Shown piece after piece: positions 1 to 64,000 of a DNA stretch of 64,000 nucleotides (its first letter is position 1; the number at the start of each line of letters is the position of its first letter). The notes under the pieces are model-generated. The model was not told the origin of the DNA. It did not search any database and saw only the letters and a list, made by a program, of their open reading frames with translations. This DNA is from Oscillospiraceae bacterium (lineage in GTDB: Bacteria > Bacillota > Clostridia > Oscillospirales > Oscillospiraceae): the NCBI GenBank assembly GCA_015067665.1, contig SVLZ01000001.1, forward strand, positions 1-64,000, in the 5' to 3' direction. Both the position numbers and the translations under genes were made by a program.

Positions 1-1076
1 GCGTTATCCGCAGACCATGTATAAGTGGTGTTATACTTGTGGCCAAGTGCAGGGATCTCTTTCTGTGCCTCTATAATATGACCGCACTTTGCGCACTTCT
101 TACCCGCAGTAAGTCCTGTCTCTGTACAAGTTGCTGACTTGCCGGGGATTTCTTCCTCTGTGTGCTCTGTGCAAAGGTCTGCTTTGCATACATCGCACTC
201 GTAGTTGCCGTCATCATCCTTGTGTCCCGTTTGCGGATCGATCTGCTGCGCTACAAGCACTTCACCGCACACTTCACAGTGCTTGCCTTCTGTCAAGCCG
301 TCGGTGGTGCAGTCGGGTGCAACTGCTGCGTCCGTAACTTCTTTGTGGCCCTTAGCAGGATCCTTCTGCTGCGCTACGAGCACTTCACCGCACACTTCGC
401 AGTGCTTGCCTTCTGTCAAACCGTCGGTGGTGCAGTCGGGAGCAACCGCTGCGTCAATGACCTCTGCGTGAGGAAGCTTTTCGCTTGTCTTTCCCTCTCT
501 GCTGAGCTCTTCGCCACACTTGGCGCACTTGACAACGCTGTCATAGGTGCCTTCCTTCGTGCAGGTAGCTGCCACCACATTTTCCTTAACTGCTTCTGCA
601 GGGGTGTGCTTTTCACAAATATTTATCTTGCAAACATCACACTTGTAGTCGCCGTTTTTGTCCTTGTGACCGTTTGCAGGGATCATCTCCTGTGCCACAA
701 GAACCTCGCCACATACCGTGCATTTCTTGCCCTCTGTCAAACCGGTATCTGTGCAGGTTGCTTCCTTACCGGCTAAGATTTCCTCTGTGTGGTGGAGCTT
801 TTCGATGGGTTCCTGTGCAACGAGGATCTCGCCGCACACCGAGCATTTCTTACCTGCGGTAAGGCCTTCCTCGGAGCAGCTTGCAGGTTTTTCTGCCACC
901 TCTTCCTCTGCGTGACCCAAAGGCTCGCCCTCAGTCGCCTTGCAGATCTCACAGGTCTTTGCTGTTGTGCAGGTCGCGGGCTTCCAGGAGTGCTCACACT
1001 CTTGTGCGCAACCGGCAAAAAGCATTCCCAATGCCAGAATTGCGATTGCTAACAATAACAGATTTTTGGTTTTCAT
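1..1076 (-). CDS. Cysteine-rich 41-residue-repeat lipoprotein (3' end beyond window)
   Basis: Open from an ATG at 1076 to the left edge, so it is missing from the ORF track. The reading starts with a lipoprotein signal (hydrophobic stretch ending LFAGC), giving a surface-anchored protein. The rest is tandem repeats of about 41 residues of the type [18 protein letters not shown], each with a C-x10-C-x2-C pattern, interrupted by shorter CDVCK-type segments ([17 protein letters not shown]). A start at 1076 is supported by AAAGGGGC about 9 bases upstream. It is the last visible gene of the sugar-uptake operon, 114 bases after the esterase gene. It is clearly related to the repeat half of the gene at 16147-18216. 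The repeats resemble zinc-ribbon-like surface repeats of gut Clostridia; metal binding is an inference. The C-terminal domain lies outside the window and could be a carbohydrate-binding domain, as in the paralogue. Confidence 0.85.
243..488 (-). repeat. Two adjacent 123-bp (41-codon) in-gene repeats
   Basis: The motif ctgctgcgctac recurs at 243 and 366, exactly 123 bases apart, and the two units are nearly identical at DNA level. They encode consecutive [19 protein letters not shown] units. The period equals that of the repeats in the gene at 16147-18216. Confidence 0.8.
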
Positions 1077-1190
1077 ATGTTTTGCCCCTTTCGTTTCCTA
1101 TTCGAAATCTGTGTTTAACAACATTACAAAACAATATTATTTCCTTAGTCAAGAAGCCGTTTTCTATGAAACGCTCTTAACTCCGCTCCT

Positions 1191-2969
1191 TTACTGGCCG
1201 ATCAGCTCGTTGATCCCAAAATAGGATTCCAGATTCTCTTCCGGGCTGTCGACACCAGCGTTTTTGATTAAGTAATTGTCAATACTGCTTTTGCCGTTGT
1301 CTGCAGCAGAAACATTATTGTAATTAAAGCACAGCTTGATTGCTGCAGGATCTTCCACGCCCAAGTCTGCGTAGCTGATATAGAGCTCCAACACCATACC
1401 ATTGGACTGACCGCCGTTTACCACGCCGTCGGTTGTAACATGGTATGCGTAATCAGATATCTTTTTGGTATATACCAGGTTGTTGTACTCCAATGTGACA
1501 TCGCTGCTGCTTAGCCCGATGCCGGTATTATAAACTCTCAACAGATTTGCCGCGCTCAAGCAGATCGTTTTTCTTTCTTCTGCAGTAGAATCGGTAACAT
1601 AAACGATGAAATCATCGTTATTGCCCTTTTGACCCATATCGCCGCGCTTCCAGTCTTCTCCATCGGTCCAAAGCTCGCCATCGAAGATATTAGCCGCGAT
1701 ATAAAGGCCGTTTTCCCCTTTAAGCACATATACTTCACCCAAGTCACCGGGCAAAAGGTTTTTCTTAGCAGAAGAATACTCGTTCAGTTTTCCGTCAATA
1801 AATGCCACGCTGTTGCTGACGTGGATGGGAAGGGTGAATTCCTTCACTCCCTCACCGGTTTTGACCTTGAACTTCACATCCTGCGGCCCTAACTTATTGC
1901 AGTCATAGGCCGTATACTCTTCTACCTTCACATAGCCGCTGTAGTAATTGGTAAAGCTCGCCTTCACATACCGGGGCAGTTCGACTTGCACACCGTAGGG
2001 CACATAGACGGTTTCCTCATCGATGCTTTCAATAACTCTCGTATCGTTGTAGGAGAGGATCTCCGCTGCGATTCTGTTGCCCAGAACATTGTTGCTTTCT
2101 GCTCCAAAGTGCCAAGGTTCAAAAGTGTTGGTCTGTAAATCGCTTGTCTTGATCAAAGAAACATTTCCAAGCTTACTTGCGACCCGTGCCTGGATCGCTC
2201 TGAGCTCGTTGGAATACTTAGCACTGTTCGTTAGCGCTTCCGTAATAATAACGGGAAGGTTTTTATTATTGCAGTAGTCTCTGAAATCATTAATAAAGTA
2301 AGTCAGCGCTTTTTCATAGACCTGCATATTCTCGTCGAATTTGGCATCCTGCTCACCGTGAACAAATGCCATACCGTCGATCACGACCTCATAGCCAAGC
2401 TCGTGCAGCTCAGCAGTTGCTTTTTCGATCAGCTGGTACAGATTGTTTGTCAGTGGACCGGTCTGGGTTCCACCGTCCATTTCACTGACTTGATCCAAAT
2501 TCAAATACTCAGACAATTCGCTGTCATTCACTGCCGAGGCAGAATACCAATGGTCGGTAAATGTAGAACCGGCAGCAGTGTACTTAATAATGACGGACTT
2601 GTATTCCGCATCATACTTGGGGTATCTCGATGCCAATGTCTGTCCCATACCCAGTTCCGGACCAAACTCAGAAGGAAAATCGCCGTAACCGGGTTCCAAA
2701 ATATCAATGTTAAGGGAATCATCAATACCGGGGATGTTGTCTAACGCTGCCATCGGCAAACCGTCTGCCAAAATATCTACATCCACATTGGCTTCTTTAT
2801 CCTCATCGCTCAGGTCGCCCACCAGCGCTTTTCCGCGTGCACCGGATTGACCGGCCAAAATGACCAGGTGTACTTTATTATCCTCCTGAGGTGCAGGATC
2901 GTTGCGTCCGCAAGCAGTAAATGCCAGAAGCAAAAGACAGCACAGCAAAATGGATACTACTTTTTTCAT
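1191..2969 (-). CDS. Secreted sialate-O-acetylesterase-like carbohydrate esterase with CBM9-like domain
   Basis: About 592 residues. The track start is too long; ATG at 2969 is preceded by AGGAGGTTGTT and gives a lipoprotein signal (MKKVVSILL...FTACG). Residues about 30-320 look like the SASA/SGNH-type acetylesterase fold: AGQSGARG near the start (Gly-Gln-Ser block with the likely nucleophilic Ser), a block GMAFVHGEQDA and a late PWHFGAES with a candidate catalytic His. Residues about 390-590 look like a CBM9/DOMON-type sugar-binding domain (FIDGKLNEYSSA, GLYIAANIFD). By family it would remove acetyl groups from sugars at the cell surface. It lies 10 bases after the GH43 gene, so the two are co-transcribed and may act on the same acetylated glycan. 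Substrate is not determined by sequence. Confidence 0.75.
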   Translation of the reverse strand: MKKVVSILLCCLLLLAFTACGRNDPAPQEDNKVHLVILAGQSGARGKALVGDLSDEDKEANVDVDILADGLPMAALDNIPGIDDSLNIDILEPGYGDFPSEFGPELGMGQTLASRYPKYDAEYKSVIIKYTAAGSTFTDHWYSASAVNDSELSEYLNLDQVSEMDGGTQTGPLTNNLYQLIEKATAELHELGYEVVIDGMAFVHGEQDAKFDENMQVYEKALTYFINDFRDYCNNKNLPVIITEALTNSAKYSNELRAIQARVASKLGNVSLIKTSDLQTNTFEPWHFGAESNNVLGNRIAAEILSYNDTRVIESIDEETVYVPYGVQVELPRYVKASFTNYYSGYVKVEEYTAYDCNKLGPQDVKFKVKTGEGVKEFTLPIHVSNSVAFIDGKLNEYSSAKKNLLPGDLGEVYVLKGENGLYIAANIFDGELWTDGEDWKRGDMGQKGNNDDFIVYVTDSTAEERKTICLSAANLLRVYNTGIGLSSSDVTLEYNNLVYTKKISDYAYHVTTDGVVNGGQSNGMVLELYISYADLGVEDPAAIKLCFNYNNVSAADNGKSSIDNYLIKNAGVDSPEENLESYFGINELIGQ

Positions 2970-2979
2970 AACAACCTCC

Positions 2980-4638
2980 TTATTTCGCCAGGACGACAAT
3001 TTCATTCAGCGAAGCAGCGTTCTCTGTTTTGACGCAAATAACCACATGATCCGCATAAATGGTGTTTAAGAATTCAACGGTAAAGGCACTGCTGGGAAAC
3101 ACAAACTCCTCGCCCTCGTTGATATACCGATCATAACAGAACTGGGAATATGGAATCACATTTCCGTTGCCGAAATCAATGTATTCAATTTCTGTCAGAA
3201 GCTTGTCATAATACGCGCTGTTATAAATTGCGATACCGCCGACTTCATATTCCTGATCAAACTGCAGCTCAATAAACGAATAACCTGTACCTAAGGAAAC
3301 TTCCTTTTCTGCCTCTCCTGCGAGGTTATAGCAATCCACGATGTACTTATCATGAATTGCCTTATCGTTTTTCACATTCTGTGATTTCACTTCCGCCAAA
3401 GGTGCTATATTTTTATAGCCGCTGATTTCCTCAGGCAGAGGCTGCACAGAATAGGTCGGGCCATTGCAGAAGGGTACGCCGTTTTCATCAAAATGAAGAT
3501 AGTCGAACGCAAAATAGCGCTTTGTATATCTGGAATCACTGTCCCGATTCTGATGTGCGTGATAACCGATCATATACTGATCGCCAACACGGAAGAAACA
3601 ATGGTGACCTGTGCCTGAAGCAAAGCCGGCCCATTGCTTGTACACTGTGGAATCAGCCATTTTTGTGCCGGGATACCCCAGCAGCAAATTGGTCCAAAGG
3701 CCATTGGCAGTATAGGGTTTCTCAAAAATGCCAAGAGGCGCGTCGGACACTGCATAGCACACATTATAGTACTTGTTCCAGCAGCCATTTACCGAGTAAG
3801 TCAAATAATACTTACCGCCCGATTTGATGATATAAGGTGCCTCAACAATAGGCAATCCATCTCTGAACATTTCCCATGTCAGGGGCTTAAGGATCGAATT
3901 GTTCGAGTTCAGCGCACCGGGCTCAACAAGCTTTGTATACGTCGACCAGTCGGCCTCAAAGGGACTCTTCATCTTGACACCAACGATATGCTGGTTTTCA
4001 TTACAGGCCACGCTGTAGTACATATACATCTGCCCGTCGTCATCGACGAATATAGAAATATCAAGAACATCGAAATTCTTATTCTTATCCAAGAAGATCG
4101 GTTCTGTCAAGCCGTTGATCTTTCCTCTTTGCAGAGGTTTGTACGGTCCCAAAGGATTGTCTGCCACAACAACGCTGTTCCGGCGGATTCCGGTATCGTC
4201 CTTGGCACTGTAATACATATAGTAGATACCGTCAAAGCAGTATAGCTCCGGCGCATAAATAGCTGCTTCGGCTGCTTCCCAGCCCTCGTATTGGGCAGGA
4301 TCGTAAACTGCCAGGTGTCTTTCGTAATTGACAAAATCCTCCGTTGAGTAGCAATCGATCACATTGCCATCCCGATCGCTGGTGCCCACGATGTAATATA
4401 CACCGTCCTCTACAAACACATGGGGGTCAGGCAGAGGAACATCCTTAAGGTCATTGACATACCACATCGTATTGTCATATGCCAGCATTTCACCGTCATA
4501 GGTAGTGGTATGATCAATATAATCAACCCCTTCCGACAGGTTTGTTGACACGCTCTTGGGATATTTCCCGCTGTCACATGCCGGCAGACTGGTAATAAGG
4601 ATAAAAATAATTATTAAAACTGCTATTATTCTTTGCAT
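2980..4638 (-). CDS. GH43-family glycoside hydrolase lipoprotein
   Basis: 552 residues from ATG 4638 (GGAGA eight bases upstream); the track ORF adds 11 spurious residues. A lipoprotein signal ends at TSLPACDSG. The catalytic part shows five-bladed propeller features of clan GH-F: LPDPHVFVEDGVYYI at the start (base Asp in PDPH), YAPELYCFDGIYYMYYS in blade 2, DISIFVDDDGQMYMYYS in blade 3 and IVEAPYIIKSGGKYYLTYS with the likely acid Glu. The C-terminal about 130 residues form a beta-rich accessory domain. GH43 enzymes are mostly arabinofuranosidases or xylosidases; the exact specificity is not predictable here. It sits 29 bases after the ABC ATPase gene in the uptake operon. Confidence 0.85.
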   Translation of the reverse strand: MQRIIAVLIIIFILITSLPACDSGKYPKSVSTNLSEGVDYIDHTTTYDGEMLAYDNTMWYVNDLKDVPLPDPHVFVEDGVYYIVGTSDRDGNVIDCYSTEDFVNYERHLAVYDPAQYEGWEAAEAAIYAPELYCFDGIYYMYYSAKDDTGIRRNSVVVADNPLGPYKPLQRGKINGLTEPIFLDKNKNFDVLDISIFVDDDGQMYMYYSVACNENQHIVGVKMKSPFEADWSTYTKLVEPGALNSNNSILKPLTWEMFRDGLPIVEAPYIIKSGGKYYLTYSVNGCWNKYYNVCYAVSDAPLGIFEKPYTANGLWTNLLLGYPGTKMADSTVYKQWAGFASGTGHHCFFRVGDQYMIGYHAHQNRDSDSRYTKRYFAFDYLHFDENGVPFCNGPTYSVQPLPEEISGYKNIAPLAEVKSQNVKNDKAIHDKYIVDCYNLAGEAEKEVSLGTGYSFIELQFDQEYEVGGIAIYNSAYYDKLLTEIEYIDFGNGNVIPYSQFCYDRYINEGEEFVFPSSAFTVEFLNTIYADHVVICVKTENAASLNEIVVLAK

Positions 4639-4667
4639 AAATAAATCTCCAAACCTACTTTGGATCG

Positions 4668-6704
4668 TCAAATCCGATCGCCGCAGCTTTCGTCAAAAAT
4701 CAGGATCGCATCCTTGTTCATGGCCAGTTCCACCTCAGTATGAGGCTTAATCAATACATTTGTGGAAATTTTAGCGATCATATTTGTATCCGCAAACTCG
4801 GAATGAACCAAAAGCTCGCTGCCTAAAAGCTCAACAATATTTGCGTTAACGGCAAACTTTTCTGTCTTGTTGCCTTCAAACTCCGCATTCAAAACAATGT
4901 CTTCCGGTCTGATGCCAACACGAATGGGATGCTTGTCCTGCAGCGCATTCTCACATTTGCCAAGGAGATTGACCGCAACCTCATAAAGGTTATTAACAAA
5001 CTGAATATCCGTAGAATTCAGATTCACATGGGTGCTGACCTTCTTCTTGCTCTTCTTGGGCTTTTGATAATACAGCGTATCGTCAATGATTACTTCCTCC
5101 TTGCTGAATACCTGCGCATTATGCAGCATTCCGATATCCGCAGAAGGGATCTTTTCAAAGGACAGCAGCGGCTCACGGATCTTGAGCAGCCACTTTTTAT
5201 CCGCCTTAACCTGACCGTTATTCTCCTGTTTGCAGGCCTTGATCAGACCGCAGATCGTCTCTCCGCATTCCATACCCGCAGTAATTTTTACGATCTCATC
5301 AAGGGCTTTTTCCAAAGAAGCTTCCTTTGCCTGCGCATCGATCGCAAAGAGCTGCTTGTCCAGTACCTTCAGTGCGTGCATTTTCCTGAAATCATCGGTA
5401 TCAAGCATTCTCTTCAGTTCCTGAATCTTTGCTTCATAGTAGCTGTTGTGCCGCTGAATATATTCTTGGGACAAGGCTACCTGATATCCGTTTTTGAAGA
5501 TAAGCTTTCCGTTATCGTATTCCGCATCGAAAATATTCATTGCGGGAGAACCGATAAATGTAGCAACAAAGATGTTTTTCGGATTGCAGTAAATTTCCTT
5601 GGGCGTGCCGATCTGCTGTACCCAACCCTTGCTCATAACGACGATCTTTGTTGCCATTGTCATCGCTTCCGTTTGGTCGTGGGTAACATAGATCGTTGTA
5701 GCGCCGATCTGCTCGTGGATTCTGACGATCTCACTGCGCATCTGCACTCTCAACTTCGCATCCAGGTTAGAAAGCGGTTCGTCCATCAGGAACAGTTTGG
5801 CGTTTCTGACGATTGCACGACCCAGTGCTACACGCTGCATTTGTCCGCCGGACAGTTCTTTCGGTCTTCTGTCCAAGTACGGACCCAAATCCAAAATCTC
5901 CGCAGCCTCAAACACTCTGGTCCGAATTTCCTCATCGCTCATTTTGACATAATGGTACTGAATTTCACCGTCCTTCAGCAGACGGTATTCTTCATCCATT
6001 TCATATCCGGAAGCTTTTATTTTGGCAAATTCTTTTTCAATATTTGCTTTTGCCTCATTTTTGATCGTCTCCGGTGCGGAAAGCTTTGCCTTGCACAGAA
6101 TTTTTGCTGCGCCATCGCTGATTTTGAGCCGCGTTGCAACATACTGCGCAGTTGTGCTGTAATTCAGCGTTTTATCCTTAGCGCCACTGAGCGCCTGCGT
6201 CAGTGCTTCTGCTCTGCTCTCTACAACTTCGACTGCCTGCTTCCACGCCTTGATCGCAGTTGCTTCCATAGGTCTTTTATACTTACGGGCACGGAGAGGG
6301 AATGCAATATTATCAAACACCGTCATTTGCGGATACAGCGCATAGTTCTGGAATACCATAGAGATATCCCGGTCCTTGCTGCTTGTATAATTTGATAAAA
6401 CATTGTCAATGTACAAATATCCGCTGGTAATATCCTCCAAGCCTGCAATCATACGCAGCGTGGTAGACTTACCGCAGCCGGAGGGACCAACCAAAACGAT
6501 AAACTCGTTTTCGGATATATCCATATTAAAATCATATACCGCCTGGACACCGTTGGGATAAATCTTATTGACATCCTTTAAGGATACAAAAGCACGCACA
6601 TCACTGTTGGTGATCTTGTATCCACTATTCTTTAGCATCTTTTTTGCTTCCTTAACGGGCTTTTCCAAGCTGCCGTCAATTGGCTTATTATCTGTGTGAG
6701 CCAT
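4668..6704 (-). CDS. Sugar ABC importer ATPase (MsmK/UgpC-like) with two large insertions
   Basis: 678 residues, nearly twice the usual 360-380. ATG at 6704 is preferred over the GTG at 6713 because GAGGAG lies eight bases before it. Walker A GPSGCGKST is near residue 73, the Q-loop is MVFQNYALYP, the signature LSGGQMQRVALGRA is near 284, Walker B LFLMDEP follows, then the D-loop and the switch THDQTEA. The C-terminal TOBE region (VGIRPEDI) resumes near residue 600. An alpha-helical insertion of about 110 residues separates the Q-loop region from the signature, and a second insertion of about 180 Lys/Glu-rich residues interrupts the TOBE domain. All ATPase motifs are intact. It should energise the two permeases encoded just upstream. 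Most such ATPases are encoded apart from their permeases; this one is within the operon. Confidence 0.9.
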   Translation of the reverse strand: MAHTDNKPIDGSLEKPVKEAKKMLKNSGYKITNSDVRAFVSLKDVNKIYPNGVQAVYDFNMDISENEFIVLVGPSGCGKSTTLRMIAGLEDITSGYLYIDNVLSNYTSSKDRDISMVFQNYALYPQMTVFDNIAFPLRARKYKRPMEATAIKAWKQAVEVVESRAEALTQALSGAKDKTLNYSTTAQYVATRLKISDGAAKILCKAKLSAPETIKNEAKANIEKEFAKIKASGYEMDEEYRLLKDGEIQYHYVKMSDEEIRTRVFEAAEILDLGPYLDRRPKELSGGQMQRVALGRAIVRNAKLFLMDEPLSNLDAKLRVQMRSEIVRIHEQIGATTIYVTHDQTEAMTMATKIVVMSKGWVQQIGTPKEIYCNPKNIFVATFIGSPAMNIFDAEYDNGKLIFKNGYQVALSQEYIQRHNSYYEAKIQELKRMLDTDDFRKMHALKVLDKQLFAIDAQAKEASLEKALDEIVKITAGMECGETICGLIKACKQENNGQVKADKKWLLKIREPLLSFEKIPSADIGMLHNAQVFSKEEVIIDDTLYYQKPKKSKKKVSTHVNLNSTDIQFVNNLYEVAVNLLGKCENALQDKHPIRVGIRPEDIVLNAEFEGNKTEKFAVNANIVELLGSELLVHSEFADTNMIAKISTNVLIKPHTEVELAMNKDAILIFDESCGDRI

Positions 6705-6719
6705 TTGATCCACTCCTCA

Positions 6720-7670
6720 TCATCCTTTAATTCCGCTGCTGGACATACCTTCAATGATCTTATCCTGGGCGATGATATACATTACAAGCACCGGCAGCAA
6801 GCAGATCACACCGCCTGCCAACGCCGAACCAATCAAATTGCTGGTTTTGGAGTTGTTGATAATGTACGCCATACCGACCTGTAGGGTCCAAAGATCATTA
6901 TCCTTTGCGCCGTATAGCATTTGGGGCCAAATCAAATCGTTCCAACCGCCCATAAATCCGAACAGACCTTGTACGAACAAAACGGTCTTTCCCAGCGGCA
7001 GCACGATCTTATAGAAGATTTTCAAATTGCTATACCCATCCATTTTTGCCGATTCAATCAAGTCCTTCGGTATAGATTCAAAGAAGGTTTTGATCAAATA
7101 CATTCCGTACACACCGCCCAAGCCTGGTATGATCAGCGCCAAAAGAGACCTGTTAAGTCCCATGGAATATACCATAGATTGGTTGCCGACCGCTGTGGCA
7201 GCGCCGGGAATGATCATAGATGCTACGATAACCGCAAACAGCGTATTGCGGTGCTTGAAGTCAATAAAAGTGAAGGCATATGCCGCCAGAGAAGCTACCA
7301 ATAAGTACAGTCCGGTTCCGCCGAGGGCACTGAAACAGCTGTTTAGGAACCATCTTCCAATTTTGTAATCCTGAACTGTATTGACCTGGCCGATTCCTTC
7401 AGGCAGTTTTCCCATCAGCAGCATTTCATAATTCTCCATTGTATAGCCGCTATGGGGATAAAACAGCTCCTTGGGATACAGCATCGTATCGGAGTAGCCT
7501 CTGAGGGATCCGAAGAACATAATGATGAACGGAGACAGCCAAACAACGCAAAACAGCAGCAAAAATACAAATGCTACGATCTTGCCGGTCTTTACTTTTC
7601 TTTTTCCTTGAAACTGTTTTTGCTTCCGGAAACCGATATACTGTTCTAATGTTATCTGATTGCGTGCCAT
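6720..7670 (-). CDS. Carbohydrate ABC transporter permease, MalG-like
   Basis: 316 residues with about six membrane segments after a basic cytosolic N-terminus. The EAA coupling loop is visible as ESAKMDGYSNLKIFYKIVLP, followed by the late-helix block GGWNDLIWPQMLYG typical of MalG-type subunits. It overlaps the upstream permease gene by 19 bases, with GGAGG inside that gene, so translation is coupled. Together with the other permease, the solute-binding protein and the ATPase it forms an importer for oligosaccharides; substrate is inferred only from the glycosidases in the operon. Confidence 0.92.
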   Translation of the reverse strand: MARNQITLEQYIGFRKQKQFQGKRKVKTGKIVAFVFLLLFCVVWLSPFIIMFFGSLRGYSDTMLYPKELFYPHSGYTMENYEMLLMGKLPEGIGQVNTVQDYKIGRWFLNSCFSALGGTGLYLLVASLAAYAFTFIDFKHRNTLFAVIVASMIIPGAATAVGNQSMVYSMGLNRSLLALIIPGLGGVYGMYLIKTFFESIPKDLIESAKMDGYSNLKIFYKIVLPLGKTVLFVQGLFGFMGGWNDLIWPQMLYGAKDNDLWTLQVGMAYIINNSKTSNLIGSALAGGVICLLPVLVMYIIAQDKIIEGMSSSGIKG

Positions 7671-8719
7671 TTGTTATACGCCTCCGTGATCTTCGTGCCC
7701 GTCTTCTTCTCTCGGGTAATGTACATTTGAATACCCGAAATAATACCGGCGAAAAGTGCAAATACCAAGCTTGCTGCGGCGCCAAGACCGTACAAGCTGG
7801 ATTTGAACTGCAAATTATTTGCCACGATATCCTGAATGAAGTACATAAGTGTAGAGGTCTGTCCACCTGCCGGCATACTTGCGATCGCCGCAATAGACGG
7901 GCCGCCACCTGCCAAAACATAGTTTTGACCGTAAAGACCTAAGTAGCCCAGTATTGTTGTAAACAGGCACAAAACCAACTGCGGCTTAATTCCCGGAATG
8001 GTAACATTCAGGACCTTTCGCCAAGATGAGCAGCCGTCCATATCTGCAGCTTCGTAAAGGTGCTTCGGCACATTCTGAAGTCCTGCGCTGAGGATAATGA
8101 AGTTGCCTCCCCAGCCTCCCCATAAGCACATAAAGAAAATGGGGATCCAGGCATAGGAAATGACGACCTCCTGCCCGAATAGGTTAAAGGTAAACCAGGT
8201 ATCTATAAACCACATAATGTCAATACCGAAAAACTCTGCCAACAGGCCGTTTTGTGACTTCGACATAAACAGCAGTGTAAAAATAGTACCTGCAGCTGTC
8301 AGAGGAACGATAGAAGGCATATAAATAAGCGCTCTGAACAGCTTAAATCCGGGGGGCTTCAAATTAACGAGGATCGCCAATCCCAAAGGCAGCAATATTG
8401 CAATCGGGACCATGATCACCGAAAACATAATCGTATGCACAAAGGACAGCCAAAAACTATTGAAAATGCCGGGCATAAATGACTTATCGAAAATCATCTT
8501 GAACCACGCAAAGGAATTGAATGTTTCAACACCCGGCTTTCCGTACTGAAAACTGGTTAAAGAAATATAGATTCCGTAAAACAGTGGCAACACGAAAAAG
8601 ACAATAAATGCTAATAAATATGGCAATAAGAATATGGCAGTGACTCCATATTTTTTCGCCGATCCGATTCGTCTGGATCGTTGCTTCGCATATTCTTCCA
8701 AAACAATCGTCTTTTCCAT
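7652..8719 (-). CDS. Carbohydrate ABC transporter permease, MalF-like
   Basis: 355 residues with six predicted membrane segments. The EAA loop reads EAADMDGCSSWRKVLNVTIP, the position and form expected for MalF/UgpA-type subunits. AAGGAAAG precedes the ATG. It follows the solute-binding protein gene by 10 bases and overlaps the MalG-like gene. The segment GGGPSIAAIASMPAGGQTS before the last two helices is longer than in many relatives. Role: first membrane half of the operon's sugar importer. Confidence 0.92.
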   Translation of the reverse strand: MEKTIVLEEYAKQRSRRIGSAKKYGVTAIFLLPYLLAFIVFFVLPLFYGIYISLTSFQYGKPGVETFNSFAWFKMIFDKSFMPGIFNSFWLSFVHTIMFSVIMVPIAILLPLGLAILVNLKPPGFKLFRALIYMPSIVPLTAAGTIFTLLFMSKSQNGLLAEFFGIDIMWFIDTWFTFNLFGQEVVISYAWIPIFFMCLWGGWGGNFIILSAGLQNVPKHLYEAADMDGCSSWRKVLNVTIPGIKPQLVLCLFTTILGYLGLYGQNYVLAGGGPSIAAIASMPAGGQTSTLMYFIQDIVANNLQFKSSLYGLGAAASLVFALFAGIISGIQMYITREKKTGTKITEAYNKWHAIR

Positions 8720-8729
8720 AAATCTTTCC

Positions 8730-10343
8730 TTACTTAATTCCTAAATTCAGCAAGTTCAGTGCTTCCTGTGTAGAAGCAGCAATATCTGCCAGTGTTTTCT
8801 TTGCAGCGTCTACCGTACATCCGTCTACAGACAGGAGCTGCGCGCTTACATTGCCGACCGCGGTTGTCAAACCGGAAATCAGCGTTGTGGCAAACTTAGA
8901 GCTTTCCAGCGCAATGATCTCTTCGGGATCGCCCATAGCCTGAAGGGTGATGCTGTTTTCTTCCACAGCCTTATAGGAGTCAGATTCATAAACGTTTTTC
9001 CATGCAGGAACGTGGCCGGACTTGCACCATGTAGTGAGGTTATATGCACCATCGTCATTCTGACCCTGGGTCAGCCACTGGGCAAAGATCAGTGCTGCAG
9101 CTGCTTTTTGCATGCTGGTGATCTTCTTCGTCAGGGTAATGACATGGCCGTTACCGTACCACTTGGAGGCAGATTCAGCGGGCGCGCCCTCTGCTGCCAT
9201 ATAGTAGGGACGGGCTACTGCATAGGGGTTCTGATATACAGGATCCTTTGCGTCTTCTGCAGTTACGCCCAGCTGGCCGGCAGTGGACAGCTGCTTATTG
9301 TTCCACCAAAGATCGTATGTATTGGCAACCATCCAGGGGCCTTCAGAGAACATAACGATCTGTCCGGTTGCAAATGCAGCTTCCTTGTTGCCTGCGTCGC
9401 CATAGAGTCTGGCGTTATAGCGATCTACCAGATCGGTAACATACTTGGTAAAGCCGGTATTCTGGTGGAAGGAAACCTTGCCGCTTGCATCAACGAGAGT
9501 ACCGCCGTTTACATACAGCGCGGTCAGATTATCGCTTTCCTGAGAATGGAAGAAAGCAGGATAGAAGTTAGCGACAGTTGCCGCAGCAGCTGCATCCAGC
9601 TTGGAATTGCCCTTCTTCAGCTGATACCAGGAGTGATCCTGATCCAGGTTGATGTTTCTGACCCACAGCTCACCGGAGTCTGCCAGTTTTCTCAGGCCTT
9701 CGAGGAGCGTCTGATACTCTGCATAGGACTGGGGCACAAAACGGGTATTGTTGTCAAAGCCAAGACCGTTCTTCTTGATAATGTCCTGCCGGATCTGGGT
9801 CAAATAGCCGTGTGCGTCCACAGGAATGCCGTAATGCAGGCCTTCATAAAGGGTGGTCTTCTCAATATTGTCGTAAGCATTGGCAAAATCAATGCTTACG
9901 CCTGTCTTTTCGATCAGATCATCAACAGAATAGAAATATCCCTTAAGGGCGTATTCAATATTCTTCTCATTGTGCATAAAGCAAATTTCAGGGAAATTGC
10001 CGTAGTCGTTGGCATAGGTGCTGTCCAGCGCATTATAGTAATCATAGTGGCCGACAGAGGTCACCTTAATTTCGATCATACCTGCGTATTCCTTGTTAAA
10101 TTCCTTAATCAGGTTAAGCAGGGTGTCCTGATCGGGCTGACCGATAACGCTCCACATATTCAGCTGAACGTTCTCCAAATACTCAGCAGCAAATTCACCG
10201 TTTTCGTCTCTGGGCAGGTCGTCGACCATAGTGTCGCCGCCCGGTGTCTGCGTATTGCCGCCACAGCCAACCAGGGCAAACACAAATGCAATCGCCATAA
10301 TCAGGCTGATCATACGCGTTAATTTCATTTTGCAGTTTTTCAT
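8730..10343 (-). CDS. Extracellular sugar-binding lipoprotein of the ABC importer
   Basis: 537 residues. The signal peptide ends in a lipobox (FALVGCGG), so the mature protein is anchored outside the membrane. The sequence has the overall look of family 1 solute-binding proteins: LNMWSVIGQPDQDTLLNLIK near the mature N-terminus, FPEICFMHN, VMFSEGPWMVANTYD, and an Ala-rich C-terminal helical region. It is longer than the typical 420-450 residues. AGGACGGG lies upstream of the ATG. Position directly before two permease genes makes it the binding component of that importer. Confidence 0.9.
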   Translation of the reverse strand: MKNCKMKLTRMISLIMAIAFVFALVGCGGNTQTPGGDTMVDDLPRDENGEFAAEYLENVQLNMWSVIGQPDQDTLLNLIKEFNKEYAGMIEIKVTSVGHYDYYNALDSTYANDYGNFPEICFMHNEKNIEYALKGYFYSVDDLIEKTGVSIDFANAYDNIEKTTLYEGLHYGIPVDAHGYLTQIRQDIIKKNGLGFDNNTRFVPQSYAEYQTLLEGLRKLADSGELWVRNINLDQDHSWYQLKKGNSKLDAAAAATVANFYPAFFHSQESDNLTALYVNGGTLVDASGKVSFHQNTGFTKYVTDLVDRYNARLYGDAGNKEAAFATGQIVMFSEGPWMVANTYDLWWNNKQLSTAGQLGVTAEDAKDPVYQNPYAVARPYYMAAEGAPAESASKWYGNGHVITLTKKITSMQKAAAALIFAQWLTQGQNDDGAYNLTTWCKSGHVPAWKNVYESDSYKAVEENSITLQAMGDPEEIIALESSKFATTLISGLTTAVGNVSAQLLSVDGCTVDAAKKTLADIAASTQEALNLLNLGIK

Positions 10344-10361
10344 ATATACCCGTCCTTTTCA

Positions 10362-11579
10362 TTAATAGGATCTTCCGTGATTTGTTTCATCCCGTTCGCC
10401 TTCATCTATATGGTGAACATCTACCACAACATCACGAAAAATCAAATTCAACAAGCTTTGCCGTTTATATGTAAACAGGCTAAAAACATTTACAATTCCG
10501 CCGATCGCCATAACCGCCAATATCACAAGCGCCAACGAGATGTTAGACTGTGTATTTACCGGCACAAACATCGCCTCATATCCCCCGTTAAAGGGTGGAA
10601 AGAGATACAGAATAAAAGCGACCGGAATGGTGCCAAAGCAGGCAAGAACTGTTTTTACAAGCGGAACATACCACCTGCTCCCTTGTCCGTCCGTGCCAAT
10701 TACGCCCAACCCAAAGATTTTATAACCAACCGTTTTCCCGTCTTTGAATACATATTTCGGTACCAGTAAGACGATTAAGCCGGAAATAAAAAGCGACAAG
10801 ATCAAGGTGACATTCGTGTATCTTGCCTGGGCGCAAAAAGCTTCCTTATAATCGGCGTAGTGTGTAGAATAATAGGGCTCGCTTTGCAGAATCAATAATT
10901 CTGCTTCCTCCAACATATTTGCATACGCTTTGTAATATGCATCATAGTAGGTCGCTCCGGTTTGCCCAATGCTGTCCGATTCATTAATAAACAAATAGTG
11001 AAATAAATAGTACGCAACCTGTGTGTTTAATACCGGCATCTGGCAAAGGTCTTTATTAAATGTGAACATAAACGCAGCGTCATTGCCAAAGGCCTTCTTA
11101 TAGATTTCAAACACATCGTCGCTTGCTTTGATCGTTATATCCGCGTCCTCTTTCAGATAGCGGGTATAGAAATAAGCAATGTTGTCATTTTCCAAGGAAT
11201 GCGTGCCATTGATCGTCACATCGTGATCAGAATCGAATTTGAAATCAGGCTGCTGGTCATTTCCCAGGACTTCATAGGACAAGCATATCGCTCTGTATAA
11301 GTTTTTGAGCACCACCACATCTGTGGCAACTCTGCTCCCATCAACATACTCGACGATATGTGTTTTCTCTGTCAGCTGCGCATAATAAGTAATTTCATCG
11401 GCAACCGTTTCTTGGGCATCCTTATACATTCGGGTATTTTGTGTAACCTGAAAGAAACCCATAAACAGAAGCTCCGCCAGCAACGCAACCAAAACCATAT
11501 CCGTTACCCAGCAAACAAAGCGTTTGCTGGGTCTTGCCGGAGATGACTTTCTTAGAATTTCTATGTTAGATTCAAGCAT
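10362..11579 (-). CDS. RDD-family membrane protein with large extracytoplasmic insertion
   Basis: 405 residues. The N-terminal SPARPSKRFVCWVTDMVLVALLAELLF and the later block PKYVFKDGKTVGYKIFGL with a terminal NLIFRDVVVD match the RDD fold of polytopic membrane proteins. Between the first membrane helix and the next there is about 220 residues of soluble, mostly acidic sequence, probably outside the membrane; this is not part of a typical RDD protein. It has a weak ribosome site and begins 7 bases after the preceding stop, suggesting translational coupling. Its presence between the first lipoprotein and the solute-binding protein suggests a role in surface sugar capture or stress, but the function of RDD proteins of this type is not established. 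Confidence 0.7.
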   Translation of the reverse strand: MLESNIEILRKSSPARPSKRFVCWVTDMVLVALLAELLFMGFFQVTQNTRMYKDAQETVADEITYYAQLTEKTHIVEYVDGSRVATDVVVLKNLYRAICLSYEVLGNDQQPDFKFDSDHDVTINGTHSLENDNIAYFYTRYLKEDADITIKASDDVFEIYKKAFGNDAAFMFTFNKDLCQMPVLNTQVAYYLFHYLFINESDSIGQTGATYYDAYYKAYANMLEEAELLILQSEPYYSTHYADYKEAFCAQARYTNVTLILSLFISGLIVLLVPKYVFKDGKTVGYKIFGLGVIGTDGQGSRWYVPLVKTVLACFGTIPVAFILYLFPPFNGGYEAMFVPVNTQSNISLALVILAVMAIGGIVNVFSLFTYKRQSLLNLIFRDVVVDVHHIDEGERDETNHGRSY

Positions 11580-11586
11580 TGTTTAC

Positions 11587-12666
11587 TTAGTCTTCCAAGA
11601 ATTCGCAGTAAACAGGAGATTCAGGGATCTTCTTTGCAACTTCTGTTGCATCTTCAGTCGCCAGATAGTTAGAGAAGGTAACCTCACTGCTGAATTGATA
11701 GAAAGCAACATGGCTGGCCATAGGCTGGCCGTCTTCGTACAGAATATCCATCGAAGCGCTCAGCTGGAAGGAACCCATATAGGTGCCGTTCACATATACA
11801 TGGAAGTTAGCGCCATCGCGGGCAACGCCCAGCTTAAAGGTCGTATCGAAGGTGATCTTGGTATCGCCGGTGTTCCAAGCATAGTCATGGTGCCGTGCCA
11901 GGGAATTGGTAATGCCCTCTTCCCATGCCCAGTGACCGCCCTGCGCAACTTCGCATACGCCGAACTCGTTCCAGGAATTATTGTCTGCGCCCTTGATCAA
12001 ATTGCCGTTTTCGTATGTGTCGTTGAGGCCAATGGAAGCATTGAGGAAGAACGCAACCATTGTCTCCATACCGCTGGCATTCTTGCCTGCAGCTACGATA
12101 CCGACCTTCGGCCATCTGTCATCAAAGTTAACCTTGTGAAGCGTGATGTCGGTTTCAACATACCACTGTGTGGAGTAGATGTCAGCAATGTAGTAGAAGT
12201 TTGTTATACCGGAGCTGGTCTTGAAGGAGCCCGTATTTGTCGCTTCGTCCCACTCATTGGAGAAATCGTCTTCACTGGGAACCATAGAAAGATCTCTGTC
12301 GATAAACACCTTGCCAACCACAATATCAAAGGTGCAAGACTTTGTCGTGTCTACCTTAGAGGTCACAGTAATGGTCGCTGTACCGGAGGCTACTGCTTCC
12401 GCTCTTTTTGCAGAAATCTTGACGATCTCAGGGTTGCTGGACTCGTAAGTACAAGCTCTCTGCGCTGCACTCAGTGCGGAACTACCCTTGATCTCGTAGT
12501 AGTTGGTAAGCAACAGAGATTCGCCAATCTTGAGGTCAACAGATTCCTCCTTTGCTGTCAGAGACTCGATTACAGCATCCGTGTTTGTGTTGCCGCCGTC
12601 ACCGCAACCCATTACTGTTGCGCACAGCAAGCAAATCAGAAGAGTAAATGCCAAAATCCTTTTCAT
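11587..12666 (-). CDS. Lipoprotein with Ig-like (Big_2) and concanavalin-like domain
   Basis: About 359 residues from ATG 12666; a TTG at 12681 is an alternative and neither start has a strong ribosome site (AAGG close to the ATG). A lipobox (CATVMGCGD) is followed by a Big_2-like domain (residues about 35-115; ATYESSNPEIVKI-like spacing, SGTATITVTS) and then a beta-sandwich of about 220 residues with motifs such as WYVETDITL, KLGVARDGANFHVYVNGTYMGSF and VAFYQFSSEVTFSNY, typical of LamG/concanavalin-like sugar-binding folds. First gene of the long uptake operon, behind a promoter and a structured leader. Probably captures glycan at the surface; no catalytic residues are evident. Confidence 0.7.
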   Translation of the reverse strand: MKRILAFTLLICLLCATVMGCGDGGNTNTDAVIESLTAKEESVDLKIGESLLLTNYYEIKGSSALSAAQRACTYESSNPEIVKISAKRAEAVASGTATITVTSKVDTTKSCTFDIVVGKVFIDRDLSMVPSEDDFSNEWDEATNTGSFKTSSGITNFYYIADIYSTQWYVETDITLHKVNFDDRWPKVGIVAAGKNASGMETMVAFFLNASIGLNDTYENGNLIKGADNNSWNEFGVCEVAQGGHWAWEEGITNSLARHHDYAWNTGDTKITFDTTFKLGVARDGANFHVYVNGTYMGSFQLSASMDILYEDGQPMASHVAFYQFSSEVTFSNYLATEDATEVAKKIPESPVYCEFLED

Positions 12667-13092
12667 AATCCTTAATAGCAACCAACCTGTACTTTTGATT
12701 GCTCTGCTCCTTTTACATTATTTTTTCCTGTGAGTACAACACAGTGCGATGACAAATAGACTTCCGGCACAAAGACCGGTCTTGGCTCTGTGTGCAAAAG
12801 ACCGCTTTGCGCAGGTATATCTTGTATGTACACCTATGCGTATACATTATACCACAGTGCTCTTTATAGTAAAACCGACTATCTTGCCAATGTGGGTGTA
12901 AAATATTCTCATTTCACCCATTTTTTATTATAAATGTTACTTTTTTACACTCTTATCATATCTACCTATTCTTTCGGGCAATCAATTCGCTTTTTTGTGC
13001 GTTTTCAATAAGTATTTTTCCGTTTTTGCCTTTACAAAGTAAAAAAAATATGATAAAACGTAAATATCCCAGCAATGACAAGGGGGTAAATA
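12667..13092. promoter_or_regulatory. Divergent control region between uptake operon and AraC gene
   Basis: 426 bases without a gene. On the minus strand a -10 TATAAT (12846-12851) with a weak -35 drives the uptake operon, leaving a leader of about 170 bases with a strong hairpin. On the plus strand TTTACA (13031-13036), 17 bases, TAAAAC (13054-13059) could drive the AraC gene. Arms gtgtaaaa (12896-12903) and ttttacac (12943-12950) form an inverted repeat upstream of both, a candidate regulator site. The weak -35 for the operon fits an activator-dependent promoter. Confidence 0.6.
12767..12812 (-). promoter_or_regulatory. Stable stem-loop in the leader of the uptake operon
   Basis: On the minus strand GCGCAAAG/CTTTGTGC forms an outer stem and CGGTCTT/AAGACCG an inner stem, separated by a 2-base bulge, with a 14-base loop. 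It lies between the predicted start of transcription and the first gene and has no following U-run, so it is not a standard terminator. It could stabilise the mRNA or serve as a regulatory structure. Confidence 0.55.
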
Positions 13093-14019
13093 ATGTACAT
13101 CAGCAAATGGGGAGAAGAAATTGTAATCGACAATAACCTGGGCAATGACTACTTTGAGGTCATCATGGCAGGCATCACATACCCCAATCCTACGTACAGA
13201 ATCATGCATAACGTTTCTCATGAATTTCCTTACGATTACTATGTTTTTGAATATGTCGTCAAGGGCATCGGATATATCGAAACACCAGAGGAACGGTATA
13301 TGGTAAGCGAAGGTGATTTCTATTTTCTCAACAAAAAACGCTATCATATCTACTATGCCGACCAAGATCACCCTTACCAAAAGATCTTTATTGTTCTATA
13401 TGGAAGCTTTGTGGATTTTCTTGTATCAAAGCACCTGTCTAACGACAGCGTATATATCAAAAAGTGCAATTTGGAAGACTTGATGACGCACATAATCCAA
13501 ATTCTGAAGGAAGAGGAGCCGATCAACTACAACAAGCTGTCCTTGGCTGTTTTAGCGCTCTTTCAGCAGGCCTTCCCTTCTCCGTATAGAAGCAAGCCCA
13601 GCACCAAGCGCAACCCCGAAATTATCAAGAATTACATTGACACACATATCAACGAAAGAATCACGCTGGAAGACATCAGCAATAATCTTTACATAAGCAA
13701 ATCCCATATTGAAAGAGCCTTCAAAAAGGAGTTCGGCCAAACGCCCCTTGCCTATTGCATGAACCAGAAAATAGAACAAGTGGCATCTATGTTGGTCACC
13801 ACCGATTATCCCCTACCTCAAATTGCGCAGCAGTTTGGCTTTACAGATGTAAAATATATGTCCAAGTGTTTCAAAAAAATCAAAGGGCAGACCCCTACGG
13901 AATACAAACGAAGTATGCTCGCCCAGAATCCAATGCTGAAGCAGCCCAGCACTTTCGTTTTGCAAAACAAAAAAGCCCGCTTCACTGTAAAAGCAAAAAA
14001 CAGCCAGGAAAACAGGTAG
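13093..14019 (+). CDS. AraC-family transcriptional regulator
   Basis: 308 residues; ATG 13093 follows AAGGGGGT. The N-terminal half is a cupin-like sensing domain (FYFLNKKRYHIYYADQD). The C-terminal half (about residues 180-285) is a double HTH of AraC type: ITLEDISNNLYISKSHIERAFKKEFG and IAQQFGFTDVKYMSKCFKKIKGQTP. It is divergent from the uptake operon and the intergenic region carries inverted repeats, so it most likely activates that operon in response to an imported sugar. The last about 30 residues after the HTH are basic and Gln/Lys-rich. It is followed at 71 bases by a lipoprotein gene on the same strand. Confidence 0.9.
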   Translation: MYISKWGEEIVIDNNLGNDYFEVIMAGITYPNPTYRIMHNVSHEFPYDYYVFEYVVKGIGYIETPEERYMVSEGDFYFLNKKRYHIYYADQDHPYQKIFIVLYGSFVDFLVSKHLSNDSVYIKKCNLEDLMTHIIQILKEEEPINYNKLSLAVLALFQQAFPSPYRSKPSTKRNPEIIKNYIDTHINERITLEDISNNLYISKSHIERAFKKEFGQTPLAYCMNQKIEQVASMLVTTDYPLPQIAQQFGFTDVKYMSKCFKKIKGQTPTEYKRSMLAQNPMLKQPSTFVLQNKKARFTVKAKNSQENR

Positions 14020-14090
14020 CACATAAAATAAAAAGCAAACCCGTTCATCAATTTATTTCTATAAGTATATGTTTTACAGAAAGGAACACT

Positions 14091-16073
14091 ATGAAAAAAC
14101 TACAACTCTTTTTAACCATCGTATTGGCAACGATCCTGTCCCTCAGCATGGCCGCATGCCGCCATGATCCCTCCACAAACGACCCAACAACCCCAGTAGA
14201 CCCCAATACGATAAGCAATATCGCCTTAACTGGTGCAAAAACAAGCTTTTCCTTTGGTGAGGCTTTTAATGTTGACAGTTTGGTCGTAACAGCTACTTTA
14301 TCAGACGGCACCGAAAAAACCTTATCAAGCTCAGATTATACGGTCGTAAGTGAGGACTATAATGCTATGAAGGTCGGCACCTATCAGATAACTGTCAGCG
14401 CAGCAGGCACAGACATTTCCAAAACCTACGATGTTACGGTAGCTCCCGCCGACAGACTTAAGGTTCTTATGATCGGCAACTCTTTTGCTGACGATGCAAT
14501 CAACTATGCTTATGAGATTGCCAAGAATGCCGGCATCCCCCAGGAAAACATTGTTATTGCAGACATTTATATAGGCGGATGCGTTCTCGACACGCACTGG
14601 CAGAATGCTAAAACAAACGCTCCTGCGTATAGATTCGGTCTCGAAAAAGAAGGTTGGTTTGATGGTAGTTCTTATACTAACTGGACTATGGAGCAAGCCA
14701 TAAAATACACGGATTGGGACTTCATCACCTTCCAGCAGGGAAGCTCTGCCAGCGGCGATCCAAGCTCCTTTGGCAATCTTCAGAATTTGATGAATTACGT
14801 TTATGATATTGCTACAGACGAGGAAAATAATCCCAACGCCAACCCCAACGTCAAGTTTGTATGGCATCAGACCTGGGCATATCAGCAGGGCACAACAGCA
14901 GCTCATTTCTCAAAGTACAATTTTGACCAGATGACTATGTACAACGCAATTGTTACTTGTATGAAAAACTTTGTTGTGGACAAGGATTTCGTCGCCATCA
15001 TTCCCAACGGCACTGCTGTTCAGAATGCAAGATCATCCTTTATCGGCGATACCTTCAGCCGCGACGAACATAATCACCTGTCATATAGTGCAGGACGTTA
15101 TATCGCAGCTATGGGTCTTGTTGGAACTCTTACCGGCAGAGATATGTCACAGATAACCTGGACTCCCACCGCCTCGGGCTTTAATTACCCCATGACTGCG
15201 GAGGAAATTCTCGTTTGCAAGGAAAGCTATGCAAACGCTACCGCAAATCCCTTTGAAATAACAAAATCAAAGTATCCTCCCGTTCCTATGGATCTTTCCA
15301 CTATGTTTGAGGGTAAAGGAACCGAACAGAACCCCTATCTCATTCAGAGTGCAGCTGATATGTTGGCACTTTCCCGCTATACCAAGGCAAAGAGCTTTAC
15401 CGACACGAATACATATTTCAAGCTCACGGCAGATATAGACCTTAGTGCAGAAAACTGGATTCCCATTTGCTCCTCTAATGAAAGCGGCTGGGTTGCCGAG
15501 GCAAACAGCTTTAACGCGAACTTTGACGGCAACGGCAAGACCGTCACCTTCACCGGCACATACACCGGAGATACTTGGGCAAAGGGTCTGTTCAGCGCTG
15601 TGGGCGGCTATGTTCACGACCTGACGCTCCGCGGTTCTATCCACATTGAAAAAGGCCGTGTAGGTTCTCTTGCAAGTATGGCAATGTCTGGTGCCAAGAT
15701 CGAGAATATTACATCCTATGTTGATATTACTGCCGGCAATAATCAGGTTGGCGGTATTGTCGGCTATATTGCAAGTAATAATGTTATGATTACAAATTGC
15801 GTAAACTACGGTACAATTACCGGCAGAGAGCTTGTAGGCGGCATCGTCGGCGGCTCTTGGACAAATGTAACTTACACCGACTGTGCAAACCACGGTGCGA
15901 TCACCGCGACAGGCACAAAAGCCGGCGGTATTGCAGGCGAAAAATTCCCCGTGGCAACACTTACCAATTGTTCAAATAGCGGCGTAATTATGGCAGGCAG
16001 CATTGCCGCATCTGCAGATGTTGGAAGCGCAGATGCATATGTTGGTTACCTGATTGGCTACGAAAAGAAATAA
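14091..16073 (+). CDS. Lipoprotein with Ig-like, DUF4886 (SGNH-like) and GLUG-type repeat domains
   Basis: 660 residues. ATG 14091 (AAGGA upstream) begins a lipoprotein signal ending SMAACRHD; the track ORF starts far upstream inside the AraC gene and is wrong. Residues about 45-120 form an Ig-like (Big_3-type) domain. Residues about 122-400 match DUF4886, an SGNH-hydrolase-like family: LKVLMIGNSFADDA (nucleophilic Ser block), DFITFQQGSS and HLSYSAGRYIAA with a late His. Residues about 410-655 are GLUG/beta-helix-like repeats (GTEQNPYLIQSAADMLALS, VGGIVGYIA, VGGIVGG, AGGIAGE). It probably acts as a cell-surface esterase on glycans. It shares the transcription direction of the AraC gene and ends at a strong terminator. 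Confidence 0.75.
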   Translation: MKKLQLFLTIVLATILSLSMAACRHDPSTNDPTTPVDPNTISNIALTGAKTSFSFGEAFNVDSLVVTATLSDGTEKTLSSSDYTVVSEDYNAMKVGTYQITVSAAGTDISKTYDVTVAPADRLKVLMIGNSFADDAINYAYEIAKNAGIPQENIVIADIYIGGCVLDTHWQNAKTNAPAYRFGLEKEGWFDGSSYTNWTMEQAIKYTDWDFITFQQGSSASGDPSSFGNLQNLMNYVYDIATDEENNPNANPNVKFVWHQTWAYQQGTTAAHFSKYNFDQMTMYNAIVTCMKNFVVDKDFVAIIPNGTAVQNARSSFIGDTFSRDEHNHLSYSAGRYIAAMGLVGTLTGRDMSQITWTPTASGFNYPMTAEEILVCKESYANATANPFEITKSKYPPVPMDLSTMFEGKGTEQNPYLIQSAADMLALSRYTKAKSFTDTNTYFKLTADIDLSAENWIPICSSNESGWVAEANSFNANFDGNGKTVTFTGTYTGDTWAKGLFSAVGGYVHDLTLRGSIHIEKGRVGSLASMAMSGAKIENITSYVDITAGNNQVGGIVGYIASNNVMITNCVNYGTITGRELVGGIVGGSWTNVTYTDCANHGAITATGTKAGGIAGEKFPVATLTNCSNSGVIMAGSIAASADVGSADAYVGYLIGYEKK

Positions 16074-16091
16074 CGAACCGACGAATAGCAA

Positions 16092-16129
16092 AAGGCGCTC
16101 TGCCCAAATGGGCAGAGCGCCTTCTTTTG
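16092..16129. terminator. Bidirectional intrinsic terminator
   Basis: Perfect 14-bp stem aaggcgctctgccc / gggcagagcgcctt with a 4-base loop and a following cttttgtt on the plus strand and an A-rich flank for the other strand. It separates the convergent genes ending at 16073 and 16147. Confidence 0.9.
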
Positions 16130-16146
16130 TTGATGATCAACCGGGC

Positions 16147-18216
16147 TTAGTTCGTGTAGCCGCTGCACTCGATTTCCTCATAAGTAGTACCGGTGCCGGA
16201 GGCAGAACCGGAAATATAGAATCTGACCTTTTCAGCAGCTATGCCGCCAAGATCGAACGCTAAATAGTCATTGTTGAGGCCTTCATTGCTTACAAGATGA
16301 CCGTACAGCGCAGCATTGTCCGCACAGGTGATCACATCCTGCCACTTGCCGTTGGCATAGACCTGAATAAGCATATCGGTACCGATGCTTCCCTTGATCT
16401 GTGCCTCGGTTCTTGCGCTCACTTCATAAATATAGAACTTCATTGTGTGGAGCTCATAAGATCCGCCAAAATCAATTGTGGCATCCATAAAGCCTGTGGT
16501 CGCCATTACAGTAGAGAATCTGCCGGGAGCGTTATCCGCATTCTTGATGCCGTCTGTCAGGCCTGCATAGCCGCTTCCCTTCCACCAGCTTGCAGACAGA
16601 ACAGAAGCCGCTGCATCAGCAGTAGGTGTAAATGTCTTGCCCGCAAACAGGTTATCAGCGAAAACGCGTTCTGTTTCAGGTGCAAGTGTTTCGGATACGA
16701 CGCCGTCACAGGTGATTTCCTGGAATGTTATACCGGACGTAGCTACGCCGCCGGAAATAAAGAATCTAATTCTTGTAGCAGCAACTCCCTGAAGATCAAA
16801 TTCCAAATAATCGTTGTTCAAGCCGTCATTGATTACGAGGTGCTCGCAAAGCGCTGCATTATCAGCGCAGCTAACCACATCGATCCATTTGCCGTCAGCA
16901 TAGATCTGGAGCAACATATCCTTGCCAACACTTGCTTTCTTGCTGTCTTCCGTTAAGGTGTCTTGTGTGTCGTAAAGATAGAATCTGATCGTGTCCAGGT
17001 CATAGGCACCTGCCAAATTGATCGTAGCATCCATAAATACGGTGGTATTGTTCATCAGGGTAGAGAATCTTCCGGCACCCTCTTCAGTTCTTTGCCCGTC
17101 GGTAAGAACATTATATCCGCCGCCCTTCCACCAGCTCGCACTTAAAACCTGAGCCGCCGCTTCTTCAGTGGGGATAAAAACTTTACCTGCAAAAATGTTT
17201 TCGATATAGCCGCAGACGGAGCAAACACCGTCAGTGATTGTATGTCCGGCAGGAATTTCTTCCTGTGCAACAAGGATCTCACCACAGACGGCGCACTTCT
17301 TGCCATCCGTCAGACCCTTTTCTGTACAGGTCGCAGCCTTACCGGGTACGGTCTCCTCGGAGTGAGGAAGCTTATCGGTCTCTTCCTGTGCAACAAGGGT
17401 CTCACCGCAGACGGCGCACTTCTTGCCATCCGTCAGACCCTTTTCTGTACAGGTTGCAGCCTTACCGGGTACGGTCTCTTCGGAGTGAGGAAGCTTATCG
17501 GTCTCTTCCTGTGCAACAAGGATCTCACCGCAAACGGCGCATTTCTTGCCGTCCGTCAAACCCGTTTCTGTACAAGTAGCAGCCTTACCGGCTACAGTCT
17601 CCTCGGTGTGGGGAAGCTTGTCGAGGACCACGGTCTCTCTGCTGATCTCATCACCGCATATGGAGCATTTTACTACGCTTTCATAGGATCCGGCTTTCTC
17701 GCAGGTTGCGGGTTTGTTATTCTCAACAATGGCTGCTGCCGGGGTGTGATCTACGCAAAGCTCTGCCTTGCAAACATCACACTCGAAATTACCGTCTTCG
17801 TCCTTATGGCCCAGAGAGGAAATTTCCTCCTGCGCGACCAGAGTCTCTCCGCAAACGGTGCACTTCTTGCCCTCTGTAAGACCGGTTTCTGTACAGGTCG
17901 CGGCCTTGCCGGGTACGGTCTCTTCTGTGTGTTCTGCAGGAATCTCTTCCTGTGCAACAAGGATCTCACCGCAAACAGAGCACTTCTTGCCCTCTGTAAG
18001 ACCTGCTTCCGTACAGGTTGCAGCCTTACCCGCTATAGTCTCCTCGGTGTGACCAAGGGGCTCACCCTCGGTTGCGCCGCAGTCTGCGCAGGTTTTAGGC
18101 GCAGTACAAGTGGCGTCAACCCATGTATGCTCGTTTGTGTCTGGGAAAGCGCAGGCTGTAAATAGCAAAGCCAACGCTACCAATGCTGTGATAAGAAAAA
18201 TACTTCTTGCTTTCAT
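16147..18216 (-). CDS. Cysteine-rich repeat lipoprotein with two discoidin-like (F5/8C, CBM32-type) domains
   Basis: 689 residues; GAGGAG before ATG 18216. A lipobox (LLFTACAFP) is followed by about seven Cys-rich units (residues about 30-345) of the type CTEKGLTDGKKCAVCGE, period 41, some almost identical. Then come two copies (about 350-515 and 525-688) of a 160-residue beta-sandwich starting FAGKVFIPTEEAA / FAGKTFTPTADAA with MDATINLAGAYDL and RIRFFISG, typical of discoidin-like sugar-binding modules. The same module occurs at the C-terminus of the GH95 enzyme encoded 82 bases upstream, so the two proteins probably decorate and bind the same glycan. No catalytic domain is visible. Confidence 0.8.
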   Translation of the reverse strand: MKARSIFLITALVALALLFTACAFPDTNEHTWVDATCTAPKTCADCGATEGEPLGHTEETIAGKAATCTEAGLTEGKKCSVCGEILVAQEEIPAEHTEETVPGKAATCTETGLTEGKKCTVCGETLVAQEEISSLGHKDEDGNFECDVCKAELCVDHTPAAAIVENNKPATCEKAGSYESVVKCSICGDEISRETVVLDKLPHTEETVAGKAATCTETGLTDGKKCAVCGEILVAQEETDKLPHSEETVPGKAATCTEKGLTDGKKCAVCGETLVAQEETDKLPHSEETVPGKAATCTEKGLTDGKKCAVCGEILVAQEEIPAGHTITDGVCSVCGYIENIFAGKVFIPTEEAAAQVLSASWWKGGGYNVLTDGQRTEEGAGRFSTLMNNTTVFMDATINLAGAYDLDTIRFYLYDTQDTLTEDSKKASVGKDMLLQIYADGKWIDVVSCADNAALCEHLVINDGLNNDYLEFDLQGVAATRIRFFISGGVATSGITFQEITCDGVVSETLAPETERVFADNLFAGKTFTPTADAAASVLSASWWKGSGYAGLTDGIKNADNAPGRFSTVMATTGFMDATIDFGGSYELHTMKFYIYEVSARTEAQIKGSIGTDMLIQVYANGKWQDVITCADNAALYGHLVSNEGLNNDYLAFDLGGIAAEKVRFYISGSASGTGTTYEEIECSGYTN
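17258..17626 (-). repeat. Three tandem 123-bp repeats (41 codons each)
   Basis: The block tcttcctgtgcaacaagg begins at 17258, 17381 and 17504, spacing exactly 123, and the units are nearly identical. The high identity suggests recent duplication or gene conversion, so repeat number may vary between strains or be compressed in assemblies. Confidence 0.85.
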
Positions 18217-18298
18217 GGTTTTCTCCTCACTTTATGATTAATATATACAAGGAAGGGCATTAGGAAATACCCCTCCCTATATGCTTACATTTCCGTGC

Positions 18299-21200
18299 TT
18301 ACTTGCCGCTGGGCTTTGCGCTGCACATGACTTCCTGGAAGGTAATTCCGTCAGTTGTTGCCGCACCGGAAATATAGAATCTTACCTTTTCGGCCTTCAC
18401 GCCGCCAAGGTCAAACGCAAGATAATCGTTGCTGAGGCCGTCAACAACGACCAAATGCTCGCTAAGCTTGGCGTTATCGGCACAAATCACGACATCCTGC
18501 CACTGTCCGTCTGCGTAAACCTGAATCAAGATGTCCTTACCAACACTTGCCTTCTTGGTCGCATCGGTGCTCTTGCTTGCATCGTAGATGTAGAATTTCA
18601 TCGCATAAAGTGCATATTCTCCACCAAGATCCAGTGTAGCATCCATAAAGGTAGTGGTGTTATTCATCTGCGTAGAGAATCTACCCACCTGATCCTCCAT
18701 TCTGTTGCCGTCGGTAAGTGCCTCGTAGCCACCGCCATGCCACCAGCTGGCTGTCAGGACCTGTGCCTTTGCATCATCGGTAGGAACGAACTGCTTGTTT
18801 TCAAATACATTCTCAATAAGGTCAGGATCAGGAGCAGGATCGGAGCCTGCATCGGAGTCGATCACAGTGGACTTCACACCGCTGCATTCCATCTCGTAAA
18901 TTGTCGTCCAGCCGCTGTCAGTTTGACCGGGAACTGTAAACTTCAGTTTTCTTGCATAGCTATCGCCAAGGTCGAAAACCAACCAATCACCGACACCGCC
19001 TGCATTCTTCACAACATACTGCTGAAGCTCCGTAACACTTGCGCAATTGACTACAGTTGTCCATTCACCGTCAAAGAGTACCTGAACAACAAGTCCGCTG
19101 CCGAGCTTGCTCAAACCATCCTTGTAGAGATAGACTTTCAGCTCCGAAAGATTGTAGACAGCGCCCAAGTCAATCGTCGCTTCTACCTTACCGCCATTTT
19201 GCTTGCTGGAATATCTTCCTTCATACTCCTGGTAAATGATGCCGTCGGTTAATGTCTGATAGCCATATGCAGAATTATAGATATTGCCTGCAGCATCACC
19301 GGAAGGAACAAACTGCTTATCCGCAAATACATTCTTGCATTCTACGCCCTCGCTGCTGACCTTCTCACCTGTAAGGGTCATTTCACCAAGGGATATGCTG
19401 CCCGATGTGTGGGAAACAGTGATCCGCAGCTTATATGCCTTTGTTCCCTGCAGGTTAAATACAAAACAATTGGAAGCACTATTGAAATGCGCAGCAATTT
19501 CATCCTTCGTCGCGCACAATACGAGTGTGCGCCATTCACCCGCATATAGTCCTTCTACCTTAAGACTGTCACCTGCAAAGGCTGCACCGCTGGGATAAAG
19601 TCTAAAAGTATCCAAAGCGTAAATGTCGGTAAGATTTATCTTAGCTTCATAAATCCCGTTCTGATCGGTAAATTGCACCTGCATACCGTTGAGCAGATTA
19701 TTTTCGTTGTTACCAGGAGTAAGGAGCACAAACGCACTTTCTTCGCCTGTGTATTTGGATACCACGCTAAGGGCATAGGCTTTTGCTGCATCGTAATCGG
19801 CCGTGACTGTGAGGCCCTCGCCTGCGGTAATAAGGGTATACTTGTCTGCGACCTTTTCGTAAAGGCGAACAAAGCCTGCGCTGTCATTTCCGGTTGCGGT
19901 TGCCACAAGCTTGCCATCAGCAAGCTTCCAGGATACGGAATAAACCGTAAGATCTGTGGATATGGGATTGGAATAACAAAGTGCGCGCTTACTCTCAGTG
20001 CCATTGCCATCAACTGCGGTGACAGCAAAGGTCTTTCTCACATTTTCCTTGCCCTCAGGAACGATGACGACAAGTGAATTTTCCTTGGTACTGCCAAGCA
20101 AGGTGTAAGAGGGATCGTTTTCGTAAGCTACATAGACATTGTAATTCGCAGCGCCCTCTACTGCATTCCAGGAAAGATCAAATGTGCTGAAATTAGCCCT
20201 TTCAAAATCAAGGTTTGCAGGCTTTTCCAGTCTTTCGGTCTTTGCAAAACCGGTTATGTAGTAGGTTTCGCCCTTTACTGTATCAAAGGTGATCCTGTCG
20301 CTGCCGGAAAGCTGATAGGAAACCGTATTCCCCTTAGAATCAACCACTTTTACATCTGCAAAGCCGGGATACTTGATAGATGCGCTACCGCCATTTTTCG
20401 AAAGCAGGTTGATTTTGTTTGCAAGGCCGTTTTCCCAAGACACACCTACTTCAAAGTTTCCTCTTGCAGCCAGACCTGTAAATGCACCCTTATCCCAATT
20501 GGTAGGGATCGCCGGTAAGATTTCAATGAATGCTTCATCGCTCTGAAGAAGCATTTCTGCAATTGCCGCAGTGGTACCGCTGCTCGCTTCGATCTGGAAT
20601 ATCTTTCCGCAGACCATAAGGAGGTTCTCCAATGTGGAGTTTCTCAGATTGCCGGCAAGCATTTCCTGTGCCAGATCGCCTTCACCGGCTCTTGCGTACA
20701 TAGCCTGCTTATGCGCCCACGCCCAAGCAACGATACTTGCTTCATTTGTGGCGGTGGTGCCGCTGGGCCAATCGGTAAGACCGTTGTTTCTGCCCGCAAG
20801 TGTAACGAGTGCCGCATCCATCCAGGCAGGTGTACCGGAATGGATGATGTTGCCGGGGAACAGACCTACAAGCTGGGAAATATGTCTGTGATTGGGATTG
20901 CCCATCGAGCCGTAATAGTCTTCCTCACGGAACTCTTTGATCTGACCCGACAAGCCAACATGGATGGGATCATATTTATCGATCTGCTCCATAATCGTAG
21001 CAAGTATCGCATACGCATCTGACAAGTTGTCAAAATCTATGCCAAGCGCCTTTGCGCACTGCAGCGCTCCGTAATTATTGATGTAAGCAAGTGTTTGTGC
21101 ATAGGTAGTGCCGGTGGTGTAATACCACGCGCCGTTTACATACATTTCGGGGGAATCGCAGTATTCGACCAGGTACTTGCCGTCATATTCCTTTACGCAC

Positions 21201-22882
21201 TTCGTAACAAATCTTGCTGCATTCGCCAGCACGTCATAAACCACCTCAAGAACGGCTTCGTCCTTGGTGAACTCGTAATAATCATAGAACAGTTGGGTCA
21301 AAAGTCCCAAATTGCCACAGGAACGATCACTGCTGATAAAGAAAGGATTTCCTGAAACGCCCATCGTCCAGCCGTTACCGCCATCTTTGTTGTAAACCGA
21401 TGGGTTGTAGCTTCCGATTACACTGTCGGCATTCTTTTCGGCAACCTCCATATATGCCGCATTGTAATCGACATACGGAGCAAAGGTCTCCATAAGGTTG
21501 GTACTGAAGACGTGCCAATAATTCATTTGAATATTGATATTGCTCCAATATCCGCTTGTCCACGCAGGAACATTGTAACAGTTCCAGACACCCTGCAGAT
21601 TTGCGGGAAGCGAACCTTCTCTGGAAGATGCAATAATCAAATATCTGCCATATTGGAACAGCAGCGCCTCAAGATAGGAGCTATGCTTCCCTGCGTTGTA
21701 CTGCTTCAGAAGCGCATCGGTAGTAAGCGCCATATCTTCCGGTGCAAAATCCAGGTCAAGCTCCACTCTGCTGTACAGGTTTTGATAATCCTGCAAATGT
21801 CTTGTCTTAAGATAATCATACGCCTCATCGACGCTCATCGCATCAATCTCATCTGTTACCGCATACAGCTGATCCTGTATTTTACCGCGCGTATCCTCAA
21901 GGCCGACGGTTGCAGTCTGCTTAATGTGGCTATATTGACCATTTTCAAAATTTTCTGTACACAGCTCATAGTCTGTTCCAAAAGTAGCAACAATAATTGC
22001 GCTGGTTGCATCTTCCACACGGATCACTCCGTCGTTGTCCACCTTCACAGAGCCATCTGCGTCAGTATATGTGTGTGCAACTGTATCAGCCGTTATCGTT
22101 CCGCCATTTGTATATACACGGTAATAACCAACAAAATCCACACCGTAATAACCCAGCGTTCCGCTCAGTTCGATACAGCCGATGCCGTAATCGACACTCG
22201 ATTTTACCGTTCCTGTTTTGGAAAGGCCATCACTGGGATCGTCCATATAACTTTGCTCAAAGGGGATCGTAGGGCGCAGCGTAAAGGAAAGCGGTCCATT
22301 CTGTGCATCCAAGCGAATAACAAGCGCCTTATCCGGGTAAGAAACAAAATACTCTCTTGTGTATTTTGCGTTATCGTAATCATAGCTTGTAGATGCGATA
22401 GCCGTTCTCAAATCAAGCTCTCTGCTATAATTGCTGACCCCTTCTGATATGTGGTCAAAATCAATATAGGTTTCAGAAAAGTTATTTAGACCCGCAACTT
22501 CAGGCCAGGAGGTCACACCGTTTTCGACTTTTACTCTCTGCCAGGGATTTGCGAGCGTTTTCTCGCTTATCTGTACTCTTTCGGTTTCAACTCTGCCAAA
22601 GACATTTGCGCCGAAGTAACCATTACCCAAGGGCAATGACCAGTTTTGCCAGCCGATGTCCTGACCTGCCATCATAGATGCCTGCGGCGAGCCTTCATTG
22701 ATAAAAGGGGCCTCCTCATCATACTGAAGTCGCATCGGCGCTTTATTTACATTCACCGTTAAATCATTCATATTCGGTTTGCCTCCCCCATTGTTGCCAA
22801 AATTAAACCAGCCGCAAGCAACCATCGAGAACGAAAGTAACAGACAAAGCATCGATGCCAAAATGCGTTCTTTTTTCTTCAT
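18299..22882 (-). CDS. GH95-family alpha-L-fucosidase/galactosidase, multidomain lipoprotein
   Basis: 1,527 residues from ATG 22882 (AAAGGAG upstream); the track start adds 10 residues. Lipobox SFSMVACGW. The GH95 body spans about residues 60-830: LPLGNGYFGANVFGRVE, LQGVWNCYNVPAWTSG with NINIQMNYWH (the two conserved Asn), CDSPEMYVNG (likely acid Glu) and HRHISQLVGLFPGN. The usual GWS-x-AW block appears altered (NEASIVAWAW). An FnIII-like domain (about 850-940) is followed by at least three beta-sandwich modules to the C-terminus, the last nearly the same as those in the neighbouring lipoprotein. GH95 enzymes release alpha-1,2-L-fucose or alpha-L-galactose; the module set suggests attachment to surface glycans. 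It is controlled from a promoter overlapping that of the divergent AraC gene. Confidence 0.88.
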   Translation of the reverse strand: MKKKERILASMLCLLLSFSMVACGWFNFGNNGGGKPNMNDLTVNVNKAPMRLQYDEEAPFINEGSPQASMMAGQDIGWQNWSLPLGNGYFGANVFGRVETERVQISEKTLANPWQRVKVENGVTSWPEVAGLNNFSETYIDFDHISEGVSNYSRELDLRTAIASTSYDYDNAKYTREYFVSYPDKALVIRLDAQNGPLSFTLRPTIPFEQSYMDDPSDGLSKTGTVKSSVDYGIGCIELSGTLGYYGVDFVGYYRVYTNGGTITADTVAHTYTDADGSVKVDNDGVIRVEDATSAIIVATFGTDYELCTENFENGQYSHIKQTATVGLEDTRGKIQDQLYAVTDEIDAMSVDEAYDYLKTRHLQDYQNLYSRVELDLDFAPEDMALTTDALLKQYNAGKHSSYLEALLFQYGRYLIIASSREGSLPANLQGVWNCYNVPAWTSGYWSNINIQMNYWHVFSTNLMETFAPYVDYNAAYMEVAEKNADSVIGSYNPSVYNKDGGNGWTMGVSGNPFFISSDRSCGNLGLLTQLFYDYYEFTKDEAVLEVVYDVLANAARFVTKCVKEYDGKYLVEYCDSPEMYVNGAWYYTTGTTYAQTLAYINNYGALQCAKALGIDFDNLSDAYAILATIMEQIDKYDPIHVGLSGQIKEFREEDYYGSMGNPNHRHISQLVGLFPGNIIHSGTPAWMDAALVTLAGRNNGLTDWPSGTTATNEASIVAWAWAHKQAMYARAGEGDLAQEMLAGNLRNSTLENLLMVCGKIFQIEASSGTTAAIAEMLLQSDEAFIEILPAIPTNWDKGAFTGLAARGNFEVGVSWENGLANKINLLSKNGGSASIKYPGFADVKVVDSKGNTVSYQLSGSDRITFDTVKGETYYITGFAKTERLEKPANLDFERANFSTFDLSWNAVEGAANYNVYVAYENDPSYTLLGSTKENSLVVIVPEGKENVRKTFAVTAVDGNGTESKRALCYSNPISTDLTVYSVSWKLADGKLVATATGNDSAGFVRLYEKVADKYTLITAGEGLTVTADYDAAKAYALSVVSKYTGEESAFVLLTPGNNENNLLNGMQVQFTDQNGIYEAKINLTDIYALDTFRLYPSGAAFAGDSLKVEGLYAGEWRTLVLCATKDEIAAHFNSASNCFVFNLQGTKAYKLRITVSHTSGSISLGEMTLTGEKVSSEGVECKNVFADKQFVPSGDAAGNIYNSAYGYQTLTDGIIYQEYEGRYSSKQNGGKVEATIDLGAVYNLSELKVYLYKDGLSKLGSGLVVQVLFDGEWTTVVNCASVTELQQYVVKNAGGVGDWLVFDLGDSYARKLKFTVPGQTDSGWTTIYEMECSGVKSTVIDSDAGSDPAPDPDLIENVFENKQFVPTDDAKAQVLTASWWHGGGYEALTDGNRMEDQVGRFSTQMNNTTTFMDATLDLGGEYALYAMKFYIYDASKSTDATKKASVGKDILIQVYADGQWQDVVICADNAKLSEHLVVVDGLSNDYLAFDLGGVKAEKVRFYISGAATTDGITFQEVMCSAKPSGK

Positions 22883-22930
22883 AGTTATATCTCCTTTCCA
22901 ATCTAAATGCATATTATTACCTAATTATAC

Positions 22931-22962
22931 TTGATTATATAGTATTTTTGTGCTATACTCAA
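22931..22962. promoter_or_regulatory. Overlapping divergent promoters for GH95 and AraC genes
   Basis: Plus strand: TTGATT (22931-22936), 17 bases, TATACT (22954-22959). Minus strand: TTGAGT (22957-22962), 17 bases, TATAAT (22934-22939). Each -35 overlaps the opposite -10, so the polymerases would exclude each other. Similar sequences aaatgcatat (22905) and aaatgcacat (22967) flank the pair and are candidate regulator sites. Confidence 0.75.
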
Positions 22963-23052
22963 GGTAAAATGCACATATTTATTTGTAAAATCGTTTATGT
23001 TTTAGGCAAATCGAACAACCCCGCCATTCATCCACGAAAGAGAGGCCGCATT

Positions 23053-23949
23053 ATGGAACGAATCAAATTATCCAATCACGAACACTATTACCATCCCCAC
23101 TCCGACTTTTTCAGCCATTCTTCTGATCTCGTCCACGCCTTTTTGATGAAAGATTACGAAATCGGTATGCACGAGCAAGAATTTTATGAGATCAATGTAG
23201 TAACCAAAGGCAAAGGGACGCATTACATCGATAACAGCCGCGTCAGTGCAGAGGTAGGTGATGTTTTCATAATCCCGCCAAGGATCGGGCACGGATATGT
23301 GGGCGGTAAGGATTTTGATGTTTTTCATATTATTCTAAGTGATGGCTTTATGAATAAATATATTGCCGACATTCAACAACTCCCCAACTTTCATACGCTA
23401 TTTGGTGCTGAGCCACTGATGAGAGGCAAAACCAGCAACCCCCTACACCTGACACTTACACGGGAAAAACTGGATTCCACCACAAGTATTCTAAAGCAGA
23501 TCGCTTCCTACACAAACTACAATGACCCTGTAGAAGGTCTTATCAGAAGTAACTTTGCAATGGTCGCCATCGCATTACTATGCAATGCATACGCTGTAAA
23601 CAGCGAAAGCAACAATCAGATCAACAGCGACGATTGCGCTATGATGGCTTCCATTTCCTTTATCCACGAAAGGTATTATATGAAAATAACGATCGAGGAT
23701 CTGACACGCATCGCACATATTTCAAGGTCCTCCTATATAAGAAAGTTCAAAGAAATCTGCAAAATGCCGCCCTCTGCTTATTTGACCAAAATACGAATCG
23801 AATCCGCTTCCAATATGCTACTGAGTTCTTCCCTTCCCCTTTCCGAAATTGCTTCCCGTACAGGTTTTTACGATGCCTCACACTTCAATAAGGCCTTTGA
23901 AAACTATTACCATATGTCGCCAATCCAATACCGAAATAAAAAAGCATAA
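23053..23949 (+). CDS. AraC-family transcriptional regulator
   Basis: 298 residues from ATG 23053 with AGAGAGG upstream; the longer track ORF would start inside the promoter. N-terminal cupin region: EFYEINVVTKGKGTHYIDNS, VGDVFIIPPRIGHGY. C-terminal AraC HTH pair: ITIEDLTRIAHISRSSYIRKFKEICKMPP and LSEIASRTGFYDASHFNKAFENYYHMSP. Divergent from the GH95 gene, with which it shares an overlapping promoter, so it most likely regulates that gene and itself. The effector is unknown; a fucosylated product is plausible. Confidence 0.9.
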   Translation: MERIKLSNHEHYYHPHSDFFSHSSDLVHAFLMKDYEIGMHEQEFYEINVVTKGKGTHYIDNSRVSAEVGDVFIIPPRIGHGYVGGKDFDVFHIILSDGFMNKYIADIQQLPNFHTLFGAEPLMRGKTSNPLHLTLTREKLDSTTSILKQIASYTNYNDPVEGLIRSNFAMVAIALLCNAYAVNSESNNQINSDDCAMMASISFIHERYYMKITIEDLTRIAHISRSSYIRKFKEICKMPPSAYLTKIRIESASNMLLSSSLPLSEIASRTGFYDASHFNKAFENYYHMSPIQYRNKKA

Positions 23950-23994
23950 ACCTCCCGCAAACATCTCACCGAAAAGCAGACCTATACCACAAAA

Positions 23995-24022
23995 AGCTGA
24001 CAGGAATGTATCCCTGTCAGCT
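23995..24022. terminator. Terminator between convergent AraC and HTH-regulator genes
   Basis: 10-bp stem agctgacagg / cctgtcagct with an 8-base loop. On the minus strand it is followed by TTTTTGTGG, a proper U-tract for the HTH-regulator gene; on the plus strand it is preceded by A-rich sequence and may also end the AraC transcript. Confidence 0.75.
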
Positions 24023-24038
24023 CAGCGTATCAATTATT

Positions 24039-24073
24039 ATTCGCCAAGACAGGAAGAACCGTCTTGGCGAATT
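24039..24073. repeat. 12-bp inverted repeat attcgccaagac / gtcttggcgaat
   Basis: Perfect arms at 24039-24050 and 24061-24072 separated by 10 bases, just after the stop of the HTH-regulator gene. The 14-mer cgtcttggcgaatt at its right arm recurs at 25372-25385 beside the promoter of the same gene. It could be an operator or an extra RNA hairpin. Confidence 0.6.
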
Positions 24074-24096
24074 CTGTATATTGCTCTTCGGTGATT

Positions 24097-25332
24097 TTAC
24101 AAAATGGCGGCAAAATCCTCACGACTCAGACCGGATTTTTCGCTTACGATACGGATTGCCTGCTTGACAATGGGAAGGGACAGCTTAAGACTGTCGGAAA
24201 TTTCCTGATTGCTCATGCCGAAGGCCGCCAGCTTGGCAACCTCCCGTTCCTTTTCGGAAAGGGTGGTCAGGATCGTCTTTCCACGGACCATACCGGAAAG
24301 CTTCGACCAGCCTTCGTTATAGGCTTTATAGAGCTTCTTCACTTCCTGCCATGCATCCGCGTCCATAGCGGACAGCCGCTTTTCCATCAAGCTATCCAGC
24401 GCGCGGCAGTATTCTGCCAGCAAACCGTAAAATTTATCGGGGAGTGCAAGGGCCAATGCCCTGTCAATATGCCGGACTGCCTGCTCATCGTTGCCGTAGT
24501 TGTGATAAACCGCGGCGCAGGTCAGACGCAGATAGATTTCCGCCATAACAGTATTTTTCTCGTTTGCCCAGCAGATCATAGGCTCCAAGGTATAGGGAAC
24601 GGCGGTCATAACATAAAGGCCCTCTGCTCCCGGCAATTTCAGTACACCCGTTGCCACCGAGTAGGCCACAGCGTACAAAAACTTGGCATAATAGACCTTT
24701 GCTGCGGGATAGGCGTCCTTATGCAGCGGCTCAAAACAGCCGATCTGGAACCATTTTGGAAAGCTCTGGACATTATAAAGCATAATATCCACGGCACTGA
24801 TGGCAAGAAGTATCGTATCCCGATCGTCATCGTTTTTGGCAGGCGCTTCGGCAATATGTATTTTTGCTCTGCGCCACATATGAATATCGCCTTTCCAAAT
24901 GGCGCACATTGCAAGGAGCATACCGGCCGACAAAACCGCGTAAAAGCCGGAGTGCTTGCCCAAAAGATAGTTGGCGCTTTCGTAGACCTTATCGATATTC
25001 CCCCGGGAATAGGCAACCTCCGCTTCAAAAAGCACTTGGGCCTCGTGGTTAAAAGCAAGGCTCTCGCCCACACTATCAGCAGTGCCCGGCGTGTGATAAA
25101 GGTCAGTCATATAAAGAAAAGGCGTCTTGCGGGGCAGCGGCATATCCATATTGGCAACGGTACGACCTGCCTTGGTTCTGCCGTCCACCGGCTTTTGGGC
25201 ATCGCGAGGGATCATCCAATCCCGCCCGAAGCGCACCGCGCCCTCGATCTTGCCGTTGGAGCACAGAAGCTGCACACGGCGGACACCCAGCCCCCATATT
25301 TTGGCAATTTCCTCTATTTTCAGGTATTCCAT
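24097..25332 (-). CDS. Transcriptional regulator with N-terminal excisionase-type and C-terminal LuxR-type HTH
   Basis: 411 residues from ATG 25332 (AAAGGATC upstream); the track ORF extends into the promoter. Residues 1-50 form a MerR/excisionase-type winged HTH (YLKIEEIAKIWGLGVRRVQLLC, FGRDWMIPRDAQKP). The central about 270 residues are helical with Ala/Tyr-rich repeats, likely TPR-like. The C-terminal 60 residues are a LuxR/GerE HTH (LSEKEREVAKLAAFGMSNQEISDSLKLS). Two DNA-binding heads on one chain are unusual. It has its own strong promoter, downstream of the sugar symporter and in the same direction; targets may be the GH3-GH2-symporter genes or itself. Confidence 0.75.
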   Translation of the reverse strand: MEYLKIEEIAKIWGLGVRRVQLLCSNGKIEGAVRFGRDWMIPRDAQKPVDGRTKAGRTVANMDMPLPRKTPFLYMTDLYHTPGTADSVGESLAFNHEAQVLFEAEVAYSRGNIDKVYESANYLLGKHSGFYAVLSAGMLLAMCAIWKGDIHMWRRAKIHIAEAPAKNDDDRDTILLAISAVDIMLYNVQSFPKWFQIGCFEPLHKDAYPAAKVYYAKFLYAVAYSVATGVLKLPGAEGLYVMTAVPYTLEPMICWANEKNTVMAEIYLRLTCAAVYHNYGNDEQAVRHIDRALALALPDKFYGLLAEYCRALDSLMEKRLSAMDADAWQEVKKLYKAYNEGWSKLSGMVRGKTILTTLSEKEREVAKLAAFGMSNQEISDSLKLSLPIVKQAIRIVSEKSGLSREDFAAIL

Positions 25333-25371
25333 ATGGCGCAGATCCTTTCTGAAATGCTTGCCTCTATTGCT

Positions 25372-25415
25372 CGTCTTGGCGAATTTTATTATACAACTTT
25401 TTCCATCTTTGTCAA
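25372..25415 (-). promoter_or_regulatory. Sigma-A promoter of the two-HTH regulator with repeat at the start site
   Basis: TTGACA (25410-25415 on the minus strand), 16 bases, TATAAT (25388-25393). Immediately downstream lies aattcgccaagacg (25372-25385), the same 14-mer as in the palindrome after the gene. Placement at +1 would suit a repressor site. Confidence 0.75.
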
Positions 25416-25440
25416 TTCGGTCTTTTCGCCCGCTTTGGAA

Positions 25441-25470
25441 AGAGCCACAGCTTAGAATAGCTGTGGCTCT
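25441..25470 (-). terminator. Intrinsic terminator after the GPH symporter gene
   Basis: Perfect 12-bp stem agagccacagct / agctgtggctct with a 6-base loop, followed on the minus strand by a short ttt run. It lies 14 bases past the stop of the symporter gene. Confidence 0.75.
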
Positions 25471-25483
25471 CAAAATTAATAAT

Positions 25484-27079
25484 CTACACCGTTTCGTCGG
25501 TAATCGTTGCCATTGCTTCCTCCATAGACATACCACTTGCAATGGCTGCCTTACGGGCCGCATTGACAGCATTGATGGTCTTAATTCGCTTACCGTCCAG
25601 CTCATAACCTTTCATAGACGCCAAACACAGAGCCCATGCGCACATAGGCACCAAGCAAAACAGCGCAATAACCACCCAATTCATTCCCTCCACATAGGGG
25701 GTTGCCTTAGTAGGCAGATCTTCCACACCGATAAACAGCAGTGCAACGGAAACCACTGTAGCAGACAGAGAGGAGACCAGCTTATCCACCAAGCTAAACA
25801 GCGTTCCCATAATACCGGGAATAAACTTGCCGGAGCGGTAGGTCTCATAGTCCGCACAGTCCGCGACCATAGGAATGGGCATATCTGCGGTGGAATAATA
25901 GGCGCCATAGCCTACACCGAAGAACAGCACAAAGAGTATGGTATACAGATTAATGGTGATTTTAAAATCAGGCCCAAAGAGCGTCCCCTCGTAAATGCTC
26001 AGGTTCCACGCAGGATCACCGAATTTCCAGAGCAGCAGCATTACCAGCACACCAATGTAACAAAGCAGTGCCACCGTCACATAAGTCATAAGCGACCGCT
26101 TTTGACCGTATTTTTGAGAGGTGCGGACAGTCAGCAGGAAGAAGGGCGCAGAGAACACATAGCCCATAACCATCATAACCAAATAGAGGCTGTCATATCG
26201 GTTCTTTCCGATCAATTGACCGGCTTCGTTGACTGTGGTGCCGAACTGGGTCATACAGCCATAGAGCATACAAAGCACAGTCACATTGGTAGCGATCGAC
26301 AGTGCCAATTTACAGCCGCCGCCGGCGATCATCAGCCGCTGCAGAGGCTTGTTGTTCCGGATGATGCCCACATACTCGGAAATCTTTACCTGCTCCTGCT
26401 TACCGCCTAAACCGAAATACTTGGTCTGATCTTTTTCCCAGATACCGATAATGGCAAGGATCGTCAAAACCACAGAAACCGCAATGCCGATGGGTGTCAT
26501 AATGGCAAACCAAGTAGCATTGTAGTCACCTGCAATATTGTCGCCTGCAATAATAGGACCTACAAACTGCATCACACCCATACCGGCCAGACTGCCGATA
26601 GTATTAAACACCGTAAAGAGCGGACGTTGTTTGGGATCACTGGTAAGGACCGGCTGCGCAGAGCGAGTCACAGCAGTTTGGAAGGTATAGCCAATCACCC
26701 ACACAGCATAAAGAACGATGAACAGCGTGTAGCGCAGCCACATCATAGTATCCGGCACCAGCGGCGTCAGCAAATAGAGCGCAATGACAGACAGCGCCAT
26801 AACTGCGTTACCGATCACCATAAATGGGCGGAACTTACCGAATTTACCGTCCGTCTTGTCCATAACCGCGCCGATAATAGGGTCGGTAATTGCATCAAAG
26901 ACACGCATACCGGTGACCATAAAGGAAGCGAACACCATAGCAATTCCCAAAACCTTATTGCCAAAGGTCGCAATATAAGAAAGGATCAGGACAAAATAGA
27001 CATTGGTGGCACCATTGTTCATGGGAAACAGCGCCAGCTGATAGAATTTGGCACGATTGATGCCATTATTTTCATGCAT
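25484..27079 (-). CDS. GPH-family (MelB-like) glycoside:cation symporter
   Basis: 531 residues with about 12 membrane segments. The family hallmark DAITDPIIGAVMDKTDGKFGKFRPF is present near residue 60 (Asp residues that bind the coupling cation in MelB), and AYSTAD-like GAYYSTADMPIPMVADCADYE is near residue 390. AGGAGAG precedes ATG 27079. It follows the GH2 gene by 56 bases. It would import a glycoside or oligosaccharide with Na+ or H+ for the GH2 enzyme to split inside the cell. Substrate not determinable. Confidence 0.9.
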   Translation of the reverse strand: MHENNGINRAKFYQLALFPMNNGATNVYFVLILSYIATFGNKVLGIAMVFASFMVTGMRVFDAITDPIIGAVMDKTDGKFGKFRPFMVIGNAVMALSVIALYLLTPLVPDTMMWLRYTLFIVLYAVWVIGYTFQTAVTRSAQPVLTSDPKQRPLFTVFNTIGSLAGMGVMQFVGPIIAGDNIAGDYNATWFAIMTPIGIAVSVVLTILAIIGIWEKDQTKYFGLGGKQEQVKISEYVGIIRNNKPLQRLMIAGGGCKLALSIATNVTVLCMLYGCMTQFGTTVNEAGQLIGKNRYDSLYLVMMVMGYVFSAPFFLLTVRTSQKYGQKRSLMTYVTVALLCYIGVLVMLLLWKFGDPAWNLSIYEGTLFGPDFKITINLYTILFVLFFGVGYGAYYSTADMPIPMVADCADYETYRSGKFIPGIMGTLFSLVDKLVSSLSATVVSVALLFIGVEDLPTKATPYVEGMNWVVIALFCLVPMCAWALCLASMKGYELDGKRIKTINAVNAARKAAIASGMSMEEAMATITDETV

Positions 27080-27135
27080 AGAAAATCTCTCCTAAATAGA
27101 TTATCATCACGAGCCGCCTCGCAATGAAAAGAAAA

Positions 27136-29058
27136 TCAGGTCCAGTTGCCGCCGTCTCCGCCATCCTTACGAAGCTTGTAGGACATATTCGGCTTATCTA
27201 CATGGCGGATCACAGCCGTATCCCGGAGGTCGCCGGATACCGCCTCCAGCTTCATCTGGCCCAAATTGTGCACCTTGAAGGTGAAAATACGGCTGCCGGT
27301 CTGGGTAGCGACCTTCTTGCCATTTGCGTAGAGGGTCACGGTATCCTGATTGGAATAGACCTTGATCTCATTGACCGTCTCCACCCGGTCCACAAACCGC
27401 TTGCCGCAGATGTGCACAAAGGGCTCCTTGCTCCAGTAGGCCTTATAGATATAGAAGGAATCTTTCCTGATCTTCCGGTCAAAGGTCACAAGGCCTTTAT
27501 GATTCATACCGGGCTCACCGCCCTGATTGCGGGCATCGGCGGCAAAATCGAACATATTCCACAAGTGTGTCGCCCACATAAAGGGCCGCTTCTCGAAGAA
27601 ACGGAGCATATACTCATTGTACTTACACTGATACTCTTCCGATTGATCCCCTCTTCTGGGATGGGCGCTGTGAAGATTGGGCATACATTCGCAGCCGTAC
27701 TCCGAATAGCCCAAGCAGCGATTGGGATATTTCCAGTGGAAGAAATCCACCCATAGATTGTTCAGGAACATACCGGGCACATACCAGCCAAGATACAAAT
27801 TCCAGGAAACAATGTCCGAAACCTTATGTGCAACAGGATTAAAAGGACCGCAGACTGCATAGCAGGCCAGCGTCGTGGGGCGGGAAGGATCCATTTCGTG
27901 AATCAAGTCGTTGAGGACCCGATGGTTGTCCAGCATATCCTTCTTATCCTTGGTAGAGATGGTGATCTCGTTGGAGATGCCCCATACACAGATGGAAGGA
28001 TGGTTGTAATTTTGGACGATGAGCTCCTTCATTTGGGAGATCGTATTCTCACGGCCGCGAGGCAGATGCTCGGAGATGTAGGGGATCTCCGCCCAAACCA
28101 CCATACCGTACCGATCGCACAAATCGTAGAAATACTGATCGTGCTGATAGTGCGCCAGCCGAATGGTGTTGGCACCGATCTCACGAATCATCGCCATATC
28201 GATGTCGTGATGCTCGCGGGTCAAGGCATTGCCGATGCCCTTCCAGTCCTGATGACGGCAAACACCTCGCAGAGGATAGCTGCGTCCGTTAAGGAAGAAG
28301 CCCTCCTGAGGGTCCACGCGGAAGGTGCGGACACCAAAATGGGTAGAGATCTCATCCACCGCTACCCCATCCACCTGCAGCATTGCTACGCAGGTATAGA
28401 GATAGGGATCTGCAATGCCGTCCCACAGATGGACATTAGAAATGGTCATAGTCGTGTCGGTACCTTCACCGGAAGCTACCAAATTGCCCTCCTGATCCAG
28501 CAGCTTCACCGCAACGGTGCCCCGCGGGGCATTGTGCCAGCTGCGAACCTGTACAGAGCCGTCCTTTCCGACAACAGTAGGGGTAACGGCGATGCCGGAG
28601 CCGCCGAAATAGTCTAAATCAAAATGATTTTCGTTGACCGTCAGCAGCATCACGTCCCGGTAGATACCACCATAGAAGGTGAAATCCGCCTTTTGGGGAT
28701 ATACCCGGTCATTGACAGAATTATCCACTTCCACCAAAAGGTCATTTTCTTCCCTTAGATGCGCAGTAATATCTGCGCGGAAAGTGGAATAGCCACCGTC
28801 GTGGGTGGCAACAGTTGCACCGTTGAGGATCACCTTAGCAGAGGCGTTAACGCCTCTGAACTCTAAAAAGACCCGCTCGTTCTCGTCAAAATCGGGTCTT
28901 CGGAAGGTCTTAGCGTACCGGCAAGTACCGCGATAATAGTCATTACCGCCGTCCTGCCCGTCTATATTATTCCATGTATGGGGAATATTTACAGGTGTAC
29001 AGGTACCGTCGTGATAAAGAAAGGTCCAATCCTGATTCAGAAGTGTAGTTTTACGCAT
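27136..29058 (-). CDS. GH2-family beta-galactosidase/beta-glucuronidase-like enzyme
   Basis: 640 residues without a signal peptide, so cytosolic. Domain order: jelly-roll (residues 1-175; LNQDWTFLYHDGTCTPVNIPHTW, FEFRGVNASAKVILNG-like), Ig-like (about 180-275), TIM barrel (about 280-560), short C-terminal tail. Acid/base Glu in WGISNEI and nucleophile Glu in CLGYSEYGCE are both present. RLAHYQHDQYFYDLCDRYGMVVWAEIP is typical of the family. AAAGGAGC precedes the ATG. It shares direction with GH3 upstream and the GPH symporter downstream, suggesting it hydrolyses the imported glycoside. Galactosidase versus glucuronidase cannot be settled here. Confidence 0.88.
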   Translation of the reverse strand: MRKTTLLNQDWTFLYHDGTCTPVNIPHTWNNIDGQDGGNDYYRGTCRYAKTFRRPDFDENERVFLEFRGVNASAKVILNGATVATHDGGYSTFRADITAHLREENDLLVEVDNSVNDRVYPQKADFTFYGGIYRDVMLLTVNENHFDLDYFGGSGIAVTPTVVGKDGSVQVRSWHNAPRGTVAVKLLDQEGNLVASGEGTDTTMTISNVHLWDGIADPYLYTCVAMLQVDGVAVDEISTHFGVRTFRVDPQEGFFLNGRSYPLRGVCRHQDWKGIGNALTREHHDIDMAMIREIGANTIRLAHYQHDQYFYDLCDRYGMVVWAEIPYISEHLPRGRENTISQMKELIVQNYNHPSICVWGISNEITISTKDKKDMLDNHRVLNDLIHEMDPSRPTTLACYAVCGPFNPVAHKVSDIVSWNLYLGWYVPGMFLNNLWVDFFHWKYPNRCLGYSEYGCECMPNLHSAHPRRGDQSEEYQCKYNEYMLRFFEKRPFMWATHLWNMFDFAADARNQGGEPGMNHKGLVTFDRKIRKDSFYIYKAYWSKEPFVHICGKRFVDRVETVNEIKVYSNQDTVTLYANGKKVATQTGSRIFTFKVHNLGQMKLEAVSGDLRDTAVIRHVDKPNMSYKLRKDGGDGGNWT

Positions 29059-29366
29059 TTTGTGCTCCTTTCAGGCTGCCGCAATGTATTTGGGATGCCT
29101 GATTTATAAAACGTAACCAGCCGTCAAAAGGCAATATCCCCCATACGCACTGTCTTGAAACCTTAATAATCAAGTGGCAGGGTAAAGCAAAAACGGATGA
29201 TTTTTGACGGATGCGAGAAAAAAATAAAGCATTTTTCATACCAAACAACGCGCCCTCCACCGTAGCTAATATACGCTGATGAGCGCGCGTTGCTTTTCTT
29301 GGCATTTTTTTGACATTTTGGAGGAAGCACCCTTTCGGGTGCTTCCCAATCAAAAATATCTTATAC
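29059..29366. other. Intergenic region between GH3 and GH2 genes
   Basis: 308 bases with no supported gene. A stem-loop ggaagcaccc / gggtgcttcc (29323-29346) directly follows the GH3 stop but lacks a U-tract on the minus strand. Arms caacgcgc and gcgcgttg around 29246-29292 form a second long inverted repeat. A weak promoter (TTGCTT-16-TATTAA on the minus strand) may precede the GH2 gene. Confidence 0.45.
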
Positions 29367-32300
29367 TTACTCCTCTTCCCACTTCCACGCAGCCTTTATA
29401 CGTCTCATTTCCGCTTTCAGACCGGTTCTTCTCAGTCTCTTGCTGCCTTGTACCCAAAGCACAATAAAGGGAACAGACATAAGGCCCATGACCACAGTGG
29501 CGATTCTGGCCACAATCAGAATCTTAGGCGTTATCTGCTTAACAACGGTATTCTCGCCAACACCGTTCATAGCGGCAGAATTGATAATGGTATACAGATT
29601 GTGATGCATAGCCTCTACCAGTGCGTTTACCACAATGGGATCGGGATTTTCACCGCCTACGGTTGCCTTCAGATCGTCGGTTGCATAGGACATCATTGCG
29701 TCAAAGCAAGTGACACCGCCTGCCACGATGGCAGCAGATGCATCACAGTAATCTGTCAGAATATTGTCGGTGATATACATAGCCTTGTTGCCCCACTCAC
29801 CCCGGAGGATGCCGGACATAAGCTTCTGATTGAAGCCGGACCAAGTGGTGCCCCAACGGGTATAGGCAGTCATAATACCACCGCGTCCGTTATTCTCCTC
29901 CAACGCTTTCTGGAAGGCCTTCAGGTAAATTTCACGGGCAGCCTGCTCGCTGAGCCATGCAGCCTGACCCAGGCGGTCCTGCTCGGAGTCATTCAGGGCG
30001 AAGTGCTTGAACACTACGTCAACACCGTTATTCAGAAGTGCAGATACCTCTGCGTATGCCATCTCACCGGCAAGGAAGCCATCCTCGGAGTAGTACTCAA
30101 AGTTACGGCCGCCGTAGGGAGTACGGTGGGTATTGGCACCGGGGCCATAGAGGCAGGAAACGCTTGCATCCAGACAGTCGTATGCGATCATTTCACCGAC
30201 TCTGTACATAAGCTTTGTATTGAAGGTCGCTGTCATCACGTCCTCGGAAGTAAATGCAGTAGCCTCTGCGGACTTACCTTCCATAGTAACGAGACCGCCG
30301 CCGAAGAGAGAGACGGTAAGGCCCTGAGGACCGTTCTCATCACGGGAGCCGGGTGCATTGACGGAGGGAACGGGATGTCTCCAGTGGAAGCAGTCAGAAA
30401 CAGAGATCAGCTCTTCCATAGTCAGGTTTTCAAGAAGCTTGTTCCAAGCAGGATCGTCGTAATCCTTGGCAGCCTTAATGCCGTCCTTATCCTCGTCCAT
30501 ATTGAACATATCGTAAAGGGTCAGGCCGTTCTCTGCGTCCAGAATGGGCATCAGCTTCCATGCCTTGGGATATTCGTAGAAATCCTTGCCAATGCCGGTC
30601 CAGCGGTCAACGGCCAGCTCACCGATCATCTTGTCGATGATCTCAAGCTCAATGTTTTCGCGCCAAGTGCCTTCCCAGTCGTTTCTGGAGAGGAAGGTCA
30701 CTACATCCTTGCCATAGTACAGATTCGGATCTGCATGATCAAGCTGGTTGGTAATCTCAGTGCCATTGAGGGACTTGGAGTAGGTCTCACTGTCAAAGGC
30801 CATATCCCAGCCGTAAACCAGTTCAGCCTTACCCTCTGCATCCATACCGTCAGCAACTGTCTTGCCGTGGGCGGCCAAAACGTTATTCACTGCATCGTGC
30901 GCATCCGTAGCAGCCGTCAGGTAGTAGGTGCCCTCGTCGAGGATATAGGTCTTTGCACCGTAAGCGTCATAGGCAGCCATATCCCGCTCGTCCACCTGAA
31001 TCGTCAGCGTCTCAGATTTACCGGGCGCGAGGACTTCGGTCTTGCCAAAGCCAATAAGCTGAACGGCAGACTTTTCGATCTTATTGTCAATATCATACTG
31101 GGTATAGGGAGAGGAAAGATAAATCTGAACCGTTTCCTTACCGGCCACATCACCGGTATTGGTAACCGTCACAGTAACATTGTAGCACTTCTCACCACTA
31201 CTATTCACACCGGTCTCAACAGTCATATTGCTATACTGGAAGGTAGTGTAGGAAAGGCCATAGCCGAAGGTAAAGGCAACTTCCTTGCCATACTGCGTAG
31301 CATAGTTTCCGGCATTGCCCTGACCCATAACTGCATCAAAATATCTGGTCTCATAGTACTTATAGCCGACATAGATACCTTCCTGGTATACCATGTAGGT
31401 AGAAGCCTGCTCAGGCACCTGACCGTTATAGTTGGCATATTGCATCGCAATGTAATTGTGCATTGCGGGAGAAGAAAGGTTGTCGTAGCAGTAGGTATCT
31501 ACCAAGCTGCCGGAGGGATTTACCTTACCGGCTAAAATATCGGTCACTGCATTGGTGCCGCTGATACCCAAACCACCGACCCACAGGCAGGCATCCACAT
31601 CGTAGTCGTTGAGGAAATCAACCTGCAGCGCATTGGAGGTGTTGATGAGAACGATGATATTACTGATCTTGCCTTCCTTCTTAAGACTATCCGCATAAGC
31701 CATCAAAGCTCTCTCATTGTCGTTAAGAGCAAGGTAGTTAAACTGTGTGATGACACCGTTTCCATCTACATAGCCGGGGAATGCGCAGTCATAGCCTTCA
31801 CCGCCTACACGGGAGAAGGTGATGATCACTGCATCACCGTAAGAAGCGATGGAATCCTTCACATTTGCGGGATAGTTTTTCGGATCGATTTCGGAAATAG
31901 GAGCCTGTCCGCCCAAAGTGGCATTTTCACCGCCGGTGCCGCCTTCAGCCGAATCCTTTTTCAGGTTTGCAGCCTCTTTGCTGTTATACCAGTCCCAAAG
32001 CGTTGCATTTACCGCAAAGCCGCTCTTTTCCAGCGCTGCCTTTAAGTTATCTGCCTTGGATGCGTCCACATTACCGGAACCGGTACCGCCGTAGGTAAGG
32101 TCCACAGAGTTGACGGAAAGGGTAGAAACCTTTGCACCCTGTTTAAGAGGCAGTCCACCCTTGTTGAGAAGCAGGGCTGCGCCCTCCGACTCTACTTCAT
32201 AGCAGAGCGCCTGACCTGCCGCCAGTCTCTCATCCTGAGGAACACCCATACCGGGGTAATAGATAGCGCCCGGATCTCTGTTTTCCAGTTCCCAAAAGCT

Positions 32301-32483
32301 GTTACCGGGAACCAACAGAGAAATCGTGTTATCAAACATACCGAGAACGATGTTCAGCGGGATCATAATAACCGTCAGGATCGCGCAGCACAGCGCCACA
32401 GTCTTCCAAGGGGTAACAAACTTGCGTTTTGCCCTTTTGTAGGCTTTCTTAGCCCATCTGTACTCAGCTTTCATTTCGTCCAT
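29367..32483 (-). CDS. Membrane-anchored, domain-permuted GH3 beta-glycosidase
   Basis: 1,038 residues, start ATG 32483 with AGAGGAAG upstream. An N-terminal membrane helix (about residues 28-50) and a C-terminal one (about 995-1017, ILIVARIATVVMGLMSVPF) anchor both ends. The domain order is reversed relative to most GH3 enzymes: the alpha/beta sandwich comes first (GAALLLNKGGLPLKQGAKVSTL), then an FnIII-like domain (ETVQIYLSSPYTQYD, LAPGKSETLTI), then the TIM barrel (PQGLTVSLFGG, YGPGANTHRTPYGGRNFEYYSED, KHFALNDSEQDR). The likely nucleophile is Asp in MYITDNIL. It would cleave beta-linked oligosaccharides at the outer face. It lies upstream of GH2 and the symporter, with its own promoter. 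Confidence 0.85.
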   Translation of the reverse strand: MDEMKAEYRWAKKAYKRAKRKFVTPWKTVALCCAILTVIMIPLNIVLGMFDNTISLLVPGNSFWELENRDPGAIYYPGMGVPQDERLAAGQALCYEVESEGAALLLNKGGLPLKQGAKVSTLSVNSVDLTYGGTGSGNVDASKADNLKAALEKSGFAVNATLWDWYNSKEAANLKKDSAEGGTGGENATLGGQAPISEIDPKNYPANVKDSIASYGDAVIITFSRVGGEGYDCAFPGYVDGNGVITQFNYLALNDNERALMAYADSLKKEGKISNIIVLINTSNALQVDFLNDYDVDACLWVGGLGISGTNAVTDILAGKVNPSGSLVDTYCYDNLSSPAMHNYIAMQYANYNGQVPEQASTYMVYQEGIYVGYKYYETRYFDAVMGQGNAGNYATQYGKEVAFTFGYGLSYTTFQYSNMTVETGVNSSGEKCYNVTVTVTNTGDVAGKETVQIYLSSPYTQYDIDNKIEKSAVQLIGFGKTEVLAPGKSETLTIQVDERDMAAYDAYGAKTYILDEGTYYLTAATDAHDAVNNVLAAHGKTVADGMDAEGKAELVYGWDMAFDSETYSKSLNGTEITNQLDHADPNLYYGKDVVTFLSRNDWEGTWRENIELEIIDKMIGELAVDRWTGIGKDFYEYPKAWKLMPILDAENGLTLYDMFNMDEDKDGIKAAKDYDDPAWNKLLENLTMEELISVSDCFHWRHPVPSVNAPGSRDENGPQGLTVSLFGGGLVTMEGKSAEATAFTSEDVMTATFNTKLMYRVGEMIAYDCLDASVSCLYGPGANTHRTPYGGRNFEYYSEDGFLAGEMAYAEVSALLNNGVDVVFKHFALNDSEQDRLGQAAWLSEQAAREIYLKAFQKALEENNGRGGIMTAYTRWGTTWSGFNQKLMSGILRGEWGNKAMYITDNILTDYCDASAAIVAGGVTCFDAMMSYATDDLKATVGGENPDPIVVNALVEAMHHNLYTIINSAAMNGVGENTVVKQITPKILIVARIATVVMGLMSVPFIVLWVQGSKRLRRTGLKAEMRRIKAAWKWEEE

Positions 32484-32865
32484 TGTTCTTCCTCTTTCAT
32501 CGTGTATTCTATTGCATAGTTCTAATAGGAGCCAATCCTACATCAGTAATTTTATCATTCTATTCTCTATTGGTCAACAACATTTTAACCACATTTCACA
32601 CAAATGTGGCAGTAATATTTGTATAAAAACACTGCAGTCTCTGTAACGCAGCGGAAAAACCTATGCCCAGGCGTGATTTTCGCCCATTTTTTGGTATTTA
32701 TTGAATAATAGCAGCGCCGCACCCTCTTTTCCGGTGAAAGGAGCAAACGCAGAAAATACACATCTCACACTTCATCATTTAGCTATATTCTATGGTGCAA
32801 ACAGAGAAATACTCCTAAATTGAAAACCAAGCTGCAATGTGTCGCAGCTTGGTTTTCATAATGGG
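32484..32865. promoter_or_regulatory. Promoter region of GH3 gene with palindromic operator candidate
   Basis: 382 bases without a gene. Minus strand: TTGACC (32572-32577), 17 bases, TAAAAT (32549-32554) for the GH3 gene. Just upstream of the -35 is the palindrome ccacatttcacacaaatgtgg (32589-32609, 8-bp arms), a candidate regulator site. The rest up to the SIS-gene terminator shows nothing recognisable. Confidence 0.6.
32821..32858 (-). terminator. Terminator of the rhamnose/ROK/SIS operon
   Basis: 15-bp stem tgaaaaccaagctgc / gcagcttggttttca with an 8-base loop, followed on the minus strand by atttaggag; the stem itself ends in a T-run. It lies 8 bases past the SIS gene stop. Confidence 0.85.
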
Positions 32866-33513
32866 TCAAATATCAAACAGTTCGTATTCAACCACCGCGC
32901 ACAGCAGATGGTAAACTGCCAGATGATCTTCCTGAATACGATAGGTTTCGCACTGGGGCATAATGAGCGCCAAATCTGCAAGCTGCGCCAAAGCCCCACC
33001 GGTTTTACCGGTCAGGCCGATGGTATGCAGGCCAAGACTATTCGCTGTCATCACCGCAGCAGCCACATTTTTTGCGCCGCCGGAGGTGCTGATGCCGATG
33101 AGAACATCGCCGGGCTTGCCGTAGGCAAGCACCTGCTGGGCATATACAAGCTCCGGATCTACATCGTTTTCAAAGGCAGAAATGGCCGCACTGTGGGTCA
33201 CCAGCGAAATGGTAGGCAGTCCCTGCTGGAGCTTTCCTGCAATTTCTGCGCCCCGATCGCCATACTTTTCTGCCATTTCCTTTTGAAAATCCGCATTTGC
33301 AGGACGTTTCAGCAGAAAGCCCTTGAGAAACTCACCGGCAATATGGTCGCAGTCTGCGCAGCTTCCGCCGTTACCGCAAAGAAGCAACTTGTTGCCACCC
33401 TCGAAAGCGGTGATCAGCGTCTCGCAGGCTTCTAATATCTGCTCTTTAAGAGGCAGCAAATCGCTATGCCGATCAAAAAAGGCATTGATAAAATTCTGTG
33501 TTCTTTCTTTCAT
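32866..33513 (-). CDS. SIS-domain sugar isomerase (GmhA-like)
   Basis: 215 residues. ATG 33513 is preferred over 33519 because AGGAG then sits 8 bases upstream. The fold signature of phosphoheptose isomerase-like SIS proteins is clear: LLLCGNGGSCADCDHIAGEF and ISTSGGAKNV, with DHLAVYHLLC late, where GmhA has its metal/active-site residues. Such enzymes bind phosphosugars; here it follows a ROK kinase with near-overlap (5 bases apart) and class II aldolases, so it probably isomerises or removes a sugar phosphate in the same deoxysugar route. Heptose synthesis is unlikely in this context. Last gene of the operon. Confidence 0.8.
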   Translation of the reverse strand: MKERTQNFINAFFDRHSDLLPLKEQILEACETLITAFEGGNKLLLCGNGGSCADCDHIAGEFLKGFLLKRPANADFQKEMAEKYGDRGAEIAGKLQQGLPTISLVTHSAAISAFENDVDPELVYAQQVLAYGKPGDVLIGISTSGGAKNVAAAVMTANSLGLHTIGLTGKTGGALAQLADLALIMPQCETYRIQEDHLAVYHLLCAVVEYELFDI

Positions 33514-33518
33514 TGTCA

Positions 33519-34502
33519 TTACTCCTGTCTGCTGCGCTCGAAATAGTAATCCGCCACGGTCAACGCCGCAATATCGCCTACGGATTCGGTTAATCCGCAA
33601 GGCACTACCTCACAAACCTCACGGGTATATTCCAGCGCCTCCTCCAGAATCACCGCTTCTGCCTCGGGCCAAAGCAGGTCTCTTGCCCGGGTAAAGACAC
33701 TGCCGATGACGATCTTCTCAGGATTGAGCATATCCATCACCATAGAAAGGCCAACACCCAGCATCTGTCCGCATTTAGATATGATCTTCTTAGCAAGGGC
33801 ATCTCCCTCACGGGCGGCAATGCAGACCTTTTCAGCTGTCAGGGCTCCCAAATCTTCCATCGTGGGGCAAATAGCCGGGGCTTTACCCATTTGGATCTCT
33901 TCCATCACATAGCTCTTTGCCAGCTGGGCAATGCCGCCACCGCTGCAAAAGCCTTCGAAAGAACCGGACTTTCCGTAACCAACGGGACCAAAAGGCGCAA
34001 GGCGAATATGTCCCAGCTCCCCTGCTGAATCGCTGGTACCTTCGTAAAGCCGACCGTTCAGAATAAGACCTGCGCCGAGGCCCGTACCAAAGGTCATAAA
34101 GACCATATTCTCCGTGCCCCGACCTGCGCCCATCCGCCACTCTGCCAATGCGCCTGCGTTGGCGTCGTTGCAGAGGAAGGTAGGCAAGCCTGTCTCCTTT
34201 TGGAAATACTCTACGATGGGCACATTGTCCCAACCGATGAGGTTAGGAGGCGACAGCACCAATCCCCTCTTAGAGCTGAGTGGGCCGCCGCAGCTAATGC
34301 CGATGGCTTTGGGCGCTTCCTCGCTTTGGGAAATGCAACTTTTCACATCCTCCAAAAGCTCCGGCAGCACCAGATCGGGCGGTCTTTTTTCCGTCAGCCG
34401 CTTTTGGCACTTATGCAGCACCCGCACATTTCCCTGACCGTCGGAACAGCCAAGAGAGACGGCGCATTTTGTGCCGCCAATATCGATTCCAATATAATTC
34501 AT
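33519..34502 (-). CDS. ROK-family sugar kinase
   Basis: 327 residues. ATP-binding motif IGIDIGGTKCAVSLG at the start, a second phosphate block GTGLGAGLILNG near residue 150, and GELGHIRLAPFGP. The zinc-binding CxCGxxGC motif found in many ROK proteins is absent; instead the region reads SGSFEGFCSGGG. There is no N-terminal HTH, so it is an enzyme rather than a repressor. It phosphorylates a hexose or derivative in the cytosol; which one is not predictable. Located 12 bases after the tandem aldolase gene and directly before the SIS gene. Confidence 0.85.
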   Translation of the reverse strand: MNYIGIDIGGTKCAVSLGCSDGQGNVRVLHKCQKRLTEKRPPDLVLPELLEDVKSCISQSEEAPKAIGISCGGPLSSKRGLVLSPPNLIGWDNVPIVEYFQKETGLPTFLCNDANAGALAEWRMGAGRGTENMVFMTFGTGLGAGLILNGRLYEGTSDSAGELGHIRLAPFGPVGYGKSGSFEGFCSGGGIAQLAKSYVMEEIQMGKAPAICPTMEDLGALTAEKVCIAAREGDALAKKIISKCGQMLGVGLSMVMDMLNPEKIVIGSVFTRARDLLWPEAEAVILEEALEYTREVCEVVPCGLTESVGDIAALTVADYYFERSRQE

Positions 34503-34514
34503 ACGATCCCTTTC

Positions 34515-35804
34515 TTAATCCACAAGATTGAAGGCCTTTTTCAGGTCCTCCACCTCTTCATCCGTGATGCGGTCCACAGTGCCTAAGGCGCTGGCATTGA
34601 TCAAAGAATGGGCTGTTGCCTCTAAAACCTCCAAGCGGTCAAAGGCCTGCAGCAGGCTGTTGCCGGTGACGACCACACAGTTGTTTTCCACCATCATAGC
34701 AGGATGGGCAGCATCCAGCTCCTTGGAGATCGCTTCCGAGTCATATATCTCGCCGTATGGCAGCTTCTTAATATCCCGCAGAAGGATATAGCTTTCGGGA
34801 ATGGTTCTGGGATCAAAGCCCGCATCTGTAATCGCAAAGGCCATGGCGTGAAGGGGATGCGCCTGCAAAATCGCGCGGATCTCCGGGTGTGTCTTGTAAA
34901 TGATCTCGTGCAAATGGACGGCGCGGGAGGGAGTCTTGCCCAGCTCCTTCATACCGCTCTTTACCCGCACCAGATCATCCTCCTCCAAATAGGCCCGATC
35001 CTGCCCAAAGGGGGTAATGAGGAAGCTGTCGTCAGCCAGGCGCACGGAATAGGTGCCGTGGGTAGCCGTAAACAAGCCCTGACGGTAGGAGCGCTTAATG
35101 AGGGTGATCATATCCCGACGGGCAGACAGCTCCTCGGAAGTAAAAGTGCGGGGAATAAAGTCGTCGAGCTTAGTGTGGTGATTGGTAACTGCAATACGGT
35201 GCTCCTCTTCGTTCAGGCTCTTGATTTTGCCGATACGTGCGGCCTGAATTTCTAAATCTGCGGCAAAATTCAAGGTTTCGAAGCGCTGGAAGGCAGTAAA
35301 CATATCCTGCGCACCAATGCATACACCGTGGTTTTCCAAAATGGCAATATCGCAACCCTCCGCAAATACCGCACCGATCTTATCGCCAAGATCTTCGCTG
35401 CCGGGCACACCGTAAACAGCAATCTTTGCATCTTGGCAAATACGGCGGATAGAGGGAATAAGGTCCAAGTTAGGGATCCGGCTGGCGATGGAAAATGCCA
35501 CCAATGCAGGAGGATGGGCATGGAGCACAGCCTTCAGATCCGGACGCATCTTATAGACAGATGCGTGGAAGGGGAACTCGGAGGAGGGCTTGTGAGGGCC
35601 AACGATGCTGCCATCGGGCTTTACGCAAATAATGTCGTTTCTCGTAAGGGTGCCCTTATCCACACCGGCAGGTGTGATCCAGATATTCCCCTCATTATCC
35701 ATGATCGACAGGTTGCCACCGGAGGTGGTGGTCAGTCCCTTATCATAGATACGCTGCATAAACATGACCAGTTGGTCAGCGGGGTGAATGTAGTTAATGT
35801 TCAT
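34515..35804 (-). CDS. Tandem class II aldolase/adducin-domain protein
   Basis: 429 residues from ATG 35804 (GAGGAG seven bases upstream; the GTG in the track is less likely). Two class II aldolase domains are fused head to tail (about 1-210 and 220-425). Domain 1 keeps the family metal site: SEFPFHASVYK, VLHAHPP and ENHGVCIG. Domain 2 reads VHLHEIIYK, ILQAHPLH and ENNCVVVTG, so two His metal ligands are replaced by Gln and Asn and it is probably not catalytic. Single-domain relatives (FucA, RhaD) are 210-275 residues. Likely cleaves a ketose 1-phosphate such as L-fuculose-1-phosphate to DHAP and lactaldehyde; inferred from the family and operon. Confidence 0.8.
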   Translation of the reverse strand: MNINYIHPADQLVMFMQRIYDKGLTTTSGGNLSIMDNEGNIWITPAGVDKGTLTRNDIICVKPDGSIVGPHKPSSEFPFHASVYKMRPDLKAVLHAHPPALVAFSIASRIPNLDLIPSIRRICQDAKIAVYGVPGSEDLGDKIGAVFAEGCDIAILENHGVCIGAQDMFTAFQRFETLNFAADLEIQAARIGKIKSLNEEEHRIAVTNHHTKLDDFIPRTFTSEELSARRDMITLIKRSYRQGLFTATHGTYSVRLADDSFLITPFGQDRAYLEEDDLVRVKSGMKELGKTPSRAVHLHEIIYKTHPEIRAILQAHPLHAMAFAITDAGFDPRTIPESYILLRDIKKLPYGEIYDSEAISKELDAAHPAMMVENNCVVVTGNSLLQAFDRLEVLEATAHSLINASALGTVDRITDEEVEDLKKAFNLVD

Positions 35805-35834
35805 ATACACACTCCTCTACTTGATATGGAAAGC

Positions 35835-35863
35835 GGGTTGACGTCCATCGGGGACGTCAACCC
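35835..35863 (-). other. Intercistronic stem-loop
   Basis: Perfect 12-bp stem gggttgacgtcc / ggacgtcaaccc with a 5-base loop between the two aldolase genes. No U-tract follows, so it may be an mRNA processing or stabilising element rather than a terminator. Confidence 0.6.
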
Positions 35864-35877
35864 ATAACCGTTATTAT

Positions 35878-36954
35878 TTATTTCTTACCTGCCAAAGATT
35901 TGCGATACTTTTCGCTTTCCCAGTTGGCAATAAAGTTCTTGGCCGCCTCGCCCATAGTGGACAGAGGATGACCGGCTGCCTTAATGTGACTGATAACAAA
36001 GACAACTGCTGTCAGCGTTTCTGCCAGCACCTGTGCCTTCTTGCCATCCATACGCATCAGCACCTTGCCGGAGTCAGAATAAGCGACACACTGCCCCTCT
36101 TCGACTTCAGCCTTATCCATACCGAATGTGCCGATCAGGAAGACCATTTGGTCGGGGTACAGGGGCTGCTCCAGCAGGAACTGCTCGGTGTATGCGCCGC
36201 CCTTCAGCGCTTCGGTCAAATAAGGTGTATCCGCCTCATAAAGGCCGGGCTCGATCTCACGGATAGAAACCTTGGGGAAGGCATCACCGGTAATGCCGAA
36301 AGCCTTCGCCAGACGCTCGTTGGCATCCGCGTGAAGCTGCAGTACAACATCCGGATCATCGTCGTGAGCGATAATTCCGTGGTTCTGCATAATGATGATG
36401 CTGGGAATCTTGCCGGTTTCTTCCTCTACCCGCTTCATTTCGTTGCGGATGGCAAAGGTCAGGTTTGCACCGGGGTCCACATAAGGAACCATACCCCAGG
36501 AGTAGTCCGCGCCTGCAAATGCAGCGGTGCAGATCTCCTTGCAGTCCACCGCACAAGCTGCCAGGTTTGCATAAACGCTGTGGGTGTGGACAACAAAGGT
36601 CCCCAGAATGGAATGGAAGCCAGCTTCTACAGAGGGACGCAGCTGCTGCAGTCCCTCAATCACCTTAACGGATTCCTTTGCCTTGGTGGAGCCGGCAGTT
36701 TCCACATTTTCGAACTGCTCCGGTTCGCTTGTGAGGTAAAACTCCCGGACTGCCGCACCGTCCAAAACGGCATAAGCGCTGTTGGGGGTAATATCGCTGA
36801 GGCAGAAGCCGGACGCCTTAATGGCCATAAGACCGCCAAAAAGCTTCACAGAAGTGTTGCCGCCACCGCCCTGTACATAGTCAGCTCTCCCGCCGGCAAT
36901 ACCGGAAACGCGGGCAAATTCCTCTAAAAGCTTTGCGTTTTCTTCAAAAAACAT
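35878..36954 (-). CDS. Class II aldolase, probable rhamnulose-1-phosphate aldolase
   Basis: 358 residues from ATG 36954 with GGGAGG upstream; the track start adds eight residues. Class II aldolase features are complete: VQGGGGNTSVKL, ASGFCLSD, SVEAGFHSILG, VVHTHSV (two His metal ligands) and IMQNHGIIAHDDD (third His). The protein is about 100 residues longer than E. coli RhaD, like the aldolase part of RhaE-type proteins, with the extension at the C-terminus (TAVVFVISHIKAAGHPL). It lies 16 bases after rhaA, so cleavage of L-rhamnulose-1-phosphate to DHAP and L-lactaldehyde is the best assignment. Confidence 0.8.
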   Translation of the reverse strand: MFFEENAKLLEEFARVSGIAGGRADYVQGGGGNTSVKLFGGLMAIKASGFCLSDITPNSAYAVLDGAAVREFYLTSEPEQFENVETAGSTKAKESVKVIEGLQQLRPSVEAGFHSILGTFVVHTHSVYANLAACAVDCKEICTAAFAGADYSWGMVPYVDPGANLTFAIRNEMKRVEEETGKIPSIIIMQNHGIIAHDDDPDVVLQLHADANERLAKAFGITGDAFPKVSIREIEPGLYEADTPYLTEALKGGAYTEQFLLEQPLYPDQMVFLIGTFGMDKAEVEEGQCVAYSDSGKVLMRMDGKKAQVLAETLTAVVFVISHIKAAGHPLSTMGEAAKNFIANWESEKYRKSLAGKK

Positions 36955-36970
36955 CGCTTTTTCCTCCCAA

Positions 36971-38221
36971 TTATACACGCTTTGCGAGAACTTCTTCCTC
37001 GTAAGCCTTTACAGTAGCGAACCACTGGCCGTCTTCAGGTGCGCCGCACTGGCGGCAGTACTCGTTCCAGATTTCACCGAAGGGCATGGTCTTGAGCTCT
37101 TCGGAAATAACCATAATTTCCGTCCAGTTACTCTCATTCTGCATAGCAGTCAGGTCGGGGGTGATGAGGGCCATCAGCAGTGCCTTCTGCACATTGCGGA
37201 AGCCAACGGTCCAAGCGGAAATACGGTTGATGGAAGCATCGAAATAGTCAAGCGCCATCTTTACGCTGCCCTCAAGACCACCGCAACGGACGATCTCCTT
37301 GCACAGCTCCTTGGTCTCGTCATCCAGCAGAACAACATGGTCAGAGTCCCAGCGGATAGGACGGGTGATGTGCAGTGCGATCTCCGGGAAGAAAGCAAGC
37401 AAAGCGGGGATCTTGTCGGAAACCACTTCGGTGGGATGGTAGTGACCGTTATCCATCAGGGGGATGCAGCGATCCTTGTTGACGGCGGCATAGCTGAGGG
37501 AGAATTCCGCAGAGCCGACAGTGTAAGCTTCCACGCCGATGCCGAAGACCTTGCTCTCAACACAGGGCTTGACCTTGTTAAAGTCAAAGGGCTCAGAGAG
37601 GATCTCGTCGATGGCTTCCTTATAGCGAACACGGGGACCCATACGGTCAGCAGGAATGTCCTTAAAGCCGTCACCGGTCCAAATGTTCATAATACAGGGC
37701 TGGCCCAGCTCCTCTGCCAGATAAGTAGAAATGCGGATACAAGCCTTGCCGTGGTCGATCCAGAACTTGCGGATCTCAGGATCGGGGTGAGAAAGGGTCA
37801 GGCCGTTTGCCTTGGGGTGAGAGAAGAAGGTGGGGTTAAAGTCACAGCCGAGGCCACGCTCCTTGCAGAAATCCACCCACTTTTTGAAGTGCTTGGGCTC
37901 TAACTTATCACGGTCTGCCCAGTCGCCGTCCTCAAAGATGGCATAGGAGGCGTGGAGATTCATCTTCTTAGTGCCGGGGCAGAGCTTCAACACCACATCC
38001 AGGTCTGCCATCAGCTCCTCGGGTGTTCTTGCACGGCCGGGATAGTTGCCGGTAGTCTGAATGCCGCCGGTGAGCGGCTTGCTCGGGTCGGTATCAAAAC
38101 CGCGGACATCGTCACCCTGCCAGCAGTGCAGTGCTACGGGAACATTTCTAAGCTTGGCGATGGCAGCATCGGTGTCAACACCCAATGCGGCATATTTGGC
38201 TTTTGCTTCTACGTAACTCAT
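36971..38221 (-). CDS. rhaA: L-rhamnose isomerase
   Basis: 416 residues, the usual length. Converts L-rhamnose to L-rhamnulose in the cytosol. Recognised by VALHCWQGDDVRGFD, GGIQTTGNYPGRA, CDFNPTFFSHP, IPLMDNGHYHPTE and ITRPIRWDSDHVV, which carry the metal-binding Glu, Asp and His residues. It starts 2 bases after the rhaB stop, so translation is coupled. First catabolic step for rhamnose freed by outer enzymes. Confidence 0.96.
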   Translation of the reverse strand: MSYVEAKAKYAALGVDTDAAIAKLRNVPVALHCWQGDDVRGFDTDPSKPLTGGIQTTGNYPGRARTPEELMADLDVVLKLCPGTKKMNLHASYAIFEDGDWADRDKLEPKHFKKWVDFCKERGLGCDFNPTFFSHPKANGLTLSHPDPEIRKFWIDHGKACIRISTYLAEELGQPCIMNIWTGDGFKDIPADRMGPRVRYKEAIDEILSEPFDFNKVKPCVESKVFGIGVEAYTVGSAEFSLSYAAVNKDRCIPLMDNGHYHPTEVVSDKIPALLAFFPEIALHITRPIRWDSDHVVLLDDETKELCKEIVRCGGLEGSVKMALDYFDASINRISAWTVGFRNVQKALLMALITPDLTAMQNESNWTEIMVISEELKTMPFGEIWNEYCRQCGAPEDGQWFATVKAYEEEVLAKRV

Positions 38222-38223
38222 AA

Positions 38224-39495
38224 TTATTTGACCTCCATTTGAATTTTCAAATTGCCCAGGGCAGTAGCCTCGATGGGCAATGCAACGACTTGTTTACCGG
38301 TGGCAGCTTCAGTCAGTGCATTCAGGAAACCGTTCTTTGCGCCGCCGCCTACGATGTACAGCTTTTCATATTTCTCGCCGGTGTTTGCTTCCAGCTCTTC
38401 AATAGCCTGCTTATAGCTGATCGCCAAGGAGCGGTATGCACAGCGGAAATAATCACCGATCGCTGCAAGGGCATTCCCCGTAGCCGCATCAAATGCCGCC
38501 TTCATACTCTTGGGTGCCAGGAAGTCCTGTGCATTGGCATCGATCAGTGCCTCACATTTGCTTTCTTCCGCCATCTTCACGATCTCCGGGAATTTTACGT
38601 CGGGGCACAGCTCTCTTTGCAGCTCATTTACCAGCCACATGCCCATAATGTTCTTTTGGTAGCGGTTATAACCCACACCGCCCTCATTGGAGTAGTTGGC
38701 CTTTTCGCTGCCGGCATTGGTAATGGGCTTAGGTGTCTTTACACCCAGGAGGCTCCACGTACCGGAGGAAATATAGGGATGATTTCCTTCCATAGGAATG
38801 CCTTCTACCGCAGAGCCGGTGTCGTGGGTTGCGCAAAGCACCACTTTAATGCCTGCATACTCACCGAGAACGGTACCGGGCTGGCTCAGCTTCGGGAACA
38901 GCTGTTTCGGGTAGCCCAAGGCCTCTACGATCTCCATATCAAATTCGCCGGTCTGGGCATTGATCATGCCCATCGTGGTGGCATTGGTGTACTCTCTTGC
39001 CTTCACACCGCACAGCTTCCACAGCAAATATTCCGGCATCATCAGCATATCGGTCACGCCTTCCAGACGGCCGTTTATCTTGTCATCGTAGAGCTGATAG
39101 ACAGTGGTAAAGGGCTGGAACTGACAGCCGGTATGGGCATAGAGTTTGGAAAAAGGTACAATTTCGTGTACCTGCGGAATCACCGCTTCTGTCCGGTTGT
39201 CCCGATAGGCATAAACGGGCATAACCTCTTCCTCACCCCGGAGCAAAACATAGTCCACGCCCCAAGTGTCGATAGACAAGCTCTCGATCTGCGGAAACTC
39301 CGCCTTTGCCTTGTCGATTCCTTCTTTTACGTACCGGGTAAGCCCCTGAATATCCCAAACAAGATGGCCGTCCTGCTCATGGACACCGTTGGGGAAGCGA
39401 AAAACTTCTTTTGTTTCGATGGCGCCATTTTCCATCCAACCCACAATGTGCCGACCGGAGGATGCGCCAATGTCAATTGCTAAATAATAGTGCAT
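38224..39495 (-). CDS. rhaB: Rhamnulokinase
   Basis: 423 residues from ATG 39495 (AAAGGAGG upstream); the track ORF adds 25 residues of leader. FGGY-kinase features: LAIDIGASSGRHIVG near the start, SIDTWGVDYVLL, ATHDTGSAVEGIP, SSGTWSLLGV, and LYIVGGGAKNGFLN near the C-terminus for ATP binding. The gene order rhaB-rhaA-aldolase under an adjacent AraC regulator fixes it as rhamnulokinase, which makes L-rhamnulose-1-phosphate. The promoter has a good -10 but a poor -35, consistent with activation. Confidence 0.93.
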   Translation of the reverse strand: MHYYLAIDIGASSGRHIVGWMENGAIETKEVFRFPNGVHEQDGHLVWDIQGLTRYVKEGIDKAKAEFPQIESLSIDTWGVDYVLLRGEEEVMPVYAYRDNRTEAVIPQVHEIVPFSKLYAHTGCQFQPFTTVYQLYDDKINGRLEGVTDMLMMPEYLLWKLCGVKAREYTNATTMGMINAQTGEFDMEIVEALGYPKQLFPKLSQPGTVLGEYAGIKVVLCATHDTGSAVEGIPMEGNHPYISSGTWSLLGVKTPKPITNAGSEKANYSNEGGVGYNRYQKNIMGMWLVNELQRELCPDVKFPEIVKMAEESKCEALIDANAQDFLAPKSMKAAFDAATGNALAAIGDYFRCAYRSLAISYKQAIEELEANTGEKYEKLYIVGGGAKNGFLNALTEAATGKQVVALPIEATALGNLKIQMEVK

Positions 39496-39513
39496 AAAAA
39501 GGCCTCCTTTCTC

Positions 39514-39590
39514 ATTATACAGCCATATTACTATGCCTGAAGCAAAAAAAGGAGGTCTTGTATTTTGCAAAAAAGTGTCCTCTCTTGCAA
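39514..39590 (-). promoter_or_regulatory. Activator-type promoter of rhaB with two TTGCAA sites
   Basis: Minus strand -10 TATAAT at 39514-39519 with no good -35. Upstream, TTGCAA occurs at 39565-39570 and 39585-39590, 20 bases apart (two helical turns), a spacing common for AraC-family direct sites. Probably bound by the regulator encoded just upstream. Confidence 0.6.
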
Positions 39591-39593
39591 GTT

Positions 39594-40544
39594 TTAACTA
39601 TCCCGGTAATGCTTGGGCGATTTGCCGTAGGCATCGGCAAAGATCCGGTGGAAATAGCTGATATTCTCATAGCCCACCGCAACGGCAATGTCGGCTACAT
39701 TTCTGTCTGTGTTACGCAGCAAAAATGCTGCCTGCGCCAAACGCTTTTCCTGCACGAGCTGGGTGTAGGTTTTTCCCGTTTTGCGCTTGATTTCTCTTGA
39801 AAGCCAAGAAGCGTCATAGTGAAGCTGCTTCGCAAGATCGGCAAAGCTGCCGCTGACGTAGTTTTCCTCCACATATCGCAGCACCTGCCACGCAATGGTA
39901 TCCTCCGGATCGGCGGTGGTCAGATCCTCTGTATGGGTCAGCAGCTGCATAAAGACCAAGGTCATCGTCATTTGGCTCATTTTCCGCTTATTCGGTGTCT
40001 CCTGAATAAGGATCCAAAGCAGGTTTTCCAGTAGGTTTTGGATAGGCTTATCACCGGAAACGTTAAAATGGAGATAACCTGCATCGGAGCTTTTTCCGCA
40101 AAGGCAGTCAATAAGAAACTTTCGCAGAGGGGTGGGTTCTTCGCCGATCATAGATAGGGGCGTGGAGAAAAATTCCGGCAAAACGATAAAATTAACCGCC
40201 AAATCCTTCTCCCCTGCCTGACACACCTCGTGCGTGGCGCTTTGACTGAGAAAAAGCAGATCTCCCTGCGCCAGTCGGATTTTCTTGCCGTTTACAATGT
40301 GCGTGGTCTCTCCGCTGAACATATACACTACTTCCACATAGTTATGGGTATGCTCCGGAAAATGGATAAAACGGGTGTGAGGGCGAATCGTGATCAGCTT
40401 GCCGGCAGACAGCAGCTTGCGGCTGTTGACGGTGCTGTCCTGCTCCTGCATATAGAGATTACGGTCAATATCTCTGCGTCCGTCTAAAATCTCCTGCTCC
40501 TCTGCCGTAACGACACAGAGCTTTTCAAATAATATAGGGTCCAT
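39594..40544 (-). CDS. AraC-family regulator of the rhamnose operon
   Basis: 316 residues from ATG 40544 (GGGAGGG upstream). Cupin domain: FIHFPEHTHNYVEVVYMFSG, IRLAQGDLLFLSQSATHEV. C-terminal AraC HTH pair: SFADLAKQLHYDASWLSREIKRKTGKT and VADIAVAVGYENISYFHRIFADAYGKSP. It is upstream of rhaB in the same direction, so a RhaS-like rhamnose-responsive activator is likely. The gene has its own strong promoter (TTGACG, 16, TATAAT at 40572-40599). Confidence 0.9.
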   Translation of the reverse strand: MDPILFEKLCVVTAEEQEILDGRRDIDRNLYMQEQDSTVNSRKLLSAGKLITIRPHTRFIHFPEHTHNYVEVVYMFSGETTHIVNGKKIRLAQGDLLFLSQSATHEVCQAGEKDLAVNFIVLPEFFSTPLSMIGEEPTPLRKFLIDCLCGKSSDAGYLHFNVSGDKPIQNLLENLLWILIQETPNKRKMSQMTMTLVFMQLLTHTEDLTTADPEDTIAWQVLRYVEENYVSGSFADLAKQLHYDASWLSREIKRKTGKTYTQLVQEKRLAQAAFLLRNTDRNVADIAVAVGYENISYFHRIFADAYGKSPKHYRDS

Positions 40545-40571
40545 AAATCGCCCTCCCGGTGCTTTTCTTTC

Positions 40572-40599
40572 ATTATAGCACATTATCCCGATTCGTCAA
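40572..40599 (-). promoter_or_regulatory. Sigma-A promoter of the AraC-family rhamnose regulator
   Basis: Minus strand TTGACG (40594-40599), 16 bases, TATAAT (40572-40577), 28 bases before the ATG. Confidence 0.75.
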
Positions 40600-40676
40600 A
40601 TATCCCTTTGCCTTGCGCGTCATACCTCCGGTCACTAAAACGGTATTGCCATTGTAGGCGCGCGCCACCTGATTGG

Positions 40677-40706
40677 AAAAGGACAAGTCCGAAGACTTGT
40701 CCTTTT
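40677..40706 (-). terminator. Terminator of the Wzz/BY-kinase operon
   Basis: Perfect 13-bp stem aaaaggacaagtc / gacttgtcctttt; on the minus strand the loop is the stable TTCG tetraloop and the stem ends in a T-run. It lies just after the kinase stop. Confidence 0.9.
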
Positions 40707-40713
40707 GTAATGC

Positions 40714-41439
40714 TTATTTTCCATACTGGCCGTATTTGCCGTATTTTCCGTAATGGCCGTAGTAGCTGTAGTCCTTTGTGGAAGCATCCTCCAAATTATA
40801 CTGGTTAATGACCGTACCCACAATCTTTGCATTCACAGTCTGCAGCTTATGAACAGCGCCCTGCACGATATTCTTCTTTGCAAACCCTTGGCGAATTACA
40901 AACACCACACCGTCACATAGAGAAGCCAGCGCAGCCGCATCGGTCACAAGGCCTACCGGCGGCGTATCCACAATGACGAAATCATATGTCTCCAGTGCCT
41001 GATCCATAAGGTCTACCATAGCCTGCGAGCTGACCAGCTCTGCAGGGTTGGGCGGTGTCACACCGCCAATCAGCACATCAAAGCCATGCACCGTTTCTAC
41101 GACACTTTCTGCAAGCTCTGCCATACCGGCAAGAACAGTAACTACGTTCTTCTCAGGATTTTTCCTAATATTCAGGTACATATTAACAGAAGGTTTCCGC
41201 AAGTCTGCATCGATCAGCAGCACACGCTTGCCAACCTGCGCCAGGGAGATGGCAAAGTTGATGGCAACGCTGCTCTTGCCTTCTTCCGGCACCGAGCTGG
41301 TAACCAGCAGCTTCCGGTTTTCACCGTTTTCCGCCATATGGGTAAAGTTGGTCCGCAGCGCCTTATAGGCCTCTGCATATTCAAAAGGTACCTTTCCACT
41401 GATCAGTGGGACAGTGGGCATTTCAGGCATTTTTCTCAT
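40714..41439 (-). CDS. BY-kinase (CpsD/CapB-like tyrosine kinase)
   Basis: 241 residues. Bacterial tyrosine kinase of the cytosolic Firmicutes type: Walker A SVPEEGKSSVAINFA near residue 50, Walker A' VLLIDADLRKP, Walker B FVIVDTPPVG, and a C-terminal tyrosine cluster YSYYGHYGKYGKYGQYG that is autophosphorylated in this family. It overlaps the Wzz-like gene by 4 bases (ATGA); the membrane partner activates the kinase. The pair controls polysaccharide chain length or export, but no glycosyltransferase genes lie nearby. Confidence 0.92.
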   Translation of the reverse strand: MRKMPEMPTVPLISGKVPFEYAEAYKALRTNFTHMAENGENRKLLVTSSVPEEGKSSVAINFAISLAQVGKRVLLIDADLRKPSVNMYLNIRKNPEKNVVTVLAGMAELAESVVETVHGFDVLIGGVTPPNPAELVSSQAMVDLMDQALETYDFVIVDTPPVGLVTDAAALASLCDGVVFVIRQGFAKKNIVQGAVHKLQTVNAKIVGTVINQYNLEDASTKDYSYYGHYGKYGKYGQYGK

Positions 41440-42155
41440 TCCAGCTCACCTCTCGCCTTCTCACGTTTCTTGCTGCAGCTATCCACTGCAGGGATCACGC
41501 CCAGCACCGGCAGGTCCAGTGTCTGACGGATGTCGTACTCAGTTTGGAACGTATTGTCCAACAGATGCAACGCTGCAAAAAGACCGCAAGAGAGCATAAA
41601 GCCCAGTGCCGCATAGATAACGACAGTACTTGTAATGCTGAGGGAAATGGGCTGATTGGAAGCGTGAACGTCCTCGACGGTTTTCACAGAGCCTGCCTCG
41701 ATGGTCTCAACAATGACCGGAGGTGCCACCTCCAGGATCTTGGCGGTAATCGCCTTTGCCGTTTCCACATCGCCGTAGCGCACAGTGATCTCCATAACCA
41801 TGGTATCATTGACAGATTCCACGGAAATTCTGGACGCTAAGCTATCACTGCTATCCGGCAGATTGAGCGCCTGAATGATAGGCATCAATACTGTACGGCT
41901 GCCGATAATGGCGGTACAGGTATCCACAAGCTTCATAGAAGCTGCCAACTGGTCCGTAGTAACATCCGGGCGTTCTGTATTAGAATTGACGATCAGCTTA
42001 GCCTTTGCCTCGTATTGGGGCTTTGTTGTCAGCACACTGACAGCCACGCCAATAACCGCCACAAAGACGGTGATGAGCACAATGTACCGTGTCTTTTTTA
42101 GCAGTGCACGGAGCAGCAGGCCAATGTCCAATTCCCGTTCCATCATTTCTTTCAT
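41436..42155 (-). CDS. Wzz/CpsC-like polysaccharide chain-length regulator
   Basis: 239 residues from ATG 42155 (AAGGAG upstream); the track ORF is 20 residues too long. Two membrane helices flank an extracellular domain: TRYIVLITVFVAVIGVAVSVL near residue 25 and STVVIYAALGFMLSCGLFAAL near residue 180. QYEAKAKLIVN and YDIRQTLDLPVLGVIPAV are typical of the Wzz family. Acts as the membrane activator of the BY-kinase. Promoter TTGACT-16-TATAAT lies at 42207-42234. Confidence 0.88.
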   Translation of the reverse strand: MKEMMERELDIGLLLRALLKKTRYIVLITVFVAVIGVAVSVLTTKPQYEAKAKLIVNSNTERPDVTTDQLAASMKLVDTCTAIIGSRTVLMPIIQALNLPDSSDSLASRISVESVNDTMVMEITVRYGDVETAKAITAKILEVAPPVIVETIEAGSVKTVEDVHASNQPISLSITSTVVIYAALGFMLSCGLFAALHLLDNTFQTEYDIRQTLDLPVLGVIPAVDSCSKKREKARGELE

Positions 42156-42206
42156 AGGGAATACTCCTTTTTTTATACTACAATGCATACTATCGCATTT
42201 TTCTTT

Positions 42207-42234
42207 ATTATACACTATTCGGAGGAAAAGTCAA
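42207..42234 (-). promoter_or_regulatory. Sigma-A promoter of the Wzz/BY-kinase operon
   Basis: Minus strand TTGACT (42229-42234), 16 bases, TATAAT (42207-42212), about 10 bases past the end of the DUF1492-like gene. The two-gene operon is therefore separate from the phage-like trio. Confidence 0.8.
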
Positions 42235-42243
42235 TAAAAGTCG

Positions 42244-42681
42244 TCAGCTTTCTTCACTTCCATATAGTGCAATGGTAAACTGCCGCAGCGCCTTATCCCG
42301 TTTGCGGTAAACGGTAGAGGTTTCCGCACCCAATTCCGTACAAAGCCGCTCCACGCTCCCCTTCTCCGGATGAATGTAAAACCGCTGCAACACCAGTCTT
42401 TCCTCCCGATTCAGTCCGCTCAGGGCCCGCTCCATACACTCCAGCCAGCGCTCCGTCTGCTGCAGGCGCCACATCAGCTCCTGCCGGCTCATCATATTGT
42501 CAAGAAGCCGCTCCTCCTGCCGGTTTCCGCCGGACAGCACCGCGCAGTCTTCTGCCCGTCCGCTGCGAATAGCCACCGACAGCTCCTCCAGTCTACGAAT
42601 TTCCAACGGAATATTCTTTGCAGCCAAAAGCATATTTTCGTATTTTCGCAGTCTCTCCATTGCCTCATTTTTCCAGTTCAT
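42244..42681 (-). CDS. Phage-type sigma-70 region-4-like regulator (DUF1492/RinA-like)
   Basis: 145 residues. A helical N-terminus (LRKYENMLLAAKNIPLEIRRLEELS) is followed by a sigma region-4-type HTH: LSGLNREERLVLQRFYIHPEKGSVERLCTELGAETSTVYRKRDKALRQF. This architecture is common in phage late-gene activators and in the DUF1492 family of Clostridia and streptococcal prophages. It is the last gene of a three-gene overlapping set; start overlaps the preceding gene by 17 bases. No capsid or packaging genes are near, so it is either a prophage relic or a domesticated regulator. Confidence 0.75.
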   Translation of the reverse strand: MNWKNEAMERLRKYENMLLAAKNIPLEIRRLEELSVAIRSGRAEDCAVLSGGNRQEERLLDNMMSRQELMWRLQQTERWLECMERALSGLNREERLVLQRFYIHPEKGSVERLCTELGAETSTVYRKRDKALRQFTIALYGSEES

Positions 42682-43009
42682 ACATATTCTCCTTTCGTAC
42701 GCACTCCCAATTTTTCTTTGCCCGGCAAGGGGTCACACATAGATCCCGTGGACTATGGCACCCATCGCAGGGATCCTTTTGACAGTAAGCCCGCAGCTGA
42801 TCCGGATGGAGGTAATAATGTCCACCCACCGATATACCCATAGGCTTCGCATCTGCACTGTCCATCTGCGCCCGGGGATAGGCGCGAATACGCCCCCAGC
42901 TTTCCGAAAACCACGCTTGCCATAGGGCACATTGCGCATTATTACAATTCCTCGCATCCCGCACCCGCGTGCAGCCGCGGCACGGCTTCGGCATCTCCTT
43001 CCTTTTCAT
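42665..43009 (-). CDS. Small cysteine-rich (zinc-finger-like) phage-type protein
   Basis: 114 residues from ATG 43009, with AGGTGG seven bases upstream. Cys pairs are spread along the chain: CRGCTRV, CNNAQC, YCQKDPCDGCH, CVTPC and WEC, suggesting one or more metal sites. I do not recognise the family. It overlaps the upstream small gene by 68 bases and the DUF1492-like gene by 17 bases, dense packing typical of phage early regions. Confidence 0.65.
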   Translation of the reverse strand: MKRKEMPKPCRGCTRVRDARNCNNAQCALWQAWFSESWGRIRAYPRAQMDSADAKPMGISVGGHYYLHPDQLRAYCQKDPCDGCHSPRDLCVTPCRAKKNWECVRKENMYELEK

Positions 43010-43187
43010 AGCCGCCCCACCTTTCGCACATTCTGCACAGCTTGCAGTCCTGTCCGTACAGCTCCATTCCACAGCAAATGCACCACCCAAAGGGCACCGC
43101 CGCCTGCAGATCCTCCCCTGCCCTGTAAGCTGTCATACGTACCGGTCTGCGTCTTTCTGTTCGTAAGTAAATAACATTTCCCCACAC
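42942..43187 (-). CDS. Small zinc-ribbon-like protein, GTG start
   Basis: 81 residues. The track ORF starts in the promoter; the better start is GTG 43187, seven bases after AGGAGG. The core CICCGMELYGQDCKLCRMCE contains four closely spaced Cys pairs like a zinc ribbon. Short, charged, no signal peptide. Function unknown; it may be a DNA- or RNA-binding regulator. First gene of the trio controlled by the GTACTT promoter. Confidence 0.6.
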   Translation of the reverse strand: MWGNVIYLRTERRRPVRMTAYRAGEDLQAAVPFGWCICCGMELYGQDCKLCRMCERWGGYEKEGDAEAVPRLHAGAGCEEL

Positions 43188-43207
43188 AGATACGCCTCCT
43201 TTAGTTT

Positions 43208-43318
43208 GTACTTTATCAAGTACTTTCTTTGTGTGTATCCGTATAATAGTACTTGTTCGTGTACTTGTCAATAGGCAATTCGCACTTTTGTTCGTTTTTG
43301 TGTACTTGCACAAGTACA
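43208..43318 (-). promoter_or_regulatory. Promoter with repeated GTACTT/AAGTAC operators
   Basis: Minus strand TTGACA (43266-43271), 17 bases, TATTAT (43243-43248). Operator-like half-sites: palindrome gtactttatcaagtac (43208-43223), gtacttg at 43249 and 43261 (direct, 12 bases apart, between -35 and -10), and palindrome tgtacttgcacaagtaca (43301-43318). Such an arrangement would allow cooperative repression of the trio. Confidence 0.75.
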
Positions 43319-43350
43319 CTCTTCATCCTTTGTGAAAACTGTACAAAACG

Positions 43351-43414
43351 CAAAAAGCCCCCTCCTGCTTTTGTACTGTCTGCACAAACCGGAGCAGCAC
43401 ATACGCAGGAGGGG
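43351..43414 (-). terminator. Terminator after rpe
   Basis: Stem cccctcctgc (43359-43368) / gcaggagggg (43405-43414) with a 36-base loop that can fold further, followed on the minus strand by GCTTTTTGCG. It lies 10 bases past the rpe stop. Confidence 0.75.
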
Positions 43415-43424
43415 TCTTATATCT

Positions 43425-44075
43425 TTACTTTTCGATAGCGGTAACAAAAGCAGGGCGGTCCTTCGATCCAAAGAAAGCCGAGCCGGCAACCAGTACATCC
43501 GCACCGTTTTCCTTACAGGTTTCCGCGGTGATAAGGTCTACACCGCCGTCTACCTCCAGATGGCAACCGGGATTCTTTTCGTCGATCATCTGACGCAGCT
43601 CCTTGAGCTTGGGCATCATATGGGCCATAAATTTCTGCCCGCCAAAGCCGGGCTCCACCGTCATCACCAGCACCATATCTACCTTTTCTATGTAAGGCGC
43701 TACCGCCTCCGCAGGGGTATTGGGTTTCACCACCACACCGGGCTTTACACCCAAGGCGCGGATCAAATCGATGGTCTTATGGATATTTTCCGGGGTATCT
43801 GCTTCCACGTGAATGGTCAGATAATCTGCGCCGGCCTTACAGAACTCCTCTGCATATTTGATCGGTGTATCGATCATCAGGTGGACATCCAGCGTAAGAT
43901 CGGTAATCTTCCGCATTGCCTTGACCCAACCATAGCCAAAGGTGATATTCGGCACGAAATGGCCGTCCATAATGTCCACGTGGAGCCACTTAGCGCCGTC
44001 ACACTTGGCGCGGTCCATATCCTCGTGGAAATGCATATAGTCGGCAGAAAGAATAGAAGGCGCTAGAATTGCCAT
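43425..44075 (-). CDS. rpe: Ribulose-phosphate 3-epimerase
   Basis: 216 residues from ATG 44075 (AGAGG upstream). Interconverts ribulose-5-phosphate and xylulose-5-phosphate in the pentose phosphate route. TIM-barrel signatures: LAPSILSADYMHF, HVDIMDGHFVPNITFG (metal His and Asp), DVHLMID, VMTVEPGFGGQKF and EVDGGVD. Own promoter (TTGATA-17-TATAAT, 44120-44148) and terminator; single-gene unit. Confidence 0.95.
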   Translation of the reverse strand: MAILAPSILSADYMHFHEDMDRAKCDGAKWLHVDIMDGHFVPNITFGYGWVKAMRKITDLTLDVHLMIDTPIKYAEEFCKAGADYLTIHVEADTPENIHKTIDLIRALGVKPGVVVKPNTPAEAVAPYIEKVDMVLVMTVEPGFGGQKFMAHMMPKLKELRQMIDEKNPGCHLEVDGGVDLITAETCKENGADVLVAGSAFFGSKDRPAFVTAIEK

Positions 44076-44119
44076 AAAAATACCTCTTTCCTCTCCATTT
44101 GGGAGCAATTTACCAAGTC

Positions 44120-44148
44120 ATTATAACACCTTACGTGTCAATTATCAA
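44120..44148 (-). promoter_or_regulatory. Sigma-A promoter of rpe
   Basis: Minus strand TTGATA (44143-44148), 17 bases, TATAAT (44120-44125); the -35 overlaps the 3' end of the DUF2284 gene. Confidence 0.75.
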
Positions 44149-44681
44149 TTAAAAAATAACAGCGAGTACCATGTGACGATATTGCCGCCGTACTGGAATT
44201 CCAGCCCTAAAGCATCCAGTGTCGTTGTCAGCACGATACCGTGACTCTCCACGCAAGGGTGCATCCGTTCCGGGGAACGGCAGGGCTGGCCATCCAGAAT
44301 CGCGCATCTGTCACAAGCAGCACAGGCCTCGCTGGACAGCACAAAGGGCTCTATTCCCTGCTGCCGCAGCAAATCCCGCACAGCATTTGTCACTTCTTCG
44401 TGGGGTCCCCTGGTTTCTAAGCAGGCATTGATATCCGCCACATCGTCTACTTCCGTAATGGTACCGATCAGCAGGCAATTTTCATAGCCCTTGCATTTTT
44501 TCTCACATTCGGACACCTCGCCCACACCGGGCGGACAGGCCCAGCTTTTTCCATACATCGGGCACTCGTGCCGGCATATGTAGCGGATGCGCTGGGAAAA
44601 ATCCAAGCTTTGCGGGTCGATATAGAAATAAGCATACAGTGGCAGTGCGCTAAGCTGTTGCTCAAAAAGCAATTTATCCAT
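44145..44681 (-). CDS. DUF2284 cysteine-rich putative metal-binding protein
   Basis: 178 residues from ATG 44681 (GGAGG ten bases upstream). Matches the DUF2284 pattern: RHECPMYGKSWACPPGVG near residue 40, CEKKCKGYENCLLIG, and CAACDRCAILDGQPCRSPERMHPCVES with many Cys that resemble iron-sulfur or metal sites. Biochemical function not known. It overlaps the phosphatase gene upstream by 8 bases and is co-transcribed with it. Confidence 0.8.
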   Translation of the reverse strand: MDKLLFEQQLSALPLYAYFYIDPQSLDFSQRIRYICRHECPMYGKSWACPPGVGEVSECEKKCKGYENCLLIGTITEVDDVADINACLETRGPHEEVTNAVRDLLRQQGIEPFVLSSEACAACDRCAILDGQPCRSPERMHPCVESHGIVLTTTLDALGLEFQYGGNIVTWYSLLFFN

Positions 44682-45105
44682 TTTTAAGTTCCTCCAGTAT
44701 CCGCGCGCAGCCTTCCGCAATGTCCACATAAGTCTGCCCAAAATCACCGTAGGGCCAAGGATCACTTACATTCCGATCCGGCAAAAAGGGGGCATAGTTC
44801 GTCACCTCGGGGTAATCCCGGCGGATCCGCCGACCGTTGCTATCATCCATATAATAAATGCGGTCAAAGCGGTCGAAATCCGTCCGAGTAATCTGCCGTG
44901 CACGGTGTCCGTCGCAGGAAATGCCGTGCTTTTGCAGCTCCTTCCGGGCAAGAGGGTACACGGGATTGCCCCACTCTTCATCGCTGACACCGGCAGAGTC
45001 GATTTCCACCGAAACACCCGCCTTTTGGGCCATATCCCGCATCACATACTCCGCCATCGCGCTCCTGCAAATATTCCCCCAACATACAAATAGTATCTTC
45101 TCCAT
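44674..45105 (-). CDS. Low-molecular-weight protein-tyrosine phosphatase
   Basis: 143 residues from ATG 45105 (GAGGG upstream). The N-terminal P-loop reads LFVCWGNICRSAMAE (C-x5-R signature with the catalytic Cys) and the acid loop DPWPYGD supplies the general acid. Likely dephosphorylates BY-kinase substrates; the kinase is encoded 4 kb away on the same strand but in a separate unit. Promoter TTGCAA-17-TATAAT at 45177-45205. Confidence 0.92.
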   Translation of the reverse strand: MEKILFVCWGNICRSAMAEYVMRDMAQKAGVSVEIDSAGVSDEEWGNPVYPLARKELQKHGISCDGHRARQITRTDFDRFDRIYYMDDSNGRRIRRDYPEVTNYAPFLPDRNVSDPWPYGDFGQTYVDIAEGCARILEELKNG

Positions 45106-45129
45106 ACATACCCTCACTTTTCCAATATC

Positions 45130-45297
45130 ATTGCGAGGGCACATCGTGCCCGTGGCAATCTCCTGTGTGCGCGTACATTATAGCACCCATTGCGTATAAT
45201 TGCAACGCACAAAGACCCCCTTTGTGTAAAGTAGCCTCAGACCGTAGAAAAGCCCCGCCTTGCTTGACGCAAAACAGGGTTTTTTCTACAGTCTGAG
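45130..45297. repeat. Cluster of hairpin-forming intergenic repeats
   Basis: The 306-base gap between guaA and the phosphatase gene holds no gene. It contains attgcgagggcac / gtgcccgtggcaat (45130-45159), cacaaa / tttgtg (45208-45226) and a long imperfect hairpin (45236-45297, ctcagac and gtctgag ends). The first and third look like widespread interspersed repeats of gut Clostridia, recognised from memory. The phosphatase promoter lies between them. A weak gtgatcc/ggatcac inverted repeat after the guaA stop may end that transcript. Confidence 0.5.
45177..45205 (-). promoter_or_regulatory. Sigma-A promoter of the phosphatase/DUF2284 pair
   Basis: Minus strand TTGCAA (45200-45205), 17 bases, TATAAT (45177-45182). 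Confidence 0.75.
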
Positions 45298-45411
45298 ATC
45301 TCGGTCATCGTTTCCGATGACACAGAGGCTGCATATTTACTATATTGTTTGCTTTTTTCAGTGATCCATCCCGTTGCGAAAGGATAAATCAAATTTGCTG
45401 AAACAGTGGGA

Positions 45412-46413
45412 TCACTCCCACTCGATGGTGCCGGTGGGCTTAGGGGTCAGGTCGTAGAGAACGCGGTTGATGCCGGGGACCTCGGTGGTGATGCGCTGGG
45501 TGATCTTATGCAGAAGCGCATAAGGAATTTCTTCGATGGTCGCCGTCATTGCATCCACAGTATTCACTGCCCGGATGATAGCAGGCCAGCCCTCGTAACG
45601 GGCGCCGTCTTTCACGCCGACGCTCTTCATATCCGGCACAGAAATAAAGTATTGCCAAACAGACTGCGCAAGTCCGCAGTTATCAAACTCCTCCCGCAAA
45701 ATAGCATCTGCCTCCCGCAGGGCGTGGAGACGGTCGCGGGTGATGGCGCCCAAGCAGCGGACACCCAGACCGGGACCGGGGAAGGGTTGGCGGTAGACCA
45801 TACCGTGAGGCAGACCAAGGGCTTCGCCCACAACACGGACTTCATCCTTATAAAGGAATTTGAGAGGCTCTACCAGCGCCATCTTCATATCCTCAGGCAG
45901 GCCGCCCACATTGTGATGGGATTTTACCGGCTTGCCGCTTTCCTTGGCTTTGATGGACTCCAGAATGTCGGGGTAGATCGTGCCCTGCGCCAAAAATTCG
46001 ATGCCGCTAAGCTTAGCTGCTTCTTCGTCAAAGACTTTAATAAATTCACCGCCGATGATCTTGCGCTTTTTTTCCGGGTCAGAAACACCGGCAAGGAGAT
46101 CAAGGAAACGGTCAGTTGCATCCACATAGATCAGATTGGCATCCAGACCTTCCCGGAACACACGGATCACATCCTCGCTCTCGCCTTTGCGCATAAGACC
46201 GTGGTTTACGTGGACACAGACAAGCTGCTTGCCGATGGCTTTGATCAGCAGTGCAGCAACCACAGAGGAGTCTACACCGCCGGACAGCGCCAGCAAAACC
46301 TTTCGGCTGCCGACTTGCGCGCGAATTTGGGTGATTTGCTCATCAATAAAAGCTTGTGCCAAAGCAGGGGTAGTGATACGCAGCATTGTTTCAGGACGGG
46401 TCATCTGATTCAT
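45412..46413 (-). CDS. guaA: GMP synthase, ATP-pyrophosphatase domain only
   Basis: 333 residues from ATG 46413 (GGAGGT upstream). Amination of XMP to GMP. The P-loop LLALSGGVDSSVVAAL, AQGTIYPDILES, KSHHNVGGLP, RQPFPGPGLGVR and a C-terminal VLYDLTPKPTGTIEWE show a complete synthetase and dimerisation domain. The N-terminal glutamine amidotransferase domain (about 190 residues in most bacteria) is absent: only about 20 residues precede the ATPase domain and upstream DNA is promoter. Either a separate glutaminase subunit exists elsewhere (as in archaea) or free ammonia is used. Divergent from the purine operon. Confidence 0.92.
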   Translation of the reverse strand: MNQMTRPETMLRITTPALAQAFIDEQITQIRAQVGSRKVLLALSGGVDSSVVAALLIKAIGKQLVCVHVNHGLMRKGESEDVIRVFREGLDANLIYVDATDRFLDLLAGVSDPEKKRKIIGGEFIKVFDEEAAKLSGIEFLAQGTIYPDILESIKAKESGKPVKSHHNVGGLPEDMKMALVEPLKFLYKDEVRVVGEALGLPHGMVYRQPFPGPGLGVRCLGAITRDRLHALREADAILREEFDNCGLAQSVWQYFISVPDMKSVGVKDGARYEGWPAIIRAVNTVDAMTATIEEIPYALLHKITQRITTEVPGINRVLYDLTPKPTGTIEWE

Positions 46414-46685
46414 AACGGACCTCCAAGTTCTCGTTTTGGTTAGCATTTCCATTATATTACATACTTTGCAGATTGTAAAATATCTTTTTGCACAATTTTT
46501 TTGTTTTTTTATAGAAAATTTTCGACATCCCGCAGATGGAAAAACACGAATTTTCTCTTGCGTTCGGATAGGAAATGTTTTATTATAGTAATGAAATGAA
46601 AAAGACGGACATCACAGCGGAGCACGATAGCCTTTCAAAGACCAATATGTGCTCTGCCTATTTTTTAATCTGAGGAGGATGCACT
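46414..46685. promoter_or_regulatory. Divergent promoter region guaA / pur operon
   Basis: guaA: TTTACA (46474-46479), 17, TATAAT (46451-46456) on the minus strand. pur operon: TTGCGT (46558-46563), 17, TATTAT (46581-46586) on the plus strand. Oppositely oriented CGAA-containing boxes (acacgaatttt and gcgttcggata, around 46544-46572) vaguely resemble PurR boxes and one overlaps the pur -35. No purine riboswitch core was recognised. Confidence 0.65.
46617..46665 (+). terminator. Possible attenuator hairpin in the purE leader
   Basis: Arms gcggagcac (46617-46625) and gtgctctgc (46649-46657), one mismatch, with a 23-base loop and followed by tattttttaa. It sits about 70 bases after the -10 and 20 bases before the purE ribosome site, the place for a leader terminator. 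Confidence 0.55.
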
Positions 46686-47180
46686 GTGAAAAAAGTCGGA
46701 ATTGTTATGGGCAGCGACAGCGATCTGCCGATCCTGCGCAAAACTATGGACACGCTGACCGAGTTGGGCGTACCCTACGAATGTCATATTTACTCTGCCC
46801 ATCGCACCCCTGAGGAAGCAGGGGCTTTTGCCCGCGACGCAAGAAAGAACGGCATCGGCGTTATCATTGCCGCGGCCGGTATGGCTGCGCACTTGGCCGG
46901 TGCTATGGCTGCGAACACCACGCTGCCTGTGATCGGCATTCCCTGCAAATCCACGTATTTAGACGGCATTGACGCACTCCTGTCAACGGTACAGATGCCC
47001 AGCGGCATCCCAGTTGCTACCGTTGCCATTAACGGAGGTGTCAATGCCGCTTTGCTTTCTGCTCAGATTTTGGCAGTGAGCGATGAAGCCCTTGCGCAGC
47101 GTTTGATGGACAAGCGGCGCAACGATGCCCGGAAGGTTTTGGAAAAAGACGCTGCCCTGCAGGCAGAGCTCAATAAATAA
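46686..47180 (+). CDS. purE: 5-(Carboxyamino)imidazole ribonucleotide mutase
   Basis: 164 residues, GTG start with GAGGAGG upstream. Purine step from N5-CAIR (or AIR plus CO2) to [26 protein letters not shown] and [18 protein letters not shown] are the substrate-binding blocks. No purK is present in the operon, so PurK is either elsewhere or this PurE uses CO2 directly; the sequence NGGVNAALL differs from the usual KAGAxNAALL. First gene of the operon. Confidence 0.95.
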
Positions 47181-47199
47181 AAAGAAAGAGGTCAAAACT

Positions 47200-47889
47200 A
47201 TGGAAAATCTGAAACTGCTCTACACCGGAAAAACAAAGAATGTATACGCCCTCCCCAACGGCAACTGCCTGCTGAAGTTTAAGGACGACTGCACCGGCAA
47301 GGACGGTGTGTTTGATCCCGGCGAGAATGCTGTGGGACTGACCATCGAGGGTGTGGGCGATGTAAACCTGAGAATGAGCATCTATTTCTTTGAAAAGATC
47401 AATGCTGCAGGCATCCGCACCCACTATGTTTCTGCAGATTTGACAAACACCACTATGGAGGTCCTGCCCGCCAAGGTCTTCGGTAAGGGTCTGGAGGTCA
47501 TCTGCCGTTATAAGGCCGTCGGCTCTTTCTACCGCCGTTACTCCGATTACTGCACCGAGGGTCAGGATCTGCCCGCTTATGTGGAAACTACCTTCAAAAA
47601 TGATGAGAAAGGCGATCCGCTGGTCACCAAGGACGGCCTTGTGGATCTGGGCGTTATGACCGGACAGCAGTACGATGATCTGAAGGCAATGACGCAGGCC
47701 ATCACCAAGATCGTTGCAGACGACCTGAAGGAAAAGGGTCTTGATATGTATGATATTAAGTTTGAGTTCGGTTACGATGCAGACGGAAATGTGATGCTCA
47801 TTGACGAGATCGCATCCGGCAATATGCGGGTCTATAAGGATGGCAAGTATGTGGATCCTATGACCCTGAACAAGCTGTTTTTTGCATAA
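47200..47889 (+). CDS. purC: SAICAR synthetase
   Basis: 229 residues from ATG 47200 (AGAGG upstream); the track ORF begins inside purE. Joins aspartate to CAIR using [29 protein letters not shown] and [27 protein letters not shown] are characteristic. The chain is close to the usual 235 residues. It follows purE by 19 bases. Confidence 0.95.
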
Positions 47890-47901
47890 AAGGAGCAGAT
47901 A

Positions 47902-49326
47902 ATGGGCGGTTTTTTTGGAATCACATCCCGGGAGGATTGTATGATGGATGTGTTCTTTGGTGTGGACTACCACTCCCACCTGGGAACACGGCGGGGCGGT
48001 ATGGCTGCATACGACAGAGAGATCGGTCTGCAGCGAAAGATCCATAATATTGAAAATGCGCCATTCCGCACAAAGTTTGAGCATATTTTCAGCGAGATGG
48101 AAGGCACTTCAGTGATCGGCTGTATTTCCGACAGCGATCCCCAGCCGATGCTGATCCGTTCCAATTTAGGCACATACGCCATTTGTACGGTGGGCATCAT
48201 CAACAATGCCGACGCGCTGATCGACCGTTATCTTTCTTTTAGCGGCGGCCACTTTGACGCGATGACCGGCGGCCGGGTAAATACCACGGAGCTGGTGGCG
48301 GCGCTGATCGATCAGAAGAGCAGCTTTTCCGACGGCATCCGGTTTGCCCAGAATTCTATCGAGGGAACGGCCAATATTCTGATATTAAAAGAGAACGGCA
48401 ATATCATTGCAGCCCGTGATAAGCTGGGTCGTATCCCGGTACAGATCGGTAAAAATGAGAATGGCTATTGCGCCTCCCTTGAGGAATTTGCCTTTACCAA
48501 GCTGGGTTATGAGAAGGTTTGCGAGTTAGGTCCCGGTGAGATCGTGGAATTGACGCCCGAGAGTATGACGCGGCTGGTTGCTCCCGGTAAGGATATGCGT
48601 ATCTGCGCCTTCCTTTGGAGCTACTACGGCTATCCCACCTCCACTTATGAGGGAATCAATGTGGAAGCTATGCGTTATCGTAACGGTGCCGCCATTGCCG
48701 AGCGGGATATGGAGCAGGGCCGCAGTATGGACATCGACTATGTGGGTGGTGTGCCGGACTCCGGAACGCCCCACGCCATCGGCTATGCTAACCGCACCGG
48801 CAGACCCTTTGCCCGGGCGTTTATTAAGTATACACCCACCTGGGCGAGAAGCTTTACCCCCGCCCGGCAGAGCGATCGGAAAAAGATTGCCAAAATGAAG
48901 CAGATCCCCGTCCACGACTTGATCAAGGACAAAAACCTCCTGTTTGTGGATGATTCTATCGTCCGGGGCACACAGCTTCGGGAGACGGTGGAATTCCTCT
49001 ATGAAAACGGTGCGAAGTCTGTGCATATGCGCTCTGCCTGCCCGCCTATTATGTACGGCTGTAAATACCTGAATTTCTCCCGCTCTACCAGTGATCTGGA
49101 TCTCATTACCCGCCGGGTAATTTTGGAGCTGGAGGGCGAGGAAGGTATGAAGCATTTGGAGGAATATGCCGATGGCAAGACGGAGCGCGGTAAGGCAATG
49201 CGCCAGGCCATCTGTGATAAGTTTAATTTCGCCTCTTTGGGCTTCCAGTCTTTAGAAGGTGTGGTAAATGCCATCGGGTTGGAGCCCTGCAAGCTTTGCA
49301 CCTATTGCTGGACAGGTAAGGAGTAA
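47902..49326 (+). CDS. purF: Amidophosphoribosyltransferase-like protein lacking the nucleophilic Cys
   Basis: 474 residues, ATG 47902 preceded by AAGGAG. PurF architecture: N-terminal Ntn glutaminase domain (1-230) and phosphoribosyltransferase domain with the PRPP loop [14 protein letters not shown] near 350 and a C-terminal [10 protein letters not shown] that looks like an iron-sulfur cluster ligand set. The N-terminus reads [12 protein letters not shown] where active PurF has Cys-Gly-(I/V)-x-G: the catalytic Cys is Gly. The rest of the domain ([24 protein letters not shown]) is retained. It may use ammonia, or have a different role while another PurF is encoded elsewhere. Its operon place is that of purF. 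Confidence 0.85.
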
Positions 49327-49337
49327 AGGAGATAACT

Positions 49338-50390
49338 ATGGAACATAACAACTCTTATTCTGCAAGCTATGCTGCTGCCGGTGTAGACATTACTGCCGGC
49401 TACAAGGCTGTGGAATTGATGAAAAAGCACATTGCCCGCACCCGCAATGCTGGGTGCCTCGACGATGTGGGCGGCTTTGGCGGATGCTTTAGTCTGCCCA
49501 TTGCCGGTATGGAAGAGCCGGTGTTGGTCTCCGGCACCGACGGCTGCGGCACAAAGGTGAAGCTTGCCATTCTGATGGACAAGCACGATACCATCGGTAT
49601 CGATGCGGTGGCAATGTGCGTCAATGATATTATCTGCTGTGGCGCAAAGCCTCTGTTTTTCCTGGACTATATCGCCTGCGGTAAGAATTATCCCGAAAAG
49701 ATCGCCGAGATCGTATCCGGTGTTGCCGAGGGCTGTGTCCAGTCCGGCGCGGCGCTGATCGGCGGTGAGACTGCAGAGCATCCCGGTATGATGCCTGCAG
49801 AGGATTACGATCTGGCGGGCTTTGCCGTTGGCATCGTGGATAAGAAAAAAATTTTGGATAATACCCGGATGGCGGAAGGAGATGTGGTCATCGCACTGCC
49901 CTCCACCGGTATTCACAGCAACGGTTTTTCTCTGTGTCGCAAGGTATTTAATATTGATAATAACGATCCCCAGCTTTATCTCCCCCGGGAGGAGCTGGGC
50001 GGCAAGACCATTGCGGAAAGTCTGCTGATACCTACGAAAATTTATGTCAAGGCTGTTTTGGCACTGCTGGAGCAGGTGGATGTCAAGGGCATCAGCCATA
50101 TCACCGGCGGTGGCTTCTATGAGAACATTCCCCGTGCCATTCCCGACGGTCTGTGCGCGGTGATCGACAAGAGCGCCATTCGCGTTTTGCCCATTTTCGA
50201 TCTGATCGCTTCCTTCGGCAATATCCCTGAGCGGGATATGTACAACACCTACAACATGGGCGTGGGTATGAGCATCGTTGTTCCGGCTGCACAGGCGGAA
50301 AAGGCGCTGTGTGTACTGAAGGAAAACGGCGAGGATGCTTACATCATCGGACACATCGAAAAGGGCGAAGAAAAGGTGGTACTGCGATGA
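49338..50390 (+). CDS. purM: AIR synthetase
   Basis: 350 residues; AAAGGAG before the ATG. Closes the imidazole ring (FGAM to AIR). Visible features: [48 protein letters not shown] and [15 protein letters not shown] (Gly-rich phosphate loops). The gene follows purF by 11 bases and its stop overlaps the purN start (ATGA). Confidence 0.95.
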
Positions 50391-50998
50391 AGCGTATTGC
50401 GGTACTGGTTTCCGGTGGTGGCACCAATCTGCAGGCGCTGATCGATGCCCAAGGCGATGTGCTTCATAGCGGTAAAATTGCTTTGGTGATCTCCAATGTG
50501 GAAGGCGCTTATGCGCTCCAGCGGGCGAAAAATGCGGATATTCCCACGGAAACAGTCATTAAGAAGGTCTGCGGTTCGCAGATTGCCTTTGAAGATCGGC
50601 TGCTCTCTCTGCTGGAGCAGTACGAGATCGATGTGATCGTGCTGGCTGGCTTTATGACGATACTCACAGAGCATTTTACCGGGCGATATCCGGGCCGTAT
50701 TTTGAATGTGCATCCCAGCCTGATCCCCAGCTTTTGCGGAGAAGGCTTTTACGGCTTGCGTGTGCACGAGGCGGCGCTGTCGTATGGCGTGAAAGTCACC
50801 GGCGCAACGGTGCATTTTGTCAATGAAGTCTGCGACGGCGGTCAGATCATCGCCCAAAAAGCGGTGCCGGTTTTGGAAGGGGATACCCCTGAAACGCTGC
50901 AACGCAGAGTTATGGAGCAGGCGGAATGGATACTGCTCCCCCAAGCGGTAGAAACCGTTTGCAACGGCTTAGGAGGAAACGAATATGAATGTATATGA
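50387..50998 (+). CDS. purN: Phosphoribosylglycinamide formyltransferase
   Basis: 203 residues from ATG 50387 inside the purM stop; the track ORF begins 26 residues too early. Transfers a formyl group from 10-formyl-THF to [30 protein letters not shown] (catalytic Asn and His) and [19 protein letters not shown] (catalytic Asp) are all present. Confidence 0.95.
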
Positions 50999-51698
50999 AA
51001 TTGGAAATCTTGCCGAAATGCTGGCAAATAATACATATCCCGGTCGCGGTATCGTGCTGGGTGTGACCCCGGATGGAACAAAATCTGTTGCTGCCTATTT
51101 CATTATGGGTCGCAGTGTCAATTCCCGAAACCGCGTATTTGTGCAGGAGCCGGACGGCATCCGCACGGAAGCCTATGACCCTGCGCTTATGAAAGACCCT
51201 CATCTGATTATCTATCACCCCGTCCGTCAAATCGGGCAGGGACTGATCGTCACCAACGGTGACCAAACCGATACCGTTTGGGAGTTCTTAGCCAAGGGCG
51301 AGAGCTGGGAGGCGGCGCTGCGCACCCGCCAGTTTGAGGATGATGGCCCCAACTGGACGCCCCGCATTTCCGGCCTGCAAGCCGGGGACGGCAGCTACAA
51401 AATGTCCATTCTGAAAGCTGCCGACGCAGAAGGTTCTGCCTGCGCCCGCTTCTTCTGGGAATACCCCGCCATTTCCGGCTTGGGTCATTTCCTCCATACC
51501 TATGTCTGTGACGGAAACCCCGTGATCCCCACCTTCCAAGGTGAGCCGGAGCGTGTTTCTATCCCCAATGACATCGAGGTGTTTACCAAGGCGCTGTGGG
51601 AAAATTTGAATGAGAACAACAAGATTTCTCTTTTTGTCCGTTATACCGATTTGAAGACCGGTGCTTACGAGCAGCAGATCATCAACAAGCACAAATAA
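50985..51698 (+). CDS. purO: IMP cyclohydrolase, archaeal PurO type
   Basis: 237 residues; TAGGAGG upstream, 14 bases overlapping purN. The sequence YPGRGIVLG, YFIMGRSVNSRNRVF and YEQQIINKHK matches the IMP cyclohydrolase family first known from methanogens (PurO). It replaces the cyclohydrolase half of bifunctional PurH in the final step, FAICAR to IMP. The neighbouring gene supplies the formyltransferase. Also seen in some Clostridia and Bacteroides, from memory. Confidence 0.88.
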   Translation: MNVYEIGNLAEMLANNTYPGRGIVLGVTPDGTKSVAAYFIMGRSVNSRNRVFVQEPDGIRTEAYDPALMKDPHLIIYHPVRQIGQGLIVTNGDQTDTVWEFLAKGESWEAALRTRQFEDDGPNWTPRISGLQAGDGSYKMSILKAADAEGSACARFFWEYPAISGLGHFLHTYVCDGNPVIPTFQGEPERVSIPNDIEVFTKALWENLNENNKISLFVRYTDLKTGAYEQQIINKHK

Positions 51699-51708
51699 GG
51701 AGAATAAA

Positions 51709-52893
51709 ATGAAGACCTTTGAACTGAAATACGGTTGTAACCCCAATCAGAAGCCTGCTTCCATTTATATGCACGACGGCACGGAGCTGCCTATTGAAAT
51801 CCTCAATGGCCGTCCCGGTTACATTAACTTTTTAGATGCGCTGAACTCCTGGCAGCTTGTAAAAGAGCTGAAGGAAGCCACCGGCATGCCCTGCGCCACC
51901 TCCTTTAAGCACGTTTCTCCCACCTCTGCGGCGGTCGGCAAGCCTCTCAGCCCGGAGCTGAAAAAGGCCTGCTTTGTAGATCATATCAAGGGCTTGGACG
52001 AAAATCCCTTGGCCTGCGCCTATGCCCGCGCCCGTGGCACAGACCGTATGTGCTCCTTTGGCGACTGGGTGGCGCTGAGCGATGTCTGCGATGCGCTGAC
52101 CGCTTCCTTGATCGCGCCTGAGGTGTCCGACGGTGTCATCGCCCCCGGCTATACCGAGGAGGCTTTAGCAATTTTGAAGGCCAAGCGCAAGGGCGGCTAT
52201 AATATTGTAAAAATCGACCCCGATTATGTACCGGATCCTCAGGAAACAAAGCAGGTCTACGGCATCACCTTTGAGCAGGGCCGCAATAACTTTAAGATCG
52301 GCAGCCACTTGCTGGAGAATATTGTAACTGCTAACAAGGATCTGCCTGAATCCGCAAAGATCGACCTGATCGTTGCGCTCATTACCCTGAAATACACCCA
52401 GTCTAACTCTGTTTGCTTTGCAGTAGACGGTCAGGCAATCGGTGTGGGTGCCGGTCAGCAGAGCCGTATTCACTGTACCCGTTTGGCAGGCACAAAAGCC
52501 GATACCTGGTTCCTCCGTCAGCATCCCAAGACCTTGGGACTGCAGTTCCGGGAGGACTTAGGCCGGGCAAACCGGGACAATGTGATCGACGGCTACATCA
52601 ACGGCAACGAGGAAGATGTCTGCGCAGATGGCATTTGGCAGAACTACTTTACCGTCCAGCCGGAGCGGCTGACCGCGGAGGAAAAGAAGGCGTTTTTGGC
52701 AACCCGGCAGAATGTGGCGCTGGGCAGCGATGCTTTCTTCCCCTTCTCCGACAATATTAAGCGTGCTTACGCCTCCGGTGTCAAATATATTGCCGAGCCC
52801 GGCGGCTCTATCCGGGATGATCTTGTCATTGAAGAATGTGACAAAAATGGAATGGTCATGGCGTTTACCGGTATGCGCCTGTTCCACCACTAA
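51709..52893 (+). CDS. AICAR formyltransferase, stand-alone domain
   Basis: 394 residues from ATG 51709 (AAGGAG upstream). Corresponds to the C-terminal part of PurH: ELKYGCNPNQKPA, TSFKHVSPTSAAVG (Lys-His pair of the active site), QSNSVCFAVDGQAIGVGAGQQSRIH and FFPFSDNIKRA. The N-terminal MGS-like cyclohydrolase domain is missing; PurO does that step. Uses 10-formyl-THF. It would be purV in archaeal naming. Confidence 0.92.
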   Translation: MKTFELKYGCNPNQKPASIYMHDGTELPIEILNGRPGYINFLDALNSWQLVKELKEATGMPCATSFKHVSPTSAAVGKPLSPELKKACFVDHIKGLDENPLACAYARARGTDRMCSFGDWVALSDVCDALTASLIAPEVSDGVIAPGYTEEALAILKAKRKGGYNIVKIDPDYVPDPQETKQVYGITFEQGRNNFKIGSHLLENIVTANKDLPESAKIDLIVALITLKYTQSNSVCFAVDGQAIGVGAGQQSRIHCTRLAGTKADTWFLRQHPKTLGLQFREDLGRANRDNVIDGYINGNEEDVCADGIWQNYFTVQPERLTAEEKKAFLATRQNVALGSDAFFPFSDNIKRAYASGVKYIAEPGGSIRDDLVIEECDKNGMVMAFTGMRLFHH

Positions 52894-52915
52894 TACGTAA
52901 AAAGGAGGCAGTCCT

Positions 52916-54184
52916 ATGCGAATTCTTGTTGTGGGCGGTGGTGGACGGGAACACGCCATCATCAAAGCTCTGAAAAAGAATCCCGATATTACTGAGGTTT
53001 TCGCTGCCCCCGGCAACGGCGGTATTGCCAAGGATGCTACGTGCATCAATATCGGTGCGTTGGAAATTGATAAGCTGGTCGCTTTTGCAGTAGAAAATCA
53101 AATTGACTATACTGTCGTTGCGCCAGACGATCCGTTGGTGGCAGGCTGTGTGGATGCTATGGAAGAAAAGGGCATTCCCTGCTTCGGTCCTCGAAAAAAT
53201 GCCGCTATCATCGAAGGCAGTAAAGTATTTGCCAAAGATTTGATGAGAAAGTACGGCATTCCCACCGCAAAATACGAGACCTTTGCGGATATGGCCTCTG
53301 CCCTCTCCTATTTGGAAAATGCCCCCATCCCCACCGTGGTCAAGGCAGACGGTCTGGCACTGGGCAAGGGTGTGATCATTGCCCAAACCCGGGAGGAAGC
53401 CAAAGCCGCTGTCCGGGATATGATGGAGGGTGGCATTTTCGGTGCCTCCGGCAGCCGGGTAGTCATTGAAGAATTTCTGACCGGTCCGGAGGTTTCCGTC
53501 CTTGCCTTTACCGACGGAAAAACCGTAAAGCCTATGGTCTCCTCTATGGATCATAAGCGCATCGGTGATAATGACACCGGCCTAAACACCGGCGGTATGG
53601 GTACCGTCGCCCCCAATCCTTACTATACAGAAGCAATTGCCAAGCAGTGTATGGAGGAGATCTTCCTCCCCACCGTTGCAGCTATGAATAAAGAAGGCCG
53701 TACATTCAAAGGCTGTCTGTACTTTGGACTGATGCTGACGCCAAACGGCCCTAAGGTAATCGAATATAACTGCCGTTTCGGTGACCCGGAGACCCAAGTG
53801 GTGCTGCCGCTGCTGCAAAGTGACCTGCTTACCGTTATGCAGGCAACCACCAACGGCACACTGGATGAAACAGATGTAATTTTTGCCGGCAAACACGCCT
53901 GTTGTGTGATCCTTGCCTCTGCCGGATACCCTACCGCTTATGAAAAGGGTTTTGAAATTACGATGACCCCGGAGGCAGAAGCGTGTACTTATGTGGCAGG
54001 CGCAAAGCTGGAAAACAAGAAGCTTGTCACCTCCGGTGGCCGTGTTACCGGCACTACTGCGGTAGCGGATTCTCTGGAAGATGCGATCCGGGAGGCATAC
54101 CGTCTTTCCAACGGTGTCCGCTTCCAAAATGCCTACCGAAGAAGCGATATTGGACAACGTGCCCTGCAGGCAAAAAGGAGTTAA
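52916..54184 (+). CDS. purD: Glycinamide ribonucleotide synthetase
   Basis: 422 residues; AAAAGGAGG before the ATG. Joins glycine to phosphoribosylamine with ATP. ATP-grasp features: ILVVGGGGREHAI, GPRKNAAIIEGSKVFAKDLM, VVKADGLALGKGV and EYNCRFGDPETQ. It ends one base before the purL ATG. Placement after the formyltransferase rather than early in the pathway is simply operon order. Confidence 0.95.
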   Translation: MRILVVGGGGREHAIIKALKKNPDITEVFAAPGNGGIAKDATCINIGALEIDKLVAFAVENQIDYTVVAPDDPLVAGCVDAMEEKGIPCFGPRKNAAIIEGSKVFAKDLMRKYGIPTAKYETFADMASALSYLENAPIPTVVKADGLALGKGVIIAQTREEAKAAVRDMMEGGIFGASGSRVVIEEFLTGPEVSVLAFTDGKTVKPMVSSMDHKRIGDNDTGLNTGGMGTVAPNPYYTEAIAKQCMEEIFLPTVAAMNKEGRTFKGCLYFGLMLTPNGPKVIEYNCRFGDPETQVVLPLLQSDLLTVMQATTNGTLDETDVIFAGKHACCVILASAGYPTAYEKGFEITMTPEAEACTYVAGAKLENKKLVTSGGRVTGTTAVADSLEDAIREAYRLSNGVRFQNAYRRSDIGQRALQAKRS

Positions 54185-54185
54185 T

Positions 54186-57100
54186 ATGGTCTATCGTGTA
54201 TATGTAGAAAAAAAGCCGGGTCAGACCCACGAGGCAGACAGCCTGTTCCAACAGATTCAGGAACTTCTGCAAATCAAAAGTCTTTCCGGCGTGCGCGTTT
54301 TGAATCGCTATGATGCGGATAATATCGAGCAATCCCTTTTTCAGTATGCCGTCAATACGGTGTTTTCCGAGCCGCAGGTAGATAATGTCAGCTATGCGCT
54401 GCCTCAGGGCGACACGGTGTTTGCCGTAGAGCCACTGCCCGGTCAGTATGACCAGCGGGCAGACTCCGCGGCGCAGTGCATCCAAATCATTTCCCAAGGC
54501 AACCGCCCCATTATCCGTACTGCCAAGGTTTATGTACTCAGCGGTACACTTACCCAGGAGCAGCTTGCCGCCATCCAAAACTATGTTATCAACCGTGTGG
54601 AGAGCCGCCTTGCAGAGCTCTCTCTGCCGGAGACCTTGCATGTTACCCATGAGGTTCCCCAAGCCGTAGCTGCCGTTACCGGTTTTGTGGATATGGACGA
54701 TTCCGGTCTTTGTCAGCTGCTGGACCGTTTGGGTCTTGCAATGGACTTGGATGACCTCCGCTTCCTGCAGGCTTATTTCCGTGACGAGGAGCATCGGGAT
54801 CCCACCATTACAGAAATTCGCGTTGTAGACACCTATTGGTCCGACCATTGCCGTCACACCACCTTCTCCACCCATTTGGATAATATCACCATCCACGATC
54901 CTGCAGTAGCAGCAGCCTATCAGCGGTATTTGGATGCACGGGTTGAAGTCTATGGCGAAGAAAAGGCAGCAGCCCGTCCCCAAACGCTAATGGACATTGC
55001 CACCATCGGTGCCAAGGCCCTGAAGAAACGGGGTCTGCTCCCGGAACTGGATGAAAGCGAAGAAATCAATGCCTGTTCCATCCACGTAACGGCTACCGTA
55101 AACGGGAAAGATCAGGACTGGCTTTTGATGTTCAAAAACGAGACCCACAACCACCCCACGGAAATCGAGCCCTTTGGCGGTGCGGCTACCTGTATCGGCG
55201 GCTGTATCCGGGATCCCCTCAGCGGACGGGCCTATGTCCATCAGGCAATGCGTGTCACCGGTGCAGGTGATCCCCGAAAGTCCTTGCAGGAGACCCTTCC
55301 CGGCAAGCTGCCCCAGCGGAAGCTCTGCCAAACAGCCGCTGCCGGTTATTCTTCTTACGGTAACCAGATCGGTCTTGCTACAGGCCACGTGGCAGAGCTA
55401 TACCACGAAGGCTACATTGCCAAGCGGTTGGAATGCGGTGCAGTCGTGGCAGCAGCACCTGCGAAAAATGTCCGCAGAGAACGCCCCGCACCCGGTGATG
55501 TGATCGTTCTTTTGGGCGGTCGCACCGGACGGGACGGCATTGGCGGTGCCACCGGTTCCAGTAAGAGCCATAACTTAAAATCCCTTGTGACTATGGCCTC
55601 CGAGGTGCAAAAAGGCAATGCCCCCGAGGAACGAAAGATCCAGCGTTTGTTCCGGAAGCCGGAAGTCACGCAGTTGATCAAGCGCTGTAATGACTTTGGC
55701 GCCGGCGGCGTTTCCGTTGCCATTGGTGAGCTTGCTGACGGCCTGCGGATCGATTTAGATGCCGTTCGTAAGAAATATGAGGGTCTGGATGGCACAGAGC
55801 TTGCCATCTCTGAATCTCAGGAGCGTATGGCAGTTGTGGTAGCAGCCGAAGATGCGGATACCTTTATCGCCTATGCCGAGGAAGAAAATCTGGAAGCTTA
55901 CCGTGTCGCCACCGTAACCGAAGAAGCACGGATGGTTATGACTTGGAAGGGTGTCGAAATTGCCAATCTTTCCCGCGATTTTCTTAACACCAACGGAGCA
56001 GTAAAGCACGCCGATGTACAGGTAGAGGCAAAAGACCTGACCGTGCTGGGCAAGCCCGCCTTCACCTCTCTCCGGGATATGGCAGCCAGTCTGAAGACCG
56101 CCAGCCAGCGTGGTCTTGTGGAGCGCTTTGACGCCACCATCGGCGCAGGCTCTGTGCTGATGCCCTTTGGCGGCAGAAACCAATCCACACCCGCACAGGC
56201 AATGGCAGCCCAGCTGCCTGTCCTCCCCGGCGAGGAAACGGAGCAGGGCAGTCTCTTTGCTTGGGGCTGCGATCCCGACTGTCTGTCCGTTGATCCCTAC
56301 ACCGGCGCAAGAGCTGCCGTGTATAGCTCTGTTACCAAGTTAGTTGCTGCCGGTGCAGATTATAAGAAGGTATATCTGACCTTACAGGAGTTCTTTGCGC
56401 GCCTCAGAACCGAGCCAAAGCGCTGGGGCAAGCCCTTTGCAGCTCTTCTTGGTGCGCTGGATGCCCAAATGGAGATCGGTGCTGCCGCCATTGGCGGTAA
56501 GGACTCTATGTCCGGTACATTTCTTGATAAGGATGTGCCTCCCACGCTGATTTCCTTCGCCATTGCCCCGGTAAATAAAGGGAATGTATTAAGCCCTGAA
56601 TTTAAGCAGCCTAATCACCCGGTTTATCTGTTTGCCCCCACCGATAACACGCCCGAAAGCCAAAAGGCCGCTTGGGAGGCTTTCTATAAGCTGCACAAGG
56701 AGGGTAAGATCTGCGCTGCCTGGGCGGTAGAAAACGGTCTTTCCGAGGCAGTTATGAAGATGTCCTTCGGTAACAATATCGGCTTTGCCTCCTGTGGCAG
56801 CGTGGAGGATCAGTGGCATCAGAGCGATTTCTGGGGCTTTATCGTGGCAGAGCTTACGGAGGATGTGGACATCCCCGAGGCACTTCCCATCGGTAAGACC
56901 ATCGCAAAGCCCGAAATTTTACTGGACGGTGACAGAGCGGCGATCGCGGAACTGTACGCCCTCAATACCGCAACGCTGGAAAAAGTCTATCCTACCGAAA
57001 CGGTAGAAACTGACAAAAAAATCCCCATCTTCTCTCACACAGAGCTTTGTACTCTTGCACCTGCTGTTAAGACGGCAAAGCCCAAAGTGCTGATCCCTGT

Positions 57101-57875
57101 ATTTCCCGGCACTAACTGCGAATTTGACTCTGCCCGGGCGGTAATGGCTGCCGGTGGCGAGGCGGAGATCGTAGTCGTCCGCAACCTCACTGCTGAGGAC
57201 GTTGCCCGCAGTGTAGAAAATGTAGCCCAGAAAATCGCAGACAGCCAAATGATCTTCATTCCCGGTGGCTTCTCCGGCGGTGATGAGCCCGATGGCTCTG
57301 CAAAGTTTATCACAGCCTTCTTCCGCAACCCCGCCATCCGTGAGCAGGTAGGAAAGCTGCTGGATCAGCGGGACGGTTTGATGTGCGGTATTTGTAACGG
57401 CTTCCAGGCCCTCATTAAGTTAGGCCTTGTGCCTTATGGCAAGATCATCGACACCGATGACACCTGCCCCACCTTGACCTATAATACCATCGGCCGTCAC
57501 CAGAGCCGGATCGTTCGCACCCGGATCGCGTCTAATAAATCTCCGTGGCTCAGCCTGATGAATGTAGGCGATATTGTAAGTGTCCCTATTTCCCACGGTG
57601 AGGGTCGCTTCCTGGCATCCGAAGAGCTGGCGTTGCAGCTGGCGCAAAACGGACAGATTGCCACCCAATATGTGGACCTTGCCGGCAATCCTACGATGGA
57701 TGCGGCATTTAACCCCAACGGCTCGCTCTTTGCTATCGAGGGCATTACCTCTCCCGACGGCAGAGTGTTCGGCAAAATGGGTCATAGCGAACGCATCGGA
57801 AACGGTCTTTATAAAAATGTCCCCGGTCAGTACGACATCCGTATGTTCGAGGCCGCGGTTAAGTATTTTAAGTAA
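54186..57875 (+). CDS. purL: FGAM synthase, large single-chain type
   Basis: 1,229 residues from ATG 54186 (AAAAGGAG upstream); the track ORF begins inside purD. It converts FGAR to FGAM with glutamine. The AIRS-like halves show [37 protein letters not shown] and [11 protein letters not shown]. The C-terminal glutaminase domain keeps [25 protein letters not shown] (catalytic Cys) and ISHGEGRF (His-Glu). This is the long type, not the PurS/PurQ/PurL split of Bacillus. It is the one clear glutamine-using purine enzyme here. Confidence 0.95.
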
Positions 57876-57889
57876 GGGAGGACTTTTCT

Positions 57890-59395
57890 ATGGCATATTA
57901 TTATTCCGAGCCCAGCCATACTTTTAGTGAGTATCTTCTGATCCCCGGCTATACCTCCGAGGAATGTATTCCCGCAAATGTATCGCTCCGTACCCCCTTG
58001 GTAAAGTACCGCAAGGGCGTGGAGGAGCCTGCCATCAGCTTGAATATTCCGCTGACTTCTGCGGTTATGCAGTCGGTCTCCAACGACACATTAGCCATTG
58101 CGCTGGCAAAGGAAGGCGGTATCAGCTTTATCTTTGGTTCTCAATCCATCGAATCCCAAGCTGCTATGGTTGCAAAGGTCAAGGGCTACAAGGCGGGCTT
58201 TGTAGTCTCCGCTTCTAACCTGACCCCGGAGCATACCCTCGCCGATGTACTGGCGCTAAAAGAGAAGAACGGTTTCTCTACTGTTGCAATTACCGATGAT
58301 GGCACCGCCACTGGCAAGCTGCTTGGCATCGTCACCAGCCGGGATTACCGTGTCAGCCGTATGGATGGCAGTGAAAAAGTCGCAAGCTTTATGACCCCTC
58401 GGGAGAGACTGGTAACTGCACCGGCAGACACCACCCTGAAGGAAGCAAATGATATTATTTGGGAGCATAAGCTCAACAGCCTGCCTGTAGTAGATGCAAA
58501 CGATCACCTTATGTACTTTGTCTTCCGCAAGGACTATGCCTCCCACAAGGCACATCCTTTGGAATTGCTGGACAATGAAAAGCGTTACCTGGTAGGCGCA
58601 GGCATCAACACCCGTGACTATGCCCAGCGTGTCCCTGCCCTTCTGGAAGCAGGTGCAGATTGCCTCGTCATCGACTCCTCCGAGGGCTTCACCTGCTGGC
58701 AGGAAAAGACCATTCGTTGGATCCGCGAAAATTATGGCGACAGCGTAAAAGTCGGCGCAGGCAATGTGGTGGACCGTGACGGCTTCCGCTTTTTGGCAGA
58801 AGCCGGAGCAGACTTTGTCAAAATTGGTATCGGCGGCGGCTCTATTTGCATTACCCGGGAAACCAAGGGCATCGGCCGTGGACAGGCCACCGCTGTCATT
58901 GAGGTGGCAGCTGCCCGGGACGAGTACTTTAAGGAGACCGGCATCTATGTGCCTATCTGCTCCGATGGCGGCATCGTCCACGATTACCATATGACCTTAG
59001 CACTTGCAATGGGCGCAGACTTTATGATGCTGGGTCGCTACTTTGCCCGGTTTGACGAATCGCCCACACCCAAGGTAATGGTCAACGGCGCCTATATGAA
59101 GGAATACTGGGGCGAAGGCTCTAACCGCGCCCGGAACTGGCAGCGCTATGATCTGGGCGGCAATGCAAAGCTGACCTTTGAGGAAGGTGTGGACAGCTAC
59201 GTGACCTATGCCGGTCCGCTCCACGATAATGTGGAAAGCTCTCTGTATAAGGTAAAATCCACAATGTGCAATGTGGGCGTGACCAATATTCCCGATCTGC
59301 AAAAGAATGCCAAGATCACATTGGTCTCCGCCACCTCCATCGTAGAGGGCGGCGCTCACGATGTGACATTGCGTTCCACCAGCTCTGTTAAGTAA
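57890..59395 (+). CDS. guaB: IMP dehydrogenase
   Basis: 501 residues; GGGAGG before the ATG. Oxidises IMP to XMP. The active-site loop [19 protein letters not shown] carries the catalytic Cys, the two CBS domains lie at about 95-220, and the flap [11 protein letters not shown] supplies an Arg-Tyr pair. Bacterial enzymes typically have GPGSICTTR and a DRYFQ flap. The N-terminus ([18 protein letters not shown]) and the whole sequence closely resemble what I remember of the Tritrichomonas foetus enzyme. Last gene of the operon, so GMP production is tied to IMP synthesis. Confidence 0.95.
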
Positions 59396-59478
59396 GGTGT
59401 CCTCCATTTGTTATGGGGTAAAGTAAAATATCCTCAAAACAAGCATAAAGGGTAAATTCTCGCATCCTCATAAAACAT

Positions 59479-59519
59479 AGCGACCTTGCATAGAAAGGCT
59501 ATGCAAGGTCGCTTTTTTG
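59479..59519 (+). terminator. Terminator of the purine operon
   Basis: Perfect 15-bp stem agcgaccttgcatag / ctatgcaaggtcgct with a 5-base loop followed by ttttttg. Confidence 0.95.
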
Positions 59520-59528
59520 TGATATAAT
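59520..59528 (+). promoter_or_regulatory. Extended -10 promoter for the small membrane protein
   Basis: TGATATAAT immediately after the purine terminator, 26 bases before the ATG at 59555. No clear -35; TG-n-TATAAT would compensate. Confidence 0.5.
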
Positions 59529-59554
59529 CCATGTAGAAAGGCGGTGAAGCAGAT

Positions 59555-59965
59555 ATGGAAAAACTGTTTATTCTGGCGTATTTCCTTATGATAATGATGG
59601 ACAAAGTTGTAATCAGCGATGCGCGCCGCTTGCTTCTGGATTTTCTGATTGGTGAAAGAAATCGGAAAAATGCGAAAAGAATACATGCAGAGCAAAGTTT
59701 TTCAGACAGGGTGAAGATGGGATATATTCTGCCAATGCTGAAAAAATATACAGGGGCGTTCAGAAAATACCATATTCTATATCTGATTATTTTATATTCT
59801 CTAATTCCACAGTATATAACGATTGTATTGTTCCATATTTTTGCGCCAAGCGTTATTTGGTATGTCTTTGGTGTGTTTCTTGGTATAAAACTCTTACTTA
59901 CCATATTCTATACTCTTGAACTTGGGCCGCAAAAAATGTCCGTATATGCACAAAAGAAAAAGTAA
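59555..59965 (+). CDS. Small hypothetical membrane protein
   Basis: 136 residues. A hydrophobic N-terminal segment (LFILAYFLMIMMDK), a basic middle (RNRKNAKRIH, MLKKYTGAFRKYH) and two further membrane segments near residues 73-88 and 97-118. I do not recognise the family. AAAGGCGG lies upstream though with rather wide spacing. The sequence is AT-richer than the purine genes, which may indicate a separate origin. Function unknown. Confidence 0.55.
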   Translation: MEKLFILAYFLMIMMDKVVISDARRLLLDFLIGERNRKNAKRIHAEQSFSDRVKMGYILPMLKKYTGAFRKYHILYLIILYSLIPQYITIVLFHIFAPSVIWYVFGVFLGIKLLLTIFYTLELGPQKMSVYAQKKK

Positions 59966-60321
59966 CGGGCAGCGGAGAAAAAAGGAGATAAAAAGGAAGT
60001 TGAGGGAGAATGTGGGAAATTGCCCTTTTGAGAATGAGTGAAGTTACCCTATGACACCATTCCTTTGGAAGACCCTGTCTTATGCTATCGGTCTAAAAGA
60101 TGGAGAGATTGCAGCATACAGTGTGCGGATTTCTTTACCTGATGATGGATAGAAAACTGTGAAAGGCAGCCGCTGACCGGATGGTCGGCGGCTGTGCGAT
60201 TTTTCGTTGCGCTCCCGGCATCTCTCCCTTATACCAACAAGTGATGTTTTCTTTCGTATTGCTTTTTACGAGGGAATATGCTAAAATATTTTCAATCTTT
60301 TTAGAAAAGGCGGTGGTAAAA
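59966..60321 (+). other. Intergenic region with remnant ORF and promoter of the sulfatase gene
   Basis: 356 bases. It holds a short possible remnant (60051-60152) and, upstream of the sulfatase gene, TTGCTT (60259-60264), 17 bases, TAAAAT (60282-60287). Nothing else recognised. Confidence 0.5.
60051..60152 (+). pseudogene. Possible remnant or small ORF of 33 codons
   Basis: Frame MTPFLWKTLSYAIGLKDGEIAAYSV... has a protein-like composition but no ribosome site and no continuation on either side. It could be a fragment of a lost gene. Weak evidence only. Confidence 0.2.
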
Positions 60322-62142
60322 ATGAAACAGAAGCCGATTTGGCATTTTCTCTTTCAACTGTTTCTTTTGACCCTCGCCTTTTTTTCCGCTGAGCTGATCG
60401 TGGCACTGTTTGTGGAGACCAAGACACCACTCCCCTACGCATTCGGTTTTTTGTGGTCGATGCTGCTTGCGGCCATTTCTCTGCTTCTTCCCCGAAAGGT
60501 TGGGCGCATTTTCTTCCTTGTAACGTTTTTCCTCTCCGGTGCTTACGCGCTGGTGCAGGCAGCCCATTTTGATATGTTCCGGAAACTGACCTTTTTTACT
60601 GCCGTCTTTTATGCCGGTGAAGGCGCAAAATTCTGGCTGGACATTCTCCGCTCCTTCCCCCTTTTGTGGTGGCCCTGTGTGGCAGTCGTGGTTGCCATTT
60701 TAATATTGAGCGCACGGTTCTTCCCCAAGGGGGCAAAGCCCATTCCTGCTGCAGTTACCGCAGTTCTGTGCGTTTTTCTGCTGGTGCTTTTTCCCCAGCT
60801 CTTTATTATTGAGAACGAGGAAACCGAAACTACCTACACCGCGATGTATGATGCAGAGGCGGTCTACTCCGTTACCGGCTATTATCATATGACTGTACGG
60901 GATCTGTGGTGCAATGTACTGTTTCCCGACTTAGGCAGCGCCGGACAGACACAGCAGCTGGACCGCTACTTTGCAGACCGGAGCAAATCTGGTCCCAACG
61001 AAATGACCGGCATTTATAAGGATAAAAATGTGGTCTATGTACTGCTGGAGGCCATTGACGACTGGGTCATTACACCGGAGAACACGCCCACGATGTACCG
61101 GCTGATGAACGAGGGTATTTCCTTTGAGAATTTCTACTCCCCCGGCTTTGGCAGTGCCCGGACTCTCAGCTCGGAGCTATGCATCAACACCGGTATTTAT
61201 CTGCCTACCAGTGTCGGCAGTCTCTTTGATTACGACGAAAATCAGTTCCCCCAGTCCATTGCCAATCAGGCAGGAAAGAACGGCTACAGCGCCGAGGTCT
61301 TCCACTACAATGACCCGGCATTTTACAGCCGCGGGACCTTTGAGCCCCTGTGGGGTTATGGAGACTATCACGGCTATTGCGAGTACACAAGTGACGAAAA
61401 TGCTCTCTTTGATGAATGCACCGTCTTTACAAATCCGCAGCTGCGTGACCTTTTCTTCCGAGAGGGCAAGACCTTTAACACCATCATCACCCGCTCTGCC
61501 CATTTAAGCTACTATTACAAGGAAAAGCTATCCGGCTACGCGCTTTCTAAATACCCGGAGTATCGGGGCAAATATAGCTCTGAAGAAGAGGATTGTATCC
61601 GGGTCAAGGCGCGGCTTGTGGATGATATGTTTACGATGCTGCTAAGTGAGCTGGAAAAGCGCGGCCGTTTGGAAGACACGGTCATTGTAGCAGTCACCGA
61701 CCATTATGCCTATGGCTATAATGATCAGGAAGAGATCAAGACACTCTCCGGTGTGGACCATGAGCTGTTGCTGGAAAAGACCCCCTGCTTTATTTGGTCC
61801 GCGGACAAGCCACAAATCAAAGTAGACAAACCCGTATTCACCGCAGATGTGGTGCCTACGATGCTCAATCTTCTTGGCATTGATTCTCCCTACAGCTATT
61901 TAGGGCAGGATGCCTTTGATCCTACTTACGGCGGTTGTGTCTACTTCCCCGACGGAAGCTGGATCGCTGACGGTGTAGTTGCCTTCCGCAACAGCAGTAC
62001 CGCCACCTACGACATCCTTGCAAATGAGAATGACATCGATATTACCGTGGAATATCTGCTAAAGATGCAGCAAAAGGCAGAAGCCTTTATCGTAGCGAAC
62101 AACGCAATACTACCCTGTGATTATTACAAGACCATAAAATAA
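60322..62142 (+). CDS. LTA synthase-like membrane sulfatase/phosphotransferase
   Basis: 606 residues from ATG 60322 (AGGCGG upstream); the track ORF is 47 residues too long. Four to five N-terminal membrane helices (residues 10-210) precede an outside alkaline-phosphatase-superfamily domain: VVYVLLEAIDD (metal-binding Glu), YSPGFGSARTLSSELC with the candidate nucleophile Thr, NTIITRSAHLSYY and VAVTDHYAYG (metal Asp-His). This is the lipoteichoic acid synthase/phosphoglycerol transferase type, attaching glycerol phosphate to lipid or sugar at the outer leaflet. Solitary gene; exact acceptor unknown. Confidence 0.82.
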   Translation: MKQKPIWHFLFQLFLLTLAFFSAELIVALFVETKTPLPYAFGFLWSMLLAAISLLLPRKVGRIFFLVTFFLSGAYALVQAAHFDMFRKLTFFTAVFYAGEGAKFWLDILRSFPLLWWPCVAVVVAILILSARFFPKGAKPIPAAVTAVLCVFLLVLFPQLFIIENEETETTYTAMYDAEAVYSVTGYYHMTVRDLWCNVLFPDLGSAGQTQQLDRYFADRSKSGPNEMTGIYKDKNVVYVLLEAIDDWVITPENTPTMYRLMNEGISFENFYSPGFGSARTLSSELCINTGIYLPTSVGSLFDYDENQFPQSIANQAGKNGYSAEVFHYNDPAFYSRGTFEPLWGYGDYHGYCEYTSDENALFDECTVFTNPQLRDLFFREGKTFNTIITRSAHLSYYYKEKLSGYALSKYPEYRGKYSSEEEDCIRVKARLVDDMFTMLLSELEKRGRLEDTVIVAVTDHYAYGYNDQEEIKTLSGVDHELLLEKTPCFIWSADKPQIKVDKPVFTADVVPTMLNLLGIDSPYSYLGQDAFDPTYGGCVYFPDGSWIADGVVAFRNSSTATYDILANENDIDITVEYLLKMQQKAEAFIVANNAILPCDYYKTIK

Positions 62143-62189
62143 AAAACCTTCCCCTGATGTCGGAAGGTGAAACTGTCGAAAAACCTATT

Positions 62190-62299
62190 TGTAGGGGCCG
62201 GCGCCTCGACGGCCCGCCAAAAAATATTGCGAATCTGCCGGAAATAGCGATAAATCGTGGCGTTTTACTGCTGGGGCGTCGTGGGCGCCGCCCCCTACA
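62190..62299. repeat. MITE-like interspersed repeat with terminal inverted repeats
   Basis: About 110 bases bounded by tgtaggggccggcgcc and, inverted, tgtagggggcggcgcc, GC-rich compared with its flanks. Both flanks carry further short inverted pieces (accttcccc, aactgtcgaaaaacc). It resembles abundant short repeats of gut Clostridia, recognised from memory. No coding capacity. Confidence 0.6.
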
Positions 62300-62350
62300 G
62301 CTCTCATTTCAGACTTTTTTAACACGCTGACCTTCCCCAATGGGGAGGGT

Positions 62351-62382
62351 TAACCCCCCGGAACAAAAGTTCCGGGGGGTTA
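62351..62382 (-). terminator. Stem-loop terminator after nagB
   Basis: Perfect 14-bp stem taaccccccggaac / gttccggggggtta with an AAAA/TTTT loop, 3 bases past the nagB stop. U-tract weak, but position and stability favour a terminator. Confidence 0.7.
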
Positions 62383-62385
62383 CTC

Positions 62386-63117
62386 TTAGAAGGGATAAGC
62401 AGCCTCGTCACAGACGAGAACCACATCGGGGTGGAACTGCAGGATAGAAGCCGGAACTTGAGGATCTACAGGACCCCAGAAGGTCTTCTTGAGAATCTCC
62501 TTCTTATCTGCGCCGGTAACGACCATGACGATCTTCTTTGCTGCCATAATGGTGCCGATACCCATGGTGAATGCGGACTTAGGCACATCGTCAATAGAGT
62601 CAAAGAAGCGCTTGTTGGCATCGATGGTCATTTCCGTCAGCTTGACCTCGTGAGTCATTGCAGGGAAATGATCGTCGGGCTCGTTAAAGCCGATATGACC
62701 GTCATGACCAATGCCGAGAAGCTGCAGGTCTACACCGCCCCACTCCTCGATTTTTGCCTCATAAGCCTCGCACATAGCCTGCACATCAGTAGCCAAGCCG
62801 TCGGGCACGATGGTATTCTCAGGCTTGATAGAGATATGGTCAAACAGGTTATCCTGCATAAACTTGCGATAGCTCTGGTCGTGGTCGGGAGCAAGACCCT
62901 TGTATTCGTCCAAATTTGCGGAACGGACACGGCTAAAATCGATCTTACCAGCCTTCTCACGGCAGATCAGCTCACGGTAAAGAGGCAACGGAGTAGAGCC
63001 GGTAGCAAGACCGATGACGCAGGCAGGCTTTTTCTGAATTTCTGCCTCGAACTGGTCGGCGGCGATTACACCCATTTCCTCAGGGTTTTTAACAACAATA
63101 ACGCGTGTGTGAATCAT
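62386..63117 (-). CDS. nagB: Glucosamine-6-phosphate deaminase
   Basis: 243 residues; AAGGAGG precedes the ATG. Converts glucosamine-6-phosphate to fructose-6-phosphate and ammonia. IGLATGSTPLPLYREL, SANLDEYKGL (catalytic Asp region), LGIGHDGHIGFNEPDDHF (ring-opening His and Glu/Asp) are intact. A palindrome attcaaattacatttgaat overlaps its promoter. The gene links amino-sugar use (mucin or peptidoglycan) to glycolysis; nagA is not in the window. Confidence 0.95.
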   Translation of the reverse strand: MIHTRVIVVKNPEEMGVIAADQFEAEIQKKPACVIGLATGSTPLPLYRELICREKAGKIDFSRVRSANLDEYKGLAPDHDQSYRKFMQDNLFDHISIKPENTIVPDGLATDVQAMCEAYEAKIEEWGGVDLQLLGIGHDGHIGFNEPDDHFPAMTHEVKLTEMTIDANKRFFDSIDDVPKSAFTMGIGTIMAAKKIVMVVTGADKKEILKKTFWGPVDPQVPASILQFHPDVVLVCDEAAYPF

Positions 63118-63133
63118 AATTGAATACCTCCTT

Positions 63134-63179
63134 ATTCAAATTACATTTGAATTTTAACGCTGTGAAAAGCAGATGTCAA
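63134..63179 (-). promoter_or_regulatory. nagB promoter with palindromic operator
   Basis: Minus strand TTGACA (63174-63179), 17 bases, TAAAAT (63151-63156). Palindrome attcaaa-ttaca-tttgaat (63134-63152) overlaps the -10 and start site, a typical place for a repressor such as a NagR/GntR-type protein. Confidence 0.7.
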
Positions 63180-63186
63180 GTTTTTT

Positions 63187-63819
63187 TTACAGTGTCCGGG
63201 TTTCTCCGATCTCCGGAATCCACAGACAGCGTTCCCCTTCTGTCACGCTTTTCACCTGCTGCCAAAGCTTAAAAGGATCTTTTTCTTTTTCCGGCAGATG
63301 GAGCAGCACCACCGTAGTAGCGCCAACCGCCTTTGTCATTTCCCATGCAGAAGGGGTATTGGCATAGGCATAGGGCGCGATCAGCACATCCGGCTTCGGA
63401 AAGGCTGTCATTTTCTTCATCTGCATTGGGGATGCATCTCCCATAAACCAAATGCAGCGGCTTCCCTCAATCACAAAGCTATGATGGGAGAGATTTGGCT
63501 CCGTCTTTCCCAAATGCCGTGTCTCCACAGCTGTCACCGTCACCTCTCCTACCCTTTCCTGCTTTTTAGGCAAGGACTCCGGCCCAAAAATGGGCCGGAG
63601 TTTTTGTGTTTTATAAGGAAGAAGCAACGCGCTGCTGTAATGATCCGGGTGGTTGTGGGTAAAGAGGAGCAAGTCCGGCGGCATTTCCAAAAGACTTTCC
63701 GTAAGAGAACTTGGTGTAGGCAGGTAACCCTCCAGCGCCTCACACAATCCGTCCAAAAGGATGGATACACCGTCCAGCTTTATAAGAACACCCGCGTTAC
63801 AGGTACGCTTTAGCTCCAT
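63187..63819 (-). CDS. MBL-fold metallo-hydrolase (UPF0173-like)
   Basis: 210 residues. Metal site blocks: FTHNHPDHYSSALLL (HxHxDH-like, with Asn at the second position), VETRHLG, WFMGDASP (metal Asp) and VVLLHLP (late His). The chain resembles the L-ascorbate-lactonase/UPF0173-type hydrolases. Substrate unknown. It begins 6 bases after the stop of the partial gene to its right, so the two are co-transcribed. It ends 70 bases before nagB, which has its own promoter. Confidence 0.8.
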   Translation of the reverse strand: MELKRTCNAGVLIKLDGVSILLDGLCEALEGYLPTPSSLTESLLEMPPDLLLFTHNHPDHYSSALLLPYKTQKLRPIFGPESLPKKQERVGEVTVTAVETRHLGKTEPNLSHHSFVIEGSRCIWFMGDASPMQMKKMTAFPKPDVLIAPYAYANTPSAWEMTKAVGATTVVLLHLPEKEKDPFKLWQQVKSVTEGERCLWIPEIGETRTL

Positions 63820-63825
63820 AGGCGA

Positions 63826-64000
63826 TTACACGCCTTCCTTGGCACGACGGATGGTCTCTTCCTCTGTGCAGCCAGTGGTGGAAACGCGTCCTTCCAGAGG
63901 TACCAGCTTGTCGTTGATAGCATCGATGATCCAGCTTGCCTGGGGGAAGAAGAACTCGTCAAACTCGAAGGGAGGTGTGATCCAGTTCTTTGCACCGATG
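63826..64000 (-). CDS. Unidentified gene, C-terminal 57 codons only
   Basis: Open from the right edge to TAA at 63826-63828. The visible end reads WITPPFEFDEFFFPQASW and GRVSTTGCTEEETIRRAKEG. It is protein-like, without membrane segments, and tightly coupled to the MBL-fold gene. I do not recognise the family; the 61-residue track ORF in this region is in another frame. Confidence 0.65.
   Translation of the reverse strand, partial: IGAKNWITPPFEFDEFFFPQASWIIDAINDKLVPLEGRVSTTGCTEEETIRRAKEGV

Follow-up and report, generated by a model that had tools for sequence, protein, structure and literature searches.

Three overlapping genes on the minus strand, P1, P2 and P3 (positions 42244-43318 of the 64-kb window, by which we mean the whole stretch of DNA analysed), probably form the middle tier of a three-locus, trans-acting cascade that would control a DNA-packaging system domesticated from a phage; such a system is most likely a gene transfer agent (GTA). 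We put the probability of this reading at roughly 70%. In the proposed first tier, an XRE repressor encoded on contig C8 would bind GTACTTG-WW-CAAGTAC operators in two promoters, its own and that of the trio, and an ImmA-type protease would inactivate the repressor so that the trio is made. In the second tier, P3 would recognise GGGAA direct repeats that overlie the -35 region, recruit RNA polymerase in trans and so make up for the -35 contact that the late promoter lacks. The outputs of the third tier would be a TerS-to-endolysin operon on contig C43 and small DUF6291 genes, joined in some species by dnaA. The particles would package random host DNA, leave the cells by lysis and transfer host genes between cells. 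We infer the XRE contact from presumed autoregulation and the P3 contact from the position of the motif.

The trio and its promoter

P1 (42942..43187, minus strand; 81 aa) is rich in Cys and begins with a GTG start codon after AAAGGAGG, and P2 (42665..43009, minus strand; 114 aa) is likewise Cys-rich; profile searches gave no convincing family match for either protein. Many relatives of P2 align over its first ~50 residues only, and a direct P2 search of two contig collections returned no relatives because the protein diverges too fast. P3 (42244..42681, minus strand; 145 aa) is a late-activator-like protein of the ArpU/RinA/DUF1492 type with a sigma-70 region 4 helix-turn-helix (HTH). It matched PHROG transcription-regulation families (E 3.5e-14), and its matches to the ArpU, RinA and sigma-70 region 4 models lay under the curated cut-offs. 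The score against the ArpU family TIGR01637 was 27.3 bits for a cut-off of 43.1; P3 is predicted to work like ArpU, yet we do not file it as a member of that family. The AF2 model of P3 (pLDDT 88.6) resembled predicted phage sigma region 4 and transcriptional-activator folds in BFVD with TM scores up to 0.82, while searches of the PDB by sequence and by fold found no convincing or significant solved structure. The C-terminal HTH, the PHROG matches and the modelled fold thus place P3 among phage late regulators with a sigma-region-4-like fold. Like the ArpU/RinA regulators, P3 is small, carries its HTH at the C-terminus and, in related prophages, is placed directly upstream of TerS; unlike them, the P3 of the trio is encoded at an unlinked chromosomal locus. 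The overlapping frames and the P3 matches bear out an earlier sequence-only reading, which had described two cysteine-rich genes and a sigma region-4-like gene.

The trio promoter (TTGACA-17-TATTAT; 43243..43271, minus strand) carries three 16-bp operators of the general form GTACnn-N4-nnGTAC. O1 (GTACTTGTGCAAGTAC; 43302..43317, minus strand) lies upstream of the -35 element, O2 (GTACACGAACAAGTAC; 43249..43264, minus strand) fills the spacer between -35 and -10, and O3 (GTACTTGATAAAGTAC; 43208..43223, minus strand) lies in the leader. The two palindromes that had been noted on either side of the promoter correspond to O1 and O3 and are both perfect GTACTT-N4-AAGTAC sites. The two GTACTTG sites reported in the spacer are indeed there, but instead of direct sites they are better read as a third, imperfect operator, O2. 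The pattern GTACN8GTAC occurs four times in the 64-kb window, and three of these occurrences fall inside 110 bp at the trio promoter.

The repressor-protease locus

Throughout the genome from which the window comes (G000, 85% complete), we found one other promoter with the layout of the trio promoter. This promoter, TTGACAAGTACGTGTTCAAGTACTATTAT, is found on contig C8, where it immediately precedes an XRE gene and has one more operator downstream. The locus comprises a CI/XRE repressor gene (HTH_26 match, E 8.9e-10) followed by a gene for an ImmA/IrrE-like metallopeptidase, which contains an HELGH motif and matches Peptidase_M78 with E 9e-4, just under the curated cut-off. An XRE HTH gene followed by a gene for an ImmA/IrrE-type HExxH metallopeptidase is the arrangement of an ImmR/ImmA pair. 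The sequence-only reading had left open whether LexA or a CI-like protein acts at the GTACTT sites; judged by the shared promoter layout, the repressor of the trio is most likely the CI/XRE protein paired with the ImmA-type protease.

The promoter pattern with an operator in the spacer was present in 29 of 136 Faecousia genomes (Oscillospiraceae), while control matches numbered 0. Nearly all the Faecousia sites examined precede a trio or an XRE gene, mostly of an XRE-ImmA pair; outside Faecousia, the pattern occurs mostly at XRE genes of phages and their relatives, plus some unrelated matches. All 24 orphan trios (in 23 of the 136 genomes) have two or three operators, as against none of seven prophage-type P3 genes. 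The operator array is therefore conserved in related genomes. Chromosomal trios occupy several recurrent spots outside prophages, for example beside rpe, so that the trio is not confined to decaying prophages, the circumstance that would have told against a domesticated control circuit. That suggestion, made from the sequence alone, gains support from these positions and from the purifying selection described below.

The packaging operon

The link between the operators and packaging genes is most direct in two genomes, G117 and G048, and in two IMG/VR contigs, where the same repressor promoter region drives a P1-like gene and then TerS, TerL, portal, scaffold and capsid genes. In both of these genomes, TerS is directly under a GTAC promoter that faces XRE-ImmA. 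P3 and the P3 motif were both absent from these two assemblies (65-68% complete). They thus serve as an internal control, in which the structural operon stands directly under the repressor promoter and both P3 and its motif are missing.

Relatives of this type of TerL were found in 107 of the 136 Faecousia genomes, usually as a single copy. The relative in G000 lies on contig C43 (67% identity), and no second copy was seen in that genome. It belongs to a siphovirus-like module of ~15 kb that encodes TerS, TerL, portal, scaffold, major head protein, head-tail connectors, tail proteins, a 370-aa tape measure, holin and endolysin. The module is flanked by host genes (GDSL lipase, phosphoglucomutase, LemA, GtrA, LUD, aminotransferase and glutamine synthetase), and no integrase or replication genes were found around it. 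The trio, the repressor locus and the structural operon are on separate contigs and, in several genomes, lie deep within long host contigs. Two marks of a GTA are thus seen: tailed-phage structural and packaging genes reside in a host chromosome, and the system consists of unlinked loci with host flanks and without integrase or replication genes for self-propagation. Close relatives of the C43-type capsid protein were rare outside Faecousia, occurring in 4 of 295 genomes sampled from the order.

A capsid gene of 67% identity was also seen in MT835595.1 (L433, 325-16759), a 26-kb faecal scaffold labelled 'Bacteriophage sp.', where a holin and a lysis-like gene are followed by host-like genes (for example an aminotransferase and a glmS-like gene); although filed as a phage, this scaffold may represent a further packaging module of a chromosome. 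Separately, most other Faecousia genomes carry a second, short operon of TerS, TerL, portal, protease-like and capsid genes, usually in single copy (L278, 7454-13580, in G126; L261 in G011; L262 in G017), with a TerL ~52% identical to that of the first kind. The copy in G126 is close to rpsB and tsf, with no tail genes behind it. No P3 motif was found at this second type of operon in the three genomes examined, and we treat it as a separate system. It is perhaps another domesticated packaging system, closer in layout to operon I of the Faecalibacterium agent FpGTA.

The predicted P3 promoter and its targets

Two copies of GGGAAAAAAATGGGAAGATTTTTT...TGATATAAT lie upstream of TerS on C43. This element consists of GGGAA direct repeats 11 bp apart with a -10 element at a fixed spacing, and it recurs upstream of TerS in many other species; in prophage L032 it sits between P3 and TerS. 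On account of these positions, we propose the element as the binding site of P3. G000 contains five elements, two at TerS and one before each of three DUF6291-type genes (L281, 1582-1860; L282, 1569-1823; L321, motif on the minus strand), the third of which was assigned from sequence resemblance alone. The region upstream of TerS in G000 (L260, 1200-2120) contains repeated intergenic elements, with the late promoter duplicated, and G001 and G099 likewise carry two copies of this promoter. A P3-type promoter precedes the scaffold and capsid genes in G028 (L324, contig C6), where no TerL was detected; the structural operon of G028 may be split further.

The element was also found upstream of dnaA in five genomes (G113, G137, G050, G120 and G028; loci L288, L290, L291, L292 and L338), at 256-271 nt from the dnaA start in the three of the five that were measured. 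These elements scored 44-52, against about 0.5 or less for shuffled sequences where the shuffles were run. Since the site is present in only five genomes and none was detected at dnaA in G000, we do not claim this link for the species of the window. A bolder reading, to which we would give rather less than even odds, is a Clostridia GTA run by a dispersed phage-type lysis-lysogeny switch whose late activator has also captured dnaA in some species. If it is true, induction would both build packaging particles and raise the supply of host DNA for packaging.

These targets bear on what the particle might be for. A domesticated particle with another job, such as a bacteriocin-like particle or a defence device, would share the set of head, tail, holin and endolysin genes and the lysis, and the control of Listeria monocins involves a CI-like repressor and an ImmA-type protease (PMC6872733). 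A tailocin, however, would not need the terminase, portal and capsid genes, which are under purifying selection here, and the P3-type promoter at dnaA in five species points to DNA supply. We therefore regard a function other than gene transfer as unlikely. The trio might instead act in trans as a helper or trigger for active prophages and not on the chromosomal packaging operon, as a prophage of G001 has the same GGGAA-repeat promoter at its TerS and cross-talk between prophages through a shared protease is known (PMC6872733). Yet the motif in G000 is found only at the chromosomal operon and the three small genes, and no second C43-type TerL was seen there; we regard such a helper role as quite improbable.

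Co-occurrence, selection and inheritance

With relatedness of the genomes ignored, the trio co-occurred with XRE-ImmA (p=9e-16) and with TerL (p=9e-14), and also with the P3 motif as located by an unbiased scan (p=2e-11, again with relatedness ignored). The structural operon was without a detected trio in 10 of 30 genomes and the trio without the operon in 3, many of the assemblies being incomplete. The dN/dS values of the trio, the repressor locus and the structural operon were mostly 0.01-0.2, which indicates purifying selection. In close species pairs, the dS values of TerL, portal, capsid, P3, XRE and ImmA were similar to that of DnaA, and the nearest neighbours of TerL and DnaA largely agreed. 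Over all genomes, the TerL and DnaA distances gave a Mantel r of 0.40 and a Spearman coefficient of -0.18, the agreement lying within close groups; the support for host-like inheritance thus comes from near neighbours and matched dS and not from a global correlation. Purifying selection and vertical transmission along with the host, together a further mark of a GTA, are seen in this sense.

The same data weigh against scattered, decaying prophage pieces with no joint function. Every part is phage-derived, and P3-TerS-TerL and XRE-ImmA are found together in real Faecousia prophages. Decay, however, is hard to reconcile with open frames and low dN/dS on all parts over species-level divergence, with divergence near that of a host gene, or with the strict operator conservation and the co-occurrence, and we give it very little probability. 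Some single lineages may have acquired the system through a recent new round of domestication of related prophages. A LexA-controlled stress unit unrelated to packaging, which is near a second suggestion of the sequence-only reading and would suit a strong, tightly operated promoter, is scarcely credible, as the operator layout is common to the XRE-ImmA promoter only and the trio co-occurs with phage packaging genes.

Comparison with known systems

In the literature covered, which took in few subscription papers and preprints, we found no account of the Faecousia system or of this regulatory design. The GTA activation cascades found there are those of Alphaproteobacteria, and the packaging cascade proposed here would be a complete one from Clostridia of the gut. 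Its operators are exactly defined, its activator site is predicted and its targets are named, which opens the regulation of gene transfer in these anaerobes to experiment, in a family where packaged host DNA has lately been seen in human stool. It also shows a prophage split into what appears to be a host-run circuit with its regulatory wiring retained; if the dnaA link holds, a phage activator would be wired to chromosome replication.

The FpGTA of Faecalibacterium prausnitzii was reported in January 2026, and particles with ~9-kb DNA were shown (PMC12946183). Like the Faecousia system, FpGTA comprises packaging genes of phage origin that are conserved within one genus, a genus of the same order, together with lysis genes and without replication genes. 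It is described as probably podovirus-like and has two operons (10.5 and 5.5 kb), which sets it apart from the Faecousia system with its single siphovirus-like operon and tape measure; no regulator for FpGTA was seen in the text covered (PMC12946183).

The ImmR/ImmA pair of ICEBs1 and the cI-like/MpaR pair of the Listeria monocin consist of an HTH repressor gene followed by a gene for an ImmA/IrrE-type metalloprotease and are autoregulated, and the Listeria protease also acts in trans on other phage elements (PMC6872733). The C8 locus has the same order of a repressor gene and an ImmA/IrrE-type gene. In contrast to these pairs, the repressor locus and its predicted outputs are dispersed over the chromosome in Faecousia, and head and packaging genes are among these outputs.

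The CcGTA of Caulobacter follows the same logic: RogA represses gafYZ, the cluster and ~18 accessory promoters are activated by GafY and GafZ, and GafY makes contact with sigma-70 at promoters whose -35 element is degenerate (PMC11150451). In Caulobacter, as predicted for Faecousia, the repressor targets the core promoter from which an activator unit is expressed, and this unit turns on a structural cluster located elsewhere along with accessory genes. Compared by description, the parts differ as far as they are known, being an XRE repressor with an ImmA-type protease and P3 in the present case. Unlike CcGTA, the Faecousia system resides in a Gram-positive host and has dnaA and DUF6291 genes among its predicted targets.
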